Part shown: positions 1 through 64,000 of the stretch, piece after piece
Layout: every line of letters starts with the position of its first letter
Numbering within the stretch: position 1 is the stretch's first letter
Source: Planktomarina temperata RCA23
GTDB lineage: Bacteria; Pseudomonadota; Alphaproteobacteria; Rhodobacterales; Rhodobacteraceae
Assembly (NCBI RefSeq): GCF_000738435.1
Contig: NZ_CP003984.1
Coordinates: forward strand, 372,001 to 436,000
Length of the DNA stretch: 64,000 nt
Direction of reading: 5' to 3'
The notes under the pieces: generated by a model
Told to the model about the DNA's origin: nothing
The model's database searches: none
The model's input: only the letters and a program-made list of their open reading frames with translations
Made by a program: the position numbers and the translations under genes

Positions 1-65
1 GGTGCCGGAGCATCGGCCAGGGTCACGCCCAATTCTGCCAGGCGGGTTTCAAATTTTCCGGTCAT
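1..65 (-). CDS. RidA/YjgF-family protein, 5' fragment
   Basis: Only the first 21 codons are inside the window; the gene continues off the left edge. The ATG at 63-65 is preceded by a good AAGGAG ribosome binding site (73-78, minus strand). The peptide begins MTGKFETRLAELGVTL, the usual N-terminus of alphaproteobacterial RidA-like enamine/imine deaminases. The catalytic part is not visible, so the family call rests on the N-terminal resemblance only. It lies 66 bp downstream of the secretion adaptor gene on the same strand and has its own ribosome binding site. Confidence 0.55.
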   Translation of the reverse strand, partial: MTGKFETRLAELGVTLADAPA

Positions 66-131
66 ATCGTCACTCCTTTGAACTGTTCGACCCCAGCGAT
101 AGGCGGAAACATGCGGTGAGAAAAGCGAAAA

Positions 132-1421
132 TTAATATTCGCGTAGCGCTTGCGCGAAATAGTTGCGGATGGGTTCCAGCAGATAGTCCAAAGGGCGGCG
201 GTTTTGTTTGCGGATAAATACCTGTGCCGGCATGCCCGGGCGTAACAGCGGCGCCCCCTGGTCGAGGGCGGTGCTTTGGGGGAGGTTCAACGCAATCTCA
301 ACCACATAAAAGGGTGGGCTGTCTGGCCTGCTTTGGAAGGTATCTGCCGAAATTTTTTGGAGCCTGCCTTGTAAATCTTGCGCCGCGCCTTTGTGCAGGA
401 ATTTTATCATACTGGTCTGCCCCACAAAGAGATGATTGATCTGATCGGGCGCGATTTTGGCCGTGATAACAAATGGCTGATTATTGGGCACAAGATGCAA
501 GATTGGCTTGGCCGGTTGTACGACCGCTTGTGCGCCGGAAATGGTCAACCCATGGACAAACCCGCTGATGGGCGCGGTAAGGGTGAGGCCCTCCAGCTCT
601 TGTTTCAGCCGGCGGCGATCTGCGCGCAGCCGGAGCTCTTGCGGGTGCAGGTCGCGCAGGGCCGAGATGGCTGCCTCGTGATCGGCGGCGGCCTGTCGCA
701 ACCTGTCGATTTCAATTTCGTGAAGCTGCGTTTGTGCTTCGGCTTGCCTGGCGCTCAGTTGCGCGATCTTTCCGAGCAGAGCAGCCTCCTGCTGTTGAAG
801 CGCAGAGAGCTCTGCGCGGTCGGCAAGCCCTTTGGCGCGCAAGGACAGTTGGGTTTCCAGCTCGTCGCCCAGCAGCGCAAGCTGCCGCTCTGCGGCCTGG
901 GCTTGGGCGCTCAAACCCTCAATCTGCAGGGCAATTTGCTCTGCTTGATTTTGCAACTTTTTTTCCGTTTGACGGCGATAGGCGAGATGGGTTTTGAAGA
1001 GTTGCACTTGCCCTTGCAACATGCGCCGAACTTCTGGATCCACGGCGGCTGTGGTCTTCAAAACCTGATCAAATTCGATGGATAGGCGATCATCACGTTC
1101 GGCCACCAAACGTGCGCGCCGAGCCATGATTTCGAACAAGTGCCCCTCCGTGAGATCAAGTTGCACGTTTTGTGCATGCCCATCCAGCCGCAGCAGGGGC
1201 GCGCCCATTTGTACAATGTCACCCTCTTTGACCCATAGATCGGCCACCTGGCCGCCGGTAGGGTGTTGGACCGCATGGTTGTGACCCATGAGGGCGACAT
1301 GCCCCCAGGCAATCACCGCGCCCGACAGGGTGACGCAGACAGACCAAAGCGCGAAACCACCCAAAAAGACTATGGCGTATAAGCTCCCTATGGCGACATA
1401 TTTTGTGACACTAAACGCCAT
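132..1421 (-). CDS. HlyD-family type I secretion periplasmic adaptor
   Basis: Membrane fusion protein that would link an inner-membrane ABC exporter to an outer-membrane TolC-type channel. It has one N-terminal membrane segment (about residues 8-30), a lipoyl-like half-motif near residues 55-80 (GGQVADLWVKEGD), a long Gln/Ala/Leu-rich coiled coil (about 100-250) and a beta-barrel-like C-terminus. I chose the ATG at 1419-1421 because a GGGAG site lies 9 nt upstream; an in-frame ATG at 1463 has no ribosome binding site. It overlaps the end of the ABC gene by 11 bp, so the two are translationally coupled. No secreted substrate gene is in view. Confidence 0.85.
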   Translation of the reverse strand: MAFSVTKYVAIGSLYAIVFLGGFALWSVCVTLSGAVIAWGHVALMGHNHAVQHPTGGQVADLWVKEGDIVQMGAPLLRLDGHAQNVQLDLTEGHLFEIMARRARLVAERDDRLSIEFDQVLKTTAAVDPEVRRMLQGQVQLFKTHLAYRRQTEKKLQNQAEQIALQIEGLSAQAQAAERQLALLGDELETQLSLRAKGLADRAELSALQQQEAALLGKIAQLSARQAEAQTQLHEIEIDRLRQAAADHEAAISALRDLHPQELRLRADRRRLKQELEGLTLTAPISGFVHGLTISGAQAVVQPAKPILHLVPNNQPFVITAKIAPDQINHLFVGQTSMIKFLHKGAAQDLQGRLQKISADTFQSRPDSPPFYVVEIALNLPQSTALDQGAPLLRPGMPAQVFIRKQNRRPLDYLLEPIRNYFAQALREY

Positions 1422-2910
1422 GCGGCGCACTCCCACCGGCCGGTAGTGTGGAAATATCAGCATGGTTTTTCACCATTTTTCGCAGGATGTCTTCTTTGGG
1501 GCCAAAGGCTGTGATCTGGCCGCTTTCAATCACCATGAGTGTATCGCATTCTTGAATGGCTGCCGGACGATGCGCGATGATCAGAACCGTATTGCCTTTT
1601 CGTTTGAAGCGCCGCACCGCAGCGTTGAGCGCCGCGACGCCCTCATTGTCCAAATTGGAGTTGGGTTCGTCCAAAACCAAAAGCACCGGATCGCCAAAAA
1701 GGGCCCGCGCCAAACCGATGCGCTGTGCTTGGCCGCCAGACAGTTGGCGCACATCCGTATCAAATCCCTTTGGCAATTGGGTTATCATGTCAAAGGCGCC
1801 AGCATTGCGGGCGGCTGCGAAGAGCAAGTCTTGCGGCGCGTCTGCTTGATATCTGGTGATGTTTTCGGCCACCGTGCCCGGCAATAGCTGCATTTCTTGC
1901 GGTAAATACCCGATATACTGTCCGAGGTTGTCGGCGTCATAGGCGGCGAGGGCTGTTCTACCCAATTGCACCGTTCCATTGGCCAGCGGCAGCACACCCA
2001 TGGCGGCCAGGGCCAGGGTGGATTTGCCCGATCCCGCGGCGCCGATGATGCCGCAGGCACTGCCGGCTTGAAGGGAAAAGGAGGCCAGTTTTAAGGTGGC
2101 AATTTGCCCGCCCGGTGGCACGATCGTGGCTTTTTGCATGGTGAGTTGCGCCGCCGGGCGGGGCAAGGCCAAAGGCCTGTGGCGGGCCGGCATCTGGCTG
2201 AGCTGGCTGCGCAAACGCGCCCAACCCAGGAGCGCCCGTTGGGGCACGACCCAAGAACCGATCAGGACCTCAAGAGGGTTAAGGAGCCGGCCAAAGAGAA
2301 TGGATGTGGCGATCATGCCGCCCGCGCTCAACTGCTCTTGCAGGACCAGCCAAGCGCCCAGTCCCAGCATGGCCGATTGCATGGCCATGCGTAGGGTCCT
2401 GATAATGGTCGTAAATAATCCAGCAATATCGCTGGCACGAAGCTGCGCGACTTGAGCGGCGTGTTGGAGTCGGTGCTGCCGGGTCAGGGTGGTGCTTTGC
2501 ATGCCCAAGGCCCGAATGAGCATTGCGCGGTTCAAATACTGCTGCGTCTGAACCTCGAGATCTTCCGTGCAGAGCATCGCGGCAGCAAAGGCCGATCGGC
2601 TGGCCCATTGATTTCCCAATGACAGGGCAATGAGGGCCACGCCGCTGATCAGGGTCATGGCGCCAAGCAGGGGGTGAAATAGATATATGCCGACAAAAAA
2701 TACCGGGATCCAGGGCAGATCGAACAGGGCCAGCAGGGCGGGTGAGGCGATGAACTTTTCAATGGACGTGAGATCTTTCAGCGCGGCTTGCGGCTCTTTG
2801 CGCCGCCCGGATTGGGCGCTCTGCATGGCGAGCGAAAAAACCCGCTGATCGAGCTGCGTCAAAAATCGCACAGCTATTCGGGCGGTGATGCGCGCGCGCG
2901 TATGGTCCAA
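1411..2910 (-). pseudogene. Type I secretion ABC exporter, C-terminal part (frameshifted)
   Basis: This frame carries most of a PrtD/LapB-type exporter: the remaining membrane helices, then an ATPase domain with Walker A GAAGSGKST (about residue 290), signature LSGGQAQRIGLARAL and Walker B LLVLDEPNSNLD. It has no proper start; the best start is a TTG at 2908-2910 inside the preceding frame. The missing N-terminus (first membrane helices) is encoded just upstream in another frame (2874-3137). Deleting one CG unit from the run at 2891-2900 would give a continuous protein of the usual family length. Either the gene is broken or phase-variable, or the base call is wrong. The ATPase motifs are intact. 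Confidence 0.8.
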
Positions 2911-3137
2911 ACCCCCATGACGGCATAGGCGAGACAGGCCATCAGAGACAAGGCCACGAGCGTTTGCACCGCGCCAGAGGGCAGAACTCGGTCATAGATA
3001 TGCAACATGTAAAGTGGGCCGGTCAGCAGCAAGAGATTGACGAGAAAACTAAAGATGCCCACGATAAAAAAGAGATGCAGTAATTGGGCACGAACCTGTG
3101 CCAACTCACTTCTCTCATATTGATATATGTCATTCAT
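2874..3137 (-). pseudogene. Type I secretion ABC exporter, N-terminal fragment
   Basis: 87 codons that match the start of the PrtD-family exporter: a membrane helix followed by LTGPLYMLHIYDRVLPSG, a signature of the first transmembrane segment of type I secretion ATPases. The frame then runs into a stop at 2874, just after the CG run at 2891-2900. The other frame of the same DNA continues the protein (ARITARIAVRF and onward). As it stands the fragment has no ATPase domain and could not act as a transporter. Confidence 0.8.
2891..2900. repeat. (CG)5 dinucleotide run at the frameshift
   Basis: Ten alternating C/G bases at the exact position where the exporter changes frame. Removing one dinucleotide turns the minus-strand reading IRARASPPE-stop into IRARITARIAVRF and restores the gene. 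Dinucleotide runs are prone to slippage during replication and to sequencing error. Confidence 0.85.
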
Positions 3138-3268
3138 GCCCTAGACCTAGAGGTGCGACGGTGTCGCCGGCTGTAACCGGTTTGCCACAACTTATAAGGG
3201 ACGTGTGCTTAACGTTTGCCCAATAGAGCACGAGAAACTATTACGAGTTTGAAATCAAAGGTGAGTCC

Positions 3269-4000
3269 ATGATCGAACGGTTGTCAATTTTTGCGGTCGC
3301 ATCTCTCGTGATGGTTGTTTCTGCCTGTAGCCCCCGTCCGGGTGCTGTGGCGGGTGATCCGTTCGAGCGGGCGAATCGTGACAACCATGCGTTTAACAAA
3401 GACTTGGACCGCAAGATCCTGTCGCCGCTTTCCAAAACCTATGCAGATGTCGTTCCAGATCCTGTTGAGGACAGTGTGTCAAATTTCGCCAGCAACCTCA
3501 GCTTGCCGGGGAAGGTCGTCAACAACGTGTTGCAGCTGGATTTACCGTCTGCGGCGCGCAATACGACAAGGTTTGTGCTCAACAGTACGGTCGGTGTGGC
3601 CGGTCTGTTTGATCCCTCCCAAAAAATTGGGTTTACAGAAAAAGACACTGATTTTGGCGAGACGTTGCAAGGATGGGGCGTGGCTGAGGGCGCTTATTTG
3701 GAATTGCCTGTGTTCGGCCCCTCGAACCTGCGTGATGGTTTCGCGCGCTTTGTAGACATGCTCCTGTTGGACCCGGCCGGTCAAATCCTAAAACCGCCTG
3801 TTTCTAAGTACCGTACCGTTTCTAACATAGGTGCGATTTTACAAAAAAGACAAATTTATGGTGCCCAGATTGACGAAGTTCTCTATGGTAGCGCCGACAG
3901 TTACGCCCAAGCGCGGCTCGTATATCTCCAAAGCCGCCGTTTTGAATTGAAAGACATTGCTAACGATGCCTATATCGACCCCTATGCCGAATTTGAATAA
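3269..4000 (+). CDS. mlaA: MlaA/VacJ-family outer-membrane lipoprotein
   Basis: Outer-membrane component of the Mla phospholipid-trafficking pathway that keeps the lipid asymmetry of the outer membrane. The N-terminus is a lipoprotein signal with lipobox VSAC, lipidated Cys at residue 20. The body has the MlaA pattern: DPFERANRDNHAFN near residue 30, then the VSNFASNLSLPGKVVNNVLQ region and the FGETLQGWGV segment. Length (243 aa) is normal. It overlaps the next gene, an MlaC-type protein, so the two form a small operon; a third Mla-type protein (MlaD) is at 37.6 kb. Confidence 0.93.
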   Translation: MIERLSIFAVASLVMVVSACSPRPGAVAGDPFERANRDNHAFNKDLDRKILSPLSKTYADVVPDPVEDSVSNFASNLSLPGKVVNNVLQLDLPSAARNTTRFVLNSTVGVAGLFDPSQKIGFTEKDTDFGETLQGWGVAEGAYLELPVFGPSNLRDGFARFVDMLLLDPAGQILKPPVSKYRTVSNIGAILQKRQIYGAQIDEVLYGSADSYAQARLVYLQSRRFELKDIANDAYIDPYAEFE

Positions 4001-4589
4001 AATAAATATTGCCCGCCGTACTGTGTTATCTGGACTTGCATCCTGCGCCCTGGCCGGCCCTGTCTTTGCTTTGGACAAGCGCACTGCGACCCGATTGGTT
4101 GATCAACTGGTGGGAGAGATTAATGCGGCGATAGACTCGGGCATGTCTGAAACCAAAATGATTGGCCGGTTTGAACGCATTTTCTCCGACTATGCCGATG
4201 TGAATATCATCGCGCGCTCGGCGCTTGGCCCAGCGGCTCGCTCGGCCAAACCTGCCGAGTTGGAGGCCTATATCGCATCGTTCCGCGGATATATTGCTCG
4301 AAAGTACGGCAAGCGGTTTCATGAATTTATCGGTGGTAAAATCGTGGTGACTGGAACCACGGATCGCGGCAAATTTTTTGAAGTGATGACCGTGACCGAA
4401 TTGCGCGGTTCTGCGCCATTTGATGTGGCCTTCCGGGTGTCTGATCGTTCTGGCCGGAACTTGTTTTTCGATATCATTGTTGAAGGCATCAGCCTGTTGT
4501 CCTCGGAACGCGTGGAGATCGGCGCTCTGCTGGATGCGCGCAAAGGCAATATTGCGAAATTGACCCGAGATTTGGCGCGGCTAGGCTAG
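3984..4589 (+). CDS. mlaC: MlaC/Ttg2D-family phospholipid-binding protein
   Basis: Periplasmic shuttle protein of the Mla system that moves phospholipid between MlaA and the inner-membrane complex. It starts with a twin-arginine-like signal (ARRTVLSG) followed by a hydrophobic stretch ending PVFA. The mature part has the MlaC/toluene-tolerance pattern, including RFERIFSDYADVNIIARSALG and FRGYIARKYGKRF. Three in-frame ATGs compete (3957, 3966, 3984). I took 3984, which leaves a normal signal peptide and a 17-bp overlap with mlaA. Coupled expression with mlaA is expected. Confidence 0.88.
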   Translation: MPNLNKINIARRTVLSGLASCALAGPVFALDKRTATRLVDQLVGEINAAIDSGMSETKMIGRFERIFSDYADVNIIARSALGPAARSAKPAELEAYIASFRGYIARKYGKRFHEFIGGKIVVTGTTDRGKFFEVMTVTELRGSAPFDVAFRVSDRSGRNLFFDIIVEGISLLSSERVEIGALLDARKGNIAKLTRDLARLG

Positions 4590-4653
4590 AGGGCTCCGCG
4601 CTCTAGACCGTGACGATTGGCGGATATGATCGACCCCAAGGCCTTTGGGCAGC

Positions 4654-6789
4654 CTAATTTTGCCTTGAGAACAGTCCGAAAAGAAGCTGCGTGAGGGATT
4701 TTGTTTCCGGCTTTTCTGGAGAGCTGTCGATTGGTGAGCGCCCAGCTTCGGGCGGGATGCGATCGCGCAACATGGGCAGCGGGCCGGGTTTGGATTGATC
4801 TGTTATGGCCAGCATGGTTTCTCGCCAAATATCGGCCGGGATACTGCCGCCGGTCACGCCTTTGAGAGGTCGGTTGTCGTCATAGCCCATCCAGACGCCA
4901 ATGACGAAATCAGAGGTAAAGCCAATAAACCAGGCATCCCTTGCCGCTTGGGTGGTTCCGGTTTTACCGGCAATTTCAATGCCGTCAATTTGAGCGCGCT
5001 GCCCGGTGCCCGATTGGATCACCTCATGCATCATAAATGTGAGCTCTTGGGCGGTTTGAGTGCGAATAACGCGTTCGCCAATGCCACCTGTGCGGCCCGC
5101 TAGGGGCTCACTTTCTCCCAAAAGCCTGAGCGACGTGATGCCATAGGGTTGAACCGATATGCCGCCGTTGAGGATGCCCGCATAGGCACCGGTCATTTCG
5201 ATCAAGGTGCTTTCGGAGGTGCCAAGGGCCAGAGCGGGCCCATCCGCCAGCGCATCTTGCAGGCCGAAATCCCAGGCAATTTTCTGAACGATATCGCGGC
5301 CGATGTGTTCGGAAATCTTCACAGCTGGAATATTGAGCGATTGGGCTAAAGCTTGGGTATAACTCACCTCTCCGGCGAAAGTTTTGCTGTAATTGGAGGG
5401 GCTCCAAGCGCCGGATCCGGGGATATTGAGAGTGATCGGCTCATCACGGATGCGATCGAAGGGCGTATGTCCAAGCTCAAGCGCAGCGGCATAGACGAAA
5501 GGTTTGAAGGCAGATCCGGTTTGTCGCCGCGCCTGGGTGGCGCGGTTGAACGCCCCGGTCGTGCGCGTGTCGCGCCCGCCGATCATGGCCCGAACGGCGC
5601 CCTCTTTGTTCATCACAACAACGGCGACTTCCGCCTTGGAGCTCTTTGAGATCTTGTCATCAAACACCCGGCGTACAGCCTGCTCTGTCGCGGTTTGAAT
5701 GGTTTGATCCAAAGTGGTTTGGATCAGCACATCTTCCGTGGTGTTGCGGGTGAAATATCTTGGGCCTGTCGTCATGATCCAATCGGCAAAATATCCCCCC
5801 GCGCGGGCAGTGGCCGCAGGGCTGAGGGTTGCGGGATTGGCTATCGCGAAACTGGCCTCGGCCGAGGAGAGATAATTTTCCCGCCGCATGAGGCCAAGGA
5901 CCACTTCCGCACGGGCCTGTGCGCCCTTCAGATTATGGGTAGGTGCCAGCCGGGATGGGGCTTTGAGCAAGCCGGCCAGCATGGCGGCCTCCGCCGCATT
6001 CACTTGATTGGCAGATTTTCCGAAATACCTTTGAGCTGCGGCTTCAAAGCCGCGGGCCCCGGCGCCCAATGAGACGCGGTTGAGGTAGATTGTCAGGATC
6101 TCATCTTTGGAGTAGCGCAGCTCCATCGCGAGCGAGAAACTTGCCTCTTTGATCTTGCGCCAGAGCGTGGTTCGGCGGCATTGACGCTCATATTCGCGCT
6201 CAGAGGGCCATTCATCTGTGTCGAAAGCAACACCCAGGCAGAGCAGCTTTGCAGTTTGTTGTGTGATGGTTGAGCCGCCATGACCAGATAGGGGACCCCG
6301 CCCTTCACTCAAGTTGATGCGAATTGCGGAGGCCATGCCGCGGGGGCTGATGCCAAAATGGCGATAAAAACGCCGATCTTCCGTGGCTACGACCGCGGCC
6401 TTCAAAAATGGGGAAATCGTTTGAGCGGTGATCATGCCGCCAAATTGATCGCCGCGCCATGCGAAGACCGCCCCTTTGCGGTCCATGAGCGTGACCGACC
6501 CGGCCGCGCGCCCGTCAATCATCTCGCCAGCCTCCGGCAGGGTGGACGCGAAATAGGCCACGCCAAGGCCGAGCAACAAACAAACCACCAGCCCAAGCCG
6601 CCAGATTAAGGCCCAGAGCATGCGAAAGGGCAGCAAAAAGGCGCGCCAGAGGAGCGCGCGGAGCCGCCCAAACCCTCCCTTGGCGGGGGGCTTTTGCGGG
6701 GTTTGTTCCTGTTTTTGCTTGCGGGCTGGCGGCGGTCCTCTGCGATCTGCGACGAGGGGCTTGCTTGGCCCTGAATGTTTTTTTGCCAT
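4654..6789 (-). CDS. PBP1A-family bifunctional peptidoglycan synthase
   Basis: Class A penicillin-binding protein that polymerises and crosslinks peptidoglycan. A basic, proline-rich cytoplasmic tail (1-45) is followed by one membrane anchor (about 45-82). The GT51 glycosyltransferase domain shows EDRRFYRHFG (catalytic Glu137) and STITQQTAK. The transpeptidase domain has the three active-site motifs: SAFK (Ser426/Lys429), SLN (484-486) and KTGTT (609-613). All key residues are present and 711 aa is normal. It is convergent with mlaC. Family members are named PBP1A or MrcA; a finer assignment is not possible by eye. Confidence 0.92.
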   Translation of the reverse strand: MAKKHSGPSKPLVADRRGPPPARKQKQEQTPQKPPAKGGFGRLRALLWRAFLLPFRMLWALIWRLGLVVCLLLGLGVAYFASTLPEAGEMIDGRAAGSVTLMDRKGAVFAWRGDQFGGMITAQTISPFLKAAVVATEDRRFYRHFGISPRGMASAIRINLSEGRGPLSGHGGSTITQQTAKLLCLGVAFDTDEWPSEREYERQCRRTTLWRKIKEASFSLAMELRYSKDEILTIYLNRVSLGAGARGFEAAAQRYFGKSANQVNAAEAAMLAGLLKAPSRLAPTHNLKGAQARAEVVLGLMRRENYLSSAEASFAIANPATLSPAATARAGGYFADWIMTTGPRYFTRNTTEDVLIQTTLDQTIQTATEQAVRRVFDDKISKSSKAEVAVVVMNKEGAVRAMIGGRDTRTTGAFNRATQARRQTGSAFKPFVYAAALELGHTPFDRIRDEPITLNIPGSGAWSPSNYSKTFAGEVSYTQALAQSLNIPAVKISEHIGRDIVQKIAWDFGLQDALADGPALALGTSESTLIEMTGAYAGILNGGISVQPYGITSLRLLGESEPLAGRTGGIGERVIRTQTAQELTFMMHEVIQSGTGQRAQIDGIEIAGKTGTTQAARDAWFIGFTSDFVIGVWMGYDDNRPLKGVTGGSIPADIWRETMLAITDQSKPGPLPMLRDRIPPEAGRSPIDSSPEKPETKSLTQLLFGLFSRQN

Positions 6790-6970
6790 ATGCCTGTTCG
6801 TTATTTGCTCTTTTAACGCAGTTTACTGCGCTGGAATGAATTTGTTGAGCCCAGTTTGGCACGCTCGGCGATAATTGACCATCGCCGGCTGTCTTGGCTT
6901 TCAATGAGGTTTGGAAATTTAAACCTTCTGGCAGCCGCAATGCCGCCAGAAGCGCGTCATTTTATGACTT

Positions 6971-8155
6971 TTACTTGAGGGCCGTGGCCAAAGCCTGTGC
7001 CAAAATTGGCACGGTATGCGCGTTGAGCCCGGCAATATTGATCCGGCTGTCAACGACCATATACACGCCATTATCCGCGCGAATGGTTTCGACCACTTCA
7101 GGAGAAACCCCCAAGCGCGAGAACATGCCGCGATGCTTTGCGATGAAATCGAAACGGTCTGAATTTGTCCGCTGGCGCAGCTCATCGGCCAGCTGTTGGC
7201 GCAGGTTGAGCATGCTTAGGCGGGTATCTTCCAGCTCGCTGGACCAGGTGCTGCGTAGCCCGGTATCGCCCAAAATCATCGTAACCAGCCGCGCGCCGTG
7301 ATCGGGTGGAAAGGAGAAGTTTTGACGGTTCAAAAAGGCCATATTGCCTTGGGTGACTGCCTGAAGTGAGGCGGATGGCGAGATGGCCATTAAAATTCCA
7401 GTGCGCTCGCGGTAGATGCCAAAATTCTTTGAGCAGCTGGCTGCAATCAGGCACTCGGGCAATTGGCTGGCAATCTTGCGGGTGAAGCGCGCATCGTCTT
7501 CGAGCCCATCTCCGAAGCCTTGATAGGCGATGTCAACAAATGGAATAGCGCCATTGGCCGCTAGGGCTGCGATGATCTGATCTTCTTGCTCTGCGCTTAG
7601 GTTTGCCCCGGTTGGATTATGGCAACACCCATGCAGCAAGACGATATCGCCGGCGGGAATGGCTTTGATATCCGCCAGCATGGCGTCAAAATCCACATCG
7701 CCCGTTTGCGAGTCAAAATAGCGATACTCTGCCAGGGGCATACCAAGATATTTGACGATGGAAGGATGGTTGGGCCAAGTCGGATTGGACAGCCAAACCG
7801 TAGCCCTTGGCGCTGCGATTTTCACCAGCTCAAGAGCTTGGCGCACGGCCCCTGTGCCGCCTGGAGTGGCGACGGCTGAAAGGCGATCTGCGTCCACTGT
7901 TCCACCCAGAACCAAATCTATCATCGCCGCAGAAAATGCGGGATCTCCGGCCAATCCGACGTAGGCTTTGGTCTCCTGAGTTTTCCACAAGAGCTCTTCT
8001 GCAGATTTGATCGCGCGCATCACCGGAGTTGCGCCTGTGGCGTCTTTATAAACCCCAACGCCGAGGTCGATCTTGGTCTCCCGTGGATCGGCGCGGTAAG
8101 CGGCCATGAGGGCCAAGATTTTATCTTGTGGTTGGGCGGTTAGGTTGCTGAGCAT
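6971..8155 (-). CDS. Aromatic/aspartate aminotransferase (class I)
   Basis: PLP-dependent class I aminotransferase of the AspC/TyrB group, exchanging amino groups between aspartate or aromatic amino acids and 2-oxoglutarate. The start ITKIDLGVGVYKDATG-like region (near 30-40) is characteristic, as are HGCCHNPTG (near 175-183), FVDIAYQGFG, and SCSKNFGIYRERTG with the PLP-binding Lys243. Length 394 aa is standard. Its ATG shares one base with the stop of the upstream sulfurtransferase gene (TGATG at 8153-8157), so both are one transcription unit and translationally coupled. Substrate preference cannot be read from the sequence. Confidence 0.9.
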   Translation of the reverse strand: MLSNLTAQPQDKILALMAAYRADPRETKIDLGVGVYKDATGATPVMRAIKSAEELLWKTQETKAYVGLAGDPAFSAAMIDLVLGGTVDADRLSAVATPGGTGAVRQALELVKIAAPRATVWLSNPTWPNHPSIVKYLGMPLAEYRYFDSQTGDVDFDAMLADIKAIPAGDIVLLHGCCHNPTGANLSAEQEDQIIAALAANGAIPFVDIAYQGFGDGLEDDARFTRKIASQLPECLIAASCSKNFGIYRERTGILMAISPSASLQAVTQGNMAFLNRQNFSFPPDHGARLVTMILGDTGLRSTWSSELEDTRLSMLNLRQQLADELRQRTNSDRFDFIAKHRGMFSRLGVSPEVVETIRADNGVYMVVDSRINIAGLNAHTVPILAQALATALK

Positions 8156-9012
8156 CAGCTATCTCCAGTGGCAACATTGAGGGTTGGGAACTGGCCCCAT
8201 TCGGTCCAGCTCCCGTCATAAAGCGCGTGATCGGTCTTGCCGATGCGTTCGAGGGCCAGCGATAACACGGCAGCCGTGACACCAGATCCGCAGGTTGTAA
8301 TCGCAGGCTTGGATAAATCCACCCCAGCTTTGCGAAACTCTTCGTTCAGCTCGGCTGTGGTTTTCATCGTATGATCACCGTTGAGAACTTGGGTGAAGGG
8401 AAGATTTTTTGAGCCTGGAATATGGCCGGCCCGCAAGCCTTGGCGCGGTTCCGGCGCATCTCCGCGAAACCTTGCGGCGGCGCGGGCGTCAATAATCTCA
8501 TGATCGCGCAATTTGGCGGCATGGGCGACCTGTGTGACGTCGCGCACCATATGGGGGCGCGGTTGCACGGTCATGTGGCGATCGCGAATGATTGGGGCGC
8601 CTGTGTCGACCGGATTGCCATCTGCAATCCATTTTGGCAGGCCGCCATCCAGAACGGCAATTGAATCATGCCCCATCATGCGAAAGAGCCACCAGACCCG
8701 CGCGGCTGAAAACAGGCCCTTAGAATCATAGACCACGATTTGATGCCCATCGCCAACACCCAGGGCGCGCACACGAGACATGAATTTTTCAACCGGCGGC
8801 ACCATATGCGGCAGGCTGGAGCGATGATCGGAAATATCATCGATGTCAAAGAACCGTGCGCCCGGAATATGGCCTATTTCAAATTCAGCGAAACCATTGC
8901 GGTCTTCGTTTGGCAAATGCCAGCTTGCATCCAGAACGCGCAGGTCGGGATGTTTCAAATTGTTCTTGAGCCATTGTGTCGAGACAAGTGTCTTGGGATC
9001 GTCTTGTGCCAT
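8155..9012 (-). CDS. sseA: 3-mercaptopyruvate sulfurtransferase
   Basis: Two-domain rhodanese that transfers sulfur from 3-mercaptopyruvate. The active-site loop CGSGVTA (Cys241) is the form that separates mercaptopyruvate sulfurtransferases from thiosulfate sulfurtransferases. The N-terminal inactive rhodanese domain has FEIGHIPGARFFDID, and the second domain GHIPGSKNLPF. Length 285 aa is typical. It is followed directly by the aminotransferase gene; pairing makes sense because transamination of cysteine gives 3-mercaptopyruvate, though that link is an inference. Confidence 0.92.
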   Translation of the reverse strand: MAQDDPKTLVSTQWLKNNLKHPDLRVLDASWHLPNEDRNGFAEFEIGHIPGARFFDIDDISDHRSSLPHMVPPVEKFMSRVRALGVGDGHQIVVYDSKGLFSAARVWWLFRMMGHDSIAVLDGGLPKWIADGNPVDTGAPIIRDRHMTVQPRPHMVRDVTQVAHAAKLRDHEIIDARAAARFRGDAPEPRQGLRAGHIPGSKNLPFTQVLNGDHTMKTTAELNEEFRKAGVDLSKPAITTCGSGVTAAVLSLALERIGKTDHALYDGSWTEWGQFPTLNVATGDS

Positions 9013-9099
9013 GCAGCCCCCTTGGGATGGCTTTGGATTTAACGGCTGCGGGGCAACAAAACAAGAGGGGCAAGGCCTATAGTTTGCAGCTGCGGCGCT

Positions 9100-9576
9100 T
9101 TAGATGCCTTGCTTCAAGAGACGTTGTTTTTGCCGGCCCCAGTCGCGTTTGGCCTCAGTGGCGCGTTTATCATGGTTCTTTTTGCCCTTGGCGATGCCCA
9201 ATTTGATTTTCACCCGGCCCACATGGTTGAAATACATCACCAATGGCACAAGCGTCATTCCCTCGCGTTGCGTGGCATTCCAAAGCCGCGACAGCTCGCG
9301 TTTGGAAACCAGCAATTTGCGACGACGCTTTTCCACATGACCCCAGGTCTGTGCTTGCTCATAGGGGGCGATATAGGAGTTCACCAACCACAGCTCCCCC
9401 TCTTCAACCGCCGCGTAGCTTTCGGCGATGTTGCCAGATTTCTCCCGCAGAGATTTCACCTCCGACCCCATGAGCATGACGCCGCATTCGATATCGCTCT
9501 CAATCGCATAGTCGTACCGCGCGCGGCGGTATTCAGCGATGATTCGATAATTGGGATCTGATTTCGTTTGGGCCAT
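9100..9576 (-). CDS. smpB: SsrA-binding protein SmpB
   Basis: tmRNA-binding protein needed for trans-translation, which rescues stalled ribosomes. Recognisable features are [19 protein letters not shown] at the N-terminus, [21 protein letters not shown], and the basic C-terminal tail [20 protein letters not shown] that enters the ribosome. 158 aa is normal. It sits between dapA and sseA on the same strand, an order common in Rhodobacterales. The tmRNA gene itself was not found in the window. Confidence 0.97.
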
Positions 9577-9644
9577 GATGCCGCCTATATAGGTAGGGCA
9601 GATCGGCTTGCCAATGGGCCAGCCGAGTATTGCGCAAGCAAGAT

Positions 9645-9670
9645 CCCCAAACCACGTTAATGGCTTGGGG
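9645..9670 (-). terminator. Possible terminator after dapA
   Basis: Hairpin CCCCAAGCCA-TTAACG-TGGTTTGGGG in the minus-strand direction (one A/C mismatch in the stem), just after the dapA stop and before smpB. The following ATCTTGCTTG is only a weak T-rich tail, so termination may be partial. Confidence 0.4.
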
Positions 9671-9679
9671 GCAGTGGGC

Positions 9680-10552
9680 TTAGTCGATCAAACCCGCATA
9701 GCGCAGGGCGGCGTCCATGGCGGATTTGGCGTCATCGCTCAAGCCAACCAAAGGTGAGCGCACCTCTTGCGTGCACAGCCCCAACTTGGACAGACCGTAT
9801 TTGGCGCTGACCAGACCGGGTTCTTGGAATGTGGCGAGATGCAGCGGCATCAAATTATCGGTAATTTTGAGCGCGGTTTCATAATCGCCAGCCAAAGTGG
9901 CCTCTTGCATTTGCGCGCAAAGCGCCGGGGCCATATTGGCCGTCACCGAGATACACCCGATGCCGCCATGGGCGTTGAAGCCTAGGGCCGTTGCATCTTC
10001 GCCCGAGAGTTGGACAAAATCTTCACCGCAGGTAAGGCGCTGTTTTGGAACGCGCGACAGATCCCCTGTGGCATCTTTGACGCCAATGATATGTTTGTGA
10101 GCGGCCAGCTCGCCCATGGTTTCAACACTCATATCCACCGCGGAACGGCCGGGGATATTGTAGATGATTATATCCATGCCGCAGTCGGCCGCGGCCAGAA
10201 AATGTGCCTTCAACCCGGCCTGCGTGGGTTTGTTGTAATAGGGGGTTACCACCAAAGCCGCAGTGGCGCCCGCCTCTTTGGCCGCTTTGACCAGGCGCAC
10301 GGTTTCGGCGGTATTGTTGGAGCCTGCACCGGCAATCACCGGAACCCGTCCGGCCGCCTGGGCAACCACAACTTCCACAACCCTGTCATGCTCTTCATGG
10401 GTCAAGGTCGGGCTTTCCCCGGTTGTGCCCACTGGCACCAACCCATGGCTGCCTTGGTCAATATGCCAATCGACCAGCTTCTTGAGCGCATCAATATCCA
10501 CTTTGCCGTTTGCAAACGGCGTGACAAGTGCAGGCAGAGATCCTGTAATCAT
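9680..10552 (-). CDS. dapA: 4-hydroxy-tetrahydrodipicolinate synthase
   Basis: First enzyme of the diaminopimelate/lysine branch: condenses pyruvate with aspartate semialdehyde. The (beta/alpha)8 barrel shows [10 protein letters not shown] (Thr43/Thr44), YNIPGR (Tyr131) and GVKDATGD with the Schiff-base Lys159. I chose the ATG at 10550-10552 because AAAGGAAG lies just upstream and 290 aa is the family length; an in-frame start at 10576 adds eight residues with no good site. It is divergent from the lytic transglycosylase gene. Both supply or recycle cell-wall material. Confidence 0.95.
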
Positions 10553-10674
10553 AGCGCTTCCTTTCATCTGGGGCATGAGTGCCCGGGCAGTCGTCGGCGG
10601 ACACTAGCTTGCCGCGCCGGATTTGCCAAGATTTGCGATTGAAAGTTTTTGTCTCAGAGCGCAAGTTGGGCGCT

Positions 10675-12669
10675 ATGCGTATTATCCTTTTTCTTGTGGT
10701 CACTTTGTGTTTTGCAACCTCGGCCTCGGCACAAGACGCGGCGGCGCTGGCCTCTGTGCGTGCGGCCTATGCGGCGCAAGCGAAGGGCAAATGGGACGAG
10801 GCGCTGCGTCTGGCGGCGCCGGCAGGGCAGGTGGCTGTTGATCTCATTCAATGGGATCGTCTGCGCGCTGGGCGTGGTCAATTTTCACAAGCCATTGAGT
10901 TTTTGCACCGCCGCCCCGATTGGCCGGGTCTACCCTATTTGCGAAAGCGCTCTGAGGCCACTATTGAGGCCGATGCCGCGCCGCAGGATGTGATTGCCTT
11001 TTTCTCGGACACTCCGCCGAAGACCGCGAAGGGCTCTTTGCGACTGGCGCAGGCGCTCCATAAAACGGGGCAGAAGGCGGCAGCAATTACAGCGGCCCAA
11101 TGGGGCTGGAGCAGTTTCAGCATGCTGAGGAGCCTCGAGGACGAGTATCTCGAGATGTTTGGGCCGCATTTGGAAAGCCTGCATGACTCACGCTTGGATC
11201 AGTTGCTCTGGCAGGGCGATGTGACCGGTGCTGAACGATTGCTTGAGCGCGTCAACGCTGGGCAGGCGCATTTGGCCAAGGCTCGAATAGCGCTGCAAAA
11301 GAAAGAAAACGGCGTCACGCCTCTGCTGGCCAATGTGCCCAAACCCCTGAAATCCGATCCCGGGTTGGCCTATGACCGGTTTCAATGGCGCCTTGCGCGC
11401 GGGCTAAGGGATGGCGCCATCGATCTGATGTTGCAACGATCCTCCTCCGCCCTGGCTTTGGGACGACCGGCGAAATGGGCCAGCCGGCGCATGTCCTTTG
11501 CGCGGGATTTCCTGTGGGATGGGGATTATGCAAAGGCCTATGATCTGGCCGCAAATCACCATTTGGCGCCGGGAGATGACTATGCGGCCCTAGAGTGGCT
11601 GGCGGGCTTTATCGCTTTGCGAAAATTGAAGCGCCCTGAGACGGCTTTGGTGCATTTCAAAAACCATGGATCAGCTGTGGGCAGCGAAATTTCACTGGGC
11701 CGCACCTATTATTGGCAAGGTCGGGCCTTGAGGGCCATGGGCCAAGCGGACAAGGCGCAGCAGGCCTTTGTCCAAGGCGCGGGCTATCAAACCTCGTTTT
11801 ATGGATTGCTGGCCGCCCAAGAGGCGCGCCTGCCGATGCAATCCAGTTTAGCCGGAAATGAGCTGGTAACAGAGTGGCGGCGGGTAGAGTTTGTGAAGTC
11901 CAGCGTCTATGAGGCTGGGATCTTGTTGATTCAGGTCGATCGTTCGCGGTTTGGCGTGCGATTTTTGACCCATTTGGCCGAAAGTCAAAGCCCGCAGGGG
12001 CTCGCGCAAATGGGGCGCATGGCCGAAGAGCTGGGCCACCCTTATCTGGAGCTCATGCTGGGCAAGCGCGCCTCGCGCTATGGCACGATGATGGAGCGGC
12101 ATTTCTATCCGCTCACCTCCCGACTGATGCGGCCCGACACAATCGCGCCCGAGTTGGCTTTGGCGATTGCGCGTCGGGAAAGCGAATTTTTTGCCGGTGC
12201 AATCTCAGGGGTTGGGGCGCTGGGCTTGATGCAGGTCATGCCTCGAACAGCCAAGGAAATGGCGGGCAAGCTGGGGATAGGCTATTCGCGCAGCAGGATG
12301 CTCAAAGATCCAGATTACAATGCGACAATCGGCATTCGGTATCTTGAGGAGCTGACCGAAGAATTCGGCAACAGCCCCGTCCATATTGCCGCCGCCTATA
12401 ATGCAGGCCCCAGCCGCGCCCATGCTTGGACGGCCAAACTTGGAGATCCGCGGTCGCCAGAGGTAGATGTGATCGATTGGATTGAGCAAATTCCGTTTAG
12501 CGAGACTCGCAATTACGTCATGCGGGTGACGGAAAGCCTGCCCAATTATCGTGCGCGTCTGGCGGGGCAGGCGGTGCCTTTGCAGTTTTTGCAGGAACTG
12601 AAAGGTGCCTATAACCCAGAGCCGATTTTTGCCGCTCCCGCGGTTTCTCTGCGCCCGGTCAGCCGGTAA
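10675..12669 (+). CDS. Soluble lytic murein transglycosylase
   Basis: Periplasmic enzyme that cleaves the glycan strand to form 1,6-anhydromuropeptides. The protein starting at 10675 has a clear signal peptide ending ASA-Q near residue 19. A long alpha-helical superhelix (about 20-480) precedes the SLT domain, with RRESEF (catalytic Glu502), SGVGALGLMQVMPRTAK and AAYNAGPSRAHAW. 664 aa fits Slt70-like proteins. An upstream in-frame ATG at 10579 would destroy the signal peptide and is rejected. It is convergent with the DMT transporter. Confidence 0.93.
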   Translation: MRIILFLVVTLCFATSASAQDAAALASVRAAYAAQAKGKWDEALRLAAPAGQVAVDLIQWDRLRAGRGQFSQAIEFLHRRPDWPGLPYLRKRSEATIEADAAPQDVIAFFSDTPPKTAKGSLRLAQALHKTGQKAAAITAAQWGWSSFSMLRSLEDEYLEMFGPHLESLHDSRLDQLLWQGDVTGAERLLERVNAGQAHLAKARIALQKKENGVTPLLANVPKPLKSDPGLAYDRFQWRLARGLRDGAIDLMLQRSSSALALGRPAKWASRRMSFARDFLWDGDYAKAYDLAANHHLAPGDDYAALEWLAGFIALRKLKRPETALVHFKNHGSAVGSEISLGRTYYWQGRALRAMGQADKAQQAFVQGAGYQTSFYGLLAAQEARLPMQSSLAGNELVTEWRRVEFVKSSVYEAGILLIQVDRSRFGVRFLTHLAESQSPQGLAQMGRMAEELGHPYLELMLGKRASRYGTMMERHFYPLTSRLMRPDTIAPELALAIARRESEFFAGAISGVGALGLMQVMPRTAKEMAGKLGIGYSRSRMLKDPDYNATIGIRYLEELTEEFGNSPVHIAAAYNAGPSRAHAWTAKLGDPRSPEVDVIDWIEQIPFSETRNYVMRVTESLPNYRARLAGQAVPLQFLQELKGAYNPEPIFAAPAVSLRPVSR

Positions 12670-12716
12670 CGCCGTCGCCCCACAACCGCCCAGGTGCTGC
12701 CTTAGCAGCGCGCGGC

Positions 12717-13589
12717 TTAGCTTTTGGCCACTCTTGCGCGCCAGAGGGTGAACAGTCCGGCAGCGACAACCAAAAGAGCGCCGATGGCCACATTCGGACG
12801 CACCACCTCACCAAAAACCAAAACGCCGATGGAGGCGCCGAACACCAATTGCAGATAGGTGAAGGGTTGTACGGCGCTGGCCTCGGCCACCTCATAGCAG
12901 CGAATGAGCAGCCAATGCCCCACGGACCCAGTGCAGCACAGGCAGAGCATCAAGCCCCAGTCGCTGGGGCTCATATTCTCAAAATGAAAAGCGCCAATGA
13001 CACTCATCAACAGGCACCCCATGACGCCGGTCCAAAAGAAACTGGTTGCGGTGCTGTCGAGGCGAGCGACATAGCGCGTGAGCAGGCTATAAAGGGCGAA
13101 CATGAAAGCCGCGAAAAAAGGAATGATCGCATAGGGGGAGAAGACCCCGAAGCCCGGCTTTAAGATCACCAAAACCCCGCAAAACCCCACGGCAATCGCG
13201 AGCCAACGCCGCCAACCGACTGTCTCGCCGAGAATGGGGCCCGAGAGCGCTGCGACGATGAGCGTATAGGCTGAGAAAATTGCCAGGCTTTCCACCATAC
13301 CGAGCAGGGTAAAGCCGGTGACCATCACGCAGATTTCTGCGGCCAAGAGCACCCCGCGGAAGGCCTGAAGTGCGGGCTGTTTGGTGCGCGCCGCATTGCG
13401 CAATCCCCCGGCTTGTTTGGCCGAAACAGTCATGACGAAAGCGGCAAAGAACCAGTAGCGCACCATGACAACCATATAGACGTTGTAGGTCGAGGAGAGG
13501 TGCAGGCTCAAACCATCTTGCAGCGCGAAGATCATGGTGGTCGCAACCATGAGCAGAACGCCAAGCCGTGTATTGGTGCCGGCACTCAC
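12717..13589 (-). CDS. DMT-superfamily (EamA) transporter
   Basis: Ten predicted membrane helices arranged as two EamA repeats (about residues 8-140 and 150-285), the drug/metabolite transporter layout. The substrate is not known. Its ATG overlaps the stop of the upstream mnmD gene by four bases (13586-13589), so it is coupled to that gene. The C-terminus ends with the short basic tail RARVAKS. It could export an amino acid or metabolite, but nothing in the sequence decides this. Confidence 0.85.
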   Translation of the reverse strand: MSAGTNTRLGVLLMVATTMIFALQDGLSLHLSSTYNVYMVVMVRYWFFAAFVMTVSAKQAGGLRNAARTKQPALQAFRGVLLAAEICVMVTGFTLLGMVESLAIFSAYTLIVAALSGPILGETVGWRRWLAIAVGFCGVLVILKPGFGVFSPYAIIPFFAAFMFALYSLLTRYVARLDSTATSFFWTGVMGCLLMSVIGAFHFENMSPSDWGLMLCLCCTGSVGHWLLIRCYEVAEASAVQPFTYLQLVFGASIGVLVFGEVVRPNVAIGALLVVAAGLFTLWRARVAKS

Positions 13590-14248
13590 GGTTTAAATCC
13601 CTGCGTCATGTGTCTTTTGCGGCCAAAGCCAGGGCAACGGGTGACCTCAAATCCACCCGCTTGCAACCCGCGGCGGACAAAGCCTGCGGCCGTATAGGTG
13701 GCGCAGCTTCCGCCCGTTTTGGTATGTGCGGCGACCTCGGCCATGAGGCTGGCTTCCCAAAGCTCTGGGTTTTTGGCAGGAGAAAACCCATCTAAAAACC
13801 AAGCATCTGCCTGGCCTGACCATTCGGGCAGGGTGTCGCGGGCGTCTCCCAAAATCAACTCAAAGTGCAGATCAGGCAGGGTGATGCGGCTGCCCCACAG
13901 GGGGGCCAATTCTCTGGCGAGCTCTTGTAGCGGGGCAAAGGCTTTATGGGCTGCGATCATTTGATCTGGCGACAAAGGGAAGGCTTCAAAGCTCGTGTAG
14001 TGCAAAACACCGAACTGCCCTGATCGTCGCCAAGCGGCCAAGGAGACTAACAGGTTCAACCCCGTGCCAAACCCCAATTCGGCGATATGGAATCCATCGC
14101 AATAGCGCTCGGGCAGATGATTGCCTGCGAGAAACACATGCTCGGTTTCCGCCAGCCCATCGTCGAGCGAGAAGTAAGGGTCATCAAATTTTGTGGAGAA
14201 GGGCGTGTCTGCGCGCCATTCTATGCTATGGGGCTGGTGGTTGAGCAT
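13586..14248 (-). CDS. mnmD: tRNA (mnm5s2U34) methyltransferase MnmD
   Basis: SAM-dependent methyltransferase of the MnmC N-terminal domain type, acting on the wobble uridine of some tRNAs. It begins with the family pattern (IEWRADTPFSTKFDDPYFS), then the SAM-binding motif AELGFGTGLNLL (about 55-65), and near the end AWFLDGFSPAKNPELW. At 220 aa it is the stand-alone methyltransferase half, without the FAD-dependent half of E. coli MnmC. An FAD oxidoreductase is encoded divergently 39 bp away. Confidence 0.88.
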   Translation of the reverse strand: MLNHQPHSIEWRADTPFSTKFDDPYFSLDDGLAETEHVFLAGNHLPERYCDGFHIAELGFGTGLNLLVSLAAWRRSGQFGVLHYTSFEAFPLSPDQMIAAHKAFAPLQELARELAPLWGSRITLPDLHFELILGDARDTLPEWSGQADAWFLDGFSPAKNPELWEASLMAEVAAHTKTGGSCATYTAAGFVRRGLQAGGFEVTRCPGFGRKRHMTQGFKP

Positions 14249-14287
14249 GGTCTACCCTAAGTATTTTCACGACCATGCAGAAGGGCG

Positions 14288-15352
14288 ATGATTTTGGCAA
14301 CTGCTGATGTAACGATTCTCGGGGCCGGAGTGTTTGGTCTGTCGATTGCGTTCTGTGCCGCGCAACGGGGGGCGCGGGTGCGGGTGATTGATCCCAATGG
14401 TGTGGCGCAGGGGGCCAGTGGCGGGCTGGTTGGAGCTTTGGCGCCCCATACGCCCGATCTATGGCTGCCCAAAAAGCAATTCCAGCTGGAAAGCCTGCTG
14501 CTTGCCCGTGAATTTTGGCCTGAGGTGGAGCGGATATCGGGTCTGCCGACCGGCTATGCCAATCATGGGCGGCTGCAACCGATCAATGAAGAAAGATTGA
14601 TTGCTCTTGCGCTATCACGCATTGGAGATGCTGAGACAAATTGGGGTGATGCGGCGGTTTGGGAGGTCATTTCAGCCAGCAAAGCCGGGCCTTGGGCGCC
14701 CCCTTCTGCATCGGGGCAGCTGGTGCGTGATACGCTTTCGGCCCATATTCACCCGCGTCAGGCCACCAAAGCTCTGGGGCAGGCGGTGTTGGAGCTTGGC
14801 GGGGTGATCACAGCCGCGGGTGCACGCCAAGGTGCGATTGTGGATGCGCGTGGCTGGCGCGGCTTGCTCGAGTTGTCACAAGTTCTTGGCACAGAGATCG
14901 GCAATGGGGTTAAGGGGCAAGCGGCCTTGTTAGATCTGGCCCGCCCCGGTGCGGCGCAGCTCTTTGCAGAGGGGCTGCATGTGGTGCCGCATTTGGATGG
15001 CACAGTGGCCATTGGATCGACCAGTGAGCGGTATTTTAAGTCTCCAGATCAGACCGACGGCCAGCTTGATGACTTGATTGCCAAGGCCAAGCGATTATTT
15101 CCTGAGTTGCGCTGCGCCCCTGTTATCGAACGCTGGGCCGGGGTGAGGCCCCGGGCTTTTTCCCGCGCGCCTATGTTGGGCCAGCATCCGGTTCATTCGG
15201 ATTGGTTTATCGCCAATGGCGGGTTTAAAATTGGCTTTGGGATGGCTCCAAAGATTGCGCAAGTGATGACCGCGCTTATCTTGGATGGTGAGGATCAGAT
15301 CCCGGATGATTTTAGAGCGGCGGCAAGTTTGAGGCGCAAAAATGATACATAA
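14288..15352 (+). CDS. FAD-dependent oxidoreductase (DAO family)
   Basis: D-amino-acid-oxidase-like flavoprotein. An N-terminal Rossmann motif VTILGAGVFGLSIAFCAAQRG binds FAD, and a C-terminal WAGVRPRAFSRAPMLG/FIANGGFKIGFGMAP segment completes the site. The ATG follows AGAAGGGCG. It lies back to back with mnmD, so it could be the partner oxidoreductase (MnmC2-like: removes the carboxymethyl group from cmnm5U). ThiO-type glycine oxidase is the main alternative. The family assignment is firm; the tRNA role is an inference from context. Confidence 0.8.
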   Translation: MILATADVTILGAGVFGLSIAFCAAQRGARVRVIDPNGVAQGASGGLVGALAPHTPDLWLPKKQFQLESLLLAREFWPEVERISGLPTGYANHGRLQPINEERLIALALSRIGDAETNWGDAAVWEVISASKAGPWAPPSASGQLVRDTLSAHIHPRQATKALGQAVLELGGVITAAGARQGAIVDARGWRGLLELSQVLGTEIGNGVKGQAALLDLARPGAAQLFAEGLHVVPHLDGTVAIGSTSERYFKSPDQTDGQLDDLIAKAKRLFPELRCAPVIERWAGVRPRAFSRAPMLGQHPVHSDWFIANGGFKIGFGMAPKIAQVMTALILDGEDQIPDDFRAAASLRRKNDT

Positions 15353-15752
15353 AACTCCCCCCATAGTTGCCAGCCTAGATCACCTGGTCTTGACGGTGAC
15401 GGATGTGGCTGCAAGCGTCGCGTTTTATCGCGACATCTTGGGACTGCAGCCGCTTGAATTTCAAGCGGCTGATGGCAGCCGGCGTTGGGCCTTGGCCTTT
15501 GGCGCGCAAAAAATCAATTTGCATCCGGCACAAGCCCCTTTTGCGCCCCATGCGGCAGAGCCGCGGGCCGGGGCGGCGGATCTGTGCTTTTTGTCGCCAA
15601 TCCCACTGGATGAATGGTCCGCATATTTCGAAGCCTGTGGGCAAAGGGTGCTAGATGGGCCTGTCCAGCGCAGTGGGGCGCTTGGTCCAATTGTCTCGCT
15701 TTATATCCGTGACCCGGATGGAAATCTTCTGGAAATTGCCAACCAGATTTAG
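15342..15752 (+). CDS. VOC-family (glyoxalase/dioxygenase-like) protein
   Basis: Small vicinal-oxygen-chelate protein: SLDHLVLTVTDVAASVAFYRD (residues 10-30) at the start and LYIRDPDGNLLEIANQI at the end, the two halves of the beta-alpha-beta-beta-beta metal site (His near 14, Glu near 132). The reaction is unknown; family members include glyoxalases, dioxygenases and resistance proteins. It overlaps the oxidoreductase gene by 11 bp, so the two are expressed together. Confidence 0.85.
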   Translation: MIHKTPPIVASLDHLVLTVTDVAASVAFYRDILGLQPLEFQAADGSRRWALAFGAQKINLHPAQAPFAPHAAEPRAGAADLCFLSPIPLDEWSAYFEACGQRVLDGPVQRSGALGPIVSLYIRDPDGNLLEIANQI

Positions 15753-15772
15753 AAGAATTCCTGGAGTGGCCC

Positions 15773-16138
15773 CTATGTGCGGTCGCCTTGGTAGGGCAGG
15801 AAAGCCTCAATCGCTGCAGTGGCAATGACGATGACATTGCCGGTATCTGGATTGGTCACATTTTGCCCCCCAAAAACGGCGCGCACCTCGGCGCGACCGC
15901 GTGGCAGGGTTTCTGCCAGCGCTTTTGTGTCCACTTGCGCCGGGTCTTGGACACCTATGGTCACCTGAACACGCATCTCTTGCGGGGTAAGGCCAAGCGT
16001 GGGTTCCAGGGCTTGGAACATCGGAATAGCGGAATGGCGAAAAGCGTCTTCAATCGCGCGGCCTGCGGCTTTGGTATAATCCTGACCATATTGATCATTG
16101 CCTATGCCCATTTCGATAATGAATCTTTGATCGCTCAT
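15773..16138 (-). CDS. Lin0512-family protein (copy 2)
   Basis: Conserved protein of unknown function. It begins RFIIEMGIGNDQYGQDYTKAAGRAIEDAFRHSAIP, the hallmark of the Lin0512/TIGR02058 family. Its start overlaps the stop of a second, divergent copy by four bases (16135-16138). The pair lies directly downstream of cobO on the same strand, which hints at a connection with cobalamin metabolism but does not prove one. Confidence 0.8.
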   Translation of the reverse strand: MSDQRFIIEMGIGNDQYGQDYTKAAGRAIEDAFRHSAIPMFQALEPTLGLTPQEMRVQVTIGVQDPAQVDTKALAETLPRGRAEVRAVFGGQNVTNPDTGNVIVIATAAIEAFLPYQGDRT

Positions 16139-16488
16139 GAGGCCACCTTCAAATCTAAGGAAACAGAAATCGCGACATTTGCCATCACCGTGGGCAGCCC
16201 ATCTGGCCGCGGCACATCAAGACCACCCGGGACGACTGTGACCTGCACTTGCCCATAGGGGAAGATCTCTGCCACGGCGTTGACATCTACTGAAGCGGGA
16301 TTTTGAACGGCCACTTCCACATCAATCAGCATATCCTTTTTGGCCTTGCCGAATAATTCTGCCAGGTTGATCGAATTGTGCCACAGCGCGTCCTTGACGC
16401 CGCGCACTGCCGCTTGTGTGTAATCTTGCCGGCGCAGGGAGGCGCCCATGCCAAACTCTGTCAGCAATCGTTTTACGGCCATGGTCAT
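16135..16488 (-). CDS. Lin0512-family protein (copy 1)
   Basis: Paralogue of the next gene: KRLLTEFGMGASLRRQDYTQAAVRGVKDALWHNS aligns with the start of the downstream protein, but the rest has diverged. Function unknown. Two tandem copies suggest a heterodimer. The gap to cobO is only 14 bp, so cobO and both Lin0512 genes are probably one operon. Confidence 0.8.
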   Translation of the reverse strand: MTMAVKRLLTEFGMGASLRRQDYTQAAVRGVKDALWHNSINLAELFGKAKKDMLIDVEVAVQNPASVDVNAVAEIFPYGQVQVTVVPGGLDVPRPDGLPTVMANVAISVSLDLKVAS

Positions 16489-16502
16489 GCCCTCACTTTA
16501 TT

Positions 16503-17111
16503 TTAAAATTCAACGCCGATTTGCGCCTTGATGCCTGAACGGAAGGGGTGTTTGATCAGCTCCATTTCCGTCACCAAATCGGCCGCTTCAATCAAATCTG
16601 CATGGGCGTTGCGCCCAGTGAGCACCACATGGGTCATGGGCGGTTTTTCATCGCGCAAAAAGGCGATGACCTCCTGGATATCAAGATAGTCATAACGCAG
16701 AGCGATATTGATCTCATCCAAAAGCACCATGTGATTGCTTTCATCCCTGATCAGCTCTTTGGCTTTGGCCCAAGCGGCCTGCGCCATTTCGGTGTCGCGG
16801 GTTTTGTCTTGGGTTTCCCAAGTGAATCCCTCGCCCATGGTATGAAAGGCGCAAAGATCGGTGAAATGCTCTAAGATTAGATCCCGCTCGCCCGTGCTCA
16901 TTCCGCCTTTGATGAACTGCACCACGGCACATTTACGCTTATGAGCAATGTGGCGGAAAATCATATTGAAGGCTGCGGAGGATTTGCCCTTGCCCTTGCC
17001 GGTATGGACGATCACCAAGCCTTTTTCATCCGTCTTGGTTGCCATGATCTTGTCACGCGCGGCTTTTTTCTTAGCCATTTTCATGGCATGGCGATCAACA
17101 TCTTCACTCAT
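16503..17111 (-). CDS. cobO: Cob(I)yrinic acid a,c-diamide adenosyltransferase
   Basis: CobA/CobO-type corrinoid adenosyltransferase that attaches the 5'-deoxyadenosyl group to cobalt. The P-loop variant GKGKGKSSAAFNM (near residue 37) and the VVQFIKGGMSTGERDL and LLDEINIALRYDYL motifs are diagnostic. A GGAG site lies upstream of the ATG. 202 aa is normal. No other cobalamin genes are in the window. Confidence 0.95.
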   Translation of the reverse strand: MSEDVDRHAMKMAKKKAARDKIMATKTDEKGLVIVHTGKGKGKSSAAFNMIFRHIAHKRKCAVVQFIKGGMSTGERDLILEHFTDLCAFHTMGEGFTWETQDKTRDTEMAQAAWAKAKELIRDESNHMVLLDEINIALRYDYLDIQEVIAFLRDEKPPMTHVVLTGRNAHADLIEAADLVTEMELIKHPFRSGIKAQIGVEF

Positions 17112-17201
17112 GGTGGGCTCCTGTAATTTTGCGTCAGTTTATCGCCTTGGGGGAGGGACGCAAGCAAGGCTTTGTTAACCATGTCTTGGCAGTGTCGGTT
17201 T

Positions 17202-17606
17202 ATGCGCTTTCTTTGGATGCTCCTGCCGCTTTTGGCCTGCAATACGCCTTCCTTTGAGTTTTCCGGTGTGCCGGCGCAGCGGGTGATCGTCGGTAAATCG
17301 GTTTTCGATGTGCGCATGGTTGGGGATCGGGCCGAAGCGATCCGTATCAATCGCGAATGGGCGCCAAGTTTGAACTATACAGCCGCTCGGTTCGCCCGCG
17401 CATTTGAAGCGGCCAGCGGTTGCAAACTGCGTCCCTATTCCATGCAGGGCGACCAGGTTGTAATGCAGGCACGGCTGAAGTGCGACATCCCGCGGCGCAG
17501 CAACCCTTTGCCGCAACGGCGCTCACTGGATTGCAGCATCTTTGAGACCACGCCGGGGGTTATGATTTGTGACGAAATTTATCCGGTGGCGGTGCCGGGC
17601 GGGTAA
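17202..17606 (+). CDS. Hypothetical lipoprotein
   Basis: I do not recognise a family. From the ATG at 17202 the protein begins MRFLWMLLPLLACN: a short basic start, a hydrophobic stretch and a lipobox LLAC, so it is probably a lipoprotein. Earlier in-frame ATGs at 17172 and 17181 would bury this signal. The mature part (about 120 aa) contains four cysteines and a central FARAFEAASGCKLRPYS segment. It stands alone between divergent cobO and the convergent importer ATPase gene. Confidence 0.55.
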   Translation: MRFLWMLLPLLACNTPSFEFSGVPAQRVIVGKSVFDVRMVGDRAEAIRINREWAPSLNYTAARFARAFEAASGCKLRPYSMQGDQVVMQARLKCDIPRRSNPLPQRRSLDCSIFETTPGVMICDEIYPVAVPGG

Positions 17607-17628
17607 TGCGCGCTTTTGTGCTGCGTAG

Positions 17629-18600
17629 TCAGGACACCAAATGGCAGGCGGTGCGATGCCCATTGTCGTCTGATATCAACGCGGGCTCCTGCTGATGGCA
17701 GAGCTCTTGCGCCACTGGGCAGCGATTGGCGAAGCGGCAGCCTTTGGGCAGGTTTACCGGGTCCGGTGGATCGCCTGGGATCAAAATGCGTTTTTGGCTG
17801 GCCCGTTTCACCCGGTCGACGGTGGGAACCGCAGAGAGCAGCGCTTGCGTATAGGGATGGCGCGGCGCTGTGAACAAACTCATGCGGTCTGCATGCTCAA
17901 CGATCCGGCCCATATACATCACCGCGATGCTGTCACTCATGTGCTGCACCACGCCGAGATCATGGCTGATAAATAAATAGGTCAAGCCAAAGTCTTTTTG
18001 CAGTTTGCGCAGCAGGTTCAATATTTGCGCCTGCACCGCCACATCCAAGGCGGATACGGGCTCATCGCAGATAATTAACTCGGGCTGGGTGGCCAGAGCG
18101 CGTGCAATGCCAATGCGTTGGCGTTGACCGCCTGAGAATTGATGCGGGAAAAGCCGTTGTTGTTCGGGCCGCAGACCCACCGCTTGGAATAAACCCTCAA
18201 CAATCTGGGTTTTCTCTGCCGCCGACTTGTTGGATAGGCTGTCTAAAGGCTCGCGTACAATCGCCTCCGCCCGCTGGCGCGGATTGAGGCTGGAATAGGG
18301 GTCTTGGAAGATGAATTGCACTTTTTGGCGGAAGGCGCGTAGGTCCTCGTCTTGGGTTTGTAGCACATCTTCACCGCCAAGGCACACTGAGCCACTATGC
18401 GCTTTAACCAAGCGCGCAACAGCCAGCGCAGCCGTCGTTTTGCCCGATCCGCTTTCGCCAACAATGGCGAGGGTTTCGCCTTTTTTGACGGCAAAGGAGA
18501 TGTCATCGACCGCATAGAGATAGGATTTCTTGCCCCAGCCGCCGCCGCGCTTGACTTCAAATCTGACGGTGAGATTGTCGACATTCAAAAGATCAGACAT
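17629..18600 (-). CDS. Peptide/opine-type ABC importer ATPase (DppF/OppF)
   Basis: Second ATPase of a Dpp/Opp-type importer. It has Walker A GESGSGKTT, a Q-loop in FQDPYSSLNPRQR, signature FSGGQRQRIGIARALA and Walker B IICDEPVSALD, then the oligopeptide-transporter C-terminal extension with four Cys (CRFANRCPVAQELC region) typical of OppD/F. I chose the ATG at 18598-18600, whose first base is shared with the stop of the upstream ATPase. Last gene of the five-gene importer operon. Confidence 0.93.
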   Translation of the reverse strand: MSDLLNVDNLTVRFEVKRGGGWGKKSYLYAVDDISFAVKKGETLAIVGESGSGKTTAALAVARLVKAHSGSVCLGGEDVLQTQDEDLRAFRQKVQFIFQDPYSSLNPRQRAEAIVREPLDSLSNKSAAEKTQIVEGLFQAVGLRPEQQRLFPHQFSGGQRQRIGIARALATQPELIICDEPVSALDVAVQAQILNLLRKLQKDFGLTYLFISHDLGVVQHMSDSIAVMYMGRIVEHADRMSLFTAPRHPYTQALLSAVPTVDRVKRASQKRILIPGDPPDPVNLPKGCRFANRCPVAQELCHQQEPALISDDNGHRTACHLVS

Positions 18601-19589
18601 CACAGCTCCTCCGCATGCCAGCAATCGGCGGATTGCGCATTGGCGAATTCCTTCGGCTTTGGCCGGCCGGCCAAACAGGCCTCTGTGAGATAGCGACAGC
18701 GGGAGGCAAAGAGGCATTGGTCTTTGCCAAATTCTCGCAGGCTGGGCACAATACCGGGCACCTCTACCAAATCATGACGGGTTGAGCTCAATTCGCTTTG
18801 AATATGCGGCACGCATTCAATCAACCCTTTGGTATAAGGGTGACGGGGGTGATCGATGATCTGATCGACCGGTCCCAACTCAGCCTTGCGTCCCGCATAC
18901 ATGACGATCATCCGCTCCGCCATTTCCGCAACCGCGCCCATGTCATGGGTGATCAAAATAATGGCCGCACCGGTTTGCTTGCGCAAATCGCCCAGCAGAT
19001 CAAAAATTTGCGCCTGAACGGTGACATCCAGCGCCGTTGTCGGCTCGTCCGCGATCAAAATTTTGGGGGCACAGGCCAGAGCCATTGCGATCATCGCCCT
19101 TTGCCGTTGCCCGCCGGACATTTGAAACGGGTAATCGCCGGCGCGGCCCTTGGGGTTGGGGATGCGCACCGCATCCAATAGCGCGATGGCCTGTTCCCAG
19201 GCCGCTTTGCGTGAGAGTCCTTGATGCGCGCGCAGCACTTCTGCAATTTGCTCCCCGATGGTCAGTACCGGATTGAGGGAGGTCATTGGCTCTTGGAAAA
19301 TCATAGAGATGTCATTGCCGCGAATTTTGCGCAGTCGGGCATCGCTGGCCTGTGCCAGGTCCTCGTCTTCAAACAAAATATGCCCGCTGGCAATACGGCC
19401 AACATTGGCGGGTAAAAGCCCCATGAGCGCCAATGCCGTCATCGACTTGCCGCAGCCGCTTTCGCCGACAAAGCTTAGGGTTTCGCCCGCGTTTAAGCTG
19501 AAGGAGAGATCATCGATGACAGGGGCAACCCCGTCGCGTGTGGTCAATTCAATGGTGAGGTTTTGAACGTCTAAAAGTGGGCGCATCAT
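18600..19589 (-). CDS. Peptide/opine-type ABC importer ATPase (DppD/OppD)
   Basis: First ATPase of the importer. Walker [11 protein letters not shown]-loop [17 protein letters not shown], signature [16 protein letters not shown], Walker [12 protein letters not shown] and the C-terminal Cys-containing extension ([14 protein letters not shown]) are all present. Note Met in place of the usual Thr after GKS in Walker A. It overlaps both neighbours by one to four bases. The start is one of two adjacent ATGs. Confidence 0.93.
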
Positions 19590-20467
19590 CTTTGCCTCAA
19601 CTTTGGGTTCAGCGCGTCGTTCAACCCATCTCCAACCAAAGAAATCGCCAGCACCGTCACAAAAATAGCAACGCCGGGGATGGTGACCGTATAGCCTGCA
19701 TCCAGAATATATTGGCGATTGGAGCCAATGATTTGCCCCCAGCTGACGACATTGGGATCGGTCAGGCCAAGGAAAGACAGGCCCGCTTCAAAAAGGATTG
19801 CCGATCCGACCATAAGCGCCGATTGCACGATGATCGGCGGAAGGGCGTTGGGCAGGATCACGCGAAACATCAGTTTCATGTTGGACGCGCCCGAGGCCCG
19901 CGAGGCCATAACATATTCCAGCTCGCGGATGCGCAGAAATTCTGAGCGCGTGATCCGAGCCACGGCGGTCCAGCTGACGATGCCTATGGCAAAGGTGATC
20001 ATCGGCAGCGAGGCTCCGAAGAGCGCCACCAAGACCATCGAAAACAGCAAGGTTGGCAACACTTGGAAAAATTCCGTGATCCGCATGAGCACCTCTTCCA
20101 CAATTCCGCGATAAAACCCGGCAAGGGCGCCCACTGTGACGCCAATGATCACAGTCATCAGCGCCGCCGAAAGGCCGATCATCAGGGATACTTTGGCGCC
20201 ATTGATGATCATCGCCAACAGATCGCGTCCGAGATAGTCGGTGCCCAGCAAGAACCCTTCCTCGCCGGGAGGGGAGAACGGCGCCCAGACCATTTCGAAG
20301 GGATCTGTGGGATAGAGCGCAGGGCCAAAGATCGCGCCGAAGGTGATCAGGATGAGAAGCGCCAAAGCGGCAACAGCGGCCGTATTCTTGCGAAACATCG
20401 CCCAGCTTTCTGTAACAGGGTGCTGGGCCTGCGGCGTTTCTTCTTCGTGGATTTCTGGACGGGTCAT
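19586..20467 (-). CDS. Peptide/opine-type ABC importer permease (DppC)
   Basis: Inner-membrane permease with about six helices. The cytoplasmic N-terminal arm and LLGTDYLGRDLLAMIINGAKVSLMIG are typical of DppC/OppC. The EAA loop that contacts the ATPase is MASRASGASNMKLMFRVILPN. Four-base overlaps with both neighbours show a tightly coupled operon. Confidence 0.92.
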   Translation of the reverse strand: MTRPEIHEEETPQAQHPVTESWAMFRKNTAAVAALALLILITFGAIFGPALYPTDPFEMVWAPFSPPGEEGFLLGTDYLGRDLLAMIINGAKVSLMIGLSAALMTVIIGVTVGALAGFYRGIVEEVLMRITEFFQVLPTLLFSMVLVALFGASLPMITFAIGIVSWTAVARITRSEFLRIRELEYVMASRASGASNMKLMFRVILPNALPPIIVQSALMVGSAILFEAGLSFLGLTDPNVVSWGQIIGSNRQYILDAGYTVTIPGVAIFVTVLAISLVGDGLNDALNPKLRQR

Positions 20468-21441
20468 TTGCGGCCTCCCACGCGTGGATCGACAAGCCGC
20501 AGCGCCAGATCGGTGAGCAAATTTCCGACAATCACCACCAAAGCTGAGAAGAAAAGAATGCCAAGAATTGTGGGCGTATCGCGGGCGATGATGGATTGGA
20601 AGGCGAGGGTGCCAAGGCCTGGCCAGCTGAATACAGCCTCGACCAGCACCGCGCCCGAGAGCACTGCGGAAAACTGCAGGCCCGCCAAGGTTATCACCGG
20701 TGAGAGCGCATTTTTCAGCGCATGTTTATAGACCACCTGATGATCGCTTAGGCCTTTGGCCTTGGCGGTGCGAATGTAGTCGGAGCCCAAGACTTCCATC
20801 ATTGAGGCGCGCGATAGGCGCGAATAGAGCGCGAGAAAGATGGAGCCAAGTGTGACGGCGGGCAGAACCAAATGCCGCGCAACATCCACAAAATGGGTCC
20901 AAAATCCACCTTCCACGGTCACGTCACGCATGCCAGCGACCGGGAACCAATGCACGTTGAGCGAAAAAGTGATGAGCAGCAAAATACCGGTCCAAAAGAC
21001 GGGGGCGGAATAGCCAAACAGCGCCAGGAATGTCACGACATAGTTGGAGATGCCTTTGGGCTTGCGCGCTGAGATGACACCCAGAACAACGCCGATGATT
21101 AGGGCGGCAATCTGCGCCGTAAGGACCAAGAGCAACGTGGCTGGCAGGCGTTCAAGGATCAATCGGCTGACTGGTTGATTGTAAAAGAACGAATAGCCCA
21201 AATCAAACTGAGCCACATTGGCAATGTATTTTCCCAGCTGCACGATGAAGGGTTGATCAAGCCCGTAGCTCACGCGGATCTCATCAAGAATTTCTTGATC
21301 TGCCCCGCCCATAGATTGGCTGATGGTATCGGCCACATCGCCAGGCGCCAGATGCATGAGTGAGAAATTCAGCACCAAGACCGCAAACAGCAATGCGGCG
21401 GCATAGAGAACGCGGATGATAATGGTGCGTAAAATGCCCAA
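20464..21441 (-). CDS. Peptide/opine-type ABC importer permease (DppB)
   Basis: First permease of the importer: an N-terminal helix (residues 8-30), then the DppB pattern YGLDQPFIVQLGKYI and the EAA loop YIRTAKAKGLSDHQVVYKHALKN. 325 aa is standard. It follows the binding-protein gene after a strong hairpin at 21466-21493. Confidence 0.92.
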   Translation of the reverse strand: MGILRTIIIRVLYAAALLFAVLVLNFSLMHLAPGDVADTISQSMGGADQEILDEIRVSYGLDQPFIVQLGKYIANVAQFDLGYSFFYNQPVSRLILERLPATLLLVLTAQIAALIIGVVLGVISARKPKGISNYVVTFLALFGYSAPVFWTGILLLITFSLNVHWFPVAGMRDVTVEGGFWTHFVDVARHLVLPAVTLGSIFLALYSRLSRASMMEVLGSDYIRTAKAKGLSDHQVVYKHALKNALSPVITLAGLQFSAVLSGAVLVEAVFSWPGLGTLAFQSIIARDTPTILGILFFSALVVIVGNLLTDLALRLVDPRVGGRK

Positions 21442-21465
21442 AGTCTTCGCCTTACTTGAAAAGAT

Positions 21466-21493
21466 GCGCGGGCCGGTTTTGCGCGGCCCGCGC
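21466..21493 (-). terminator. Hairpin between binding-protein and permease genes
   Basis: Perfect 9-bp GC-rich stem (GCGCGGGCC/GGCCCGCGC) with a 10-nt loop, followed in the minus-strand direction by ATCTTTTC. Its place just after the binding-protein gene suggests partial termination or mRNA 3'-end protection, giving more binding protein than permease. Confidence 0.55.
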
Positions 21494-21501
21494 GGGGGAG
21501 G

Positions 21502-23073
21502 TTACTTTTTGAGGTAGGTCATATCAATCGGTGTTGATGTGCCCCAAATGCCCAGCGGTGGATTGCCCACATTGTCGTTATAGACGGTGTGATAGGGCAG
21601 GGTGTTTGTGTGATAAACAGGCACCTCATCTGCGATGATCTCTTGGAACTCTGCATATAGTGCCGTGCGCTTGGCGGGGTCTGTTTCCACCGCTGCCATG
21701 GCGATCAGCTCATCGACACGGGCGTTGGAATAGCCCTGCGTATTGGACCAAACACCTTTGGCAATATTGTCGGAGGAATAGGTCCGGTGGACGCCAATCA
21801 CAGGATCACCCCAGTTAAACACTGTATCCCAGGACATATCGAAGTCCATTTCTCCCATGCGGGCCGCCCAGGTGGGGAAATCAGCAGAGGCGCGGACTTC
21901 TACATCGATGCCGACCTTCTTCAAGGCTGCTTTGACATATTCAACCTGTGGCTTTACGCCGGGCCAGCCAAAATCAATTGTCAGGCTAAAGCGCGAGTCG
22001 CCCTGCATTGGATAGCCCGCGGCATCGAGCAAGGCCCGTGATTTATCCAGGTCGAGATCGTAGCCTTCCACATTGGCATTGTAAAATGGGCTGTCGGGAT
22101 GGATGCCAGTTTTGGAATCCGAGGCCGTGCCCTGCATCAAAGCCTTGTGGATGAAGTTCTTGTCGACCGCATAGGCAATGGCCTTGCGCACATTAACATC
22201 GGCTAATGGACCTTTTGTGGTGTTCATCGCCAGCCAATCAAGCGGACCAATGCCGCCATAACCTTCATCGGTTACGGTCAGGCTGTCGACTTTCTTAAGG
22301 CGGTTGATGATGCGGGGCAGAGACTCGAAGGCGCCCATATGAACCTCGCCATTCTCATAAGCGATGGCCCGCGCGGCCGGGTCGGTGATGATCCGCATGA
22401 CCACCTTGTCGAGATAGGGCCGGCCTTCAATGAAAAAGTCATCAAATCTTTCCAGGATCACATGTTCGCCAGATTTATACTCAACCAGTTTGAATGGGCC
22501 AGAGCCAACAACGTTTTCGGTGTTGCGGGGGTGGGTTTTCGGGTCTTGTCCATCGCCATAGATATGCTTTGGAATAATGGCCATCAATTGTCCGGACATG
22601 GCGAGCATCAGCGCCGGATGCGGCTTGCTGAGGTTCAGCACTGCCGTATGGGCATCGGGCGTATCAACGGACACGACTGGAGCAAACATAGATTTGAACG
22701 GGTGATGGGCTTTGATCGTATCGACGGAAAAGGCCACATCTTCAGATGTGATCGGCGTGCCATCATGGAACACCGCATTATCGACGAGGTTGAGAGTGAC
22801 GGTCAGACCATCCTCGCTCACGTCCCAGCTTTTGGCAAGATAGGGCTGTGGGGTCCAATCTTCGTCATAGCGCAGGGGCGCGGCAAACAATTGTGCACCA
22901 GGGTAGCCGGTCACGATGCCCGATTGCACCGCAGGATTGAGGTTGCGCACATTGGTTGCCATGACTGTGATCAAGGTGCCGCCCTTGCGTGGGGCATCCT
23001 CTGCAATGGCTCCACTGGCCAATATGGCGACAGCGGCGGTCGCCGTGAGCATGGATTTTAAGATATGTTTCAT
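21502..23073 (-). CDS. Peptide/opine-type ABC importer substrate-binding protein
   Basis: Periplasmic binding protein of the DppA/OppA (SBP family 5) type. A signal peptide ends near residue 24 (ASGAIA-ED). Then come GGTLITVMATNVRNLNPA, the family motif TVTLNLVDNAVFHDGTPITSEDVAFS and VNVRKAIAYAVDKNF. 523 aa fits. The ligand cannot be read; the divergent amidohydrolase suggests an amide-, lactam- or peptide-like compound. Confidence 0.92.
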   Translation of the reverse strand: MKHILKSMLTATAAVAILASGAIAEDAPRKGGTLITVMATNVRNLNPAVQSGIVTGYPGAQLFAAPLRYDEDWTPQPYLAKSWDVSEDGLTVTLNLVDNAVFHDGTPITSEDVAFSVDTIKAHHPFKSMFAPVVSVDTPDAHTAVLNLSKPHPALMLAMSGQLMAIIPKHIYGDGQDPKTHPRNTENVVGSGPFKLVEYKSGEHVILERFDDFFIEGRPYLDKVVMRIITDPAARAIAYENGEVHMGAFESLPRIINRLKKVDSLTVTDEGYGGIGPLDWLAMNTTKGPLADVNVRKAIAYAVDKNFIHKALMQGTASDSKTGIHPDSPFYNANVEGYDLDLDKSRALLDAAGYPMQGDSRFSLTIDFGWPGVKPQVEYVKAALKKVGIDVEVRASADFPTWAARMGEMDFDMSWDTVFNWGDPVIGVHRTYSSDNIAKGVWSNTQGYSNARVDELIAMAAVETDPAKRTALYAEFQEIIADEVPVYHTNTLPYHTVYNDNVGNPPLGIWGTSTPIDMTYLKK

Positions 23074-23174
23074 TGTTGGACCTCCGAGTTATTTTTGCTT
23101 TTTATTGAGCCAAGCCTAGACCAAGGTGTTTTTTACAGAAAACAGATTAATTGGTCTTCCTTACTACAATTTTT

Positions 23175-23246
23175 AGAGGTTTATGGTGGCGGTGCCATCA
23201 TGAGCCAAGCCTCCAGATCTCTGATTTTAAGCTTTAATAAACCTCT
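23175..23246 (-). promoter_or_regulatory. Inverted repeat in the leader of the importer operon
   Basis: Ten-base arms AGAGGTTTAT (23175-23184) and ATAAACCTCT (23237-23246) enclose 52 bp that contain smaller hairpins (TGGC-GGT-GCCA at 23185-23195, CAGA-GA-TCTG region). It lies in the 228-bp gap between the LysR gene and the binding-protein gene. It could be a structured 5' leader, an operator, or the end of the LysR transcript; no known riboswitch class was recognised. Confidence 0.35.
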
Positions 23247-23301
23247 GCAAAGCAACCCGCCCAGCTGTCGCGCCAAGCGGTGGGTTATGTTTAGATCTGC
23301 C

Positions 23302-24231
23302 CTAGGTGGGTGCAGAGACTGTGCAGCTGTCAAATACCCCCTCGTCGCGCAGCTGCGTGCAGATCTTGATAAAGGAGCGTACGTTTTTAGGTTGGCGCAG
23401 ATTGCTGAGCGTCGCGATGCCGAAAACCGGCACGTGAGAGGAGTCTGATATGGGCACGGCGCTAAATCGGCTGTCTTTTGCGCTATAGGTGCGTGGCCGG
23501 ATGTTTAACAAAGTATAGCCAAAATCTCCTTCAACCAAGGCTTGGGCAATTTCTGAGGATCTTGTGGAATGGGCCAGGTCAGGTTCCAAGCCGCGGGTCC
23601 GGAACAACCCCAGAAAATAGTCGCGCGTATAGGGCAGGTCGAGCATGATCATGGGTCTTTTGCTCAATTGCTCAAAGGAAATTGCCGGCAGCTGGCTGGC
23701 CGTATCTGATTTGGAGATTAGGGCATAGGGTGGAGCAGGGAAAAGCGGCTCAAAGGCCTGTGCCGGAGGCACATGCCGGTCATAGGTGAAGACCAAATCA
23801 ACTTCGCCGTTGTCCAGATAATCTAAGATTGCCATCATATTGCCCTCCATCACTTTCACGGAAATACCAGGAAAATTTTCGGTGATCGATTTCAAGATTG
23901 GCGGCAAAAACGTCGGTGCAGCGGTGGCGTAGCAGGCAATACGCACCAAACCGGCGTCATCTCCGCCTTGCGATTGCAATTCGGACTCGAACTGCCGGGT
24001 TTGGTTTAAATAGGTGCGGATCAGCTGCAAAGCCTCGCGGCCCGCAGATGTTGGGGTGATGCCCTTGGCAGGGGTGCGGACGAATAATGCATAGTCCAAC
24101 GAGGCTTCCAATGCATCAATCGACGCGGTGATCGAGGATTGCGATATCGAAACTTCAACGGCGGCCTTGGCGATGGATCCAAGCCGCCCTGCTGCCTCGA
24201 CATAGCGCAATTGTTTGAGTGTGAAATTCAA
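23302..24231 (-). CDS. LysR-family transcriptional regulator
   Basis: Winged helix-turn-helix at residues 1-60 (FTLKQLRYVEAAGRLGSIAKAA and ISQSSITASIDALEASL), then an effector-binding domain of about 210 aa. It is transcribed away from the amidohydrolase gene and toward the importer operon, the usual place for a LysR regulator of neighbouring catabolic genes. The inducer is probably the imported compound or its hydrolysis product. No unusual residues seen. Confidence 0.92.
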   Translation of the reverse strand: MNFTLKQLRYVEAAGRLGSIAKAAVEVSISQSSITASIDALEASLDYALFVRTPAKGITPTSAGREALQLIRTYLNQTRQFESELQSQGGDDAGLVRIACYATAAPTFLPPILKSITENFPGISVKVMEGNMMAILDYLDNGEVDLVFTYDRHVPPAQAFEPLFPAPPYALISKSDTASQLPAISFEQLSKRPMIMLDLPYTRDYFLGLFRTRGLEPDLAHSTRSSEIAQALVEGDFGYTLLNIRPRTYSAKDSRFSAVPISDSSHVPVFGIATLSNLRQPKNVRSFIKICTQLRDEGVFDSCTVSAPT

Positions 24232-24275
24232 CCGACCATTCCCCCAAAAAAAAGTTCATTGAGGACAGTTAAATC

Positions 24276-24289
24276 TATTTTTCCAAATA
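24276..24289. promoter_or_regulatory. Possible LysR operator in the divergent promoter
   Basis: Dyad TATTT-TTCC-AAATA in the AT-rich 107-bp gap between the LysR and amidohydrolase genes. It resembles a T-N11-A type LysR box (here T-N12-A) but is low in complexity, so this is only a candidate. Confidence 0.3.
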
Positions 24290-24338
24290 ATAAAACCTCT
24301 TTACCTTTTTCCGTGACCGTCAAATTGCAAGGTGACCC

Positions 24339-25982
24339 ATGTCCGAAACGATCGTTTACAGTGCCAAAAAAATCATCACCATGAACCCCAGTCGCCCGGA
24401 GGCCACTCATGTGGCCGTGCGTGATGGGCGTATTTTGGGAGCGGGCAGCCTCTCTGAATTACAGACTTGGGGCGACGTCAGGCTCGATGAGCGTTTCAAA
24501 GACAAGGTGTTGATGCCTGGATTCGTAGAGGGTCATGCACATGTTATGGAAGGGTCTTTGTGGAGCAAAGTCTATTGTGGCTGGTTTGATCGCGCCGACC
24601 CCGATGGTAAACTCTGGTCTGGGGTGAAAAGCGTCGATGCGGTCGTTGAACGTTTGCGGGCGGCGGAAGCCGCGCTTGAGGATCCCGCCGCGGCCGTCTC
24701 GGGGTGGCAGTTGGACCCGATCTATATGGACAATATCACCGTGACCCGTGCTGATCTTGATCGGGTCTCAACCACCCGGCCTGTTGGGGTCCTGCATGCC
24801 TCTGGCCATATTATGAATGTGAATACCAAAGCGCTTGAACTGGCCGGCATGATGAAGACTGGGCATAATCACCCCGGCATCCCCTTGGGCGCCGATGGTT
24901 TACCCACGGGCGAGCTCAAAGGACCCGAGGTGATGACACCCGTTGGCCCCTTTGTTGGTTTTGAGCGCAATCTTCTGGACGCCGATGAGGCTGGCCTGCG
25001 CAATTTCGCGAAACTCTGCGTGCGTACAGGCACAACCACGATCACAGACCTTGCCTCGCGTATGGATGAGGACACTGTTGATATGATGCTGCGTGTCACC
25101 AGTGAGCCGCACTATCCCATACGTCTCATGCCGTTTCGCTTTTTTCTCGGCCTGTCTGCGCCGGAGCTGGTTGAGACCGTCTTGGCGATGAAAAAAAGAG
25201 CCACGGATCGGTTGCGTTTGGGGCAAATTAAAATTGTGGCGGATGGTTCGATCCAAGGGTTTTCCGCTCGGTTGCGCTGGCCCGGTTATCACAACGGTGC
25301 GCCGAACGGGCTTTGGTATATCGCACCGGAGCATCTGTCAGAGCTATTGCATTTGGCCTTGGAGGCTGGGGTGCAGGTGCATACCCACACCAACGGCGAT
25401 CAGGCCACGCAATTGGTTTTGGAAAAATTGGCGACGGCTTTGCAAGCGCATCCCAATCCGGATCACCGTTTCACGTTGCAGCATTGCCAATTGGCAGATG
25501 CTGCGCAGTTCCGTTTGGCGGCAAAACTTGGGATGTGTGTTAACCTCTTTGCCAACCATCATTACTATTGGGGAGATGAGCATTATAACCTCACCGTAGG
25601 GCCGGACCGGGCCACGCGCATGAATGCCTGCCGCACGGCGCTGGACAGCGGCGTGCCCATGGCGATCCATTCCGACGCGCCCGTGACCCCGCTGGGCCCG
25701 CTCTTCACCGCATGGGCTGCTGTCAATCGCATCACCGCCTCGGGCCGGGTGCAGGGGGAAGAAGAGCGGATCGACGTGTCAGAAGCACTTTATGCCGTCA
25801 CCATGGGCGCGGCCTATACGCTGCATCTGGATGGGGAAATCGGCTCAATTGAAACCGGCAAAAAAGCGGATTTTGCCGTGTTGGAGGCAGACCCGACCGC
25901 CTGTGACCCGATGGAACTTAAGGACATCCCAGTGTGGGGCACCGTGCAGGGCGGCCGTATTTTCCCGGCGGCAGAGCTTTGA
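24339..25982 (+). CDS. YtcJ-like metal-dependent amidohydrolase
   Basis: Amidohydrolase-superfamily enzyme (COG1574/Amidohydro_3) that hydrolyses amide or similar bonds with bound metal. Metal ligands are visible: GHAHVMEG (HxH, about residue 66), HTHTNGD (about 347), LQHCQ (about 378) and HSDAP (catalytic Asp, about 446). The C-terminal part has GSIETGKKADFAVLEADP, the closing beta-sandwich. 547 aa is normal. A ribosome site AAGGTGACCC precedes the ATG. The stop overlaps the start of the COG0523 gene, so the two are coupled. The substrate is unknown. Confidence 0.9.
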   Translation: MSETIVYSAKKIITMNPSRPEATHVAVRDGRILGAGSLSELQTWGDVRLDERFKDKVLMPGFVEGHAHVMEGSLWSKVYCGWFDRADPDGKLWSGVKSVDAVVERLRAAEAALEDPAAAVSGWQLDPIYMDNITVTRADLDRVSTTRPVGVLHASGHIMNVNTKALELAGMMKTGHNHPGIPLGADGLPTGELKGPEVMTPVGPFVGFERNLLDADEAGLRNFAKLCVRTGTTTITDLASRMDEDTVDMMLRVTSEPHYPIRLMPFRFFLGLSAPELVETVLAMKKRATDRLRLGQIKIVADGSIQGFSARLRWPGYHNGAPNGLWYIAPEHLSELLHLALEAGVQVHTHTNGDQATQLVLEKLATALQAHPNPDHRFTLQHCQLADAAQFRLAAKLGMCVNLFANHHYYWGDEHYNLTVGPDRATRMNACRTALDSGVPMAIHSDAPVTPLGPLFTAWAAVNRITASGRVQGEEERIDVSEALYAVTMGAAYTLHLDGEIGSIETGKKADFAVLEADPTACDPMELKDIPVWGTVQGGRIFPAAEL

Positions 25983-26881
25983 AGGCACATATTCCGGTCG
26001 CTGTAATTGGGGGCTATTTGGGCGCTGGCAAGACCACGTTGGTCAACCATCTTCTGCGCCATGCCGCAGGGCGCCGAATTGCAATTTTGGTCAATGAATT
26101 CGGCGATCTGCCGATTGACGAAGATTTAATTGAAGCGGAAGGGGAGGATATGATCGCCATTTCAGGCGGCTGTATCTGTTGCTCTTTTGGCTCGGATCTC
26201 ACGGCCGCTTTGATCAAATTGTCCGAGCTTGCGCCGCCGCCAGACCATGTGGTGATTGAAGCCTCGGGCGTGGCGATGCCGGGGACTGTGGCACTCAGCA
26301 TTTCGATCCTGCCTGGGTTTGCTTTGGCCGGGGTCGTGGTCTTGGCCGATGGTGAAAGGGTACAGGCGCAGGCGGAGGATGATTACATCGGTGATACGAT
26401 CTTACGGCAATTGTCGGATGCGGATGTGATTGTGCACAGTAAAACCGATTTGCAGCCTGATGACGGCGCCGTTGAGGCGGTAGAGTCCTGGCTTCAAGCG
26501 ATGGCGCCACAGGCCAAGATCGTGCCCACCACTCAGGGGCGCGTACCCCCTGACATTATACTCGGCCTCACAGGCCCTAACGCCAAACCGCAGGCCAGTC
26601 CCCATGCGGATGCGGGCTATGAAAGCCGGGCCTTCAGACACATACCACCCTGTGTTCCAGGGGATTTGGCGCAAAAACTGGCGACCGGTCCTTACGGCGT
26701 GATCCGCGCGAAAGGCTTTTTGCGCGACTGTGAAGAGGCCAGTTGGGTCATTCAAACGGTCGGACAGCGTTTTGAGGCGCAGCGCAGTCAAAAGCTAGAC
26801 CCTGCTGGTTTGGTGTGTATCGGCCGCCGTGGCGCCTTGGATACCGCAGCGCTTGAGGCGCTGCTTGGTCTCGCCGGTTAG
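25979..26881 (+). CDS. COG0523/CobW-family G3E GTPase (metallochaperone type)
   Basis: GTPase thought to deliver metal to partner enzymes. Walker A GGYLGAGKTT (about residue 10), the metal-binding GGCICCSFG (CxCC), and VIHSKTD as the guanine-binding NKxD equivalent. I chose a TTG start at 25979-25981, overlapping the amidohydrolase stop (TTGA), because it puts VAVIGGYLGAGKTT at the normal distance from the N-terminus; an ATG at 25934 would add 15 atypical residues. Coupling to a metal-dependent hydrolase fits a role in metal loading. Cobalamin-specific CobW is the less likely alternative. Confidence 0.85.
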   Translation: MKAHIPVAVIGGYLGAGKTTLVNHLLRHAAGRRIAILVNEFGDLPIDEDLIEAEGEDMIAISGGCICCSFGSDLTAALIKLSELAPPPDHVVIEASGVAMPGTVALSISILPGFALAGVVVLADGERVQAQAEDDYIGDTILRQLSDADVIVHSKTDLQPDDGAVEAVESWLQAMAPQAKIVPTTQGRVPPDIILGLTGPNAKPQASPHADAGYESRAFRHIPPCVPGDLAQKLATGPYGVIRAKGFLRDCEEASWVIQTVGQRFEAQRSQKLDPAGLVCIGRRGALDTAALEALLGLAG

Positions 26882-26979
26882 GGGTGCTGCTGCAGCGGAC
26901 GAACCATCGAGCAACACTTCTTGTCAACAAAGATCATTTGTTGCATAAAATTTAATGAAACAATATTTAAATCAACATT

Positions 26980-28035
26980 TTGAGAAATTTTATGACAAAT
27001 TACAAAGTTTGGGGCGTTCATATGGGCGTGCATGTTTCGGATCGGCCAATTGAGGGTGGGTATATTGCGGTCGGCTGGCCTGAATTGGGAGACTTGGCCA
27101 CTATTGAGAGCACGCGCGACGCCTTTAAAAAGTGCCTTGACCAAACCTACCCAAACAAAAAGCCGGGTGCGATCCCAGTCGATGCAGGAACATTATTTAA
27201 GTTCGCTCATGAGCTCAAAGCGGGCGATATCGTTATTTATCCGTCCAAAGGGGATCGTATGGTTAACATTGGGCGGTTGAAAGGGAAGCTGCGCCATGAT
27301 GTTGGGGATCAGGATGAGTATCCAAATAAGCATGACGTTGAATGGCTTGGCCACTTTCCGCGTGACGAGTTTAGCCAAAGCGCTTTAAATGAGATTGGCA
27401 GTTTTATATCTTTGTTTCGTGTTCAGCGTCATGCAGCTGAATTTTTGGGGAAGATTGGTGTGAATCCTGAGCAGGGTGTTCAGGACAGGGCGCCGCAACT
27501 TGCTGACCAATCGGAGGAATTCACGGATGACGAAACGGCAATTGGGGTCGCAGGAGCGCTGGCCGAAACAAGTGCGCGAGATTTTGTCATTCGTAGATTA
27601 ACGACACAGCTATCGGGGCATGAATTCGAGTTCTTTGTTGCGCATTTAATGGAGTGCATGGGGTATAAAGCACGGGTCACCTCAAAATCCGGCGATGGGG
27701 GCGTCGATGTGGTTGCGCATATGGACCCGTTGGGATTTCAACCACCGATCGTGAAAGTCCAGTGTAAAATAACCACGGGAAAGACCCAGAGACCTGAGGT
27801 GGATCAACTGCTGGGTACTTTAGGGGATGGGGAATATGGGCTGTTCATCAACCTGGGTTCTTTTGCGAGAGGGGCCATTGAATTGGAGCGCAACAGAGCG
27901 AAGTTAAGACTTTTGGGCGGAGACCAAGTTGTTGACTTGATTTTTGAGCACTATGCAAAGCTCTCCCCACAGTATCGGTCTCTACTCCCTTTAAAACAAA
28001 TATTTGTCCCCGATTCTGGGCCGTTGGATCGTTGA
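26980..28035 (+). CDS. Mrr-family restriction endonuclease (COG4127-like)
   Basis: Predicted stand-alone DNA endonuclease. The N-terminal half (residues 1-160: KVWGVHMGVH, GYIAVGWPELGDL, LKAGDIVIYPSKGDRMVNIGRLKG, VEWLGHFPRDEFSQSALNEIG) matches the domain found before Mrr-type nuclease domains. The C-terminal half has the Mrr catalytic core: FEFFVAHLMECMGYKARVTS, GDGGVDVVAH (Asp) and VKVQCK (QxK). The start may be 26980 or the ATG at 26992. No methylase or specificity gene is adjacent, so it probably cuts modified or foreign DNA. The flanking DNA is AT-richer than its neighbours, which suggests transfer. Confidence 0.85.
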   Translation: MRNFMTNYKVWGVHMGVHVSDRPIEGGYIAVGWPELGDLATIESTRDAFKKCLDQTYPNKKPGAIPVDAGTLFKFAHELKAGDIVIYPSKGDRMVNIGRLKGKLRHDVGDQDEYPNKHDVEWLGHFPRDEFSQSALNEIGSFISLFRVQRHAAEFLGKIGVNPEQGVQDRAPQLADQSEEFTDDETAIGVAGALAETSARDFVIRRLTTQLSGHEFEFFVAHLMECMGYKARVTSKSGDGGVDVVAHMDPLGFQPPIVKVQCKITTGKTQRPEVDQLLGTLGDGEYGLFINLGSFARGAIELERNRAKLRLLGGDQVVDLIFEHYAKLSPQYRSLLPLKQIFVPDSGPLDR

Positions 28036-28050
28036 TATCGGCAGATTAAT

Positions 28051-28073
28051 CGCCCGCCCTCATCGGGCAGGCG
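28051..28073. terminator. Hairpin between convergent genes
   Basis: CGCC-C-GCCC-TCATC-GGGC-A-GGCG between the endonuclease gene and proV, which converge here. There is no T-run on either side, so its function as a terminator is uncertain. Confidence 0.3.
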
Positions 28074-28094
28074 CCTGGGGTGCCGGCGGTCTTT

Positions 28095-29150
28095 TCAATG
28101 ATACCGGGTGCCGGCTTCGGAGCTGGAGATGCGCGGCACCAGAGCTTTGACCAAATCGCGCATATCGAGCGTGCCGACGGGTTTGTTGGTGTCATCCAAG
28201 ACCCGGTAGCGCAGGGCCGTGTCGCCACCGGATGCGGCGATGAGGCTTTCGAGGTTATCATTGGCCTGCACATCGCCGGCAAATTGCCCCTCGGATAAGG
28301 GCTGCATGACTGACCTTACACGCAACACCCGCGCCCGGTTAATATCAGAGACGAAATCTTCGATATAAGGATCGGTTGGGTTCATCAAAATGCCCTGTGG
28401 CTCGCCCTGTTGCACCACCGCCCCATCTTTCAAGATCACCAGATGATCGGCCAGTTTCAGCGCCTCATCAAGATCATGGGTGATGAAAATGATGGTCTTT
28501 TTCAACTCCACTTGCAGCTCCAGAAGCAAATCTTGCATGTCGGTGCGGATGAGTGGATCGAGCGCGGAGAATGCTTCATCCATGAGCATGATATCAGAGT
28601 TTGAGGTCAGCGCGCGGGCAATGCCCACCCGCTGTTGCATCCCACCTGACAATTGCGCCGGATAATGGTTTTCGAATCCGCCAAGCCCGACACGGGCCAG
28701 CCAATTTTTGGCTTCTTGTTCTTGCTCTTCCGTTGGCAGACCTTTGATATCAAGGGCCATGGCGGCGTTCTGCAACACCGTCCGATGCGGGAGAAGTGCG
28801 AATTTTTGGAACACCATCGACATTTTGTTTTGGCGCATTTGCCGCAGATCGGTTGTCGAGAGGTTCATGACATCAACCCCATCCACCAAAATCTCGCCAT
28901 CGGTGGGTTCGATGAGACGGTTGAGGTGGCGGATCAAGGTGGACTTGCCCGAGCCTGACAGGCCCATCACCACTGTGATTTCACCAGATTGCATTTCGAC
29001 ATTGATGTCTCGCAGACCCAAAACATGTTTGTGGGTGGTCAGCAGCTCTTCTTTGCCCATGCCGGCTTTGACATGCGGCAATACAGATTTGTCATCATTG
29101 CCGAATATTTTGTACAGGCCGCGCAGGCTGACTTTTGTTGTTTGTGTCAT
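28095..29150 (-). CDS. proV: Betaine/choline-type ABC importer ATPase (ProV)
   Basis: ATPase of a ProU/OpuA-type osmolyte importer. Walker A GLSGSGKST, Q-loop VFQKFALLPHRTV, signature LSGGMQQRVGIARAL, Walker B LMDEAFSALD. A C-terminal CBS-like region (about residues 275-340) ends in LVPRISSSEAGTRYH; such domains sense ionic strength in this family. The ATG at 29148-29150 (MTQTTKVSLRG) is preferred over one five codons upstream. Overlaps nothing but lies 11 bp from proW. Confidence 0.92.
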   Translation of the reverse strand: MTQTTKVSLRGLYKIFGNDDKSVLPHVKAGMGKEELLTTHKHVLGLRDINVEMQSGEITVVMGLSGSGKSTLIRHLNRLIEPTDGEILVDGVDVMNLSTTDLRQMRQNKMSMVFQKFALLPHRTVLQNAAMALDIKGLPTEEQEQEAKNWLARVGLGGFENHYPAQLSGGMQQRVGIARALTSNSDIMLMDEAFSALDPLIRTDMQDLLLELQVELKKTIIFITHDLDEALKLADHLVILKDGAVVQQGEPQGILMNPTDPYIEDFVSDINRARVLRVRSVMQPLSEGQFAGDVQANDNLESLIAASGGDTALRYRVLDDTNKPVGTLDMRDLVKALVPRISSSEAGTRYH

Positions 29151-29161
29151 ATCCTCACCCC

Positions 29162-30193
29162 TCACATTTCGTTCTTAGTGCGGTCGATGCGCGAGAGCGC
29201 CGCCTTTGAGGTGCGGTCCAACATGACCGCCAGCAATACGATACAGACCCCGGCCATCAACCCGACGCCAAGCTCCAGATTGCGAATGCCGCGTAAGACG
29301 AGAACCCCGAGACCTGGAGCCGTGACCATGGAGGCAATGACGACCATGGCAAGGCTCATCATGATGGTTTGATTGAGGCCCGCCATGATGTTGGGCAGCG
29401 CCAAGGGCAGCTCAACTTTGGTGAGTTTTTGTCCCGGACTCATGCCAAAGGCATTGCCAGCTTCCACCACATCTTTGTCGACCAACCGGACGCCAAGATC
29501 GGTCAGACGGATCACCGGCACAATGGCATAGAGGATAATCGCAATGCCGTAGAGCCGCGACTCACCGATGGGAAAGAGGAAGATCAGCGGGATCAGATAA
29601 ACGAAGGTTGGCAGGGTTTGCAGCAGATCCAAAATTGGGATGATCGCCTTTTGCAATCGGTTGTGTTTGGACATGGCAATGCCAATTGGAATGCCGAAGA
29701 GCGCGGATATGATGGTACAGACCAATATGACCGCGAAGGTTTGCATCGCCGGTTCAAAATGATCAACAAAGGCGAAAAACGAAAGGCAGAACCCATTAAA
29801 AAGCAATACAGAAAGAGAGCGCGTGGAGAACCACACCGCCACCAAGATGACGGCCATAATCAGGAACCAAGGGGCGGTCATGAACAGATAGAGTGTGCCA
29901 TCGAGCATCCATGACAGTGGCTGAGTGATCGGGTCTAAAACCGTTCGCAGCGCGGGGCGAATGGCGAGAAATCCATTTTCCAGGCCTTTAACCACATCGC
30001 GGGTCTGGCTGATTTGACCGCAAGCTTTGTTCAACTCGTCCAGCGACGGAAAGGCAAAACTGAAGCCTGACTCGGGGGCTGCATTTCCGGTTTTGGCGAG
30101 CAGTTGCGCCATGGACATCGGGCCGTCGGAGGCGCCTGCATCGCACCATTTGCGCAAGCCAAGCATGTTGAAAAGCCAATCGTAAGTGGCCAT
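29162..30193 (-). CDS. proW: Betaine/choline-type ABC importer permease (ProW)
   Basis: Permease with an N-terminal extension of about 95 residues before the first helices, a feature of ProW. The membrane part has the EAA-type loop AGNAFGMSPGQKLTKVELPLALPNIMAGLNQTIMM in its usual place (about residues 230-265). The ligand (glycine betaine, proline betaine or choline) is not decided by the sequence. Confidence 0.92.
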   Translation of the reverse strand: MATYDWLFNMLGLRKWCDAGASDGPMSMAQLLAKTGNAAPESGFSFAFPSLDELNKACGQISQTRDVVKGLENGFLAIRPALRTVLDPITQPLSWMLDGTLYLFMTAPWFLIMAVILVAVWFSTRSLSVLLFNGFCLSFFAFVDHFEPAMQTFAVILVCTIISALFGIPIGIAMSKHNRLQKAIIPILDLLQTLPTFVYLIPLIFLFPIGESRLYGIAIILYAIVPVIRLTDLGVRLVDKDVVEAGNAFGMSPGQKLTKVELPLALPNIMAGLNQTIMMSLAMVVIASMVTAPGLGVLVLRGIRNLELGVGLMAGVCIVLLAVMLDRTSKAALSRIDRTKNEM

Positions 30194-30216
30194 AGATTTG
30201 TCTCCCTGAGGTCAAA

Positions 30217-30246
30217 ATCCCGCGGACTGGTTTTGGTCCGCGGGAT
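30217..30246 (-). terminator. Hairpin between proX and proW
   Basis: Perfect 11-bp stem ATCCCGCGGAC/GTCCGCGGGAT with an 8-nt loop, followed on the minus strand by TTTTGACC. Placed directly after the binding-protein gene, it should cause partial termination or stabilise the proX message. Confidence 0.6.
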
Positions 30247-30257
30247 CGATTTTTTAA

Positions 30258-31226
30258 TTAGTTAAGGATTGCGGCCAATTTGCCTTTTGCATCATCGCTC
30301 AACCAATCGCCCCATACGTCTTTATATGTGGTCAGGAAGTAAACAGCAGCTTCGTCATAGGACGCGTTGTTATCCAAACGCCAGGCCAAAACGTCACCCA
30401 TCTGTGCGTTTGTGAACGCAATATTTTTCAGCAATGCCGCAACATCTGGTTCACGGTCCATAAAGGCGCCGGAGACCGCTGTGACAACTTTGGCGGAAGG
30501 ATAGGCTGAAAATTCAGGGTTGGCGCAATCTACGTCGCCATTACAAGTATGCGCATCCGCATTATAGGCCGGCACTTCAACCCGGACCATTGGGTATTTG
30601 CCAAGCACGGCGGTTGGTGCCCAGTAGTAACCAAACCAAGGCGCCTTATCTGCATAGGCCGCAGCGATGGAGGTTTGCAGCGTTTCGCCGGAACCGTGTT
30701 GAAAACGCTCCAGCCCGCCAGCTTCAGCACCGGCAGCTTTGAGGTTGTTGTTGTTGATGATGTCACAGGCCCAACCAGCTGGGCAGTCATGGAATTTGCC
30801 GCCAACGGCCGCTGGATTGGCCATGATGCCGTCCCATGTGGTCAGCTCTGGATTTGACTCTGCAAGGTAGGCTGGAATCCACCAGGCCTCAACGCCGCCA
30901 TCGGACAGAACATTGGTCAGCTCAACCAATTTACCCTCGGCCAGCAGGCCTTCGTAGGCTGGCGTCGAGTTGGCCCAGACTTCGGTCAAAATATCGGGCT
31001 CGCCCGTTTCGGCCAAAGAGGTGAGCGCCGGCACCGTCGAGGAGGGCACGACTTGCACATCGCAGCCATAGCCTTGGGTCATTAAGAAATTCGCAACCGC
31101 AGTGACAACCGCAGATGAGGCCCAGTCCATTTCGGTGATAGATACTTTCCCGCAGCTTGCCGTGGCCGATGTGGCGCCTAGTGACAGTGCGAATGCGGCT
31201 GTTGCCGTCAACATTTTGAGTTTCAT
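30258..31226 (-). CDS. proX: Betaine/choline-type ABC importer binding protein (ProX)
   Basis: Periplasmic OpuAC-type binding protein with signal peptide (cleavage near ATA-SCG, residue 23). ITEMDWASSAVVTAVANFLM and the aromatic-rich WFGYYWAP segment near residue 200 fit quaternary-amine binding. Four Cys in the mature part (CPAGWAC; HTCNGDVDC) could form disulfides. First gene of the operon, with GGGAGACACAA before the ATG. Divergent from the desaturase gene. Confidence 0.9.
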   Translation of the reverse strand: MKLKMLTATAAFALSLGATSATASCGKVSITEMDWASSAVVTAVANFLMTQGYGCDVQVVPSSTVPALTSLAETGEPDILTEVWANSTPAYEGLLAEGKLVELTNVLSDGGVEAWWIPAYLAESNPELTTWDGIMANPAAVGGKFHDCPAGWACDIINNNNLKAAGAEAGGLERFQHGSGETLQTSIAAAYADKAPWFGYYWAPTAVLGKYPMVRVEVPAYNADAHTCNGDVDCANPEFSAYPSAKVVTAVSGAFMDREPDVAALLKNIAFTNAQMGDVLAWRLDNNASYDEAAVYFLTTYKDVWGDWLSDDAKGKLAAILN

Positions 31227-31562
31227 TTGTGTCTCCCTATTATCTTTCTTTACGTATCAGCCGGTTCTCCAGCCTTTTGACCCATGCAGCAGCCTTACTG
31301 GCCTATTGCTGTGGCGTGTCATCGCCATCAACATGGACCTAACTTGCGCAGTGGAACATAGGCAAGCGACACATCCAAGCCCAAATTCGGCATAATCTTC
31401 AACTAATGTGATGAATGTCCTTCGCGGGACCGTGCATAGCCGTCGTTTTGCCGCCATGTGTCATGTGAAGACAAAGCGGCGCGCATGGCATTTGACTCTG
31501 AAGGCATTCGTTGGTGAATATTGGGCAGGTGCGTATCATTTCCTAATAAGCGGCGGCGAGAC
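31227..31562. other. Divergent intergenic region, no gene seen
   Basis: 336 bp between the proX and desaturase starts. It must hold both promoters. I see no convincing coding frame, tRNA or strong palindrome in it. Confidence 0.5.
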
Positions 31563-32708
31563 ATGACATATCCTCCTTTATCACAGGCCCGAGACACTCT
31601 GAATGTGCAGTGGTACCGATCGCCCATGCCGCCGGAGGTTTTTCGCGCCCTGTCGCAACGCAGCGATCTGAAGGGATGGAAACAGGCCGGTGGTCATTTG
31701 GCGCTCTTTGCGGCGACCGGCAGTTTGGTATGGTTGTTTTGGGCGCAGGGGCAATGGGCGGCTTTTGCCCTTGCATTGTTTTTACATGGCACTGTTGGCA
31801 GCTTTTTCTCTGGCACGGCGCCCCATGAGCTGGGCCATGGCACGGTGTTCCGAACCAAGGCGCTAAATAAAATTTTCTTGTATGTTTTTAGTCTATTGAG
31901 TTGGTGGAACCCATTTGATTATGCGGCCAGCCATACCTACCATCACAGGTTTACCCTGCACCCTGAGGGGGATCGCGAGAATCTTTTGCCGCTGCATCCC
32001 AATACCGACAAGGTGTTCCTCCTGCAGCTTTTCACCATCAATCTTATGACGCAGCCGGGCCGCACTTTTGGCAAGGGCGGGCTCATTTCCACTCTGCGGG
32101 AGACCATTTTACATGCGCTCGGTCGGGTGGGTTCGACCGATATCGCAAGCAATGAATGGCTTGAGAGCCTGCACAAAGATCAACCCGACCAGCACAGGCG
32201 GTCGGTTCAATGGTCACGCCTATTGCTTGTGTTTCATGGCGGTCTGCTCGTTCTGGCTTGGGCGACAGGCCTTTGGATCTTGCCGATTGTTCTGAGTCTG
32301 TTCAACTTTATTGGCAATTGGCTGGGCTATTTTTTGGGTCTGCCGCAACATTGCGGCCTGCGTGAAAATGTACCGGACTTTCGAAAAACAGTGCGCTCTA
32401 TGCGCCTGCACCCGGTTCTGGAGTTTTTGTATTGGCACATGAATTGGCATACCGAGCATCATATGTATGCAGGCGTGCCTTGTTATAATCTTAAACAGCT
32501 GCATCAGGCGGTCAAAGATGATATGCCAGAGCCACGGAGTTTGACCGGCGCTTGGCGCGAGATGCTGGAGATTTGGGAGCGGCAGAAACGTGACCCGAGC
32601 TACCAATTCGACACACCGCTTCCAACGACGGCGCAAACCCAACGCAAACGTGCAGCTGTCGCCGAAGAAGCCTCCATCGGGGATTTGGCGCCAGAGGGCC
32701 TGCGCTAG
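31563..32708 (+). CDS. Fatty acid desaturase (membrane di-iron)
   Basis: Membrane di-iron desaturase/hydroxylase. The three histidine boxes are present: HELGHGT (about residue 87), HTYHH (about 124) and HTEHH (about 297). Four or more hydrophobic segments lie between them. The ATG at 31563 is preferred; an in-frame ATG at 31521 adds 14 polar residues. The substrate might be a lipid acyl chain or another hydrophobic compound. It sits between an osmolyte importer and a CoA transferase without an obvious operon link. Confidence 0.85.
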   Translation: MTYPPLSQARDTLNVQWYRSPMPPEVFRALSQRSDLKGWKQAGGHLALFAATGSLVWLFWAQGQWAAFALALFLHGTVGSFFSGTAPHELGHGTVFRTKALNKIFLYVFSLLSWWNPFDYAASHTYHHRFTLHPEGDRENLLPLHPNTDKVFLLQLFTINLMTQPGRTFGKGGLISTLRETILHALGRVGSTDIASNEWLESLHKDQPDQHRRSVQWSRLLLVFHGGLLVLAWATGLWILPIVLSLFNFIGNWLGYFLGLPQHCGLRENVPDFRKTVRSMRLHPVLEFLYWHMNWHTEHHMYAGVPCYNLKQLHQAVKDDMPEPRSLTGAWREMLEIWERQKRDPSYQFDTPLPTTAQTQRKRAAVAEEASIGDLAPEGLR

Positions 32709-32716
32709 GTCATGAT

Positions 32717-33832
32717 CTAAGTCTCGTCATGCTCGCCCAAACCGGGCGCCGCGCGCAGCAGTTGCAGCTGGGCATCTGAAAATTTGATCGGGGTGCGTAC
32801 GCCGGGGATGCCTTCGGGTTTGATGCGCATCTGCCGGTGCAGCGTTTGTGGATCTTCCAGCGCTTCGGCGATCGTATTGATGGGGCCGGAGGGCACGCCG
32901 GCGCTTTCCAACACCGGCAAGACGTCCAATTTGCGCCAGTGGCTCAAAACTTCAGTAATTTGCCCAACCGCTTCGGCGCGATGGTCCAGCCGAGCGGCAT
33001 TGTCGGCGAATCTTGGATCGGTGATCCAATCGTCACGCTTTAACGCGCGTGCGAGATTGTGAAACTGTCGATTGTTGCCGCAAGCGATGACGATATGGCC
33101 ATCAGACACAGGAAACACTTGATAGGGCACGATGCTGGTATGGGCATTGCCCATCCGCTGTGGGCTTTTCCCGGTGGTGAGGTAATTGAGGTTTTGATTG
33201 GCCTGCGCGGCCAACATGCAGTCAAACAATGCCATATCGATGTGCTGCCCCTTGCCCGTCCGAGCGCGTTGGGCCAGGGCGGCTTGTATGCCGATGACCC
33301 CGTAAAGCCCGGTGAAGACATCGGCAAAAGCTACGCCGACCTTTTGCGGCATCCCGTCGGGCTCACCGGTGATCTCCATGATGCCGGTCATGCCTTGGAT
33401 CATAAAGTCATAGCCTGCCTTCTGGGCGCGCGGGCCGTCCTGACCAAAGCCGGTGACAGAGCAATACACCAGCTGAGGATTTTGCGGCGCCAAGGATGCG
33501 TAGTCGAGACCGAATTTCGCCAGCCCGCCGACTTTGAAATTCTCAATCAAGACATCTGCTGAGGCGATCAGATCTTTGAGATAGGTCAGCCGGGCGGGAT
33601 CATTGAAGTCAACCGTGATGCCCTGTTTGCCGCGGTTGGCGCTGTGGAAATAGGCCGCAGAGCTGTCCGTGCCTTTTGTGACATAGTTTGGACCCCATTT
33701 GCGCGTGTCATCGCCCTCCGGGCTTTCCACTTTGATGACCTCTGCGCCCAAATCCGCCAAAGTTTGCCCGATCCAAGGGCCGGCCAGGACTCGGGCCAAT
33801 TCAACGACTTTCAAACCTTCAAGCGGATACAT
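32717..33832 (-). CDS. CaiB/BaiF-family (class III) CoA transferase
   Basis: Class III CoA transferase that moves CoA between carboxylic acids. It opens with LEGLKVVELARVLAGPWIGQTLADLGAEVIKVE, has the HSANRGKQGITVDF loop, and GQHIDMALFDCM with the catalytic Asp (near residue 168). 371 aa is normal. Convergent with the desaturase (8 bp apart) and divergent from the GAPDH gene. The acid substrate is not known. Confidence 0.9.
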   Translation of the reverse strand: MYPLEGLKVVELARVLAGPWIGQTLADLGAEVIKVESPEGDDTRKWGPNYVTKGTDSSAAYFHSANRGKQGITVDFNDPARLTYLKDLIASADVLIENFKVGGLAKFGLDYASLAPQNPQLVYCSVTGFGQDGPRAQKAGYDFMIQGMTGIMEITGEPDGMPQKVGVAFADVFTGLYGVIGIQAALAQRARTGKGQHIDMALFDCMLAAQANQNLNYLTTGKSPQRMGNAHTSIVPYQVFPVSDGHIVIACGNNRQFHNLARALKRDDWITDPRFADNAARLDHRAEAVGQITEVLSHWRKLDVLPVLESAGVPSGPINTIAEALEDPQTLHRQMRIKPEGIPGVRTPIKFSDAQLQLLRAAPGLGEHDET

Positions 33833-33959
33833 TTGGCTTCCTTTGGACTTTCACAATGTGCAATTTGGCGCTGGACTTTCCGAAGTATTTGGCATGGTTT
33901 CAGCCCCAGCGCATCCATTTTTTCAATTTTGGAGGCGAATGCTCGGAAAGGAAGAGACA

Positions 33960-34949
33960 ATGGGCCGTCCAATACGCTTTGCCATTAACGGATTTGGTCG
34001 GATTGGCCGAGCTGTGGCGCGGCAATGGGTGGAGCAGCAGGCAGAGGGTCGTTTCGATCTGGTGGCGATAAATGACATCGCCCCCTTGGAGACCTGCGCC
34101 TATCTGCTGGAATTCGACAGTGTCTATGGCCCTATTGTGGGCTCGATTGAGAGCAGTTCTGATCGTTTGATTGTCAACGGCCATGCGGTGCGGTTTAGCC
34201 AGAAATCGGATTTGGCGGCGGTGGATCTGTCAGATGTTGATGTGGTGTTTGAATGCACGGGTAAGGCTGTGACCGCGCAATTTGCCAGTGCGGGACTGCG
34301 CGCCGGTGCTCAGCGTGTTTTGATTTCTGGCCCTTCTGAATGTGCCGATGTGACTGTGGTCTTAGGCGCGAATGACCATGTTTTAAGCGGGCAACGCATT
34401 GTCTCAAACGCCTCGTGCACCACCAATGCGCTGGCGCCTTTGTTGCGGGTGTTGCATGAGGCCTATGGGGTTCTGGCCGGTCATATGACGACGATCCATT
34501 GTTACACTGGCAGCCAACCCACCGTCGACGCCCCCCGCGGCGCGGCGCTTGAGCGCAATCGCGCGGCGGCGCTGTCGATGGTGCCGACAAGCACCTCTGC
34601 GGCCGTGTTGATTGATAAAATTTTGCCTGACTTGGCCGGGCGCGTGAAAGGCTGTGCGGTGCGTGTGCCGACGGCCAGCGTCTCTGCCGTTGATCTCACC
34701 TGCCAGGTGGCGCATCCGGTGGAGCAAGAAGCGCTGATAGAGCTTTTGCGGCAAGCGCGGCCGGACATCTTGGGCATGACTGATCGTCCGTTGGTCTCCT
34801 CAGATCTCCGGGCGCGCCGCGAAAGTTTGGTCATTGCCGCCCCGCAGGTCGCGGTGATGGGACAAGACTTGCTGCGCATATTTGGGTGGTATGACAATGA
34901 ATGGGGGTTTTCAGCCCGAATGTTCGATGTGGCTGCAAAAATAACGTAA
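33960..34949 (+). CDS. Type I glyceraldehyde-3-phosphate dehydrogenase (paralogue)
   Basis: NAD(P)-dependent dehydrogenase: FAINGFGRIGRAVAR (Rossmann), SNASCTTNALAPL with catalytic Cys153, and WYDNEWGFSARM at the end. I chose the ATG at 33960 (GGAAAGGAAGAG upstream); the open frame extends 87 codons further without similarity to the family. It is isolated from pgk, tkt or fba, and parts such as RGAALERNRAAALSMVPTSTSAA deviate from the standard form, so it may be a secondary GAPDH or erythrose-4-phosphate dehydrogenase-like enzyme. Confidence 0.85.
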   Translation: MGRPIRFAINGFGRIGRAVARQWVEQQAEGRFDLVAINDIAPLETCAYLLEFDSVYGPIVGSIESSSDRLIVNGHAVRFSQKSDLAAVDLSDVDVVFECTGKAVTAQFASAGLRAGAQRVLISGPSECADVTVVLGANDHVLSGQRIVSNASCTTNALAPLLRVLHEAYGVLAGHMTTIHCYTGSQPTVDAPRGAALERNRAAALSMVPTSTSAAVLIDKILPDLAGRVKGCAVRVPTASVSAVDLTCQVAHPVEQEALIELLRQARPDILGMTDRPLVSSDLRARRESLVIAAPQVAVMGQDLLRIFGWYDNEWGFSARMFDVAAKIT

Positions 34950-34985
34950 GAGTCGCTTCAAAATGTATCTAAAATTTCTGCGCCC

Positions 34986-35013
34986 CTTGTTCTACCCCGG
35001 GCGCAATACTAAG
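34986..35013 (+). promoter_or_regulatory. Possible RpoH-type promoter of clpP
   Basis: CTTG at 34986-34989 followed at about 15-17 bp by an AATACT-like -10, in the 117-bp gap before clpP. It only partly matches the alphaproteobacterial heat-shock pattern (CTTG-N17-CNTAT), so this is tentative. Confidence 0.2.
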
Positions 35014-35066
35014 ACTCAATTAGCAAAACGGCATTATGCCAAAAGAGACACTAGCGGGGGCACCTC

Positions 35067-35687
35067 ATGAAAGATCCAATCGAAACTTATATGAACCTCG
35101 TCCCCATGGTCGTTGAACAGACAAGCCGGGGCGAGCGAGCCTATGATATCTTCTCGCGCCTGCTGAAAGAACGGATCATTTTTGTGAATGGCCCGGTCCA
35201 CGATGGGATGAGCACTTTGGTGATCGCTCAGCTTTTGCATCTTGAGGCCGAGAACCCAACCAAAGAGATCAGCATGTATATCAATTCCCCCGGCGGTGTT
35301 GTGACGGCGGGCCTGTCGATCTACGACACCATGCAATATATCAAACCAAAGGTGAGCACACTCTGCGTGGGTCAGGCGGCCTCTATGGGCTCATTGCTTT
35401 TGACCGCGGGCGCCAAGGACATGCGGTTTTCTCTGCCCAATTCCTCGATCATGGTGCATCAGCCCTCTGGTGGTTACCAAGGCCAAGCGACCGACATCAT
35501 GATTCACGCGGAATTTACGCAAAAGCTTAAGCGCCGTTTGAATGAGATCTATGTCACCCACACCGGGCAGGACTATGATACGGTTGAGGCCGCTTTGGAG
35601 CGGGATAATTTCATGTCCCCTGAGGAGGCACAGGCCTGGGGCTTGATCGACAAAATCGTCACCAATCGTGAAAAAGAGGCCGAATAG
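35067..35687 (+). CDS. clpP: ATP-dependent Clp protease proteolytic subunit
   Basis: Serine protease that forms the tetradecameric Clp chamber. Catalytic Ser106 in [11 protein letters not shown] and His131 in IMVHQPSGG are visible, with the Asp near residue 180 ([15 protein letters not shown]). 206 aa is normal. clpX follows after 124 bp; together they degrade tagged proteins, including products of the SmpB/tmRNA system. Confidence 0.97.
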
Positions 35688-35811
35688 GCAAGAATGACCC
35701 CAAAATCGCGGTTGTGGCTCAATCTTAGCTGCCATAAGCTCATCGTGATTTATAGACACTGCGTTTGGGATTGCCTCCACAGAGACGACCCAACAATATT
35801 GAAGGTGAGAC

Positions 35812-37077
35812 ATGGCTGATAAAGCAAGCGGCGACGGGAAGAATACCCTATATTGCAGTTTTTGCGGTAAAAGTCAGCATGAGGTGCGCAAACTGATTGC
35901 GGGCCCCACCGTCTTCATCTGCGATGAATGTGTTGAATTGTGCATGGATATTATCCGTGAGGAAACCAAAGCCAGCGGATTGAAAACCTCTGAGGGTGTT
36001 CCGACGCCTTTGGAAATTTGTCAGGTTTTGGATGATTATGTCATTGGCCAGAGCCACGCCAAACGGGTGCTCTCTGTTGCGGTGCACAATCACTATAAGC
36101 GTCTCAACGTTGCAGAGAAATCTGGTGATATTGAGCTGGCAAAATCCAATATCATGCTGATTGGTCCAACCGGTTGTGGTAAAACTTTGCTGGCGCAAAC
36201 CTTGGCGCGGATCTTGGATGTGCCGTTCACCATGGCCGATGCTACCACATTGACCGAGGCTGGCTATGTGGGTGAGGATGTTGAAAACATTATCCTAAAA
36301 TTGCTGCAGGCCAGTGAATATAACGTCGAACGGGCGCAGCGCGGCATCGTCTATATTGACGAGGTCGATAAGATTACCCGCAAGTCCGACAATCCCTCCA
36401 TCACCCGCGATGTCTCGGGCGAAGGGGTGCAGCAGGCTTTGCTGAAAATCATGGAAGGCACTGTGGCCAGCGTGCCGCCTCAGGGCGGGCGCAAACATCC
36501 GCAGCAGGAATTCTTGCAGGTGGATACGACCAATATCCTATTCATCTGTGGCGGGGCTTTTGCCGGGCTGGAAAAAATTATTGCTGCGCGCGGCAAGGGC
36601 ACCTCGATCGGCTTTGGGGCGGATGTGAAAGAGAATGACAGCCGCGGTGTGGGCGAAATGTTTGGCGAGTTGGAGCCGGAAGATCTGCTGAAATTCGGAC
36701 TGATCCCGGAATTTGTGGGCCGTTTGCCAGTTATCGCGACCCTGACGGATCTGGATGAGGACTCTTTGGTGATCATTCTGACACAGCCGAAGAATGCGTT
36801 GATCAAACAATATCAACGGCTGTTCGAGTTGGAAGACGTGACTTTGACCTTCACGCCTGAGGCGCTGGCGGCCATTGCCAAACGGGCGATTGATCGCAAA
36901 ACCGGCGCGCGGGGGCTGCGCTCGATTTTGGAAGATATTCTACTCGATACGATGTTTGACCTGCCGGGGATGGACAGTGTTGAGGAAGTGGTCGTGAATG
37001 AAGAGGCTGTCACATCCGATGCGGCGCCATTGATGATACACGCCGACAAGAAACGTGAACCCGCGACAGCGGGTTGA
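35812..37077 (+). CDS. clpX: ATP-dependent Clp protease ATPase subunit ClpX
   Basis: AAA+ unfoldase partner of ClpP. The N-terminal zinc domain has Cys15, Cys18, Cys37 and Cys40. Walker A GPTGCGKT, Walker [10 protein letters not shown], sensor [10 protein letters not shown] and the ClpP-binding loop IGFGAD are present. A good site AAGGTGAGAC precedes the ATG. 421 aa is the family length. Confidence 0.98.
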
Positions 37078-37098
37078 GTGAACAGAAAATCGCATAAA

Positions 37099-37136
37099 CG
37101 GCAGGATTTTGTTGAAAATCCTGCCGCTTTTCGTTT
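37099..37136 (+). terminator. Rho-independent terminator of clpX
   Basis: Perfect 12-bp stem CGGCAGGATTTT/AAAATCCTGCCG with a GTTG loop, followed by CTTTTCGTTT, 22 bp after the clpX stop. Confidence 0.85.
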
Positions 37137-37208
37137 CAAAGGCCAGTAGTACTGGACCATCGACCACTTCTGGGGCATAGCTAATTCAAATTTGTTTTGG
37201 AGGATCCT

Positions 37209-37592
37209 ATGGGCATCGTCTCAACCCTATTACGTGCCGCAACTTGGTGGAATGGGCAAACATTAAACACGCAGCTGTTCACTTGGCGCCGCGGCGTGAA
37301 GGTGGGGGAAGATGATGCGGGCAACATGTTTTATGAAACCAAGGATCGGGTCAAACGTTGGGTGATTTTCAACGGGGAGGCTGAGGCTTCTCGGGTGAGC
37401 CCTGATTGGCACGGATGGTTGCATCACACATGGGATGAACCACCGACCCAGACACCATTGGCCCATAAAACATGGGAAAAACCGCATCAAGCCAACCTGA
37501 CGGGCACAGTAATGGCCCATGCCCCTGCAGGCTCTCTGCGCAATGCCACGCCGCAGTCGACGTCTGACTACGAGGCATGGGTTCCGGAGTGA
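37209..37592 (+). CDS. NDUFA12-type NADH:ubiquinone oxidoreductase accessory protein
   Basis: Homologue of the 17-kDa accessory subunit of respiratory complex I. Typical elements are [38 protein letters not shown] and the C-terminal YEAWVPE. I chose the ATG at 37209 (TTGGAGGATCCT upstream). It lies beside mlaD and a DUF2155 gene, an arrangement often seen in Alphaproteobacteria and far from the nuo operon. Confidence 0.92.
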
Positions 37593-37596
37593 TCTG

Positions 37597-38043
37597 ATGC
37601 GCGGTGCTTGGGCAGAATTTATCACTGGAACCTGTGTCTTGGTCTTGGCAATCGGCTTTGCCGTGGTTGGATTTCAGCGCGGTGGCTTTGGAGCCTCTGA
37701 CGAATCATATGTGTTGAACGCCAGCTTTAGATCTATCGAGGGGGTCACGGTCGGCACGGACGTGCGCTTGGCGGGTGTGAATGTGGGCAAAGTGTCTGCC
37801 ATTTCTCTGAACCCGGATAGTTTTCGCGCGGATATGCAGATTTCTTTGGATTTGGGCGTGGAATTGCCCGATGACACTGCCATCATTATTGCCTCGGAGG
37901 GTTTGCTGGGTGGCAATTTTGTTGAGCTGCAGCCGGGTGGGTCGCCTTTCAACTATGCCTCTGGAGATATAATTACAGATACGCAGGGATCGGTTAGCCT
38001 ATTGAATCTGTTGATGAAATTTGCGTCCGGCGGCAATAATTAA
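37597..38043 (+). CDS. mlaD: MlaD-family lipid transport protein
   Basis: Substrate-binding MCE protein of the Mla lipid pathway, anchored in the inner membrane by one helix (residues 8-28) with the MCE domain in the periplasm (FRSIEGVTVGTDVRLAGVNVG and LLGGNFVELQPGG). The start is the ATG at 37597. It belongs functionally with MlaA/MlaC at 3.3-4.6 kb; the permease and ATPase are not in the window. Its stop overlaps the next ATG. Confidence 0.9.
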   Translation: MRGAWAEFITGTCVLVLAIGFAVVGFQRGGFGASDESYVLNASFRSIEGVTVGTDVRLAGVNVGKVSAISLNPDSFRADMQISLDLGVELPDDTAIIIASEGLLGGNFVELQPGGSPFNYASGDIITDTQGSVSLLNLLMKFASGGNN

Positions 38044-38402
38044 TGCGACGCCACTTTGCGGCTATTCTGTTTTTTCTTATCCCAGCTTTTAGCGCGGCGC
38101 AGCAGGCGCGTGAAAACGGTGCTGCGGAATTACGCTGGCTGGACCGGACCACAGGCGCATTGCAAAATATCATCGTGGCGCAGGAGGCCCCCGTCAAGCA
38201 GGGCCCGCTCGAAATTCATGTGCACAGCTGTCGCTCTCCGCTCGGTGAGGTGAGCCCCGACGCCTTTGCGCTTGTGCAAATCACCGATTGGCAACGCGAT
38301 GAGACTATCTTTGAAGGCTGGATGGTGGCATCCTCTCCCGCGCTTAACGCCCTGGAGCATCCGCGCTACGATGTTTGGGTTCTGCGCTGCAAGACGTTGT
38401 GA
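38043..38402 (+). CDS. DUF2155 periplasmic protein
   Basis: Secreted protein of unknown function with a signal peptide (cleavage near FSA-AQQ, residue 18). The DUF2155 hallmarks are ELRWLDRTTG, HSCRSP, IFEGWMVASSPALNALEHPRYDVWVL and two cysteines (HSC, LRC) likely to form a disulfide. It shares one base with the mlaD stop and overlaps the convergent aat gene by 37 bp at the 3' end. Confidence 0.88.
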   Translation: MRRHFAAILFFLIPAFSAAQQARENGAAELRWLDRTTGALQNIIVAQEAPVKQGPLEIHVHSCRSPLGEVSPDAFALVQITDWQRDETIFEGWMVASSPALNALEHPRYDVWVLRCKTL

Positions 38403-39007
38403 ACATCGGGCAGGGGCTGAGCGGTGATGGTGGCGGGCAAGGCAAGCGCTTCTGCCAATCGACTGCGATACTGTGCCCGGCTGATCTCAAGCGCCCCCAG
38501 AGTTTGCAAGTGATCGGTGATAAATTGCGTGTCAAACAGGGCAAAGCCGCAATTGCGCAGATGGGTGGTTAAAAAAGCCAGGGCAGCTTTGGAGCCATTG
38601 GTGCGATGTGAAAACATACTCTCCCCGCAAAACACCCCGCCTATTGCGATGCCAAACACCCCGCCGAGGAGTGCGCCATCGTCCCAGACCTCCAGACTGT
38701 GACAGCATCCCATTTCGTTTAGCGCTGTGTAATTGGCGTGGAGGGTTGGGTTGATCCAAGTCTCCTCACGGTCAGCGCAATGTTGCAAAACGCTGTCAAA
38801 AGCCTGGTTCAACGTTGCCGTAATCTTGTGACCATGCAGGAATCGTCGCAGAGAGCGCGAGATATGGAAGCCGTCCAGCGGCAAGATCCCGCGCCGCTTG
38901 GGATCGACCCAAAACAGGTCGTGATCCTCGGCATTCTCCGCCATGGGAAAAATACCCTGGGCGTAGGCATGCAGCATCAACTGCGGACTCACAGCCGCAA
39001 AGCTCAT
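38366..39007 (-). CDS. aat: Leucyl/phenylalanyl-tRNA-protein transferase
   Basis: N-end-rule enzyme that adds Leu or Phe to proteins with N-terminal Arg or Lys, marking them for ClpAP. It has the family patterns YAQGIFPMAE, WVDPKRRGILPLDGFHISRSLRR and GCCHSLEVWDDGALLGGVFGIAIGGVFCGESMF. 213 aa is normal. Its start overlaps the accC stop by four bases, so it is the last gene of accB-accC-aat. Confidence 0.96.
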   Translation of the reverse strand: MSFAAVSPQLMLHAYAQGIFPMAENAEDHDLFWVDPKRRGILPLDGFHISRSLRRFLHGHKITATLNQAFDSVLQHCADREETWINPTLHANYTALNEMGCCHSLEVWDDGALLGGVFGIAIGGVFCGESMFSHRTNGSKAALAFLTTHLRNCGFALFDTQFITDHLQTLGALEISRAQYRSRLAEALALPATITAQPLPDVHNVLQRRTQTS

Positions 39008-40356
39008 TTATCGTCGAACTTTTGCTCCAACCAATGCTCAAGCCAATGGATATTGTAGTCGCCTGAGTGCACTTCCGGTTCTTGTAGCAGGGCGTGAAAC
39101 AGCGGAATGGTCGTTTCAATCCCATCGATGATCAATTCTCCCAAAGCGCGTTCCAAACGCGCCAGAGCGGCCTTGCGGTCGGGGGCGTGGACAATCAATT
39201 TGCCGATCAAACTGTCATAATGAGGCGGGATCGAATAGCCGTCATAAAGCGCGGAATCCATGCGCACCCCAAGCCCACCAGGGGCATGATAGGCGTTAAT
39301 TTTACCCGGGCGCGGAGCGAAACCAGGAAAAGTCTCTGCGTTGATCCGCACTTCAATCGCGTGGCCGTTGATTATGAGGTCATCTTGAGTGAAGGACAGG
39401 TCATGGCCTTCGGCAACGCGAATTTGTTCGCGCACCAGATCGACACCAAAGATGGCCTCGGTGACCGGATGTTCCACCTGCAGGCGGGTGTTCATTTCGA
39501 TGAAATAAAACTCACCCTTCTCATACAGAAATTCGATCGTGCCGGCGCCAATGTAATTGATCTTCGCCACCGCATTGGCACAGACTTCCCCGATGCGTGC
39601 GCGCTCCTCTGCGCTGATTGCGGGGCCTGGCGCCTCTTCGAACACTTTTTGGTGGCGGCGTTGCAAAGAGCAATCTCGCTCGCCCAAATGCACAGCGCGG
39701 CCTTTGCCATCGCCAAATACTTGAATTTCGATGTGGCGCGGCGTGGTGAGGTATTTTTCGATATAGACTTCGTCATTGCCAAAGGCCGCCTTCCCCTCGG
39801 AGCGGGCGGAGCTAAAGGCCGTCGGCATTTCCTCAGCGGAATTGGCCACTTTCATCCCGCGTCCACCACCGCCGGCGGTCGCTTTGATGATGACGGGATA
39901 GCCAAATTCTTCACCGATTTTCAAGGCCGCATCCAAATCGGGAACGCCGCCCTCAGAGCCTGGCACGCAGGGCACACCAAGGGCGCGCATCGTGTCTTTC
40001 GCGCTGATTTTATCGCCCATAACGCGGATATGCTCAGCGGTTGGGCCAATAAAATTGATGTCATGATCTTGCAGAGCCTGCACGAAGGTCGCGTTTTCAG
40101 ACAGGAAGCCATAGCCCGGGTGAATGGCATCTGCACCGGTGATTTCTGCGGCTGCGATGATGGCCGGAATGCTCAAATAGCTTTCCGTGCTTGAGGCTGG
40201 GCCAATGCAAACGGATTCATCGGCCATACGCACATGCATGGCATCGCTGTCTGCGGTGGAATGCACAGCAACACTGCCAATTCCCATCTCACGGGCGGCG
40301 CGGATCACGCGAAGGGCAATTTCACCCCGATTGGCGACAAGGATTTTCTTGAACAT
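39004..40356 (-). CDS. accC: Biotin carboxylase subunit of acetyl-CoA carboxylase
   Basis: ATP-grasp enzyme that carboxylates biotin on AccB in the first step of fatty acid synthesis. KILVANRGEIALRVIRAA at the start, the glycine-rich ATP loop KATAGGGGRGMKV (about 160-170), and EMNTRLQVEHPVTE (metal and catalytic region) are present. Length 450 aa is standard. Its start lies on the accB stop (40356). Confidence 0.97.
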   Translation of the reverse strand: MFKKILVANRGEIALRVIRAAREMGIGSVAVHSTADSDAMHVRMADESVCIGPASSTESYLSIPAIIAAAEITGADAIHPGYGFLSENATFVQALQDHDINFIGPTAEHIRVMGDKISAKDTMRALGVPCVPGSEGGVPDLDAALKIGEEFGYPVIIKATAGGGGRGMKVANSAEEMPTAFSSARSEGKAAFGNDEVYIEKYLTTPRHIEIQVFGDGKGRAVHLGERDCSLQRRHQKVFEEAPGPAISAEERARIGEVCANAVAKINYIGAGTIEFLYEKGEFYFIEMNTRLQVEHPVTEAIFGVDLVREQIRVAEGHDLSFTQDDLIINGHAIEVRINAETFPGFAPRPGKINAYHAPGGLGVRMDSALYDGYSIPPHYDSLIGKLIVHAPDRKAALARLERALGELIIDGIETTIPLFHALLQEPEVHSGDYNIHWLEHWLEQKFDDK

Positions 40357-40838
40357 TATTCGATAATTACCAAAGGAGACCCAAATTCAACAGCGGCGCT
40401 GTCTTCGACCAAAATACGCGTCACGGTTCCGGCCTTGGGTGCGGGGATTTGATTCATAGTTTTCATCGCTTCGATGATCAAAATCGTGTCACCTTCTGAC
40501 ACTTTGGCGCCGACGGTGATGAAAGGTGGGCTGCCCGGCTCGGCCTGAAGGTAGACGGTGCCAACCATGGGCGATGTCACCGCGCCCGGATGGGCGGCGG
40601 GATCTTCGATCGCGGCTGGCGCTTCGGCAGGGGCGGCGGCAGGCGCTGCTGCGGCAAGGGGAGCTGCGGGCGCGGCAGCCATATGCACGACGTTTTGCGT
40701 CTTGGAAATACGGACATTGAGACTGTTGTCTTCGCCATAAAGACGATTGACTTCGATTTCCGTCAAATCCTGCGCCGACAGCAATTCTGCCAAGGCTTGA
40801 ATAAACACAACATCATTCTCATTCGGTTTCTTAGTCAT
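40356..40838 (-). CDS. accB: Biotin carboxyl carrier protein of acetyl-CoA carboxylase
   Basis: Carrier that holds biotin. The N-terminal domain is followed by an Ala/Pro-rich linker (about residues 52-80) and the biotinyl domain with the biotinylated Lys in EAMKTMNQI (the usual motif is EAMKLMNEI). 160 aa is typical. Head of the accB-accC-aat operon; the 187 bp upstream show no other gene. Confidence 0.96.
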   Translation of the reverse strand: MTKKPNENDVVFIQALAELLSAQDLTEIEVNRLYGEDNSLNVRISKTQNVVHMAAAPAAPLAAAAPAAAPAEAPAAIEDPAAHPGAVTSPMVGTVYLQAEPGSPPFITVGAKVSEGDTILIIEAMKTMNQIPAPKAGTVTRILVEDSAAVEFGSPLVIIE

Positions 40839-41025
40839 TTTATCCCTTTTCGCGTCGGTTGGGCGCCTGATACCTCTTCATATATGGGAACTTGGGACAA
40901 AGTGGAAGAAGATCCTTATCTCAGACCCGCGAAAACCCGCTCTCAAAAGTTCAAAGGCCAGCCAATTGTTATATTGGCCGGCCAAAGAGTTAAAATTTTA
41001 CTATAATTTGTCTTGCTTTGTCTGT

Positions 41026-42969
41026 TTAGCTGCGATTCATCCGATTTTCGATCAAATCATCTACGACAGAGGGATCCGCCAGAGTGGAAGTATCGCCCAG
41101 GGCGCCGAAATCATCCTCGGCCACTTTGCGCAGAATGCGGCGCATAATCTTGCCTGAGCGCGTTTTCGGCAGGCCTGGGGCCCATTGGATCAGATCTGGT
41201 GAGGCAATGGGGCCAATTTCTTTGCGCACCCAATTGCGCAGCTCGACGCGCAGCTCGTCGGAGGGCGCTTCGCCGCTCATCAAGGTGACATAGCAGTAGA
41301 TCCCCTGACCTTTGATATCATGAGGATAGCCAACCACCGCGGCCTCTGCGACCTTTGGATGAGCGACCAAAGCGCTTTCCACTTCTGCGGTGCCCATTCT
41401 ATGGCCAGAGACGTTGATGACATCATCCACGCGGCCTGTGATCCAGTAATAGCCATCCGCATCGCGGCGGCAGCCGTCACCTGTAAAGTAGTAGCCTTTG
41501 TAATCGCTGAAATAGGCGGAAACGAAGCGATCATGATCGCCCCAGACCGTGCGCATTTGACCAGGCCAGCTGTCCTTGATGCACAAAACGCCCTCAGCTT
41601 CGGTCTCCAGAATTTCTTGGCCAGTTGTGGGCTCCAATATGACTGGCTGCACGCCAAAAAATGGCAGGGTGCACGAGCCGGGCTTGGTGGAGATGGCGCC
41701 GGGCAGTGGGGTCATCAAATGCCCGCCTGTTTCGGTTTGCCACCATGTGTCGACGATTGGCGCTTTGCCTTTGCCAACCACATCGTTGTACCAGTTCCAA
41801 GCCTCTGGGTTGATTGGCTCGCCCACTGTGCCGAGCACTTTGATGGAAGAGAGGTCATATTTCTCAACAAATGCCTCCCCCTGACCCATCAGCGCACGAA
41901 TGGCCGTTGGGGCAGTGTAGAATTGATTGACCTTGTGTTTCTCGCAAACCGCCCAAAACCTTCCTGCGTCTGGATAGGTGGGCACACCTTCGAACATCAA
42001 GGTTGTCGCGCCGTTGGCCAAGGGGCCATAGACGATATAGCTGTGGCCGGTGACCCAGCCCACATCTGCGGTGCACCAAAAGACATCCCCGTCTTTATAA
42101 TCGAAGGTGTATTGATGGGTCATGGAGGCATAAACCAGATAGCCGCCCGTCGTATGTACCACGCCTTTCGGCGCGCCGGTTGAGCCGGAAGTGTAGAGAA
42201 TAAACAGCGGATCCTCAGCATTCATCGGCTCTGGCGCACAGTCCGCCGAGGCCTGCGCCATGGCGGCCGTATAGCTGTGATCACGGCCAGCTTTGTTTGG
42301 AAGATCCGCGCCGGTGCGCTCAACCACCAAGGTCGGGACATCACCGGAAATTTCCAGCGCTTTGTCGACATTGGCTTTGAGCGGTGTCGCCTTACCGCCG
42401 CGCGGTGCTTGATCTGCGGTGACGATCAATTTGGCGTCGCAAGCGGTGATCCGGGCTGCCAAGGCTTCCGGGGAGAAGCCGCCGAAGACGATGGAATGCA
42501 CGGCGCCGATCCGGTTACAGGCCAACATCGCGTAGGCGGCTTCTGGTATCATGGGCATATAGAGCACGACGCGGTCGCCCTTGCGCACCCCCAGTGATTT
42601 ATAGACATTGGCTAGTTTGCAAACCTCTGTGTGCAGCTGCGCATAGGTGATATGCGCGCTGTCCTCCGGGTTGTCGCCTTCCCATATGATGGCGGTTTGC
42701 GTGCCGCGTGTGGCCAGGTGGCGGTCAATGCAATTGGCGCTGACATTTAACACGCCATCGTCATACCATTTAATCGAGACGCCCGAATGCTCGAAGGTGG
42801 TGTCTTTCACCTTTGTGTAAGGGGTCATCCAATCAAGGCGTTTGCCCTGCGCGTCCCAGAAGGCGTCTGGATCTGCGATTGAGGCGGCATACATGGCCTC
42901 ATAGGTTGCTTTGTCCGCATGGGCAGATGCCGCAAATGCAGCTGCGGGGGGGTAAATAGTATCAGCCAT
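41026..42969 (-). CDS. acs: Acetyl-CoA synthetase
   Basis: AMP-forming synthetase that activates acetate to acetyl-CoA. It has the P-loop-like [19 protein letters not shown] in the acyl site (Trp limits the acid to short chains), and TRSGKIMRR near the C-terminus with the Lys that acetylation can inhibit. 647 aa fits. It follows the ABC importer operon on the same strand after a hairpin. Propionate could be a secondary substrate. Confidence 0.96.
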
Positions 42970-43003
42970 AGGTGCAATCTCTCTGTAATATAGCGTCTAA
43001 GGG

Positions 43004-43029
43004 GGCAGAGGGGGGTAAGCCCCTCCGCC
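43004..43029 (-). terminator. Hairpin between livF-like gene and acs
   Basis: GC-rich stem GGCAGAGGGG/CCCCTCCGCC (one A/C mismatch) with a GGTAAG loop in the 67-bp gap. There is no T-run in the minus direction, so read-through into acs is likely. Confidence 0.4.
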
Positions 43030-43036
43030 GGGGCCA

Positions 43037-43759
43037 TTAGATGGCCAAATATTCAGCGCGCAATTTTTCATCGTCCAAAACAGCCTGCGCAGAGCCGTCA
43101 TAGACAACTGTTCCGGTGTCTAGAATGACGGCACGATCTGCCAGCTTCAAGGCTGCCACGGCATTTTGCTCCACAATCACCGTGGTGATACCCTGCTCGC
43201 GGATGTGGCTCAATGTTTTGGCAATCTCTTGCACAATCACCGGGGCCAGCCCCTCATAGGGTTCATCTAGCAGCAGGATCTTGACCTGACGGGCCAAGGC
43301 GCGTGCGATGGCCAACATTTGTTGCTCGCCGCCCGACAGGGTGACGCCCTCTTGTTTGCGGCGCTCTTCAAGCCTTGGGAAGAGCTCGTAAATCTGATCT
43401 AAAGACCAACCAACGGGAGGGGCGATTTGGGCCAGTTTGAGGTTTTCCTCAACTGTCAGGCCTTGGATGATACGACGATCTTCTGGCACGAGACCAAGCC
43501 CCGCGCGCGAGGCTTCGAAACTGGCCATTGCGTGCAGTGGATCCCCATCAAGCCAGATTTCGCCCCGTGTCACCTGTGGATCGCCCGTGCGCGCAATCGC
43601 CCGCAATGTCGAGGTTTTGCCAGCGCCGTTTCGGCCCAGCAGAGCGAGAATTTCGCCCTCATTGATCTCAAAGCTCACGCCTTGCACGATATAGCTTTCG
43701 CCATAATAGGCATGAATGTCACGGACCGAGAAGTAGGCGGGTGTGTCTGAAAGTGTCAT
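43037..43759 (-). CDS. Branched-chain-type ABC importer ATPase (LivF)
   Basis: LivF-type ATPase: GRNGAGKTSTLRAIA (Walker A), LSGGEQQMLAIARALA, LLLDEPYEGLAP (Walker B). I chose the ATG at 43757-43759 (GGAG site 8 nt away) over a GTG three codons upstream. Last gene of the importer operon, directly before acs. It probably works with the binding protein at 46.9-48.2 kb on an unknown ligand. Confidence 0.92.
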   Translation of the reverse strand: MTLSDTPAYFSVRDIHAYYGESYIVQGVSFEINEGEILALLGRNGAGKTSTLRAIARTGDPQVTRGEIWLDGDPLHAMASFEASRAGLGLVPEDRRIIQGLTVEENLKLAQIAPPVGWSLDQIYELFPRLEERRKQEGVTLSGGEQQMLAIARALARQVKILLLDEPYEGLAPVIVQEIAKTLSHIREQGITTVIVEQNAVAALKLADRAVILDTGTVVYDGSAQAVLDDEKLRAEYLAI

Positions 43760-43770
43760 CGCGGCCACTC

Positions 43771-44529
43771 CTATACTTGGGCTTCGCCGAGGTACGCTTC
43801 GCGCACTTTCGGGTGGCCTTTGATATTTTCTGGCGTTTCTTCAACCAAAGGTGTGCCCTGCGCCAAAACGGTGATGCGTTCCGCCAGCGAGAAGACCACA
43901 TGCATATCATGCTCGATGATGGCAATGGTGATGTCGCGCGTGTCGCGGATCTGCTTGAGAAGATCGATGGTGTTGTTTGTATCGGCGCGGGCCATGCCTG
44001 CGGTTGGCTCATCTAGCAACAACAGTCGTGGTTCTTGCGCAAGACACATTCCGATCTCAAGCCGACGCTTGTCGCCGCGCGACAGGCTGGCTGAATGCAT
44101 ATGGCGTTTGTCGGCCATATTCATGTCTTCCAGCGCATGCATCGCGTGCTCAATAATGTCCTTTTGGTTGCGCACCGCGGCGATGGCCGTCATGGAGAAT
44201 GACCCATCGCGTTTGGCAAAGCAGGGGATCATCATATTTTCCATAACGGTCAGATCGCCGAAGATTTCAGGGGTTTGAAACACCCGTGAAATGCCCATTT
44301 GGTTAATTTCATAGGGCGTGCGGCCGAGCACGGATTGCCCATCAAACATCACTGATCCCGTATCTGGGATCAGCTTGCCTACCAAACAATTGAGCAAGGT
44401 GGATTTGCCGGCGCCATTTGGACCGATAATGGCATGAACTGTTTGTTCCTGCACGCTGAGGTTTACATCCCCCAAGGCCTGAAGGCCTCCGAAGCGTTTG
44501 TTGACGCCTTTGACTTCAAGGATACCCAT
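43771..44529 (-). CDS. Branched-chain-type ABC importer ATPase (LivG)
   Basis: LivG-type ATPase: GPNGAGKSTLLNCLVG (Walker A), SLSRGDKRRLEIGMCLA (signature with R for G) and LLLDEPTAGMARADT (Walker B), then IEHDMHVVF. 252 aa is normal. It lies 11 bp from livM and from livF. Confidence 0.92.
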   Translation of the reverse strand: MGILEVKGVNKRFGGLQALGDVNLSVQEQTVHAIIGPNGAGKSTLLNCLVGKLIPDTGSVMFDGQSVLGRTPYEINQMGISRVFQTPEIFGDLTVMENMMIPCFAKRDGSFSMTAIAAVRNQKDIIEHAMHALEDMNMADKRHMHSASLSRGDKRRLEIGMCLAQEPRLLLLDEPTAGMARADTNNTIDLLKQIRDTRDITIAIIEHDMHVVFSLAERITVLAQGTPLVEETPENIKGHPKVREAYLGEAQV

Positions 44530-44540
44530 TCGTCTGTCTC

Positions 44541-45743
44541 CTATTCTGCCGGCGTTTCATCGGAAGGCGTATCGGCCTTCTTGCGACGAAACAGCTTGCC
44601 AATGCGCTGCCCACCTTCGACCAATCCGCCTGGAAGGAAGATGATCACCATCATGAACAACAAGCCCAAAGTCAGATGCCAGCCCTTGCCTACGAAAGGG
44701 TGGATCAGCGTAACCATAATGTCTTCAAAGCCATCAGGCAGGAAGGACAGCCACTCATGCAGAACGCTGTCGTTGATTTTGGACAGGATATTTTTGAAAT
44801 ATTCGTTGAACCCGGCGCCCAAGATGGGACCGATCAAGGTGCCGATGCCACCCAGGATTGACATGATGACGATCTCTCCCGAGGCGGTCCAGTGCATACG
44901 CTCCGCGCCAGCCAATGGGTCCATACATGCCAGCAATCCGCCAGCAAGCCCGGCGTACATGCCGGAGATGACAAAGGCCATCAATGTATAGGGCCGTGTG
45001 TTCAGACCTGTGTAGTTGAGCCGCTGTTGGTTCGATTTGACGGCCCGCAGCATCAGCCCGAAAGGAGAGCGAAAGATGCGAATGGAAATATAAAAGGCCA
45101 GCAGTAAGAACAATCCAGACAGGTAATAGCCAGCATTCAGCGTGAAATCCCAATTCCCGATCAACAGGTGGGTTTCTGACCGCATGGACAGGCCGAACAG
45201 ATGTGGGAAATTCGGATCCGTGGCGCTCAAGAGAACCTGCGGGTCAGAGTTATAAACCTGCAAACCTGTTTCCCCATTGGTGAGGTTGTAGCTCGAAGAT
45301 GGGTTGCCCAAGACCGAATAGGCCATATTGAACATCATCTGCGCCAGCGCGAGCGTGAGGATCGAAAAATAGATCCCAGAGCGCCGCAGGCTGACGTATC
45401 CCACGGCCAGTGAGAAAAGCCCGCTGACTGCGATGGACATCAAAATGGCCGGGATGATGTCATAGCCGAGCAATTTAAACATCCAGACCGCGGCATAGGA
45501 TCCTGCGCCCAGAAAGGCCGCATGACCGAAAGAGAGGTAGCCCGTCAGGCCAAAAAGGATGTTAAACCCAATGACCAAGATGCCGAAAATAGCGAAGCGC
45601 TGCATCAGGTCGGGATATCCTGCGTTGAACATTTGCGCCATGGCTGTGCCCTCGGGGAAGGGATTGAGCACGAAGGGCGCGAAAATCACCATCACTGTTA
45701 CGATCAGCAATAGGGTGAAGTCTTTTTTTTCTAAACCAAGCAT
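44541..45743 (-). CDS. Branched-chain-type ABC importer permease (LivM)
   Basis: LivM-type permease with about ten helices. Typical are [22 protein letters not shown] (about 63-85), [23 protein letters not shown] and [18 protein letters not shown]. The cytoplasmic C-terminal tail ([16 protein letters not shown]) is charged. 400 aa is slightly long for the family, with a loop of about 60 residues (about 150-205) that may be periplasmic. Confidence 0.9.
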
Positions 45744-45747
45744 ATTC

Positions 45748-46779
45748 TCAATCCTCCATCACGCCTTTGCGCCCCATAAGGCCGCGCGGACGTACTAGGA
45801 TAACAATGATCGCCATTAAGTAGACAATGATTTGGTCGATGCCCGGAAGGATGTTTTTCACTTCGTTCATCGAGGCAAAGCTCTCTACAATTCCCAGCAA
45901 GAAGCCGGCCAGAACCGCGCCTGGCAGCGAACCCATGCCGCCCACAACCACAACCACAAAGGACAGGACCAACAGTTCCACACCGATATCATAGGTCGGA
46001 GGGGTGATCGGCGTGTACATCACGCCCGCAAGTCCAGCCACCGTGGCGGCTATGGCGAAGGTGATGGTAAAACGTTTGTCGATATCAATGCCCAGCAGGC
46101 CGACGGTTTCGCGATCGGCCATACCAGCGCGCACAACCATCCCAAAGGTGGTGAATTGCAAGAAGGCAAACACGCCGCCGATGATCACGGTCGAGAAGAG
46201 GAAATAGACCATTCGCCAATAGGGATAGGCAATAGCATTGGCCTCAAATCCCAGCCAGACTCCGAGATCCATTGTCCCGATAAAAACATCAGGCGGGGCG
46301 GTTTGGATGGGGTTTGCGCCGTAGAAAAACTTGATAATTTCCTGCAACACAATGGCCAAGCCGAATGTCACCAGGATTTGATCCGCATGAGGCCGTTTGT
46401 AGAAATGCTTAATCAAGCCACGTTCCATAATCACGCCGACCAAAAGCATGACGGGAATGGCCAGTAAGATTGCCAAAGGCACTGACCAATCGGTCATCCA
46501 AGCGGCCGGACCTGCGCCGAACCAATGTTCCAAATACGTGGTTTTGATCGTGGCCGGATTGCCCAGAAAATCCACTTTTGTCGGATCGATGGTCTCAAAG
46601 CTGATCGAAAAAATTCGGTTCAATGTAACGGCGCAGAACGCCCCGATTACAAATAGCGCACCGTGCGCGAAGTTCACAACACCGAGCGTGCCGAAGATCA
46701 AAGTCAGGCCAAGTGCGATAAGCGCATAGGCTGAACCTTTATCTAAGCCGTTCAGGATTTGAAGAATGATGGCGTCCAT
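45748..46779 (-). CDS. Branched-chain-type ABC importer permease (LivH)
   Basis: LivH-type permease with seven to eight helices: [22 protein letters not shown] at the start and [21 protein letters not shown] near the end. I chose the ATG at 46777-46779 (AGGTGGGG upstream). A loop near residues 60-80 is longer than in amino-acid LivH proteins, as in amide/urea-type members. Confidence 0.9.
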
Positions 46780-46815
46780 GGTCCCCACCTGCGGGTTATC
46801 TATTTATTGGAAAAT

Positions 46816-46837
46816 AGGGTACGCTTTTGCGCACCCT
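46816..46837 (-). terminator. Terminator-like hairpin before livH
   Basis: Stem AGGGTGCGC/GCGTACCCT (one G-T pair) with a four-base AAAA loop, followed on the minus strand by ATTTTCC. It lies between the binding-protein and permease genes and should cause partial termination. Confidence 0.5.
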
Positions 46838-46849
46838 AATTGCGTGGTT

Positions 46850-46876
46850 GTGCAGAGATGACAGGCACCTCTGCAC
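46850..46876 (-). other. Stem-loop after the binding-protein gene
   Basis: GTGCAGAG/CTCTGCAC stem with an 11-nt loop, immediately after the stop of the binding-protein gene and just upstream of the hairpin at 46816-46837. Probably protects the 3' end of the binding-protein message. Confidence 0.45.
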
Positions 46877-46884
46877 GCTTTTAC

Positions 46885-48231
46885 TTAAGCACCTGGGTTA
46901 CATGCGCCCAAGTCGCCACCGGCAAACATTGGGTGATCTGGAGCGTATTTTACTTGCTCCATTGGTGTCACTTCAACGATTTCCAGAAGGTCAAACTCGG
47001 ATGTTGGGTTCTCTTTACCCTTCACAACCAGCACGTCTTTGAAGCACTGATGATCGTCGGCGCGGTACAATGTTTTCCCATTGCCCAGACCGTCGAACTC
47101 AAAGCCTTCCAAGGCCTCGCCAACACCACATGGATTGAATGTGCCAGCGCGGTTACACGCATCTGCATAGAGCAGAGTTTGACAATATACGGTGTGTGCC
47201 GCCTGTGAAGGAGGGAAGCCGTATTTTGTGCCGAAGGATTTAACAAAGGCTTTGGAGCCTTCATCCTGCAAGGACCAGTGCCAGTTTGTCGAGCCAAAGA
47301 TGCCCTTCACGTTGGCGCCCGCACCCTTCGCCATCAAGCGAGAGTACAGCGGAACGATGATTTCAAAGTTCTTGTTGTTCACAACTTTGTCACGCAGGCC
47401 AAACTGAACAGCGTTCGTCAAAGAGTTCACCATGTTCCCGCCGTAGTGGTTCAGAACCAAAACATCCGCACCAGAATTCAGCACTGGGGCAATGTAAGAG
47501 GAGAAGTCTGTCGCTTTGAGCGGTGTGCGCACTTTGTTGACAGTGTTCCAGCCCATAGCCTCAGTGGCTGCAGCGATGGATTCTTCTTGTGTCCAACCCC
47601 AAGTATAGTCAGCGGTCAGGTGATAGGCGTTCCGGTCGCTGCCGTAACGCGCTTGAAGCACAGGTGCCAAAGCTGCCGCAGACATGTAACCGTTGAAGAA
47701 GTGACGGAAGCCATTTGCTTTTTTGTCTTTACCTGTCGTGTCATTGGAGTGGGTGAGACCCGCCATGAAGATCACGCCAGCTTCTTGGCACAGACCCTGT
47801 ACGGCAATCGCAACACCAGAAGACGAACCGCCTGTGATCATCACGGCGCCGTCTTTTTCGATCATGGATTTGGCAGAGGCACGCGCCGCGTCGGATTTGG
47901 TTTGCGTGTCACCTGTTACATATTCAACTTTCTTGCCCAGGATGCCGTTACCTTCCAGAGTTTTGGAAGAGAAGGTGTTGAGCATGCCGCCGTCGCCTTC
48001 ACCATTGAGGTGCTCAACAGCCAGCATGTAAGCGCGCAGCTCGTCGGCACCTTCGTCAGCATAGGCGCCGGTCTGGGGAACGTTGAAGCCCAAGGTGACT
48101 GTGCTGCCAGTTGGCGCATTGGTGTAACCGCTGTGGCTTCCTGCGGTCAAAATTGTCGGCAGTGCCAATCCAGCGCCAGCAGCGGCTCCGGTTTGCAACA
48201 CGTTACGACGGGTCAGAATTGATTTAGACAT
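46885..48231 (-). CDS. Branched-chain-type ABC importer substrate-binding protein
   Basis: Periplasmic binding protein of the Leu/Ile/Val or amide type (Peripla_BP_6). A twin-arginine-like signal (LTRRNVLQTGAAAGAGLALP) starts the protein from the ATG at 48231. The mature part has LGFNVPQTGAYADEGADELRAYMLAVEHLNG and MITGGSSSGVAIAVQGLCQEAGVIF. The position beside acs and an ScfR regulator suggests a short-chain carboxylate or related ligand rather than an amino acid, as inference only. An in-frame ATG at 48291 adds 20 residues and is not used. Confidence 0.9.
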   Translation of the reverse strand: MSKSILTRRNVLQTGAAAGAGLALPTILTAGSHSGYTNAPTGSTVTLGFNVPQTGAYADEGADELRAYMLAVEHLNGEGDGGMLNTFSSKTLEGNGILGKKVEYVTGDTQTKSDAARASAKSMIEKDGAVMITGGSSSGVAIAVQGLCQEAGVIFMAGLTHSNDTTGKDKKANGFRHFFNGYMSAAALAPVLQARYGSDRNAYHLTADYTWGWTQEESIAAATEAMGWNTVNKVRTPLKATDFSSYIAPVLNSGADVLVLNHYGGNMVNSLTNAVQFGLRDKVVNNKNFEIIVPLYSRLMAKGAGANVKGIFGSTNWHWSLQDEGSKAFVKSFGTKYGFPPSQAAHTVYCQTLLYADACNRAGTFNPCGVGEALEGFEFDGLGNGKTLYRADDHQCFKDVLVVKGKENPTSEFDLLEIVEVTPMEQVKYAPDHPMFAGGDLGACNPGA

Positions 48232-48363
48232 TGAAGTCCTCCCGATTGAATAAAGGGGCCCGCTTTTATTATGCGGTTCCCCCGAAAACACACTTCACAG
48301 TGTTGTCTTAGTGTCGCTCTTTGATGGATTGTTGTGCAACGGTGGTCTTGTTTGATTCAAATA

Positions 48364-48417
48364 TTTTGTAAATTATTGCACGAATGCTTGATAAAAAATG
48401 TAAATAAATTTACAAAA
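48364..48417. promoter_or_regulatory. Palindromic TTTGTAAA operator sites between importer and scfR
   Basis: In the divergent gap, TTTTGTAAATT (48364-48374) faces AATTTACAAAA (48407-48417); the second overlaps the palindrome TGTAAAT-AA-ATTTACA (48399-48414). ScfR-family regulators such as PccR of Rhodobacter sphaeroides are reported to bind TTTGCAAA-type repeats. These sites are probably bound by the regulator encoded next door and would control both the importer and the regulator itself. Confidence 0.55.
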
Positions 48418-48456
48418 CCTCAAGGCCCATAAAAAAAACCGTCAAGGACTCACGAG

Positions 48457-49773
48457 ATGGAGCGCAGCGCTTTTGCCGGCAGTCGAATACGCGAAAGACG
48501 TGTAGCGCTTGGGCTCCGTCAGGCCGAGGTCGCCCTGCGCGCGGGAATTTCTGGATCCTACCTCAACCTCATTGAGCACAATAGGCGCCGAATTGGCGGC
48601 AAAGTTCTTTTGAATATCGCTGCGGCCTTGGAAACAGAACCCGGCGCGCTGGCACAAGGGGCTGAAAAAAGCCTCCTGACCAGCCTGCGCGACGCGGCCA
48701 TTGCGCGGCCAGATGTGGAGGTTGACCTCAGCCAGACAGAGGATTTTGCGGATCGCTTTACCGATTGGGCGCGCCTAATTTCGGCCCAGCAGAGCCAAAT
48801 TACCGCGCTGCAACAAACAGTCAGTAGCCTATCGGACCGTCTCGCGCATGACCCATTTCTGTCTGAGGCGTTGCATGAGGTGCTCTCAACGGTGTCTGCC
48901 ATTCGATCTACCGCGAGTATTTTGGCGGAGCCGGGGGAGATGGATCAAAATTGGCAGCGCAGATTCCAAACCAACGTGTTTCAGGACAGTATTCGCCTGG
49001 CCACCGCCAGCCAATCTCTTGCGGACTATCTGGATGGCGATTCGGATCGGGTGCTTGATACGCTGTCGCCACTGGATGAGCTCGATAGCCTATTGGCAAA
49101 AAATGGCTATCATTTTGCCGAGCTGGAAGACATGCGCCAATGGAGCGCCCCCGTTGCGGAGGGCCTGTTGGCAGAGGCTTCGGCGGCGGTAAAAACCTTG
49201 GGGTTAGCGTATTTTCGACAGTATTGGCGCGATGCGCAGAACTTCCGCCTGCCGAAATTGCTACAGCTGGTGGCAGAGTTTGGACTGGATCCCGTGCGAA
49301 TCGCCAGAGAGACAGAGCTGTCATTGCCCCTTATCTTTCGGCGCTTGGCCAGCCTACCTCCTGATCCCAACCGCCCACCTGTTGGGTTGATGATTTGCGA
49401 TGGCAGTGGCGGCTTGTTGTTCAAGCAGCCCTGCGATGATTTCCAAGCGCCACGGGTTGGGTCGGCCTGCGCGCTCTGGCCGCTTTATGGCGCGCTGACG
49501 CAGATTGGTGTTGCAGCGCGTCATCAGATTTTGCACAGCGGCCGGCCAGGAACTTTGGGCGAAGAAAATCTCTTTGACACCTTTTCTATTGCAGAGCGCG
49601 TGACCTCAGCCAGTTTTGAGGGCGTGCCGGTTCTGCGCTCTACCATGTTGATCTTGCGCGCGGAAACGCCGACGTACAACCAGCCTTTGCCAATTGGCAG
49701 CACGTGCCGCTTGTGCAATATCGACGCCTGCCCAGCGCGGCGTGAGCCGTCAATTTTTTCAGATGGGTTTTGA
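48457..49773 (+). CDS. ScfR-family (short-chain fatty acyl-CoA) XRE regulator
   Basis: Transcription regulator with an N-terminal XRE helix-turn-helix (residues 5-60: IRERRVALGLRQAEVALRAG, GSYLNLIEHNRRRIGG) and a large C-terminal domain of the DUF2083/ScfR type, ending in a cysteine cluster TCRLCNIDACPA. Family members respond to short-chain acyl-CoA and include RamB and PccR. AAGGA precedes the ATG. It is divergent from the importer-acs operon and reads toward the response regulator and kinase genes. Binding sites are visible upstream. Confidence 0.85.
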   Translation: MERSAFAGSRIRERRVALGLRQAEVALRAGISGSYLNLIEHNRRRIGGKVLLNIAAALETEPGALAQGAEKSLLTSLRDAAIARPDVEVDLSQTEDFADRFTDWARLISAQQSQITALQQTVSSLSDRLAHDPFLSEALHEVLSTVSAIRSTASILAEPGEMDQNWQRRFQTNVFQDSIRLATASQSLADYLDGDSDRVLDTLSPLDELDSLLAKNGYHFAELEDMRQWSAPVAEGLLAEASAAVKTLGLAYFRQYWRDAQNFRLPKLLQLVAEFGLDPVRIARETELSLPLIFRRLASLPPDPNRPPVGLMICDGSGGLLFKQPCDDFQAPRVGSACALWPLYGALTQIGVAARHQILHSGRPGTLGEENLFDTFSIAERVTSASFEGVPVLRSTMLILRAETPTYNQPLPIGSTCRLCNIDACPARREPSIFSDGF

Positions 49774-49835
49774 CAAAGCAGGTTTAATTCGGCTCTAGTG
49801 CCAAAGATGGTAAATTTGAACGAAGGGAGGCTAAA

Positions 49836-50207
49836 ATGCGGCATGTTTTGCTGATCGAAGATGAACCGAATATCATTGAAGCCCTCAGTTTCATATTTTT
49901 GCGCGACGGTTGGAAAGTTGATGCGCATTCCGACGGGGCCAATGCTGTGGCCACAGCCGTGCAAACGGCCCCCAATGCTATTATCTTAGACGTCATGCTG
50001 CCCAATCGCTCCGGTTTTGAAATTCTCGAAGAGTTGCGCAGCCTGCCCGACTACAAAGACATTCCAATCTTGATGCTCACCGCAAGAGGCCAAACAAAAG
50101 ATCGCGACATCGCCATAGCCCGCGGTGCATCCCAATATATGACAAAGCCTTTTTCCAATGCAGAGGTGTTGAAAACCATGAATGCGTTGGTCGGACACGC
50201 ACCGTGA
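49836..50207 (+). CDS. Response regulator, receiver domain only
   Basis: CheY-like protein of 123 aa with no output domain. Acidic pair Glu8/Asp9, phospho-acceptor Asp52 (IILDVMLPNRSG), Thr82 and Lys104 (MTKPF) are all present. AAGGGAGG lies upstream. Its stop overlaps the start of the small membrane protein gene by four bases, so it is in one operon with the kinase. Because it has no DNA-binding domain, it must act by protein contact or phosphorelay. Confidence 0.92.
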   Translation: MRHVLLIEDEPNIIEALSFIFLRDGWKVDAHSDGANAVATAVQTAPNAIILDVMLPNRSGFEILEELRSLPDYKDIPILMLTARGQTKDRDIAIARGASQYMTKPFSNAEVLKTMNALVGHAP

Positions 50208-50473
50208 GCGGCAAGCGCGATCAAACTCTGAAAAGAGTTGCCAATGCCGCCCGCGGGCAGCGCGTGAAAGAGTCCGCCCTGATCCTACCTTTCGTGGGGA
50301 TGATCCTTTTTTTGTTTCCGATCATGTGGCCGCGCAGCTCCGAGGTTGGCGCAGATGCGGGAACCTCGACCTCGACCGCTTTGATCTATCTGTTTATCGT
50401 CTGGGCAGGGTTGATCTGTTTCACCCTGGGGCTGGCGCTTGTGATCAAACGATTTGGCGTGGGACGGAGCTGA
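50204..50473 (+). CDS. Small membrane protein before the SSS-kinase
   Basis: 89 aa with a basic N-terminus (SGKRDQTLKRVANAARGQRVKE) and two membrane helices (about 25-43 and 58-80), topology N-in/C-in. No family recognised. It ends exactly one base before the kinase ATG and overlaps the response regulator gene, so it probably works with the kinase. Small subunits also accompany some SSS transporters (DUF4212 type), but I see no clear match. Confidence 0.75.
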   Translation: MSGKRDQTLKRVANAARGQRVKESALILPFVGMILFLFPIMWPRSSEVGADAGTSTSTALIYLFIVWAGLICFTLGLALVIKRFGVGRS

Positions 50474-53128
50474 ATGCTGTCTCTCGATCTTCTGATTTTT
50501 GTTTCGCTTATTTATGTGGCCTTCCTGTTCGGCGTTGCCTTTTGGGCTGAACGGGCGAGTGATGCCGGGCGCGGCGGTTGGATGCGCACGCCGCTCATTT
50601 ATACCCTGTCATTGTCAATCTACTGCACTGCTTGGACCTTTTATGGCGCTGTGGGATTTGCAGCGCGGTCGGGGCTGGAGTTTTTGACCATCTATCTCGG
50701 TCCCACGGTGGTGCTCATCGGTTGGTGGTTGATCCTGCGCCGTTTGGTGCGGATTGCCCGGGCTGAGCGGATCACCTCCATTGCGGATCTGGTGTCCTCG
50801 CGGTTTGGAAAAAATGCGCTTTTGGGCGGGTTCGTGACGGTGATGGCGGTGGTCGGCACAACGCCCTATATTGCCCTGCAGCTGCAATCGGTGACCTTGT
50901 CGATCTCGGTCTTCGCAAAGGGCACGCAGAACATTCTCAGCTCAACAAATATCGCCTTGTGGACCGCAGCAGGCCTTGCAGTGTTTACGATTGTGTTTGG
51001 CACCCGCAATCTTGATGTGAACGAGCGGCACAGCGGCGTTGTCATGGCCATTGCTGTTGAAGCGATTGTTAAGCTCTTAGCGCTGCTGGCGGTTGGAGTC
51101 TTTGTCGTCTGGGGGTTGGCCGGTGGCGCGGGTGATGTTTTGGCGCGCATTGATGCCTCGCCGATCTCACAATGGGAGGTCAGTACCGGGCGCTGGATTG
51201 GTGTCACCTTCCTTTCGGCCGCCGCATTTTTGTGTCTGCCGCGCATGTTTCAGGTGATGGTGGTGGAAAACTCTGAAGAAAGCCATCTCGCGACAGCCAG
51301 TTGGGCCTTTCCACTTTATCTCCTGCTCATGTCACTATTTGTGATCCCCATCGCGGTGGTGGGGTTGGATATTTTACCTGCAGGGTCCAACCCGGATCTT
51401 TTCGTACTCACCCTGCCGCTCTCTGCTGAGCAAAATGGCCTGGCGATGCTGGCCTTTCTGGGTGGGTTTTCTTCGGCGACCTCGATGGTGATTGTGGCGG
51501 CGATTGCCCTATCAACTATGATTTCAAACCATATCGTCACCCCGATTTGGTTGCGCGCGCGCGGTCAGGGGGCGACCATTTCCGGCGATGTGCGCAGTGT
51601 GGTTTTGACGTCGCGGCGCATTTCGATCATCGGCATTTTGACGCTGGGCTATCTCTATTATCGCATTTCTGGCGGTGGGGCGGCCTTGGCGTCCATTGGC
51701 TTGATATCCTTCGCCGGTGTCGCGCAAATCTTGCCTGTGATGCTGGGGGGGATCTTTTGGCAAGGGGCGACCAAAATTGGGGCCTTGGCTGGGTTGATTT
51801 GCGGGTTGGTGGTATGGAGCTACACCATGTTCCTGCCGTCCTTTGGTCCCGAAGTGTTGATTTCCCAGGAGACAATCGACCACGGGCTTTGGGGGCTGCA
51901 ATGGCTGCGCCCTACCGCGCTATTTGGCATCCAAGGTCTTGATCCGGTGGTCCATGCGGTCTTGTGGTCGATTTTGCTGAACAGCTTCGCCTTTGTGGCC
52001 GGCTCTATTTTATCGAGACCATCTCCCTTGGAGCGGGTGCAAGCGGTGCAATTTATCAGCGCTTTTGACAGCGGCCCTTCGGCACGCGGCTGGCAAAGAG
52101 GGGCGACAGACGCAGAGGATCTCTTGAGCATGGCCCAGCGCATTATTGGCGCGGCTCAAGCACAAAACTTGTTTCGCACGGCGGCACAACGGCAGGGAAA
52201 ACAGGGCTATCTGCCTGATCCGACGCCGCAATTTCTTGAAACCCTTGAGCGAGGCTTGGCCGGCAGTGTTGGAGCGGCCACAGCCCATGCGATGTTGGGG
52301 CAAATGGCCGGTGGGTCTTCTGTCACGGTCGAGGACTTGATGGCAGTGGCGGATGAAACCGCGCAGATCATGGAATATTCCAACCAGTTAGAGGCCAAGT
52401 CCGGCGAATTGACCACAACCGCGCGCAAACTGCGCGATGCCAACGACAAACTCACAAAGCTTTCGATCCAAAAGGATGCGTTCCTCAGTCAAATCAGCCA
52501 TGAGCTGCGCACGCCCATGACATCGATTCGAGCGTTTTCGGAAATTCTGCAAGATCCAGATCTCTCGGATGGTGACCGGCCAAAATATGCGCGGATCATC
52601 GAGGATGAAACCCAAAGATTGACCCGGTTGTTGGATGATCTTTTGGACCTTTCTGTGCTGGAGAATGGTCAGGTCTCACTGGAGCTTCGCCAAGCACGGT
52701 TGCGCGATATATTGGATCGTGCGGAGGCCTCGGCCAATGTGGAGCAGCATATAAGGATCCGCCGAAGCGCTGGGCGTGAGGACATTTCGATCCTCACAGA
52801 CCCCGATCGTTTGACCCAAGTATTTATCAACCTCATGTCAAATGCCGCGAAATATTGCGAGGCGCAGCGGCCAGAGTTGATCGTCAGTGTCAGCGAGACG
52901 CCCGCGGCCATAACCGTGGACTTTATCGACAATGGCGCCGGGGTCGATAAGGCCAATCAGGATATGATTTTCGAGAAATTTGCCCGCGCCTCAGATCATT
53001 CAAAAGCTGGCGGCGCGGGGCTTGGTCTGGCGATTTGCCGGGAGATTGTCAGCAACTTGGGAGGGCAGATTTCCTATCTGCCGGGCCAGCGCGGCGCGGC
53101 GTTTCGGGTCAGTCTTCCGCGCGATTAA
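50474..53128 (+). CDS. Sodium:solute symporter fused to histidine kinase (CbrA/CrbS type)
   Basis: 884 aa. The N-terminal half (about 1-500) is an SSS-family membrane domain with about 13 helices (YCTAWTFYGAVGFAARSGLEFLTIYLGPT near 40-70). The C-terminal half has a linker helix, the phospho-acceptor His676 in SQISHELRTPMTS, and an HATPase domain (NLMSNAAKYCE, DNGAGVDKANQDMIFEKFARA, GGAGLGLAIC). Relatives such as CbrA and CrbS regulate carbon use; CrbS controls acs. Here it lies in the same locus as acs. It overlaps the convergent phosphatase-like gene by 20 bp. Confidence 0.93.
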   Translation: MLSLDLLIFVSLIYVAFLFGVAFWAERASDAGRGGWMRTPLIYTLSLSIYCTAWTFYGAVGFAARSGLEFLTIYLGPTVVLIGWWLILRRLVRIARAERITSIADLVSSRFGKNALLGGFVTVMAVVGTTPYIALQLQSVTLSISVFAKGTQNILSSTNIALWTAAGLAVFTIVFGTRNLDVNERHSGVVMAIAVEAIVKLLALLAVGVFVVWGLAGGAGDVLARIDASPISQWEVSTGRWIGVTFLSAAAFLCLPRMFQVMVVENSEESHLATASWAFPLYLLLMSLFVIPIAVVGLDILPAGSNPDLFVLTLPLSAEQNGLAMLAFLGGFSSATSMVIVAAIALSTMISNHIVTPIWLRARGQGATISGDVRSVVLTSRRISIIGILTLGYLYYRISGGGAALASIGLISFAGVAQILPVMLGGIFWQGATKIGALAGLICGLVVWSYTMFLPSFGPEVLISQETIDHGLWGLQWLRPTALFGIQGLDPVVHAVLWSILLNSFAFVAGSILSRPSPLERVQAVQFISAFDSGPSARGWQRGATDAEDLLSMAQRIIGAAQAQNLFRTAAQRQGKQGYLPDPTPQFLETLERGLAGSVGAATAHAMLGQMAGGSSVTVEDLMAVADETAQIMEYSNQLEAKSGELTTTARKLRDANDKLTKLSIQKDAFLSQISHELRTPMTSIRAFSEILQDPDLSDGDRPKYARIIEDETQRLTRLLDDLLDLSVLENGQVSLELRQARLRDILDRAEASANVEQHIRIRRSAGREDISILTDPDRLTQVFINLMSNAAKYCEAQRPELIVSVSETPAAITVDFIDNGAGVDKANQDMIFEKFARASDHSKAGGAGLGLAICREIVSNLGGQISYLPGQRGAAFRVSLPRD

Positions 53129-53546
53129 GCGCCAGCATCTCCAGCTGTGGCCGCAGATGGGCCAATTGATACCCGGCTTGGGTGGTGGCGTCCAAAATGG
53201 TATCGGTCGCGATGCGCCCGGCTTGGGCAAAGGCCCAAACAATGCTGCAACGATTGCCCGAGGCGCAATAGGCAAAGACGGGGCTTGGCAGTTGCGCCAA
53301 AAGCTCCGCTTGCCGCTCTATCTTATCGGGGCCGAAGCTTGACGGATCGAAAACATTTTCCGCAAATTCCATGCCGGCGGCTTCGACGGCGGCCTTAATG
53401 GCCTCGATTTGGCGGGGTTCAGGATTTTCTTGATCTGGGCGATTGCATATCACAGATTTGAAACCTGCCTGCATGATGCTTGGCACATCCGAGACCTCTA
53501 TTTGTGGTGATACGGAATAATCGTCGGAAAGGGTGTTAATCTGCAT
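53109..53546 (-). CDS. TIGR01244/DUF442-type phosphatase-like protein
   Basis: Small protein with a dual-specificity phosphatase/rhodanese-like fold. It begins INTLSDDYSVSPQIEVSDVPSI, has ICNRPDQENPEPRQIEAI, and the active-site loop YCASGNRCS (Cys-x5-Arg). Proteins of this group (Blh N-terminal type) are linked to sulfide metabolism in some bacteria, but nothing here shows that. ATG at 53544-53546; an earlier in-frame start at 53609 is unlikely. Confidence 0.8.
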   Translation of the reverse strand: MQINTLSDDYSVSPQIEVSDVPSIMQAGFKSVICNRPDQENPEPRQIEAIKAAVEAAGMEFAENVFDPSSFGPDKIERQAELLAQLPSPVFAYCASGNRCSIVWAFAQAGRIATDTILDATTQAGYQLAHLRPQLEMLALNRAED

Positions 53547-53592
53547 GGCTGTGGGGTCCTCGTTTTTGGTATGTCTTAAAGGGCGCGGGGAG

Positions 53593-53805
53593 TCACAGCA
53601 TGATGCCAATCACCACCATCATCAGCCCAATTGCAGAGCACCCCATGGCGCCCAGGTTCCAAGCTACGGCCGATTGAAGCTGCAGTTTCATTTGTTCGTC
53701 GCTGAGACCTTGTTTCTTCGCCCGCATTATCCGTGCGATGGTGTAAAATAGCAGGCCAAGTCCGATAAAGGTCACGACAATCCCCGGGATGATGAGCCAA
53801 TCCAT
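53593..53805 (-). CDS. Small two-helix membrane protein
   Basis: 70 aa with two membrane helices (about 3-24 and 48-69) joined by a charged linker (RAKKQGLSDEQMKLQ). No family recognised. It lies just upstream of the phosphatase-like gene on the same strand. Confidence 0.65.
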   Translation of the reverse strand: MDWLIIPGIVVTFIGLGLLFYTIARIMRAKKQGLSDEQMKLQLQSAVAWNLGAMGCSAIGLMMVVIGIML

Positions 53806-53916
53806 AGTCTACTCCGAAAACTTTAAATTTGCGCCACAGTCGCGAAGGAAGGCGGCTTGTGCAAGTCGAAAACGAAGGGTATCGCTGCACAATCACTTAT
53901 TACAATGGAGTCCCCC

Positions 53917-54168
53917 ATGTTAGAAATCGACAGCAGCTATCGCGTCACGGCCGATGAATTGCGGCAGTTCATAGAACGTATTGAGCGTTTGGATGCCGAA
54001 AAAAAAGATCTGGCAGAACAACAAAAAGAAGTGATGGCAGAGGCCAAGGGCCGTGGGTATGACACCAAAGTCATGCGCAAACTCATCACCCTGCGCAAGC
54101 GGGACCAAAATGATATTGCCGAAGAAGAAGCTATTTTGGAAATGTATAAAGAAGCCTTGGGCATGTGA
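53917..54168 (+). CDS. GapR-family DNA-binding protein (DUF2312)
   Basis: Small basic coiled-coil DNA-binding protein. YRVTADELRQFIERIERLDAEKK and KEVMAEAKGRGYDTKVMRKLITLRKRD are diagnostic of GapR, which in Caulobacter binds overtwisted AT-rich DNA. I chose the ATG at 53917 (GGAG six bases upstream). 83 aa is the family length. Confidence 0.92.
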   Translation: MLEIDSSYRVTADELRQFIERIERLDAEKKDLAEQQKEVMAEAKGRGYDTKVMRKLITLRKRDQNDIAEEEAILEMYKEALGM

Positions 54169-54183
54169 GTGCGCGGCTGGCCC

Positions 54184-55065
54184 TCAAAGGGCCGGCTCAA
54201 TCACTTCAACATCTCCGCGTGAGATGATGGCATTCACATCTTCATCATATAGGTCAGACAGGCGGTTGAGCAGATCATCCGTCCAGCCGGGCAGGGTGAT
54301 TTCTTCCTCCACCGCCGCCGGATTGGCATAATGCTCCAAAAAAGCCGCTAAGACTCGTTGCCGTTCTTTTTCTGAGTTGGGCGGATTGGCCTTGAAATAG
54401 TTTTGCATTTTTTGAGTGCCAATTTCCGTCAACAAAGACCCAATCAGATCATAGCCAGCCTTTAACGGTTCTTCTGCATCTATTCCAATTAGGTGACGCA
54501 GGATTTTGGGCCAAATAAAGGGTGTATCCTCGTTGCACCAAGCTGTGATCTGCGCATTTGGCAAGACAGTGCGCATGCGATGGATCAAACCGGACCATTG
54601 AACCACAGTGGGCGCGGCCCCCGCCATAAAGCGCTGAAACGACCGTCCGTGAGATTTGCCATAAGCCGCTGGAATAAAGGTGCCGGGATCACGCATGCAC
54701 AGTGACAGTTCAATGTCATGGCCTTGGAACAAACTGCCAAAGGCCTGGAGCTTTTCCACCACCAAAGCATAGAAATCTCCGCCCTCGAAAATTCGGTTTG
54801 GCACGCAGATGAAATTTGCATTGGTCAAAATCACCCGCTCAGCATCTGAATCGCCCAGAATATCGGCCAAAAGTTCCTCTCCCGACATATCCGGGCGTGC
54901 GCCCTTGGCCATGGCTTGCAGGTTTTCTCGAATGACATTTCGATATTTGCGCGGGTGGGGCAGGGCGACCTGATTCTGGACAAGCGCGGCTTTGTTCTTC
55001 ACAAGCGAAGCGTGCAGGGCATCTTGGTCTGTGCAATGGGCGCCAATATGATAAACAATTTGCAT
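54184..55065 (-). CDS. Hypothetical protein, sulfotransferase-like N-terminus
   Basis: 293 aa, no firm family. It starts QIVYHIGAHCTDQDALHASLVKNKAAL, reminiscent of the PAPS-binding loop of sulfotransferases (usually HIGxPKTGTT), but the TGTT is absent. The middle holds SLCMRDPGTFIPAAYGKSH. It may have lost activity or be a divergent relative. Convergent with the GapR gene, divergent from the permease. Confidence 0.6.
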   Translation of the reverse strand: MQIVYHIGAHCTDQDALHASLVKNKAALVQNQVALPHPRKYRNVIRENLQAMAKGARPDMSGEELLADILGDSDAERVILTNANFICVPNRIFEGGDFYALVVEKLQAFGSLFQGHDIELSLCMRDPGTFIPAAYGKSHGRSFQRFMAGAAPTVVQWSGLIHRMRTVLPNAQITAWCNEDTPFIWPKILRHLIGIDAEEPLKAGYDLIGSLLTEIGTQKMQNYFKANPPNSEKERQRVLAAFLEHYANPAAVEEEITLPGWTDDLLNRLSDLYDEDVNAIISRGDVEVIEPAL

Positions 55066-55158
55066 CGAAATATGCTGCCTTGGAAATAAGTCTGAGCGGA
55101 CAGAGTATAGGCAACCGTTTATAAATATAAAACAGCCGAAATCAAAAATGAGGGCTTC

Positions 55159-56790
55159 GTGGCAGAAAAATTAAAGAAACGCGCGGGATTGGGCAGATGG
55201 CTTGCATTGGCCATTGCTGGCTGTGTGCTCTTGCCGATTGTTTCGATTGCTTGGATGGGCTTTGGCAGCGATGGCGCGCGCTGGGCGCATCTTTTGGCCA
55301 CGGTGTTTCCGCGGTATTTGAGCAATAGCCTCTCGCTGATGTTGGGCGTTGGTGCTGTTAGTCTGCTCCTCGGCACATCTTTGGCTTATTTGATTACGCA
55401 TCTCGAGTTTCCAGGGCGCAAATGGGTGCAATACGGGTTGTTTCTCCCGCTGGCGATGCCCTCTTTCGTGGCCGCATACGCTTGGGTAGATGTCTTGGAA
55501 TATGCCGGTCCGCTGCAAACAACTTTGCGTGATCTGGCTGGATGGTCTTCGGTTCGGGACTATTGGTTTCCCAATATTCGCTCGTTGCCTGGCGCAATAT
55601 TCGTGCTGTCTTTGACACTCTACCCTTACGTGTATCTTCTGGCCCGAGCGGCATTCCGCGAGCTGCCGGCCAGCGGTCAGGATGTCGCCCGTTCACTTGG
55701 CTTGGGGCATATGCGGCAATTTTTGCGCGTGAGCCTCCCACAAGCGCGCCCTGCCATTGCCGCTGGAACAGCCATAGTCATGATGGAAACCTTAAACGAT
55801 TTCGGGACAGTAGATTATTTTGCCGTGCAGACTCTCACCACGGGCATTTTTTCGATTTGGTTGGAAAGCTATGACCCGGGGGGCGCGGCGCAATTGGCAG
55901 TGCTGGCCGCCTTGATTGTGGCGGGCTTGCTTGGGGTCGAGAAAATTGGCCGCCGCCGCGCGCGCTTTCACAAATCGGGTCGTCAATTGGCCCCGATCCA
56001 GCCGCAACCTCTGTCCTCGCGGCAGGGGGCCGCCGTGCTGCTCTATTGCTTGGTTCCTATGGGGTTGGGATTTTTAATTCCATTGATGGTTCTGGTGGCG
56101 CCTGTCGTGTCGGATCTGAGCCTTTGGAGCGACACCGGCCTTTGGCGCGCGGCGGCGCACAGCTTGGCTTTGGGTGGCGCAAGCGCTGGATTGGTCGTAA
56201 CGCTCGCCACTGTTATGGTTTTGGGATTGCAGAAAACCCCGGCGGCATGGAGAAAATCTTTGCTGACCCTGACGACTGTGGGCTACGCCTTTCCTGGTGC
56301 CGTCCTCGGTTTGGGGATATTGATTCCCTTGGCTACGTTTGACAATTGGCTGGCAGACCTCGTTTTTGCGACCTTCCGTCGCGATCCCGGCCTCCTTCTC
56401 ACCGGGAGTGCGGGCGCATTGATCGTTGCCTATTGCGTCCGCTTTTTCGCGATTGGTGTTGGGGCTGCTGAGGCCGGCTTGGCCGCGATCTCAACCAATA
56501 TCCCACTGGCCGCAAGCACATTGGGGCGCGGGCCAAAAGATGTTTTAGTAAATATATATCAACCGCTTATGCGGGGAAGTCTGGCATCTGCTATGGTGCT
56601 TGTCTTTGTGGATACGGTTAAAGAACTGCCCGCAACGCTTCTGCTGCGCCCGTTTAATTTCGACACGCTGTCCACCCATGTCTACGCACAAGCCAGCCTG
56701 GAAAATTTCCACGGCTCCACCCCCGCCGCATTGCTCATCATCACACTTTCCCTCGGAGCGATATTTCTTTTGGCAAAAGCGCATAGGTAG
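55159..56790 (+). CDS. Fe(3+)-type ABC transporter permease
   Basis: Large duplicated permease (FbpB/SfuB type) with about 12 helices in two halves. The EAA loops are RSLGLGHMRQFLRVSLPQARPA with ETLNDFGTVDYFAVQTLTTG after it, and AASTLGRGPKDVLVNIYQPLMRG in the second half. It probably imports ferric iron. It starts with GTG. No binding protein or ATPase is next to it, so partners must be elsewhere. The 3' end is 42 bp from tRNA-Thr. Confidence 0.88.
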   Translation: MAEKLKKRAGLGRWLALAIAGCVLLPIVSIAWMGFGSDGARWAHLLATVFPRYLSNSLSLMLGVGAVSLLLGTSLAYLITHLEFPGRKWVQYGLFLPLAMPSFVAAYAWVDVLEYAGPLQTTLRDLAGWSSVRDYWFPNIRSLPGAIFVLSLTLYPYVYLLARAAFRELPASGQDVARSLGLGHMRQFLRVSLPQARPAIAAGTAIVMMETLNDFGTVDYFAVQTLTTGIFSIWLESYDPGGAAQLAVLAALIVAGLLGVEKIGRRRARFHKSGRQLAPIQPQPLSSRQGAAVLLYCLVPMGLGFLIPLMVLVAPVVSDLSLWSDTGLWRAAAHSLALGGASAGLVVTLATVMVLGLQKTPAAWRKSLLTLTTVGYAFPGAVLGLGILIPLATFDNWLADLVFATFRRDPGLLLTGSAGALIVAYCVRFFAIGVGAAEAGLAAISTNIPLAASTLGRGPKDVLVNIYQPLMRGSLASAMVLVFVDTVKELPATLLLRPFNFDTLSTHVYAQASLENFHGSTPAALLIITLSLGAIFLLAKAHR

Positions 56791-56832
56791 GGCTTGCATA
56801 GGCAGTTTTTTTGTCCTAAATCCTCGCTCAGT

Positions 56833-56908
56833 GCCCCTATAGCTCAGCTGGTAGAGCAACTGATTTGTAATCAGTAGGTCCGCGGTTCGAGTCCGTGTGG
56901 GGGCACCA
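56833..56908 (+). tRNA. tRNA-Thr (anticodon TGT)
   Basis: Complete 76-nt cloverleaf: acceptor GCCCCTA pairs with TGGGGGC (one T-G pair), D arm AGCTCAGCTGGTAGAGC, anticodon stem CTGAT/ATCAG with loop TTTGTAA (anticodon TGT), T arm with GGTTCGAGTCC, discriminator A and encoded CCA. Its 3' end serves as the integration site of the downstream island. Confidence 0.95.
56893..56908 (+). repeat. att core at the 3' end of tRNA-Thr (left)
   Basis: CCGTGTGGGGGCACCA, the last 16 bases of the tRNA. An inverted copy is at 59061-59076. The sequence to the left differs between the copies, which marks this edge of the crossover region. Confidence 0.7.
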
Positions 56909-56960
56909 TAATCCAAGCCAATGTATTGTAATACCTTACTAAACTGAAGTTTTTAGTGAG

Positions 56961-56970
56961 CCGTAGACCA
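56961..56970 (-). repeat. TGGTCTACGG repeat (left arm)
   Basis: Minus-strand copy of the motif, directly at the integrase start codon. Other copies, all on the plus strand, are at 58999-59008, 59167-59176 and 59179-59188. Repeats of this kind near an att site often are arm-type binding sites of the integrase. Confidence 0.5.
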
Positions 56971-58124
56971 TGCTGGCAACCAAATCTAATAGTTATACGT
57001 TCCAAAAAGATGGAATCTGGTATTTCTCCCGTAGAGTACCTGCTGATTTACGGCGGCATTATAGAACAGGCAGAATTGCTTATTCTTTGAGGACTAAGTC
57101 TGTCAGGGATGCCCGTATTAGGGCGATGAGTGATGCTGCTAAGTTAGATAGGCATTGGCATATCCTGCGGATCTCTTCTGATGATTTACCAGGCAAGCAT
57201 TTGCTCACTGACGCTGTGCAGGCGCCCGTCGCTGAGCTTGCTGCCAAAGAGCATTCCCTAAAAGACGCTGTGGCTGTCTATCTACGTTTAAAGGGGGATG
57301 ATCGCCCGCCTACCTTTGAAGCTGCTGTACGGCGTTCCTGCGGCTACCTGATTGATTGCTGCGGCATGAAGGCCTTGAAAGATTACCTTCGATCCGATGC
57401 TACCAAGTTCCGTGATTATCTATTCGCTAAGGGATTAAATGGGGCTTCTGTGGCAAGGATCTTTGGTACAGTCAGGGCTGTTATAAACTTAGCCCTGAGT
57501 GAGTTTGGGCTAGCAATCGTCAACCCGTTCTCAAACGTCTACTTCAACCAAAGAGAAGGGGTAAAGAAGCGGCTGCCTGTGAAGCCTGATGATATCAAGA
57601 GGGTACAAGCTGAGTGTTATAAGGCTGATGATGAAATGCGCTGGCTGGTAGCCTTAGTCGCAGACACTGGCATCAGGTTGGCTGAGGGTGCTGGGCTCTT
57701 ACGCTCCGACTTCATCACTAAGGACGATATCCTATGCGTAAGCATCAAACCTCACCCTTGGCGCTCATTAAAGACAGCTAGCAGTGAGCGAGTAATACCT
57801 TTGGTAGGCTCAGCTAAGTGGGCCGCAGAACGAATGCTTGAACAACCCAATAGCAGTCAGTTTGCATTCCCTAAATACAACAACGGTCAGAGAACGAGTG
57901 CTAACTCTGCCAGCGCTGCCCTGAACAAGTGGCTGAAAGGTAAGATTGGCGAGGGCTATACTATGCACAGCTTCCGTCACTCCATGCGAGACAGGCTAAG
58001 GGCGGTTGAGTGTCCTAGCGACATCATAGATCAGATTGGTGGATGGCTTACCCAAGGAGTAGGAGCATCGTATGGAGAAGGCTACAGTCCAACGAATATG
58101 CAAAAGTGGCTGCTGCTTAGTTGA
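56970..58124 (+). CDS. Tyrosine-type integrase
   Basis: Site-specific recombinase that would insert and excise the island at tRNA-Thr. The N-terminal part (YTFQKDGIWYFSRRVPADLRRHY) is the arm/core-binding type seen in many island integrases. The catalytic residues are visible: Arg236 (DTGIRLAEGAGLL), His333-x-x-Arg336 (MHSFRHSMR), Trp359 and the likely nucleophile Tyr368 (GVGASYGEGY). 384 aa and complete. The first 55 codons lie in the left arm of the inverted repeat, so they exist twice. Confidence 0.93.
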   Translation: MLATKSNSYTFQKDGIWYFSRRVPADLRRHYRTGRIAYSLRTKSVRDARIRAMSDAAKLDRHWHILRISSDDLPGKHLLTDAVQAPVAELAAKEHSLKDAVAVYLRLKGDDRPPTFEAAVRRSCGYLIDCCGMKALKDYLRSDATKFRDYLFAKGLNGASVARIFGTVRAVINLALSEFGLAIVNPFSNVYFNQREGVKKRLPVKPDDIKRVQAECYKADDEMRWLVALVADTGIRLAEGAGLLRSDFITKDDILCVSIKPHPWRSLKTASSERVIPLVGSAKWAAERMLEQPNSSQFAFPKYNNGQRTSANSASAALNKWLKGKIGEGYTMHSFRHSMRDRLRAVECPSDIIDQIGGWLTQGVGASYGEGYSPTNMQKWLLLS

Positions 58125-58196
58125 ATGATCCATTAGAGGCTACTGCGCAGTGACGATATTCTTGACTTAGCAACAGTAAGGGCTTTCTTAGTCAGC

Positions 58197-58778
58197 ATGA
58201 CTGATCTCTCAATCCTGCCCTTACATGACCTAACAATTGATGAGGCCTCACGGCCTAAAGCGCCTAAGGTTGCAGCCGCCACAGATATGCACCGCCGCCA
58301 AGGTCGACAGCTTGCGGCAATTCATCGTCATTATCTGATGGAAATGGCTCAGATTGGTGCGGTATTGGAAAGGATCGAAGCGAAAGATACACCACCTGAG
58401 CACCTAAAGAAGATTGTGCTTGCACTTGATATGGCCGAAAACTTTCGAGCGTTTGGATCACTTTGTGGGCGTGAATGCAAAGTCCTGAAGTTTCATCATG
58501 ACATCGAAAGTTCAGACATGTTTCCTCGAATCGAGGCAGCAGGAGGAGGCATGTTCCAGCAGATTGTAGCCAAGCTGATTTCAGAGCACGAGGTAGTGCA
58601 TGAATTGATCATTCGCCTTGGCCGAGCCGCAGACAAGTTGGCGACAAATCCAAGCGAAGCTAACTTCATCGGTGCCTCGCAGGTATATCGAAAGCTAGAA
58701 GAGGTTGTGCGTTCTCATTTTGGCTACGAGGAAGCGGAATTAGAAGAAGCGATTGGGTATTACCTCGGGGGCATTTAA
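58197..58778 (+). CDS. Hemerythrin-like domain protein
   Basis: 193-aa helical protein, probably a di-iron hemerythrin-like sensor or carrier. Candidate ligands occur in the usual order: His43/His45 (AIHRHYLMEM), His100/His101 with Glu104 (KFHHDIESSDMFPRIE), His131/His135 (SEHEVVHELI), His174 with Glu178 (RSHFGYEEAEL). The first about 35 residues look disordered. It is cargo between the inverted repeats, with codon use like the integrase. Its role in the island is unknown; O2, NO or iron sensing would be possible. Confidence 0.7.
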   Translation: MTDLSILPLHDLTIDEASRPKAPKVAAATDMHRRQGRQLAAIHRHYLMEMAQIGAVLERIEAKDTPPEHLKKIVLALDMAENFRAFGSLCGRECKVLKFHHDIESSDMFPRIEAAGGGMFQQIVAKLISEHEVVHELIIRLGRAADKLATNPSEANFIGASQVYRKLEEVVRSHFGYEEAELEEAIGYYLGGI

Positions 58779-58828
58779 CGGCGAAGGCTGACCCTTTTAC
58801 AAGATGTAGAACGACTTGTTTGAATTCA

Positions 58829-58999
58829 CTACGCATCACTCATCGCCCTAATACGGGCATCCCTGACAGACTTAGTCCTCAAAGAATAAGCAATTCTGCC
58901 TGTTCTATAATGCCGCCGTAAATCAGCAGGTACTCTACGGGAGAAATACCAGATTCCATCTTTTTGGAACGTATAACTATTAGATTTGGTTGCCAGCAT
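58829..58999 (-). pseudogene. Truncated integrase copy (first 55 codons)
   Basis: The right arm contains the integrase start on the minus strand: ATG at 58997-58999 and 55 identical codons up to the arm's end at 58833, then GCG and a TAG stop at 58829-58831. The catalytic domain is missing. If the central segment inverted, this start would be joined to the full integrase body. Confidence 0.85.
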
Positions 59000-59076
59000 G
59001 GTCTACGGCTCACTAAAAACTTCAGTTTAGTAAGGTATTACAATACATTGGCTTGGATTATGGTGCCCCCACACGG
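58833..59076 (-). repeat. 244-bp inverted repeat, right arm
   Basis: Reverse complement of 56893-57136. It ends at the same base of the att core as the left arm (59076), after which the sequence is unrelated to the tRNA. The arms enclose 1,696 bp (57137-58832). Confidence 0.93.
59061..59076 (-). repeat. att core, inverted second copy
   Basis: Reverse complement of the last 16 bases of tRNA-Thr. Continued by non-tRNA sequence, so this site has the layout of an attP or hybrid site rather than of an intact tRNA gene. Confidence 0.7.
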
Positions 59077-59100
59077 GGATGGCTCCGCCAGTAGGCACCA
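59061..59100. other. Nested hairpin at the second att core
   Basis: Outer stem TGGTGCC/GGCACCA (59061-59067 with 59094-59100) encloses two small hairpins, CCCC-ACAC-GGGG and TGGC-TCC-GCCA. Folded single strand would be a three-way junction. It overlaps the att core on one side. Confidence 0.5.
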
Positions 59101-59569
59101 ACGCTTAGCATTAACCTTACAAAACAAGGCTACTGTCTCATTCTGGTTCCTGCAACAGGCGTAAAATGGTCTACGGTTTGGTCTACGGTAAGAACCCCGG
59201 GCATGTGCCACCCCGCCCCCTAGGGGATACCGTACATAGCTCTGACCTGCGATTGGGTTTTGGGTATCGTCAACCAGCAGCATCAGCCTGTTTAGGTCCG
59301 ACTTGGCGGTTTCATCTGTGCGGTAGGGTGCAGGCTGTATGTATGCCTCTGACACTTCGTAGGGAGCTTATGCACGATGCCTGCGGTTGTTACCCAGTAT
59401 CCCAGAATACCGTTACAGTAACACTAGAGGGCCTGTGCATGGGCCACAGGGGGGCTATGGGGTAAGTATATATGGCCTCTGACAGTGATCAGCCCTGTAG
59501 TGATGTAAACCACTATTGGTTCAGTTTCGGGTTAGATGACCGTGATTGAGTTCTTATTGTAACAAGGTC
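59077..59569. other. 493-bp non-coding stretch between attP-like site and primase gene
   Basis: Contains two TGGTCTACGG repeats (59167-59188), the palindrome GTTACAGTAAC (59412-59422), a CCTGTG/CACAGG hairpin near 59431-59448 and two GCCTCTGACA repeats (59345-59354, 59475-59484). No convincing gene. It lies at the 3' end of the primase-helicase gene and would be a reasonable place for an attachment region or replication origin. Confidence 0.5.
59167..59188 (+). repeat. Tandem TGGTCTACGG repeats (arm-type sites)
   Basis: Two direct copies of TGGTCTACGGT 12 bp apart, about 90 bp from the second att core, with a third copy at 58999-59008 inside the right arm. Likely integrase arm-binding sites. 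Confidence 0.55.
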
Positions 59570-62500
59570 CTATATAGTCTTATAGCACTTCGTTACATTA
59601 ACGGTATCACTCACTCGAAACTTAAGGCTCTGGCCCGTATGATACTCCAGCTTTAGCTCACTGATAGCACCTTCACCCCAGCCTGCTGTTAGATGCGCCA
59701 GTACTTCTGCCTCAGACCAAGGGGTGTAGATGCTGGTGGTGGGACTGCCGGAGTAATCCTTCGGGAGGTAGAGGTGACGGTGGGTGGTCTTGCGTTTTAC
59801 TTTGGCTTTGAAGGTGGCTATTTGGGTGGCTGTTCTGACGAGTGTGGGCAGTTGAGTTAATAGCCGCTTGGGATCAGAGGCTTTGGAACGGTCAGGCTGA
59901 AAGAGCATACGTGCTTTAGCCCCAGCATACCCTAAATCAGACCTCATCTTCTCCAATCCTAATGGTGTCAGAGGTAAGTCACCTGTTTTGATTAGTTCCA
60001 TTTCTAGTCGGTCAGGCATCAAGTCGTTGAACTCAATCAGGTGATCTACTGGCATCTCGACAGGTAGGTTCGATAGCAAGAATACTCGCTTCTGATAATC
60101 AGCCCAAACTAACCTCAGTCTGGCTATAGCTTGTACAGTCTCAGCCTCCCTGATTTGCTTTTGAACTGCTTCAATGCGGGGATCACTAAATGATGGAACT
60201 GTCATAGCTGCTGGAGCATGAGGGCTACGTGCAGACAACCAATAATCAACCTGATCTAAAGGTAGGTTCTCTTTATCATCATAGCTTAGTGGATTGCCTG
60301 AGTTACCAAAGATTGCCCTCGCTTGTTGTTCGATGCCATCGATTGGTGGCTGGTTGCGGCCCGTAATAAATACAACTGATCTGTCCTCGTAAGCATTAGA
60401 ACCACGCAGGGACATGAAGTGTGCCACAGCTACACCTGCATCAAGTCTAGGGTGATCTCGTAGGAACTCACATAAATCTTTATTTCCCACCACTAGGGGG
60501 CTGTCGCCTGCCGACACCCATTCATTTAGGATTGAGATTAAGCTGGCTAAGTCATTGTGGCGAGCATCATAGGTTGGTTCTGACAGGTTCTCTTGTTCTG
60601 GTCCGATCTTACTGTTCCAGAAGTTTTTACTGCCAGTACGATCATGTACCTGACTGACCACAGCTAATTGGTGAACATCAATCCGATGATATTGCAGGGC
60701 TGGTAGATACGCTTCTGTGATTATGGGATCAGCCGTAGCATCTAAGTAAAGCACTGGCGCAGACCGTGTCACTCGAATGGGTTTGTGCTCACAGATCACA
60801 ATATCGTTCTTACGGTTGTTGTTGGGAGTTTTTCTGTTGTCGTGAACCAACTGCCCAAAGCTGTACCTACCCTGATCCTCAATCTCCCGTGCTGCGATCT
60901 CAAGCAGTTTGGTCAGGGCCTTATATTGCTTGGCGGATCTCACATTGCGGCTTTGCGTAGTATCAGCACTGAAGGGAGTAGCTGGATTTAGCCCTTCAAC
61001 CGACACGGCGTTGAACTCAAAGGCTCCAATGTCTTTGTCCCGTAGGTAGGATAGATCACCTTGATGTTTGGTTAGGCACTCTACCAGATCAAAGCCTAAA
61101 CTGGGAAGGCCTTCCAAACGAATATGCTGTGTCACATCACCCACTGGCATGGATGGCATATTGCTAACGGCAGAGGACATAAACGCCTCATCTATTATTA
61201 CCAGATCAGGCTCTGATTGGCGTTCAAATTCATTCCTGCTCAGAAACAAGGACGCATGAGTGTAAATACGGATCGTATTTTCAACGCCCAGATCATTGCC
61301 CGATTGCCTGAACTGATCCAAATAGCTGCAATTGCCAAAGAAGCTGCATTGCTCTCCTGAGGTACGGCTTAGACAGGCATTGCCATATATGCTGTGACCC
61401 TTTTCCTCCAAGTCCCTGACATAATCAGCCCTCTGACACATGATCGGGTTGGGGTATGAGTTCTGTTCTTCGTCCCATTCACCGCCTGTACGAGGATAAA
61501 CGTGAATGACCTTGGCATTGATGCCTTCTAGGCTTTGTTCCCATTCGTCAGCTAGATCATGCCTTGGCACATAGACTTCTATGGTCTGCTGGAATTTATC
61601 CTCAAGATAAGACTTCAAGTGGCTTATTGTTTGTTTGGTTTTACCTGCTCCCATAGTCAGACGGATAGCGGCTCTTGGGTTAGCGCCTTCAGCCAAGTTC
61701 TCGAAGAAGCCGCTTAGAATGGCATCAAGTTTTGATTGTGCTTCCACGGCTCCGACAAGCTTTGGGGGTTCCACCTTGCCTGCACCTGCTACAAGTATCG
61801 TTCTGTCTGAGCGAGATACAAAGCCATACGTACCGCTATCAAGTTCCTGCAGTCTTCCTCTGGCCTTTGAAGCAGCATCAGCAATCGTCCAAGCGCCACG
61901 GTCAGATACCACGCTTATATCTGCTTCTTCACAGAAACGGTTCCAGAGGGCCGCAGTCACTTGTTCTTCGCTGGGAGCGTGTTCTAGGGTGACCAACTGC
62001 TGCATGACCTGGGTGGACAGCAAGAACATAAGTTGTTCCCTACCATCGACGGCAAGACCAGTATCTGGATCACGGATAATATCGGCAGGATCAAGCAGTC
62101 CTGATTTACCACTTGTTCGTTGCTTTGAAGACCTTGAAGCGACAGCACTTCTGAAGGCTAAATCAGATGGAACCGTTACGGTTGATACTCCAGTGCCAGC
62201 TTTAAACAAGCCAGATCGATTGGGGTATGGATCAACAGCACCATCATTAAATAGAGGGTTAGCCGTCAGATGTATTTGGATGGGATTGAACATCCGCATA
62301 TCCACTGGACAGCCAGACAGCCACGCTTTCATTTCATCATCAGAACATGGACGATCTAGCCAGAACCAGAGATGCACTCTGATACCAGCCTTGATGCCCA
62401 TGCTGGATGACAAATGATACCAGCAGTCGGTAGCTTGGAACTCAGCAGGAAGCTGCTGGATTGCATATGATACCATTGCCTGTTGGTCAGACATATCACC

Positions 62501-62806
62501 ATCCCAAGAAAGGCTATCAATGTCGATCATGCACCACTGGCGGGATAATGCGGTGAAGGTTTCCTTGTTGCGAGGCACTTGGCTGCTTTTGTTCTCCGGA
62601 AGTGACCCTCTGATGATCGTATGTGTGGGATAGTCCTCAAGTCTTTGTAGCAGTACAGACAGGCTTTGAAGATCAGACACTGGCTCTTCAGATACGTTGA
62701 ACAGTTTACCAGTGGAAAATGGCTGTTGAGTTTCATCTGTGCCGCTGAAGCTTTTAACAAGGGCATGACCAGTAGCAGATGTCAGGAGTGTCATTACTTC
62801 GCCCAT
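59570..62806 (-). CDS. Predicted primase-polymerase/helicase replication protein
   Basis: 1,078-aa two-part protein. The N-terminal domain resembles archaeo-eukaryotic-type primase (PrimPol): CMIDIDS with Asp95/Asp97 as metal ligands, then YHLSSSMGIKAGIRVHLWFW. The second part is an SF2-like helicase: Walker A TMGAGKTKQ (Lys389), Walker B VIIDEAF (Asp539/Glu540), and VLYLDATADP as motif III. Between the Walker motifs four Cys (457, 478, 487, 493; ...EQCSFFGNCSY) could hold a Fe-S cluster or zinc. I chose the ATG at 62806 (GGAAAGGG upstream); 62812 and 62845 are possible. Probably the island's own replication initiator. Confidence 0.7.
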   Translation of the reverse strand: MGEVMTLLTSATGHALVKSFSGTDETQQPFSTGKLFNVSEEPVSDLQSLSVLLQRLEDYPTHTIIRGSLPENKSSQVPRNKETFTALSRQWCMIDIDSLSWDGDMSDQQAMVSYAIQQLPAEFQATDCWYHLSSSMGIKAGIRVHLWFWLDRPCSDDEMKAWLSGCPVDMRMFNPIQIHLTANPLFNDGAVDPYPNRSGLFKAGTGVSTVTVPSDLAFRSAVASRSSKQRTSGKSGLLDPADIIRDPDTGLAVDGREQLMFLLSTQVMQQLVTLEHAPSEEQVTAALWNRFCEEADISVVSDRGAWTIADAASKARGRLQELDSGTYGFVSRSDRTILVAGAGKVEPPKLVGAVEAQSKLDAILSGFFENLAEGANPRAAIRLTMGAGKTKQTISHLKSYLEDKFQQTIEVYVPRHDLADEWEQSLEGINAKVIHVYPRTGGEWDEEQNSYPNPIMCQRADYVRDLEEKGHSIYGNACLSRTSGEQCSFFGNCSYLDQFRQSGNDLGVENTIRIYTHASLFLSRNEFERQSEPDLVIIDEAFMSSAVSNMPSMPVGDVTQHIRLEGLPSLGFDLVECLTKHQGDLSYLRDKDIGAFEFNAVSVEGLNPATPFSADTTQSRNVRSAKQYKALTKLLEIAAREIEDQGRYSFGQLVHDNRKTPNNNRKNDIVICEHKPIRVTRSAPVLYLDATADPIITEAYLPALQYHRIDVHQLAVVSQVHDRTGSKNFWNSKIGPEQENLSEPTYDARHNDLASLISILNEWVSAGDSPLVVGNKDLCEFLRDHPRLDAGVAVAHFMSLRGSNAYEDRSVVFITGRNQPPIDGIEQQARAIFGNSGNPLSYDDKENLPLDQVDYWLSARSPHAPAAMTVPSFSDPRIEAVQKQIREAETVQAIARLRLVWADYQKRVFLLSNLPVEMPVDHLIEFNDLMPDRLEMELIKTGDLPLTPLGLEKMRSDLGYAGAKARMLFQPDRSKASDPKRLLTQLPTLVRTATQIATFKAKVKRKTTHRHLYLPKDYSGSPTTSIYTPWSEAEVLAHLTAGWGEGAISELKLEYHTGQSLKFRVSDTVNVTKCYKTI

Positions 62807-62909
62807 TTGCATCCCTTTCCAAACTTGGTCAGAGAACCTAAACATGGAAACTGAGAAGTACCAATAAGTGATGATCTCAAAATGAGATTAACTAGAGGCT
62901 GGGATAGCA

Positions 62910-64000
62910 GTGGCAGAACTTACAATTGATCAAGCCCTACAGCAGGCTATCGAGGCGCATAAAGCTGGTCGGGTTCAAGAGGCTGATCGCCTTTATACCG
63001 CCATTTTAAAAGCCCAGCCCAAGCATCCTGATGCGAACCACAATATGGGTGTACTGGCGGTTGGTGTTGGTAAGGTTCAGGAAGCTTTGCCGTTCTTAAA
63101 GACAGCGCTGGAAGCTAATCCAGCCACAGCACAGTTCTGGCTGAGCTACATTGACGCTTTGATTAAGCTAGATCAATTAACCGATGCAAAGGCTGTGCTG
63201 GATCAAGCCAAGAGCAAAGGTGCTAAGGGTGATGGCTTTAATAAACTGGAGCAAAGGCTGCAGGATGCTGGACAAGAGCCTCTACTGGCCAAGCAGATAG
63301 CATCTGAACCACAGCCTAAGCAGCCGAACATCCTGGACAGCCTAAAACTGGATCAAGCGATCAGTCTTGCGAAGAAGAAAGCAAAGGCAGGCTCTACTGA
63401 AGAAGCTAAACGTGTTTACCAGGATATTCTGACTAAGTTCCCCAAAAACAAACGGGCTAGTGATGGGATGAAAAGGTCAGCCGGTAAGACTGTTGGTGAA
63501 GCATCCAAAGTTCAGGACCCACCACAAGATCAATTGCAATCATTGGTTAACCTCTACAGCCAAGGGCAGCTTCAGCTGGCTCTAAAACAGGCTGAAACCT
63601 TAGTTCAACAGTTCCCACAGTCAGCCATCTTGTTCAATATCCAAGGGGCTGTACTGCAAGGCCTTAGACAACTTGATGCTTCCATAGAGGCTTACAACAA
63701 AGCTCTAGCTATCAAGCCTGATAATGCTGACGCCTACTACAACATGGGCAATGCTCTCCAAGAGCAAGGTAAGCTGGAAGAAGCTATTGAGGCCTACAAC
63801 AAGGCTCTATCACTCAAGCCTGATTATGCTGAGGCCTACAACAACATGGGCAATGCTCTCAAAGAGCAAGGTAAGCTGGAAGAGGCTATAGAGGCTCACA
63901 ACAAAGCTCTAGCCATCAAGCCTGATAATGCTGACGCCTACTACAACATGGGCAATGCTCTCAAAGAGCAAGGTAAGCTGGAAGAGGCTATAGAGGCTTA
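62910..64000 (+). CDS. TPR-repeat protein, 5' part
   Basis: Starts with GTG at 62910 and runs off the right edge (363 codons visible). MAELTIDQALQQAIEAHKAGR begins a first TPR-like block (1-80). A low-complexity Gln/Lys/Pro region follows (about 115-200), then canonical TPR units (from about 230), each about 34 aa: NADAYYNMGNALQEQGKLEE. The C-terminal domain is outside; in related proteins it may be a glycosyl- or sulfotransferase. TPRs mediate protein contact. Divergent from the primase gene with a 103-bp gap. Confidence 0.85.
   Translation, partial: MAELTIDQALQQAIEAHKAGRVQEADRLYTAILKAQPKHPDANHNMGVLAVGVGKVQEALPFLKTALEANPATAQFWLSYIDALIKLDQLTDAKAVLDQAKSKGAKGDGFNKLEQRLQDAGQEPLLAKQIASEPQPKQPNILDSLKLDQAISLAKKKAKAGSTEEAKRVYQDILTKFPKNKRASDGMKRSAGKTVGEASKVQDPPQDQLQSLVNLYSQGQLQLALKQAETLVQQFPQSAILFNIQGAVLQGLRQLDASIEAYNKALAIKPDNADAYYNMGNALQEQGKLEEAIEAYNKALSLKPDYAEAYNNMGNALKEQGKLEEAIEAHNKALAIKPDNADAYYNMGNALKEQGKLEEAIEA
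63684..63989 (+). repeat. 102-bp tandem repeats (TPR units)
   Basis: Three consecutive units starting at 63684, 63786 and 63888, a fourth starting at 63990 and cut by the window. Units 1 and 3 differ at only about four of 102 bases, mostly silent. Recent unit duplication or gene conversion is implied. Confidence 0.9.

Follow-up and report, generated by a model that had tools for sequence, protein, structure and literature searches.

We analysed a window of 64,000 nucleotides from Planktomarina temperata RCA23 (G000:C1:372001-436000), the window being the whole stretch of DNA and G000 a single-contig genome of 3,288,122 bp. Self-comparison of the sequence gave a single inverted pair, 56893-57136 versus 58833-59076 (E 5e-124), with two 100% complementary arms of 244 nt each and a spacer of 1696 nt. 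The repeat starts inside the 3' end of a tRNA-Thr(TGT) gene, and the features of the locus are as follows.

56833..56908, + strand, tRNA-Thr(TGT), the target gene of the element (ARAGORN)
56893..56908, + strand, core 1 (attL), the tRNA 3' end
56893..57136, + strand, arm 1, consisting of the core, the P region, and the first 55 integrase codons
56970..58124, + strand, tyrosine integrase, 384 aa, DUF6538 and Phage_integrase
58197..58778, + strand, hemerythrin-domain cargo gene within the integrase arc (hemerythrin Pfam match)
58832..58999, - strand, predicted 56-aa frame in arm 2, the integrase N-terminal part with most of DUF6538
58833..59076, - strand, arm 2, a perfect inverted copy of arm 1 and the P side of the inverted attP2
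59061..59076, - strand, core 2, inverted, the same as core 1
59077..59744, - strand, F2, the other half of the inverted attP2
59570..62845, - strand, putative primase/helicase-like protein, 1091 aa, cargo arc
62910..64000, + strand, TPR-sulfotransferase gene, 754 aa, continuing past the window end

The exact coordinates agree with the perfect 244-bp inverted repeat claimed by an earlier sequence-only reading, and ARAGORN and the open reading frame bear out its statement that the arms hold the tRNA-Thr 3' end and the first 55 integrase codons. The middle does contain the integrase body and a hemerythrin gene, the latter by the Pfam match. Both arms also diverge at the identical base in the tRNA core, as had been noted, with the tRNA T-loop on one side and F2 on the other. 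The suggestion that the second arm is attP-like and not a random duplication held up as well, arm 2 and F2 together making a predicted complete attP, and recombination between the arms would indeed invert DNA.

Tyrosine integrases share the conserved catalytic residues R, K, HxxR, H/W, and Y; among 11 aligned integrases, R236, K268, H333, R336, W359, and Y368 are invariant. A consensus scan, which is weak evidence, found no sigma-70-like promoter in either arm. The 1091-aa protein matches the PHROG DNA primase (4e-23) and the ResIII helicase (1.3e-3, below the cut-off), and the predicted structure of its primase region has a pLDDT of 39.5. The TPR gene contains 102-bp tandem units at window positions 63684-64000 and beyond (genome 435684-436243); its protein is 754 aa long in the window element and 664-983 aa across related elements. 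The DUF6538-like N-terminal piece in arm 2 comprises 66 aa in L069, L070, and L114 of the window's clade, 72 aa in L075, and 56 aa in the window, and the corresponding frame in a second element of this genome, in a tRNA-Leu gene, comprises 36 aa. To judge only from these open frames, a free DUF6538 peptide from arm 2 could possibly act as a regulator.

The whole element and its cores

We found that the inverted structure extends past the window: F2 with the core has an inverted copy, F1, of 97.8% identity over 686 bp (G000:C1:437187-437872), and F1 ends in core 3 at genome positions 437856-437871, the end of the element. The window element is 8979 bp (~9.0 kb) long, is integrated in tRNA-Thr, and has the order tRNA, core, P1, integrase, hemerythrin, the inverted block P2-core-F2, primase/helicase, TPR/sulfotransferase, F1, and core. 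As read from the sequence, P2-core-F2 is a complete attP lying inverted inside the element, and attL and attR together are the other one. The predicted attP1 is split in the chromosome into attL (tRNA-core-P1) and attR (F1-core), while attP2 stays whole. The inferred excised circle would carry two head-to-head attPs dividing an integrase arc from a cargo/replication arc.

Nineteen integrases had any F1-like match, and we obtained 11 complete elements (3.2-12.8 kb), selected for F1 found, after setting aside eight with short, weak, or displaced F1 matches (L066, L075, L080, L119, L120, L172, L175, and L180). On the inferred circles of these 11 F1-selected elements, two recombinase sites in long inverted repeats separate two unique arcs, and the F-core-P inverted repeat measures 267-1217 bp, with the exceptions that P2 is not shared in L169 and that F has diverged beside the core in L074. 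A direct repeat of the tRNA 3' end stands at both ends of all 11. Across the three cores, all 16 bp match in 9/11 elements and 15/16 in L171, and the exact third core of L074 was found at a separately located place. ARAGORN identified a tRNA beside core 1 in nine of the 11 and none in L070 and L171. Where the tRNA lies on the integrase side, its parts in arm 1 and arm 2 are identical in 30 of 34 cases; the cores mismatch at one base each in L119 and L122 and at three in L177, and that of L178 is out of register.

The target tRNAs include Thr, Leu, Phe, Ser, Arg, Gly, and SeC. Near-identical integrases occupy different tRNAs: those of L123 and L124 are 96% identical and lie in tRNA-Thr TGT and CGT, and those of L065 and L067 are 93% identical and lie in tRNA-Ser GGA and TGA, both cores having changed in each pair. 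If the reading proposed below is right, the elements would offer a natural setting in which to follow three core copies as they change together to a new tRNA target.

A second family integrase in G000, ~26 kb away and 86% identical, resides in tRNA-Leu(CAG). It has a perfect inverted arm of 181 bp, and the arms of the two elements are just ~85% alike; four further family integrases elsewhere in this genome are 44-56% identical. In the tRNA-Leu element (G000:C1:455983-456821), ~136 bp near the integrase 3' end are repeated downstream (83%), flanking a 132-aa ORF, the pattern that an insertion of a cassette at that 3' end would leave. In a search for an empty site of the tRNA-Ser(GGA) element, its left flank aligned with G013 and G014 at 91-93% as far as the last tRNA base, and its right flank was present in 5/20 genomes, G013 and G014 not among them. 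A dispersed sequence of ~80-200 bp (L067:1749-1953, G000:C1:2627748-2627952) adjoins attR of the tRNA-Ser(TGA) element. A query with this flank matched 13 times in G000 (counting itself), 19 times in G013, 9 times in G014, and 8 times in G019; the matches mostly cover query positions 98-302 and are 72-94% identical except for the query itself and one 48-bp piece. Two islands of one genome, L068 and G000:C1 near 449.8-450.9 kb, share a 1171-bp stretch at 99.9% identity, containing a 359-aa ORF that we take to be transposase-like. In L176 (G788:C1:1627000-1646999), a complete 4.3-kb element is followed, a short way past its attR, by the start of a second family integrase, perhaps as part of a tandem array.

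Recurrence of the inverted plan and gene content

Integrase matches were found in 13/20 genomes of the genus (the genus group of the window strain includes G013), in 52/394 at family level (E 1e-20), in 10/385 at class level (1e-50), and in 10/398 at phylum level (1e-40), with G000 counted in each; many weaker search matches are other integrases. The scored set consists of 72 stretches, namely those taken by place, L060-L064, and L134, and gave 65 integrase frames with at least 281 query positions matched; the repeat places L056-L059 and L083, partial or distant integrases (e.g., L085-L113), and L193-L195 were left out of the scoring. Of the integrases that are at least 44% identical to a row of our 11-integrase alignment, 47/55 have an inverted repeat that reaches 60 bp and pairs the integrase start with the downstream side; of those that fall below 44% to every row, 0/10 do. 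The 44% line was chosen post hoc, with the table already seen. The same inverted arms in independent genomes, named beforehand as a check by the sequence-only reading, are found. Among the eight family integrases without a 60-bp repeat, L060, L076, and L174 are short of sequence, L072, L169, and L181 have 17-23 bp, and L115 and L127 have none; L072, L115, L127, and L181 lack it despite sufficient sequence. L169 has kept core 2 and F2 and not P2, and L073, with an F copy upstream of the integrase, is at odds with the plan.

The repeat is perfect in 23/47 cases and at least 95% identical in 37/47. Twenty-four cases are minimal, with arms of 68-121 bp (15 of them perfect) that start no more than 60 bp from the integrase's last matched codon, and by comparison the window's wide arms, with cargo between them, look derived. 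The replicons G000, G622, G788, and NC_008043.1 are single-contig or circular; of the 15 family integrases on them, 14 carry a repeat that reaches 60 bp, and in 12 of these 14 the identity is 88% or more. The repeat-bearing integrases span eight alphaproteobacterial families (f1, f19, f29, f80, f96, f109, f148, and f179). On the circular megaplasmid NC_008043.1 of Ruegeria sp. TM1040, a 12.8-kb element in tRNA-Phe carries a type I restriction system between F copies of 1148 bp and 100% identity, each bearing the same BRO gene. Draft contigs frequently stop 6-175 bp beyond arm 2 (13 cases), as expected from the F repeats, and long inverted repeats beside such integrases could serve as markers of these elements in draft genomes.

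Replication-like genes of two types occur in the cargo arc of 5/11 complete elements: the window-type primase/helicase in four, and Prim-Pol and D5-type genes in L070. A tblastn search found neither type in the other six, and five proteins scanned from those six (one from L068 and two each from L134 and L176, the BRO protein in one of two scans) contained nothing replicase-like; autonomous amplification would thus at best not be universal. In a search for free circular copies, the primase/helicase matched 22 plasmid and two phage records, none with at least 80% query coverage and none with at least 60% identity, and had no relative in IMG/VR. The 32 plasmid records matched by the integrase are the TM1040 megaplasmid (56%) and distant integrases. 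In IMG/VR, the integrase found nothing as a single-protein query and six loci as an alignment query; of the best three of these six, L193 has a perfect 84-bp inverted repeat, L195 has only 17-32 bp, and L194 has none, its contig stopping 211 bp after the integrase.

Orientation of the arcs and identity of the two sites

Of the 47 repeat-bearing integrases, 34 have the tRNA beside the integrase start and one has it at the arm 2 end; no tRNA was found for the other 12. The sole case on the arm 2 side is L080:1-1500 (G002:C15), with tRNA-Leu(GAG), where the integrase arc is turned round. If both attPs served equally well and selection played no part, every second integrase should face the tRNA, an expectation that the 34:1 ratio does not fit. 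The bias argues either against an integrase arc that flips freely while in the chromosome or for strong selection on its direction.

It is the cargo arc that varies. The primase gene faces the integrase arc in the window element and in L065 (tRNA-Ser GGA), and over 5 kb at 86-90% DNA identity the cargo arc is inverted in L067 (tRNA-Ser TGA, from the same genome as L065) and in L071 (G013). A second inverted pair is L070 versus L075 (2.4 kb, 86.8%), and L068 and L074 have their cargo in like orientation. These alignments show indirectly that both cargo-arc isomers exist, the comparison being between homologous elements that occupy different sites or come from different genomes and not within one clone. 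The integrase arc, flanked mostly by the shorter P repeats, is turned in one case only.

We compared the two sites within and between elements. For the P arms, core excluded, the within-element identity equals or exceeds the best between-element value in 46/47, with L066 as the exception. Between F1 and F2 of ten elements, there are 2 differences in 2897 bp at less than 300 bp from the core and 36 in 724 bp at 600-800 bp; in 100-bp bins from the core (0-800), the counts are 1/1000, 1/997, 0/900, 20/840, 5/538, 11/500, 26/485, and 10/239. L074 was left out of the binned count, its aligned stretch beginning more than 100 bp from the core. In a fixed frame over the first 150 bp of F1 and F2, 10/11 elements show 0-1 differences and L074 shows 63. 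Between the window element and L070 there are 28-29 differences per 150 bp of F and 12 per 60 bp of P, compared with 0-1 in F and 0 in P within each of them; L114 is less clean, with its own P arms differing at 8 positions in 60 bp. Because the elements diverge from one another while the two copies within each remain nearly identical, the copies appear to exchange sequence, most strongly beside the core. Selection on each site alone cannot explain a near-identity of this kind, which points to repeated recombination centred on the cores.

Interpretation and comparison with known systems

We propose that the integrative element carries a complete attP twice, as F-core-P before the integrase and as the same F-core-P inverted behind it. 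Excision would yield a circle on which the two inverted attPs split the integrase arc from the cargo/replication arc. The integrase would then recombine attP1 with attP2 on the circle, so that one arc flips and the sites stay identical, and the element would re-integrate with its integrase directed away from the tRNA. We give this reading as a whole, a double-attP element with circle inversion between the attPs, a probability of roughly 0.6, and it seems to us rather probable that recombination between the two attPs takes place and is carried out by the integrase. Against the reading weigh the 34:1 direction bias, the diverged F of L074, the missing P2 of L169, the four integrases that lack the repeat despite sufficient sequence, the misplaced F copy of L073, and the six complete elements with neither type of replication-like gene. 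At the level of sequence, the comparisons establish the plan, its recurrence, the agreeing cores, the cargo-arc isomers, and the co-evolution of the attPs with near-identity close to the cores; the peak of identity at the core, where the integrase would be expected to cut, short P arms included, points to an exchange on the circle that is started by the integrase.

Homologous recombination alone is a possible though improbable account, in which RecA inverts and homogenises the long F1/F2 repeats, the integrase takes no part, and the second attP is a by-product. It fits the observation that the cargo arc, with its F repeats of 197-1148 bp, is the part seen both ways whereas the integrase arc is turned once, and RecA acting through F would explain why it is the cargo arc and not the integrase arc that turns up inverted. 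However, the P arms are short, 68-121 bp in the 24 minimal elements and perfect in 15, the F identity peaks at the core, where the F repeat terminates once the element is integrated, and a useless second core matching the tRNA should not survive across integrases of eight families.

The integrase of the window element is only 53-54% identical to those of the Ser-type elements, yet its cargo arc is Ser-type, with 86-89% DNA identity over 5 kb. This would suit a cassette exchange, in which the integrase swaps the cargo arc between co-resident elements through the two inverted sites. Only ~120 bp of F beside each core depart from the Ser-type match, and the swap boundary lies ~120 bp inside F at both ends and off the core; we consider cassette exchange unlikely as an explanation of the plan, and such swaps may be an effect rather than a function.

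Somewhat more doubtful is a single-strand substrate, in which the inverted copies fold single-stranded DNA of the element into a double-stranded attP in the manner of integron cassettes or CTX-type phages. The full-length F-core-P inversion on the inferred circle could let one strand form a whole attP stem, and the need for identical copies would be explained; against this, no relaxase or single-strand phage protein appeared among the few proteins scanned, and the loop would exceed 1 kb.

The sequence-only reading had proposed a chromosomal switch that turns the integrase and changes its context. The arms would permit such a flip, and L080 has its tRNA on the arm 2 side, but the 34:1 orientation bias makes this very improbable, the cargo arc being what varies; moreover, both arms of the window element carry the same sequence as far as the ATG, so that a flip would not obviously alter the context. 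Its other alternative, an assembly or amplification chimera, is rejected for the family and has a negligible probability, with nothing found in its favour for the copy in the window, since the same plan recurs in independent copies and in single-contig or circular replicons, among them the annotated circular megaplasmid NC_008043.1 with its BRO gene in two inverted copies.

For the double-attP element, a further step can be imagined: a flip while the circle replicates might set off double rolling-circle amplification of the kind known from the yeast 2-micron plasmid. By this analogy, we regard amplification of the 2-micron type as tentative, with the chances clearly against it. A slightly bolder and still less secure conjecture is that a family spread across the Alphaproteobacteria independently evolved the 2-micron strategy, its integrase serving as both integrase and flippase, the replication flip leading to double rolling-circle amplification, and recombination equalising the sites and renewing them at a new tRNA. 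If this is true, one recombinase performs two jobs, replication-coupled inversion by a site-specific recombinase exists in bacteria, and it can be explained how small carriers of cargo such as type I restriction, sulfotransferase, and hemerythrin genes, among others, could multiply and spread. To our knowledge, recombinase inversion coupled to replication as a natural copy-number system is otherwise known only from yeast plasmids, and the 2-micron plasmid is the case we know of a natural circle with two inverted tyrosine-recombinase sites in long repeats.

The hairpin sites of integron attC and CTX phages are inverted repeats that are able to fold into a recombination site; in the present elements, by contrast, the arms are whole attPs and lie more than 1 kb apart when integrated. 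We found no description of the two-inverted-attP arrangement and no mention of DUF6538 in the literature searched, most subscription papers and preprints lying outside it. The parts, tRNA islands and tyrosine integrases, are known already, and their combination is what was not found there. As in the tRNA-targeted islands outlined in the portion of PMC11476347 consulted, the integrase lies beside the tRNA and a direct repeat of the tRNA 3' end forms attL and attR, but the present elements have one more complete attP, and in it a third core that is inverted. Tycheposons, with their tRNA, tyrosine recombinase, and cargo, are likewise cargo carriers at tRNA genes, and the excerpt of PMC10872708 consulted does not mention an inverted second attP, in contrast to the elements described here.

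According to the sections consulted of PMC6594588 and PMC3147054, the yeast 2-micron plasmid is a circle with two unique arcs and 599-bp inverted repeats containing tyrosine-recombinase sites, and its flip during replication leads to double rolling-circle replication. The likeness is one of the manner of working only, and we claim no sequence kinship to Flp, Rep1/Rep2, or STB. Unlike that plasmid, the element is bacterial, integrates in tRNA genes, and has an integrase of DUF6538 and Phage_integrase, and its amplification would be hypothetical. What the element appears to have in common with the Flp/FRT system, as far as these sections describe it, is the set of inverted sites in repeats, the recombinase gene on the circle, and the two isomers.
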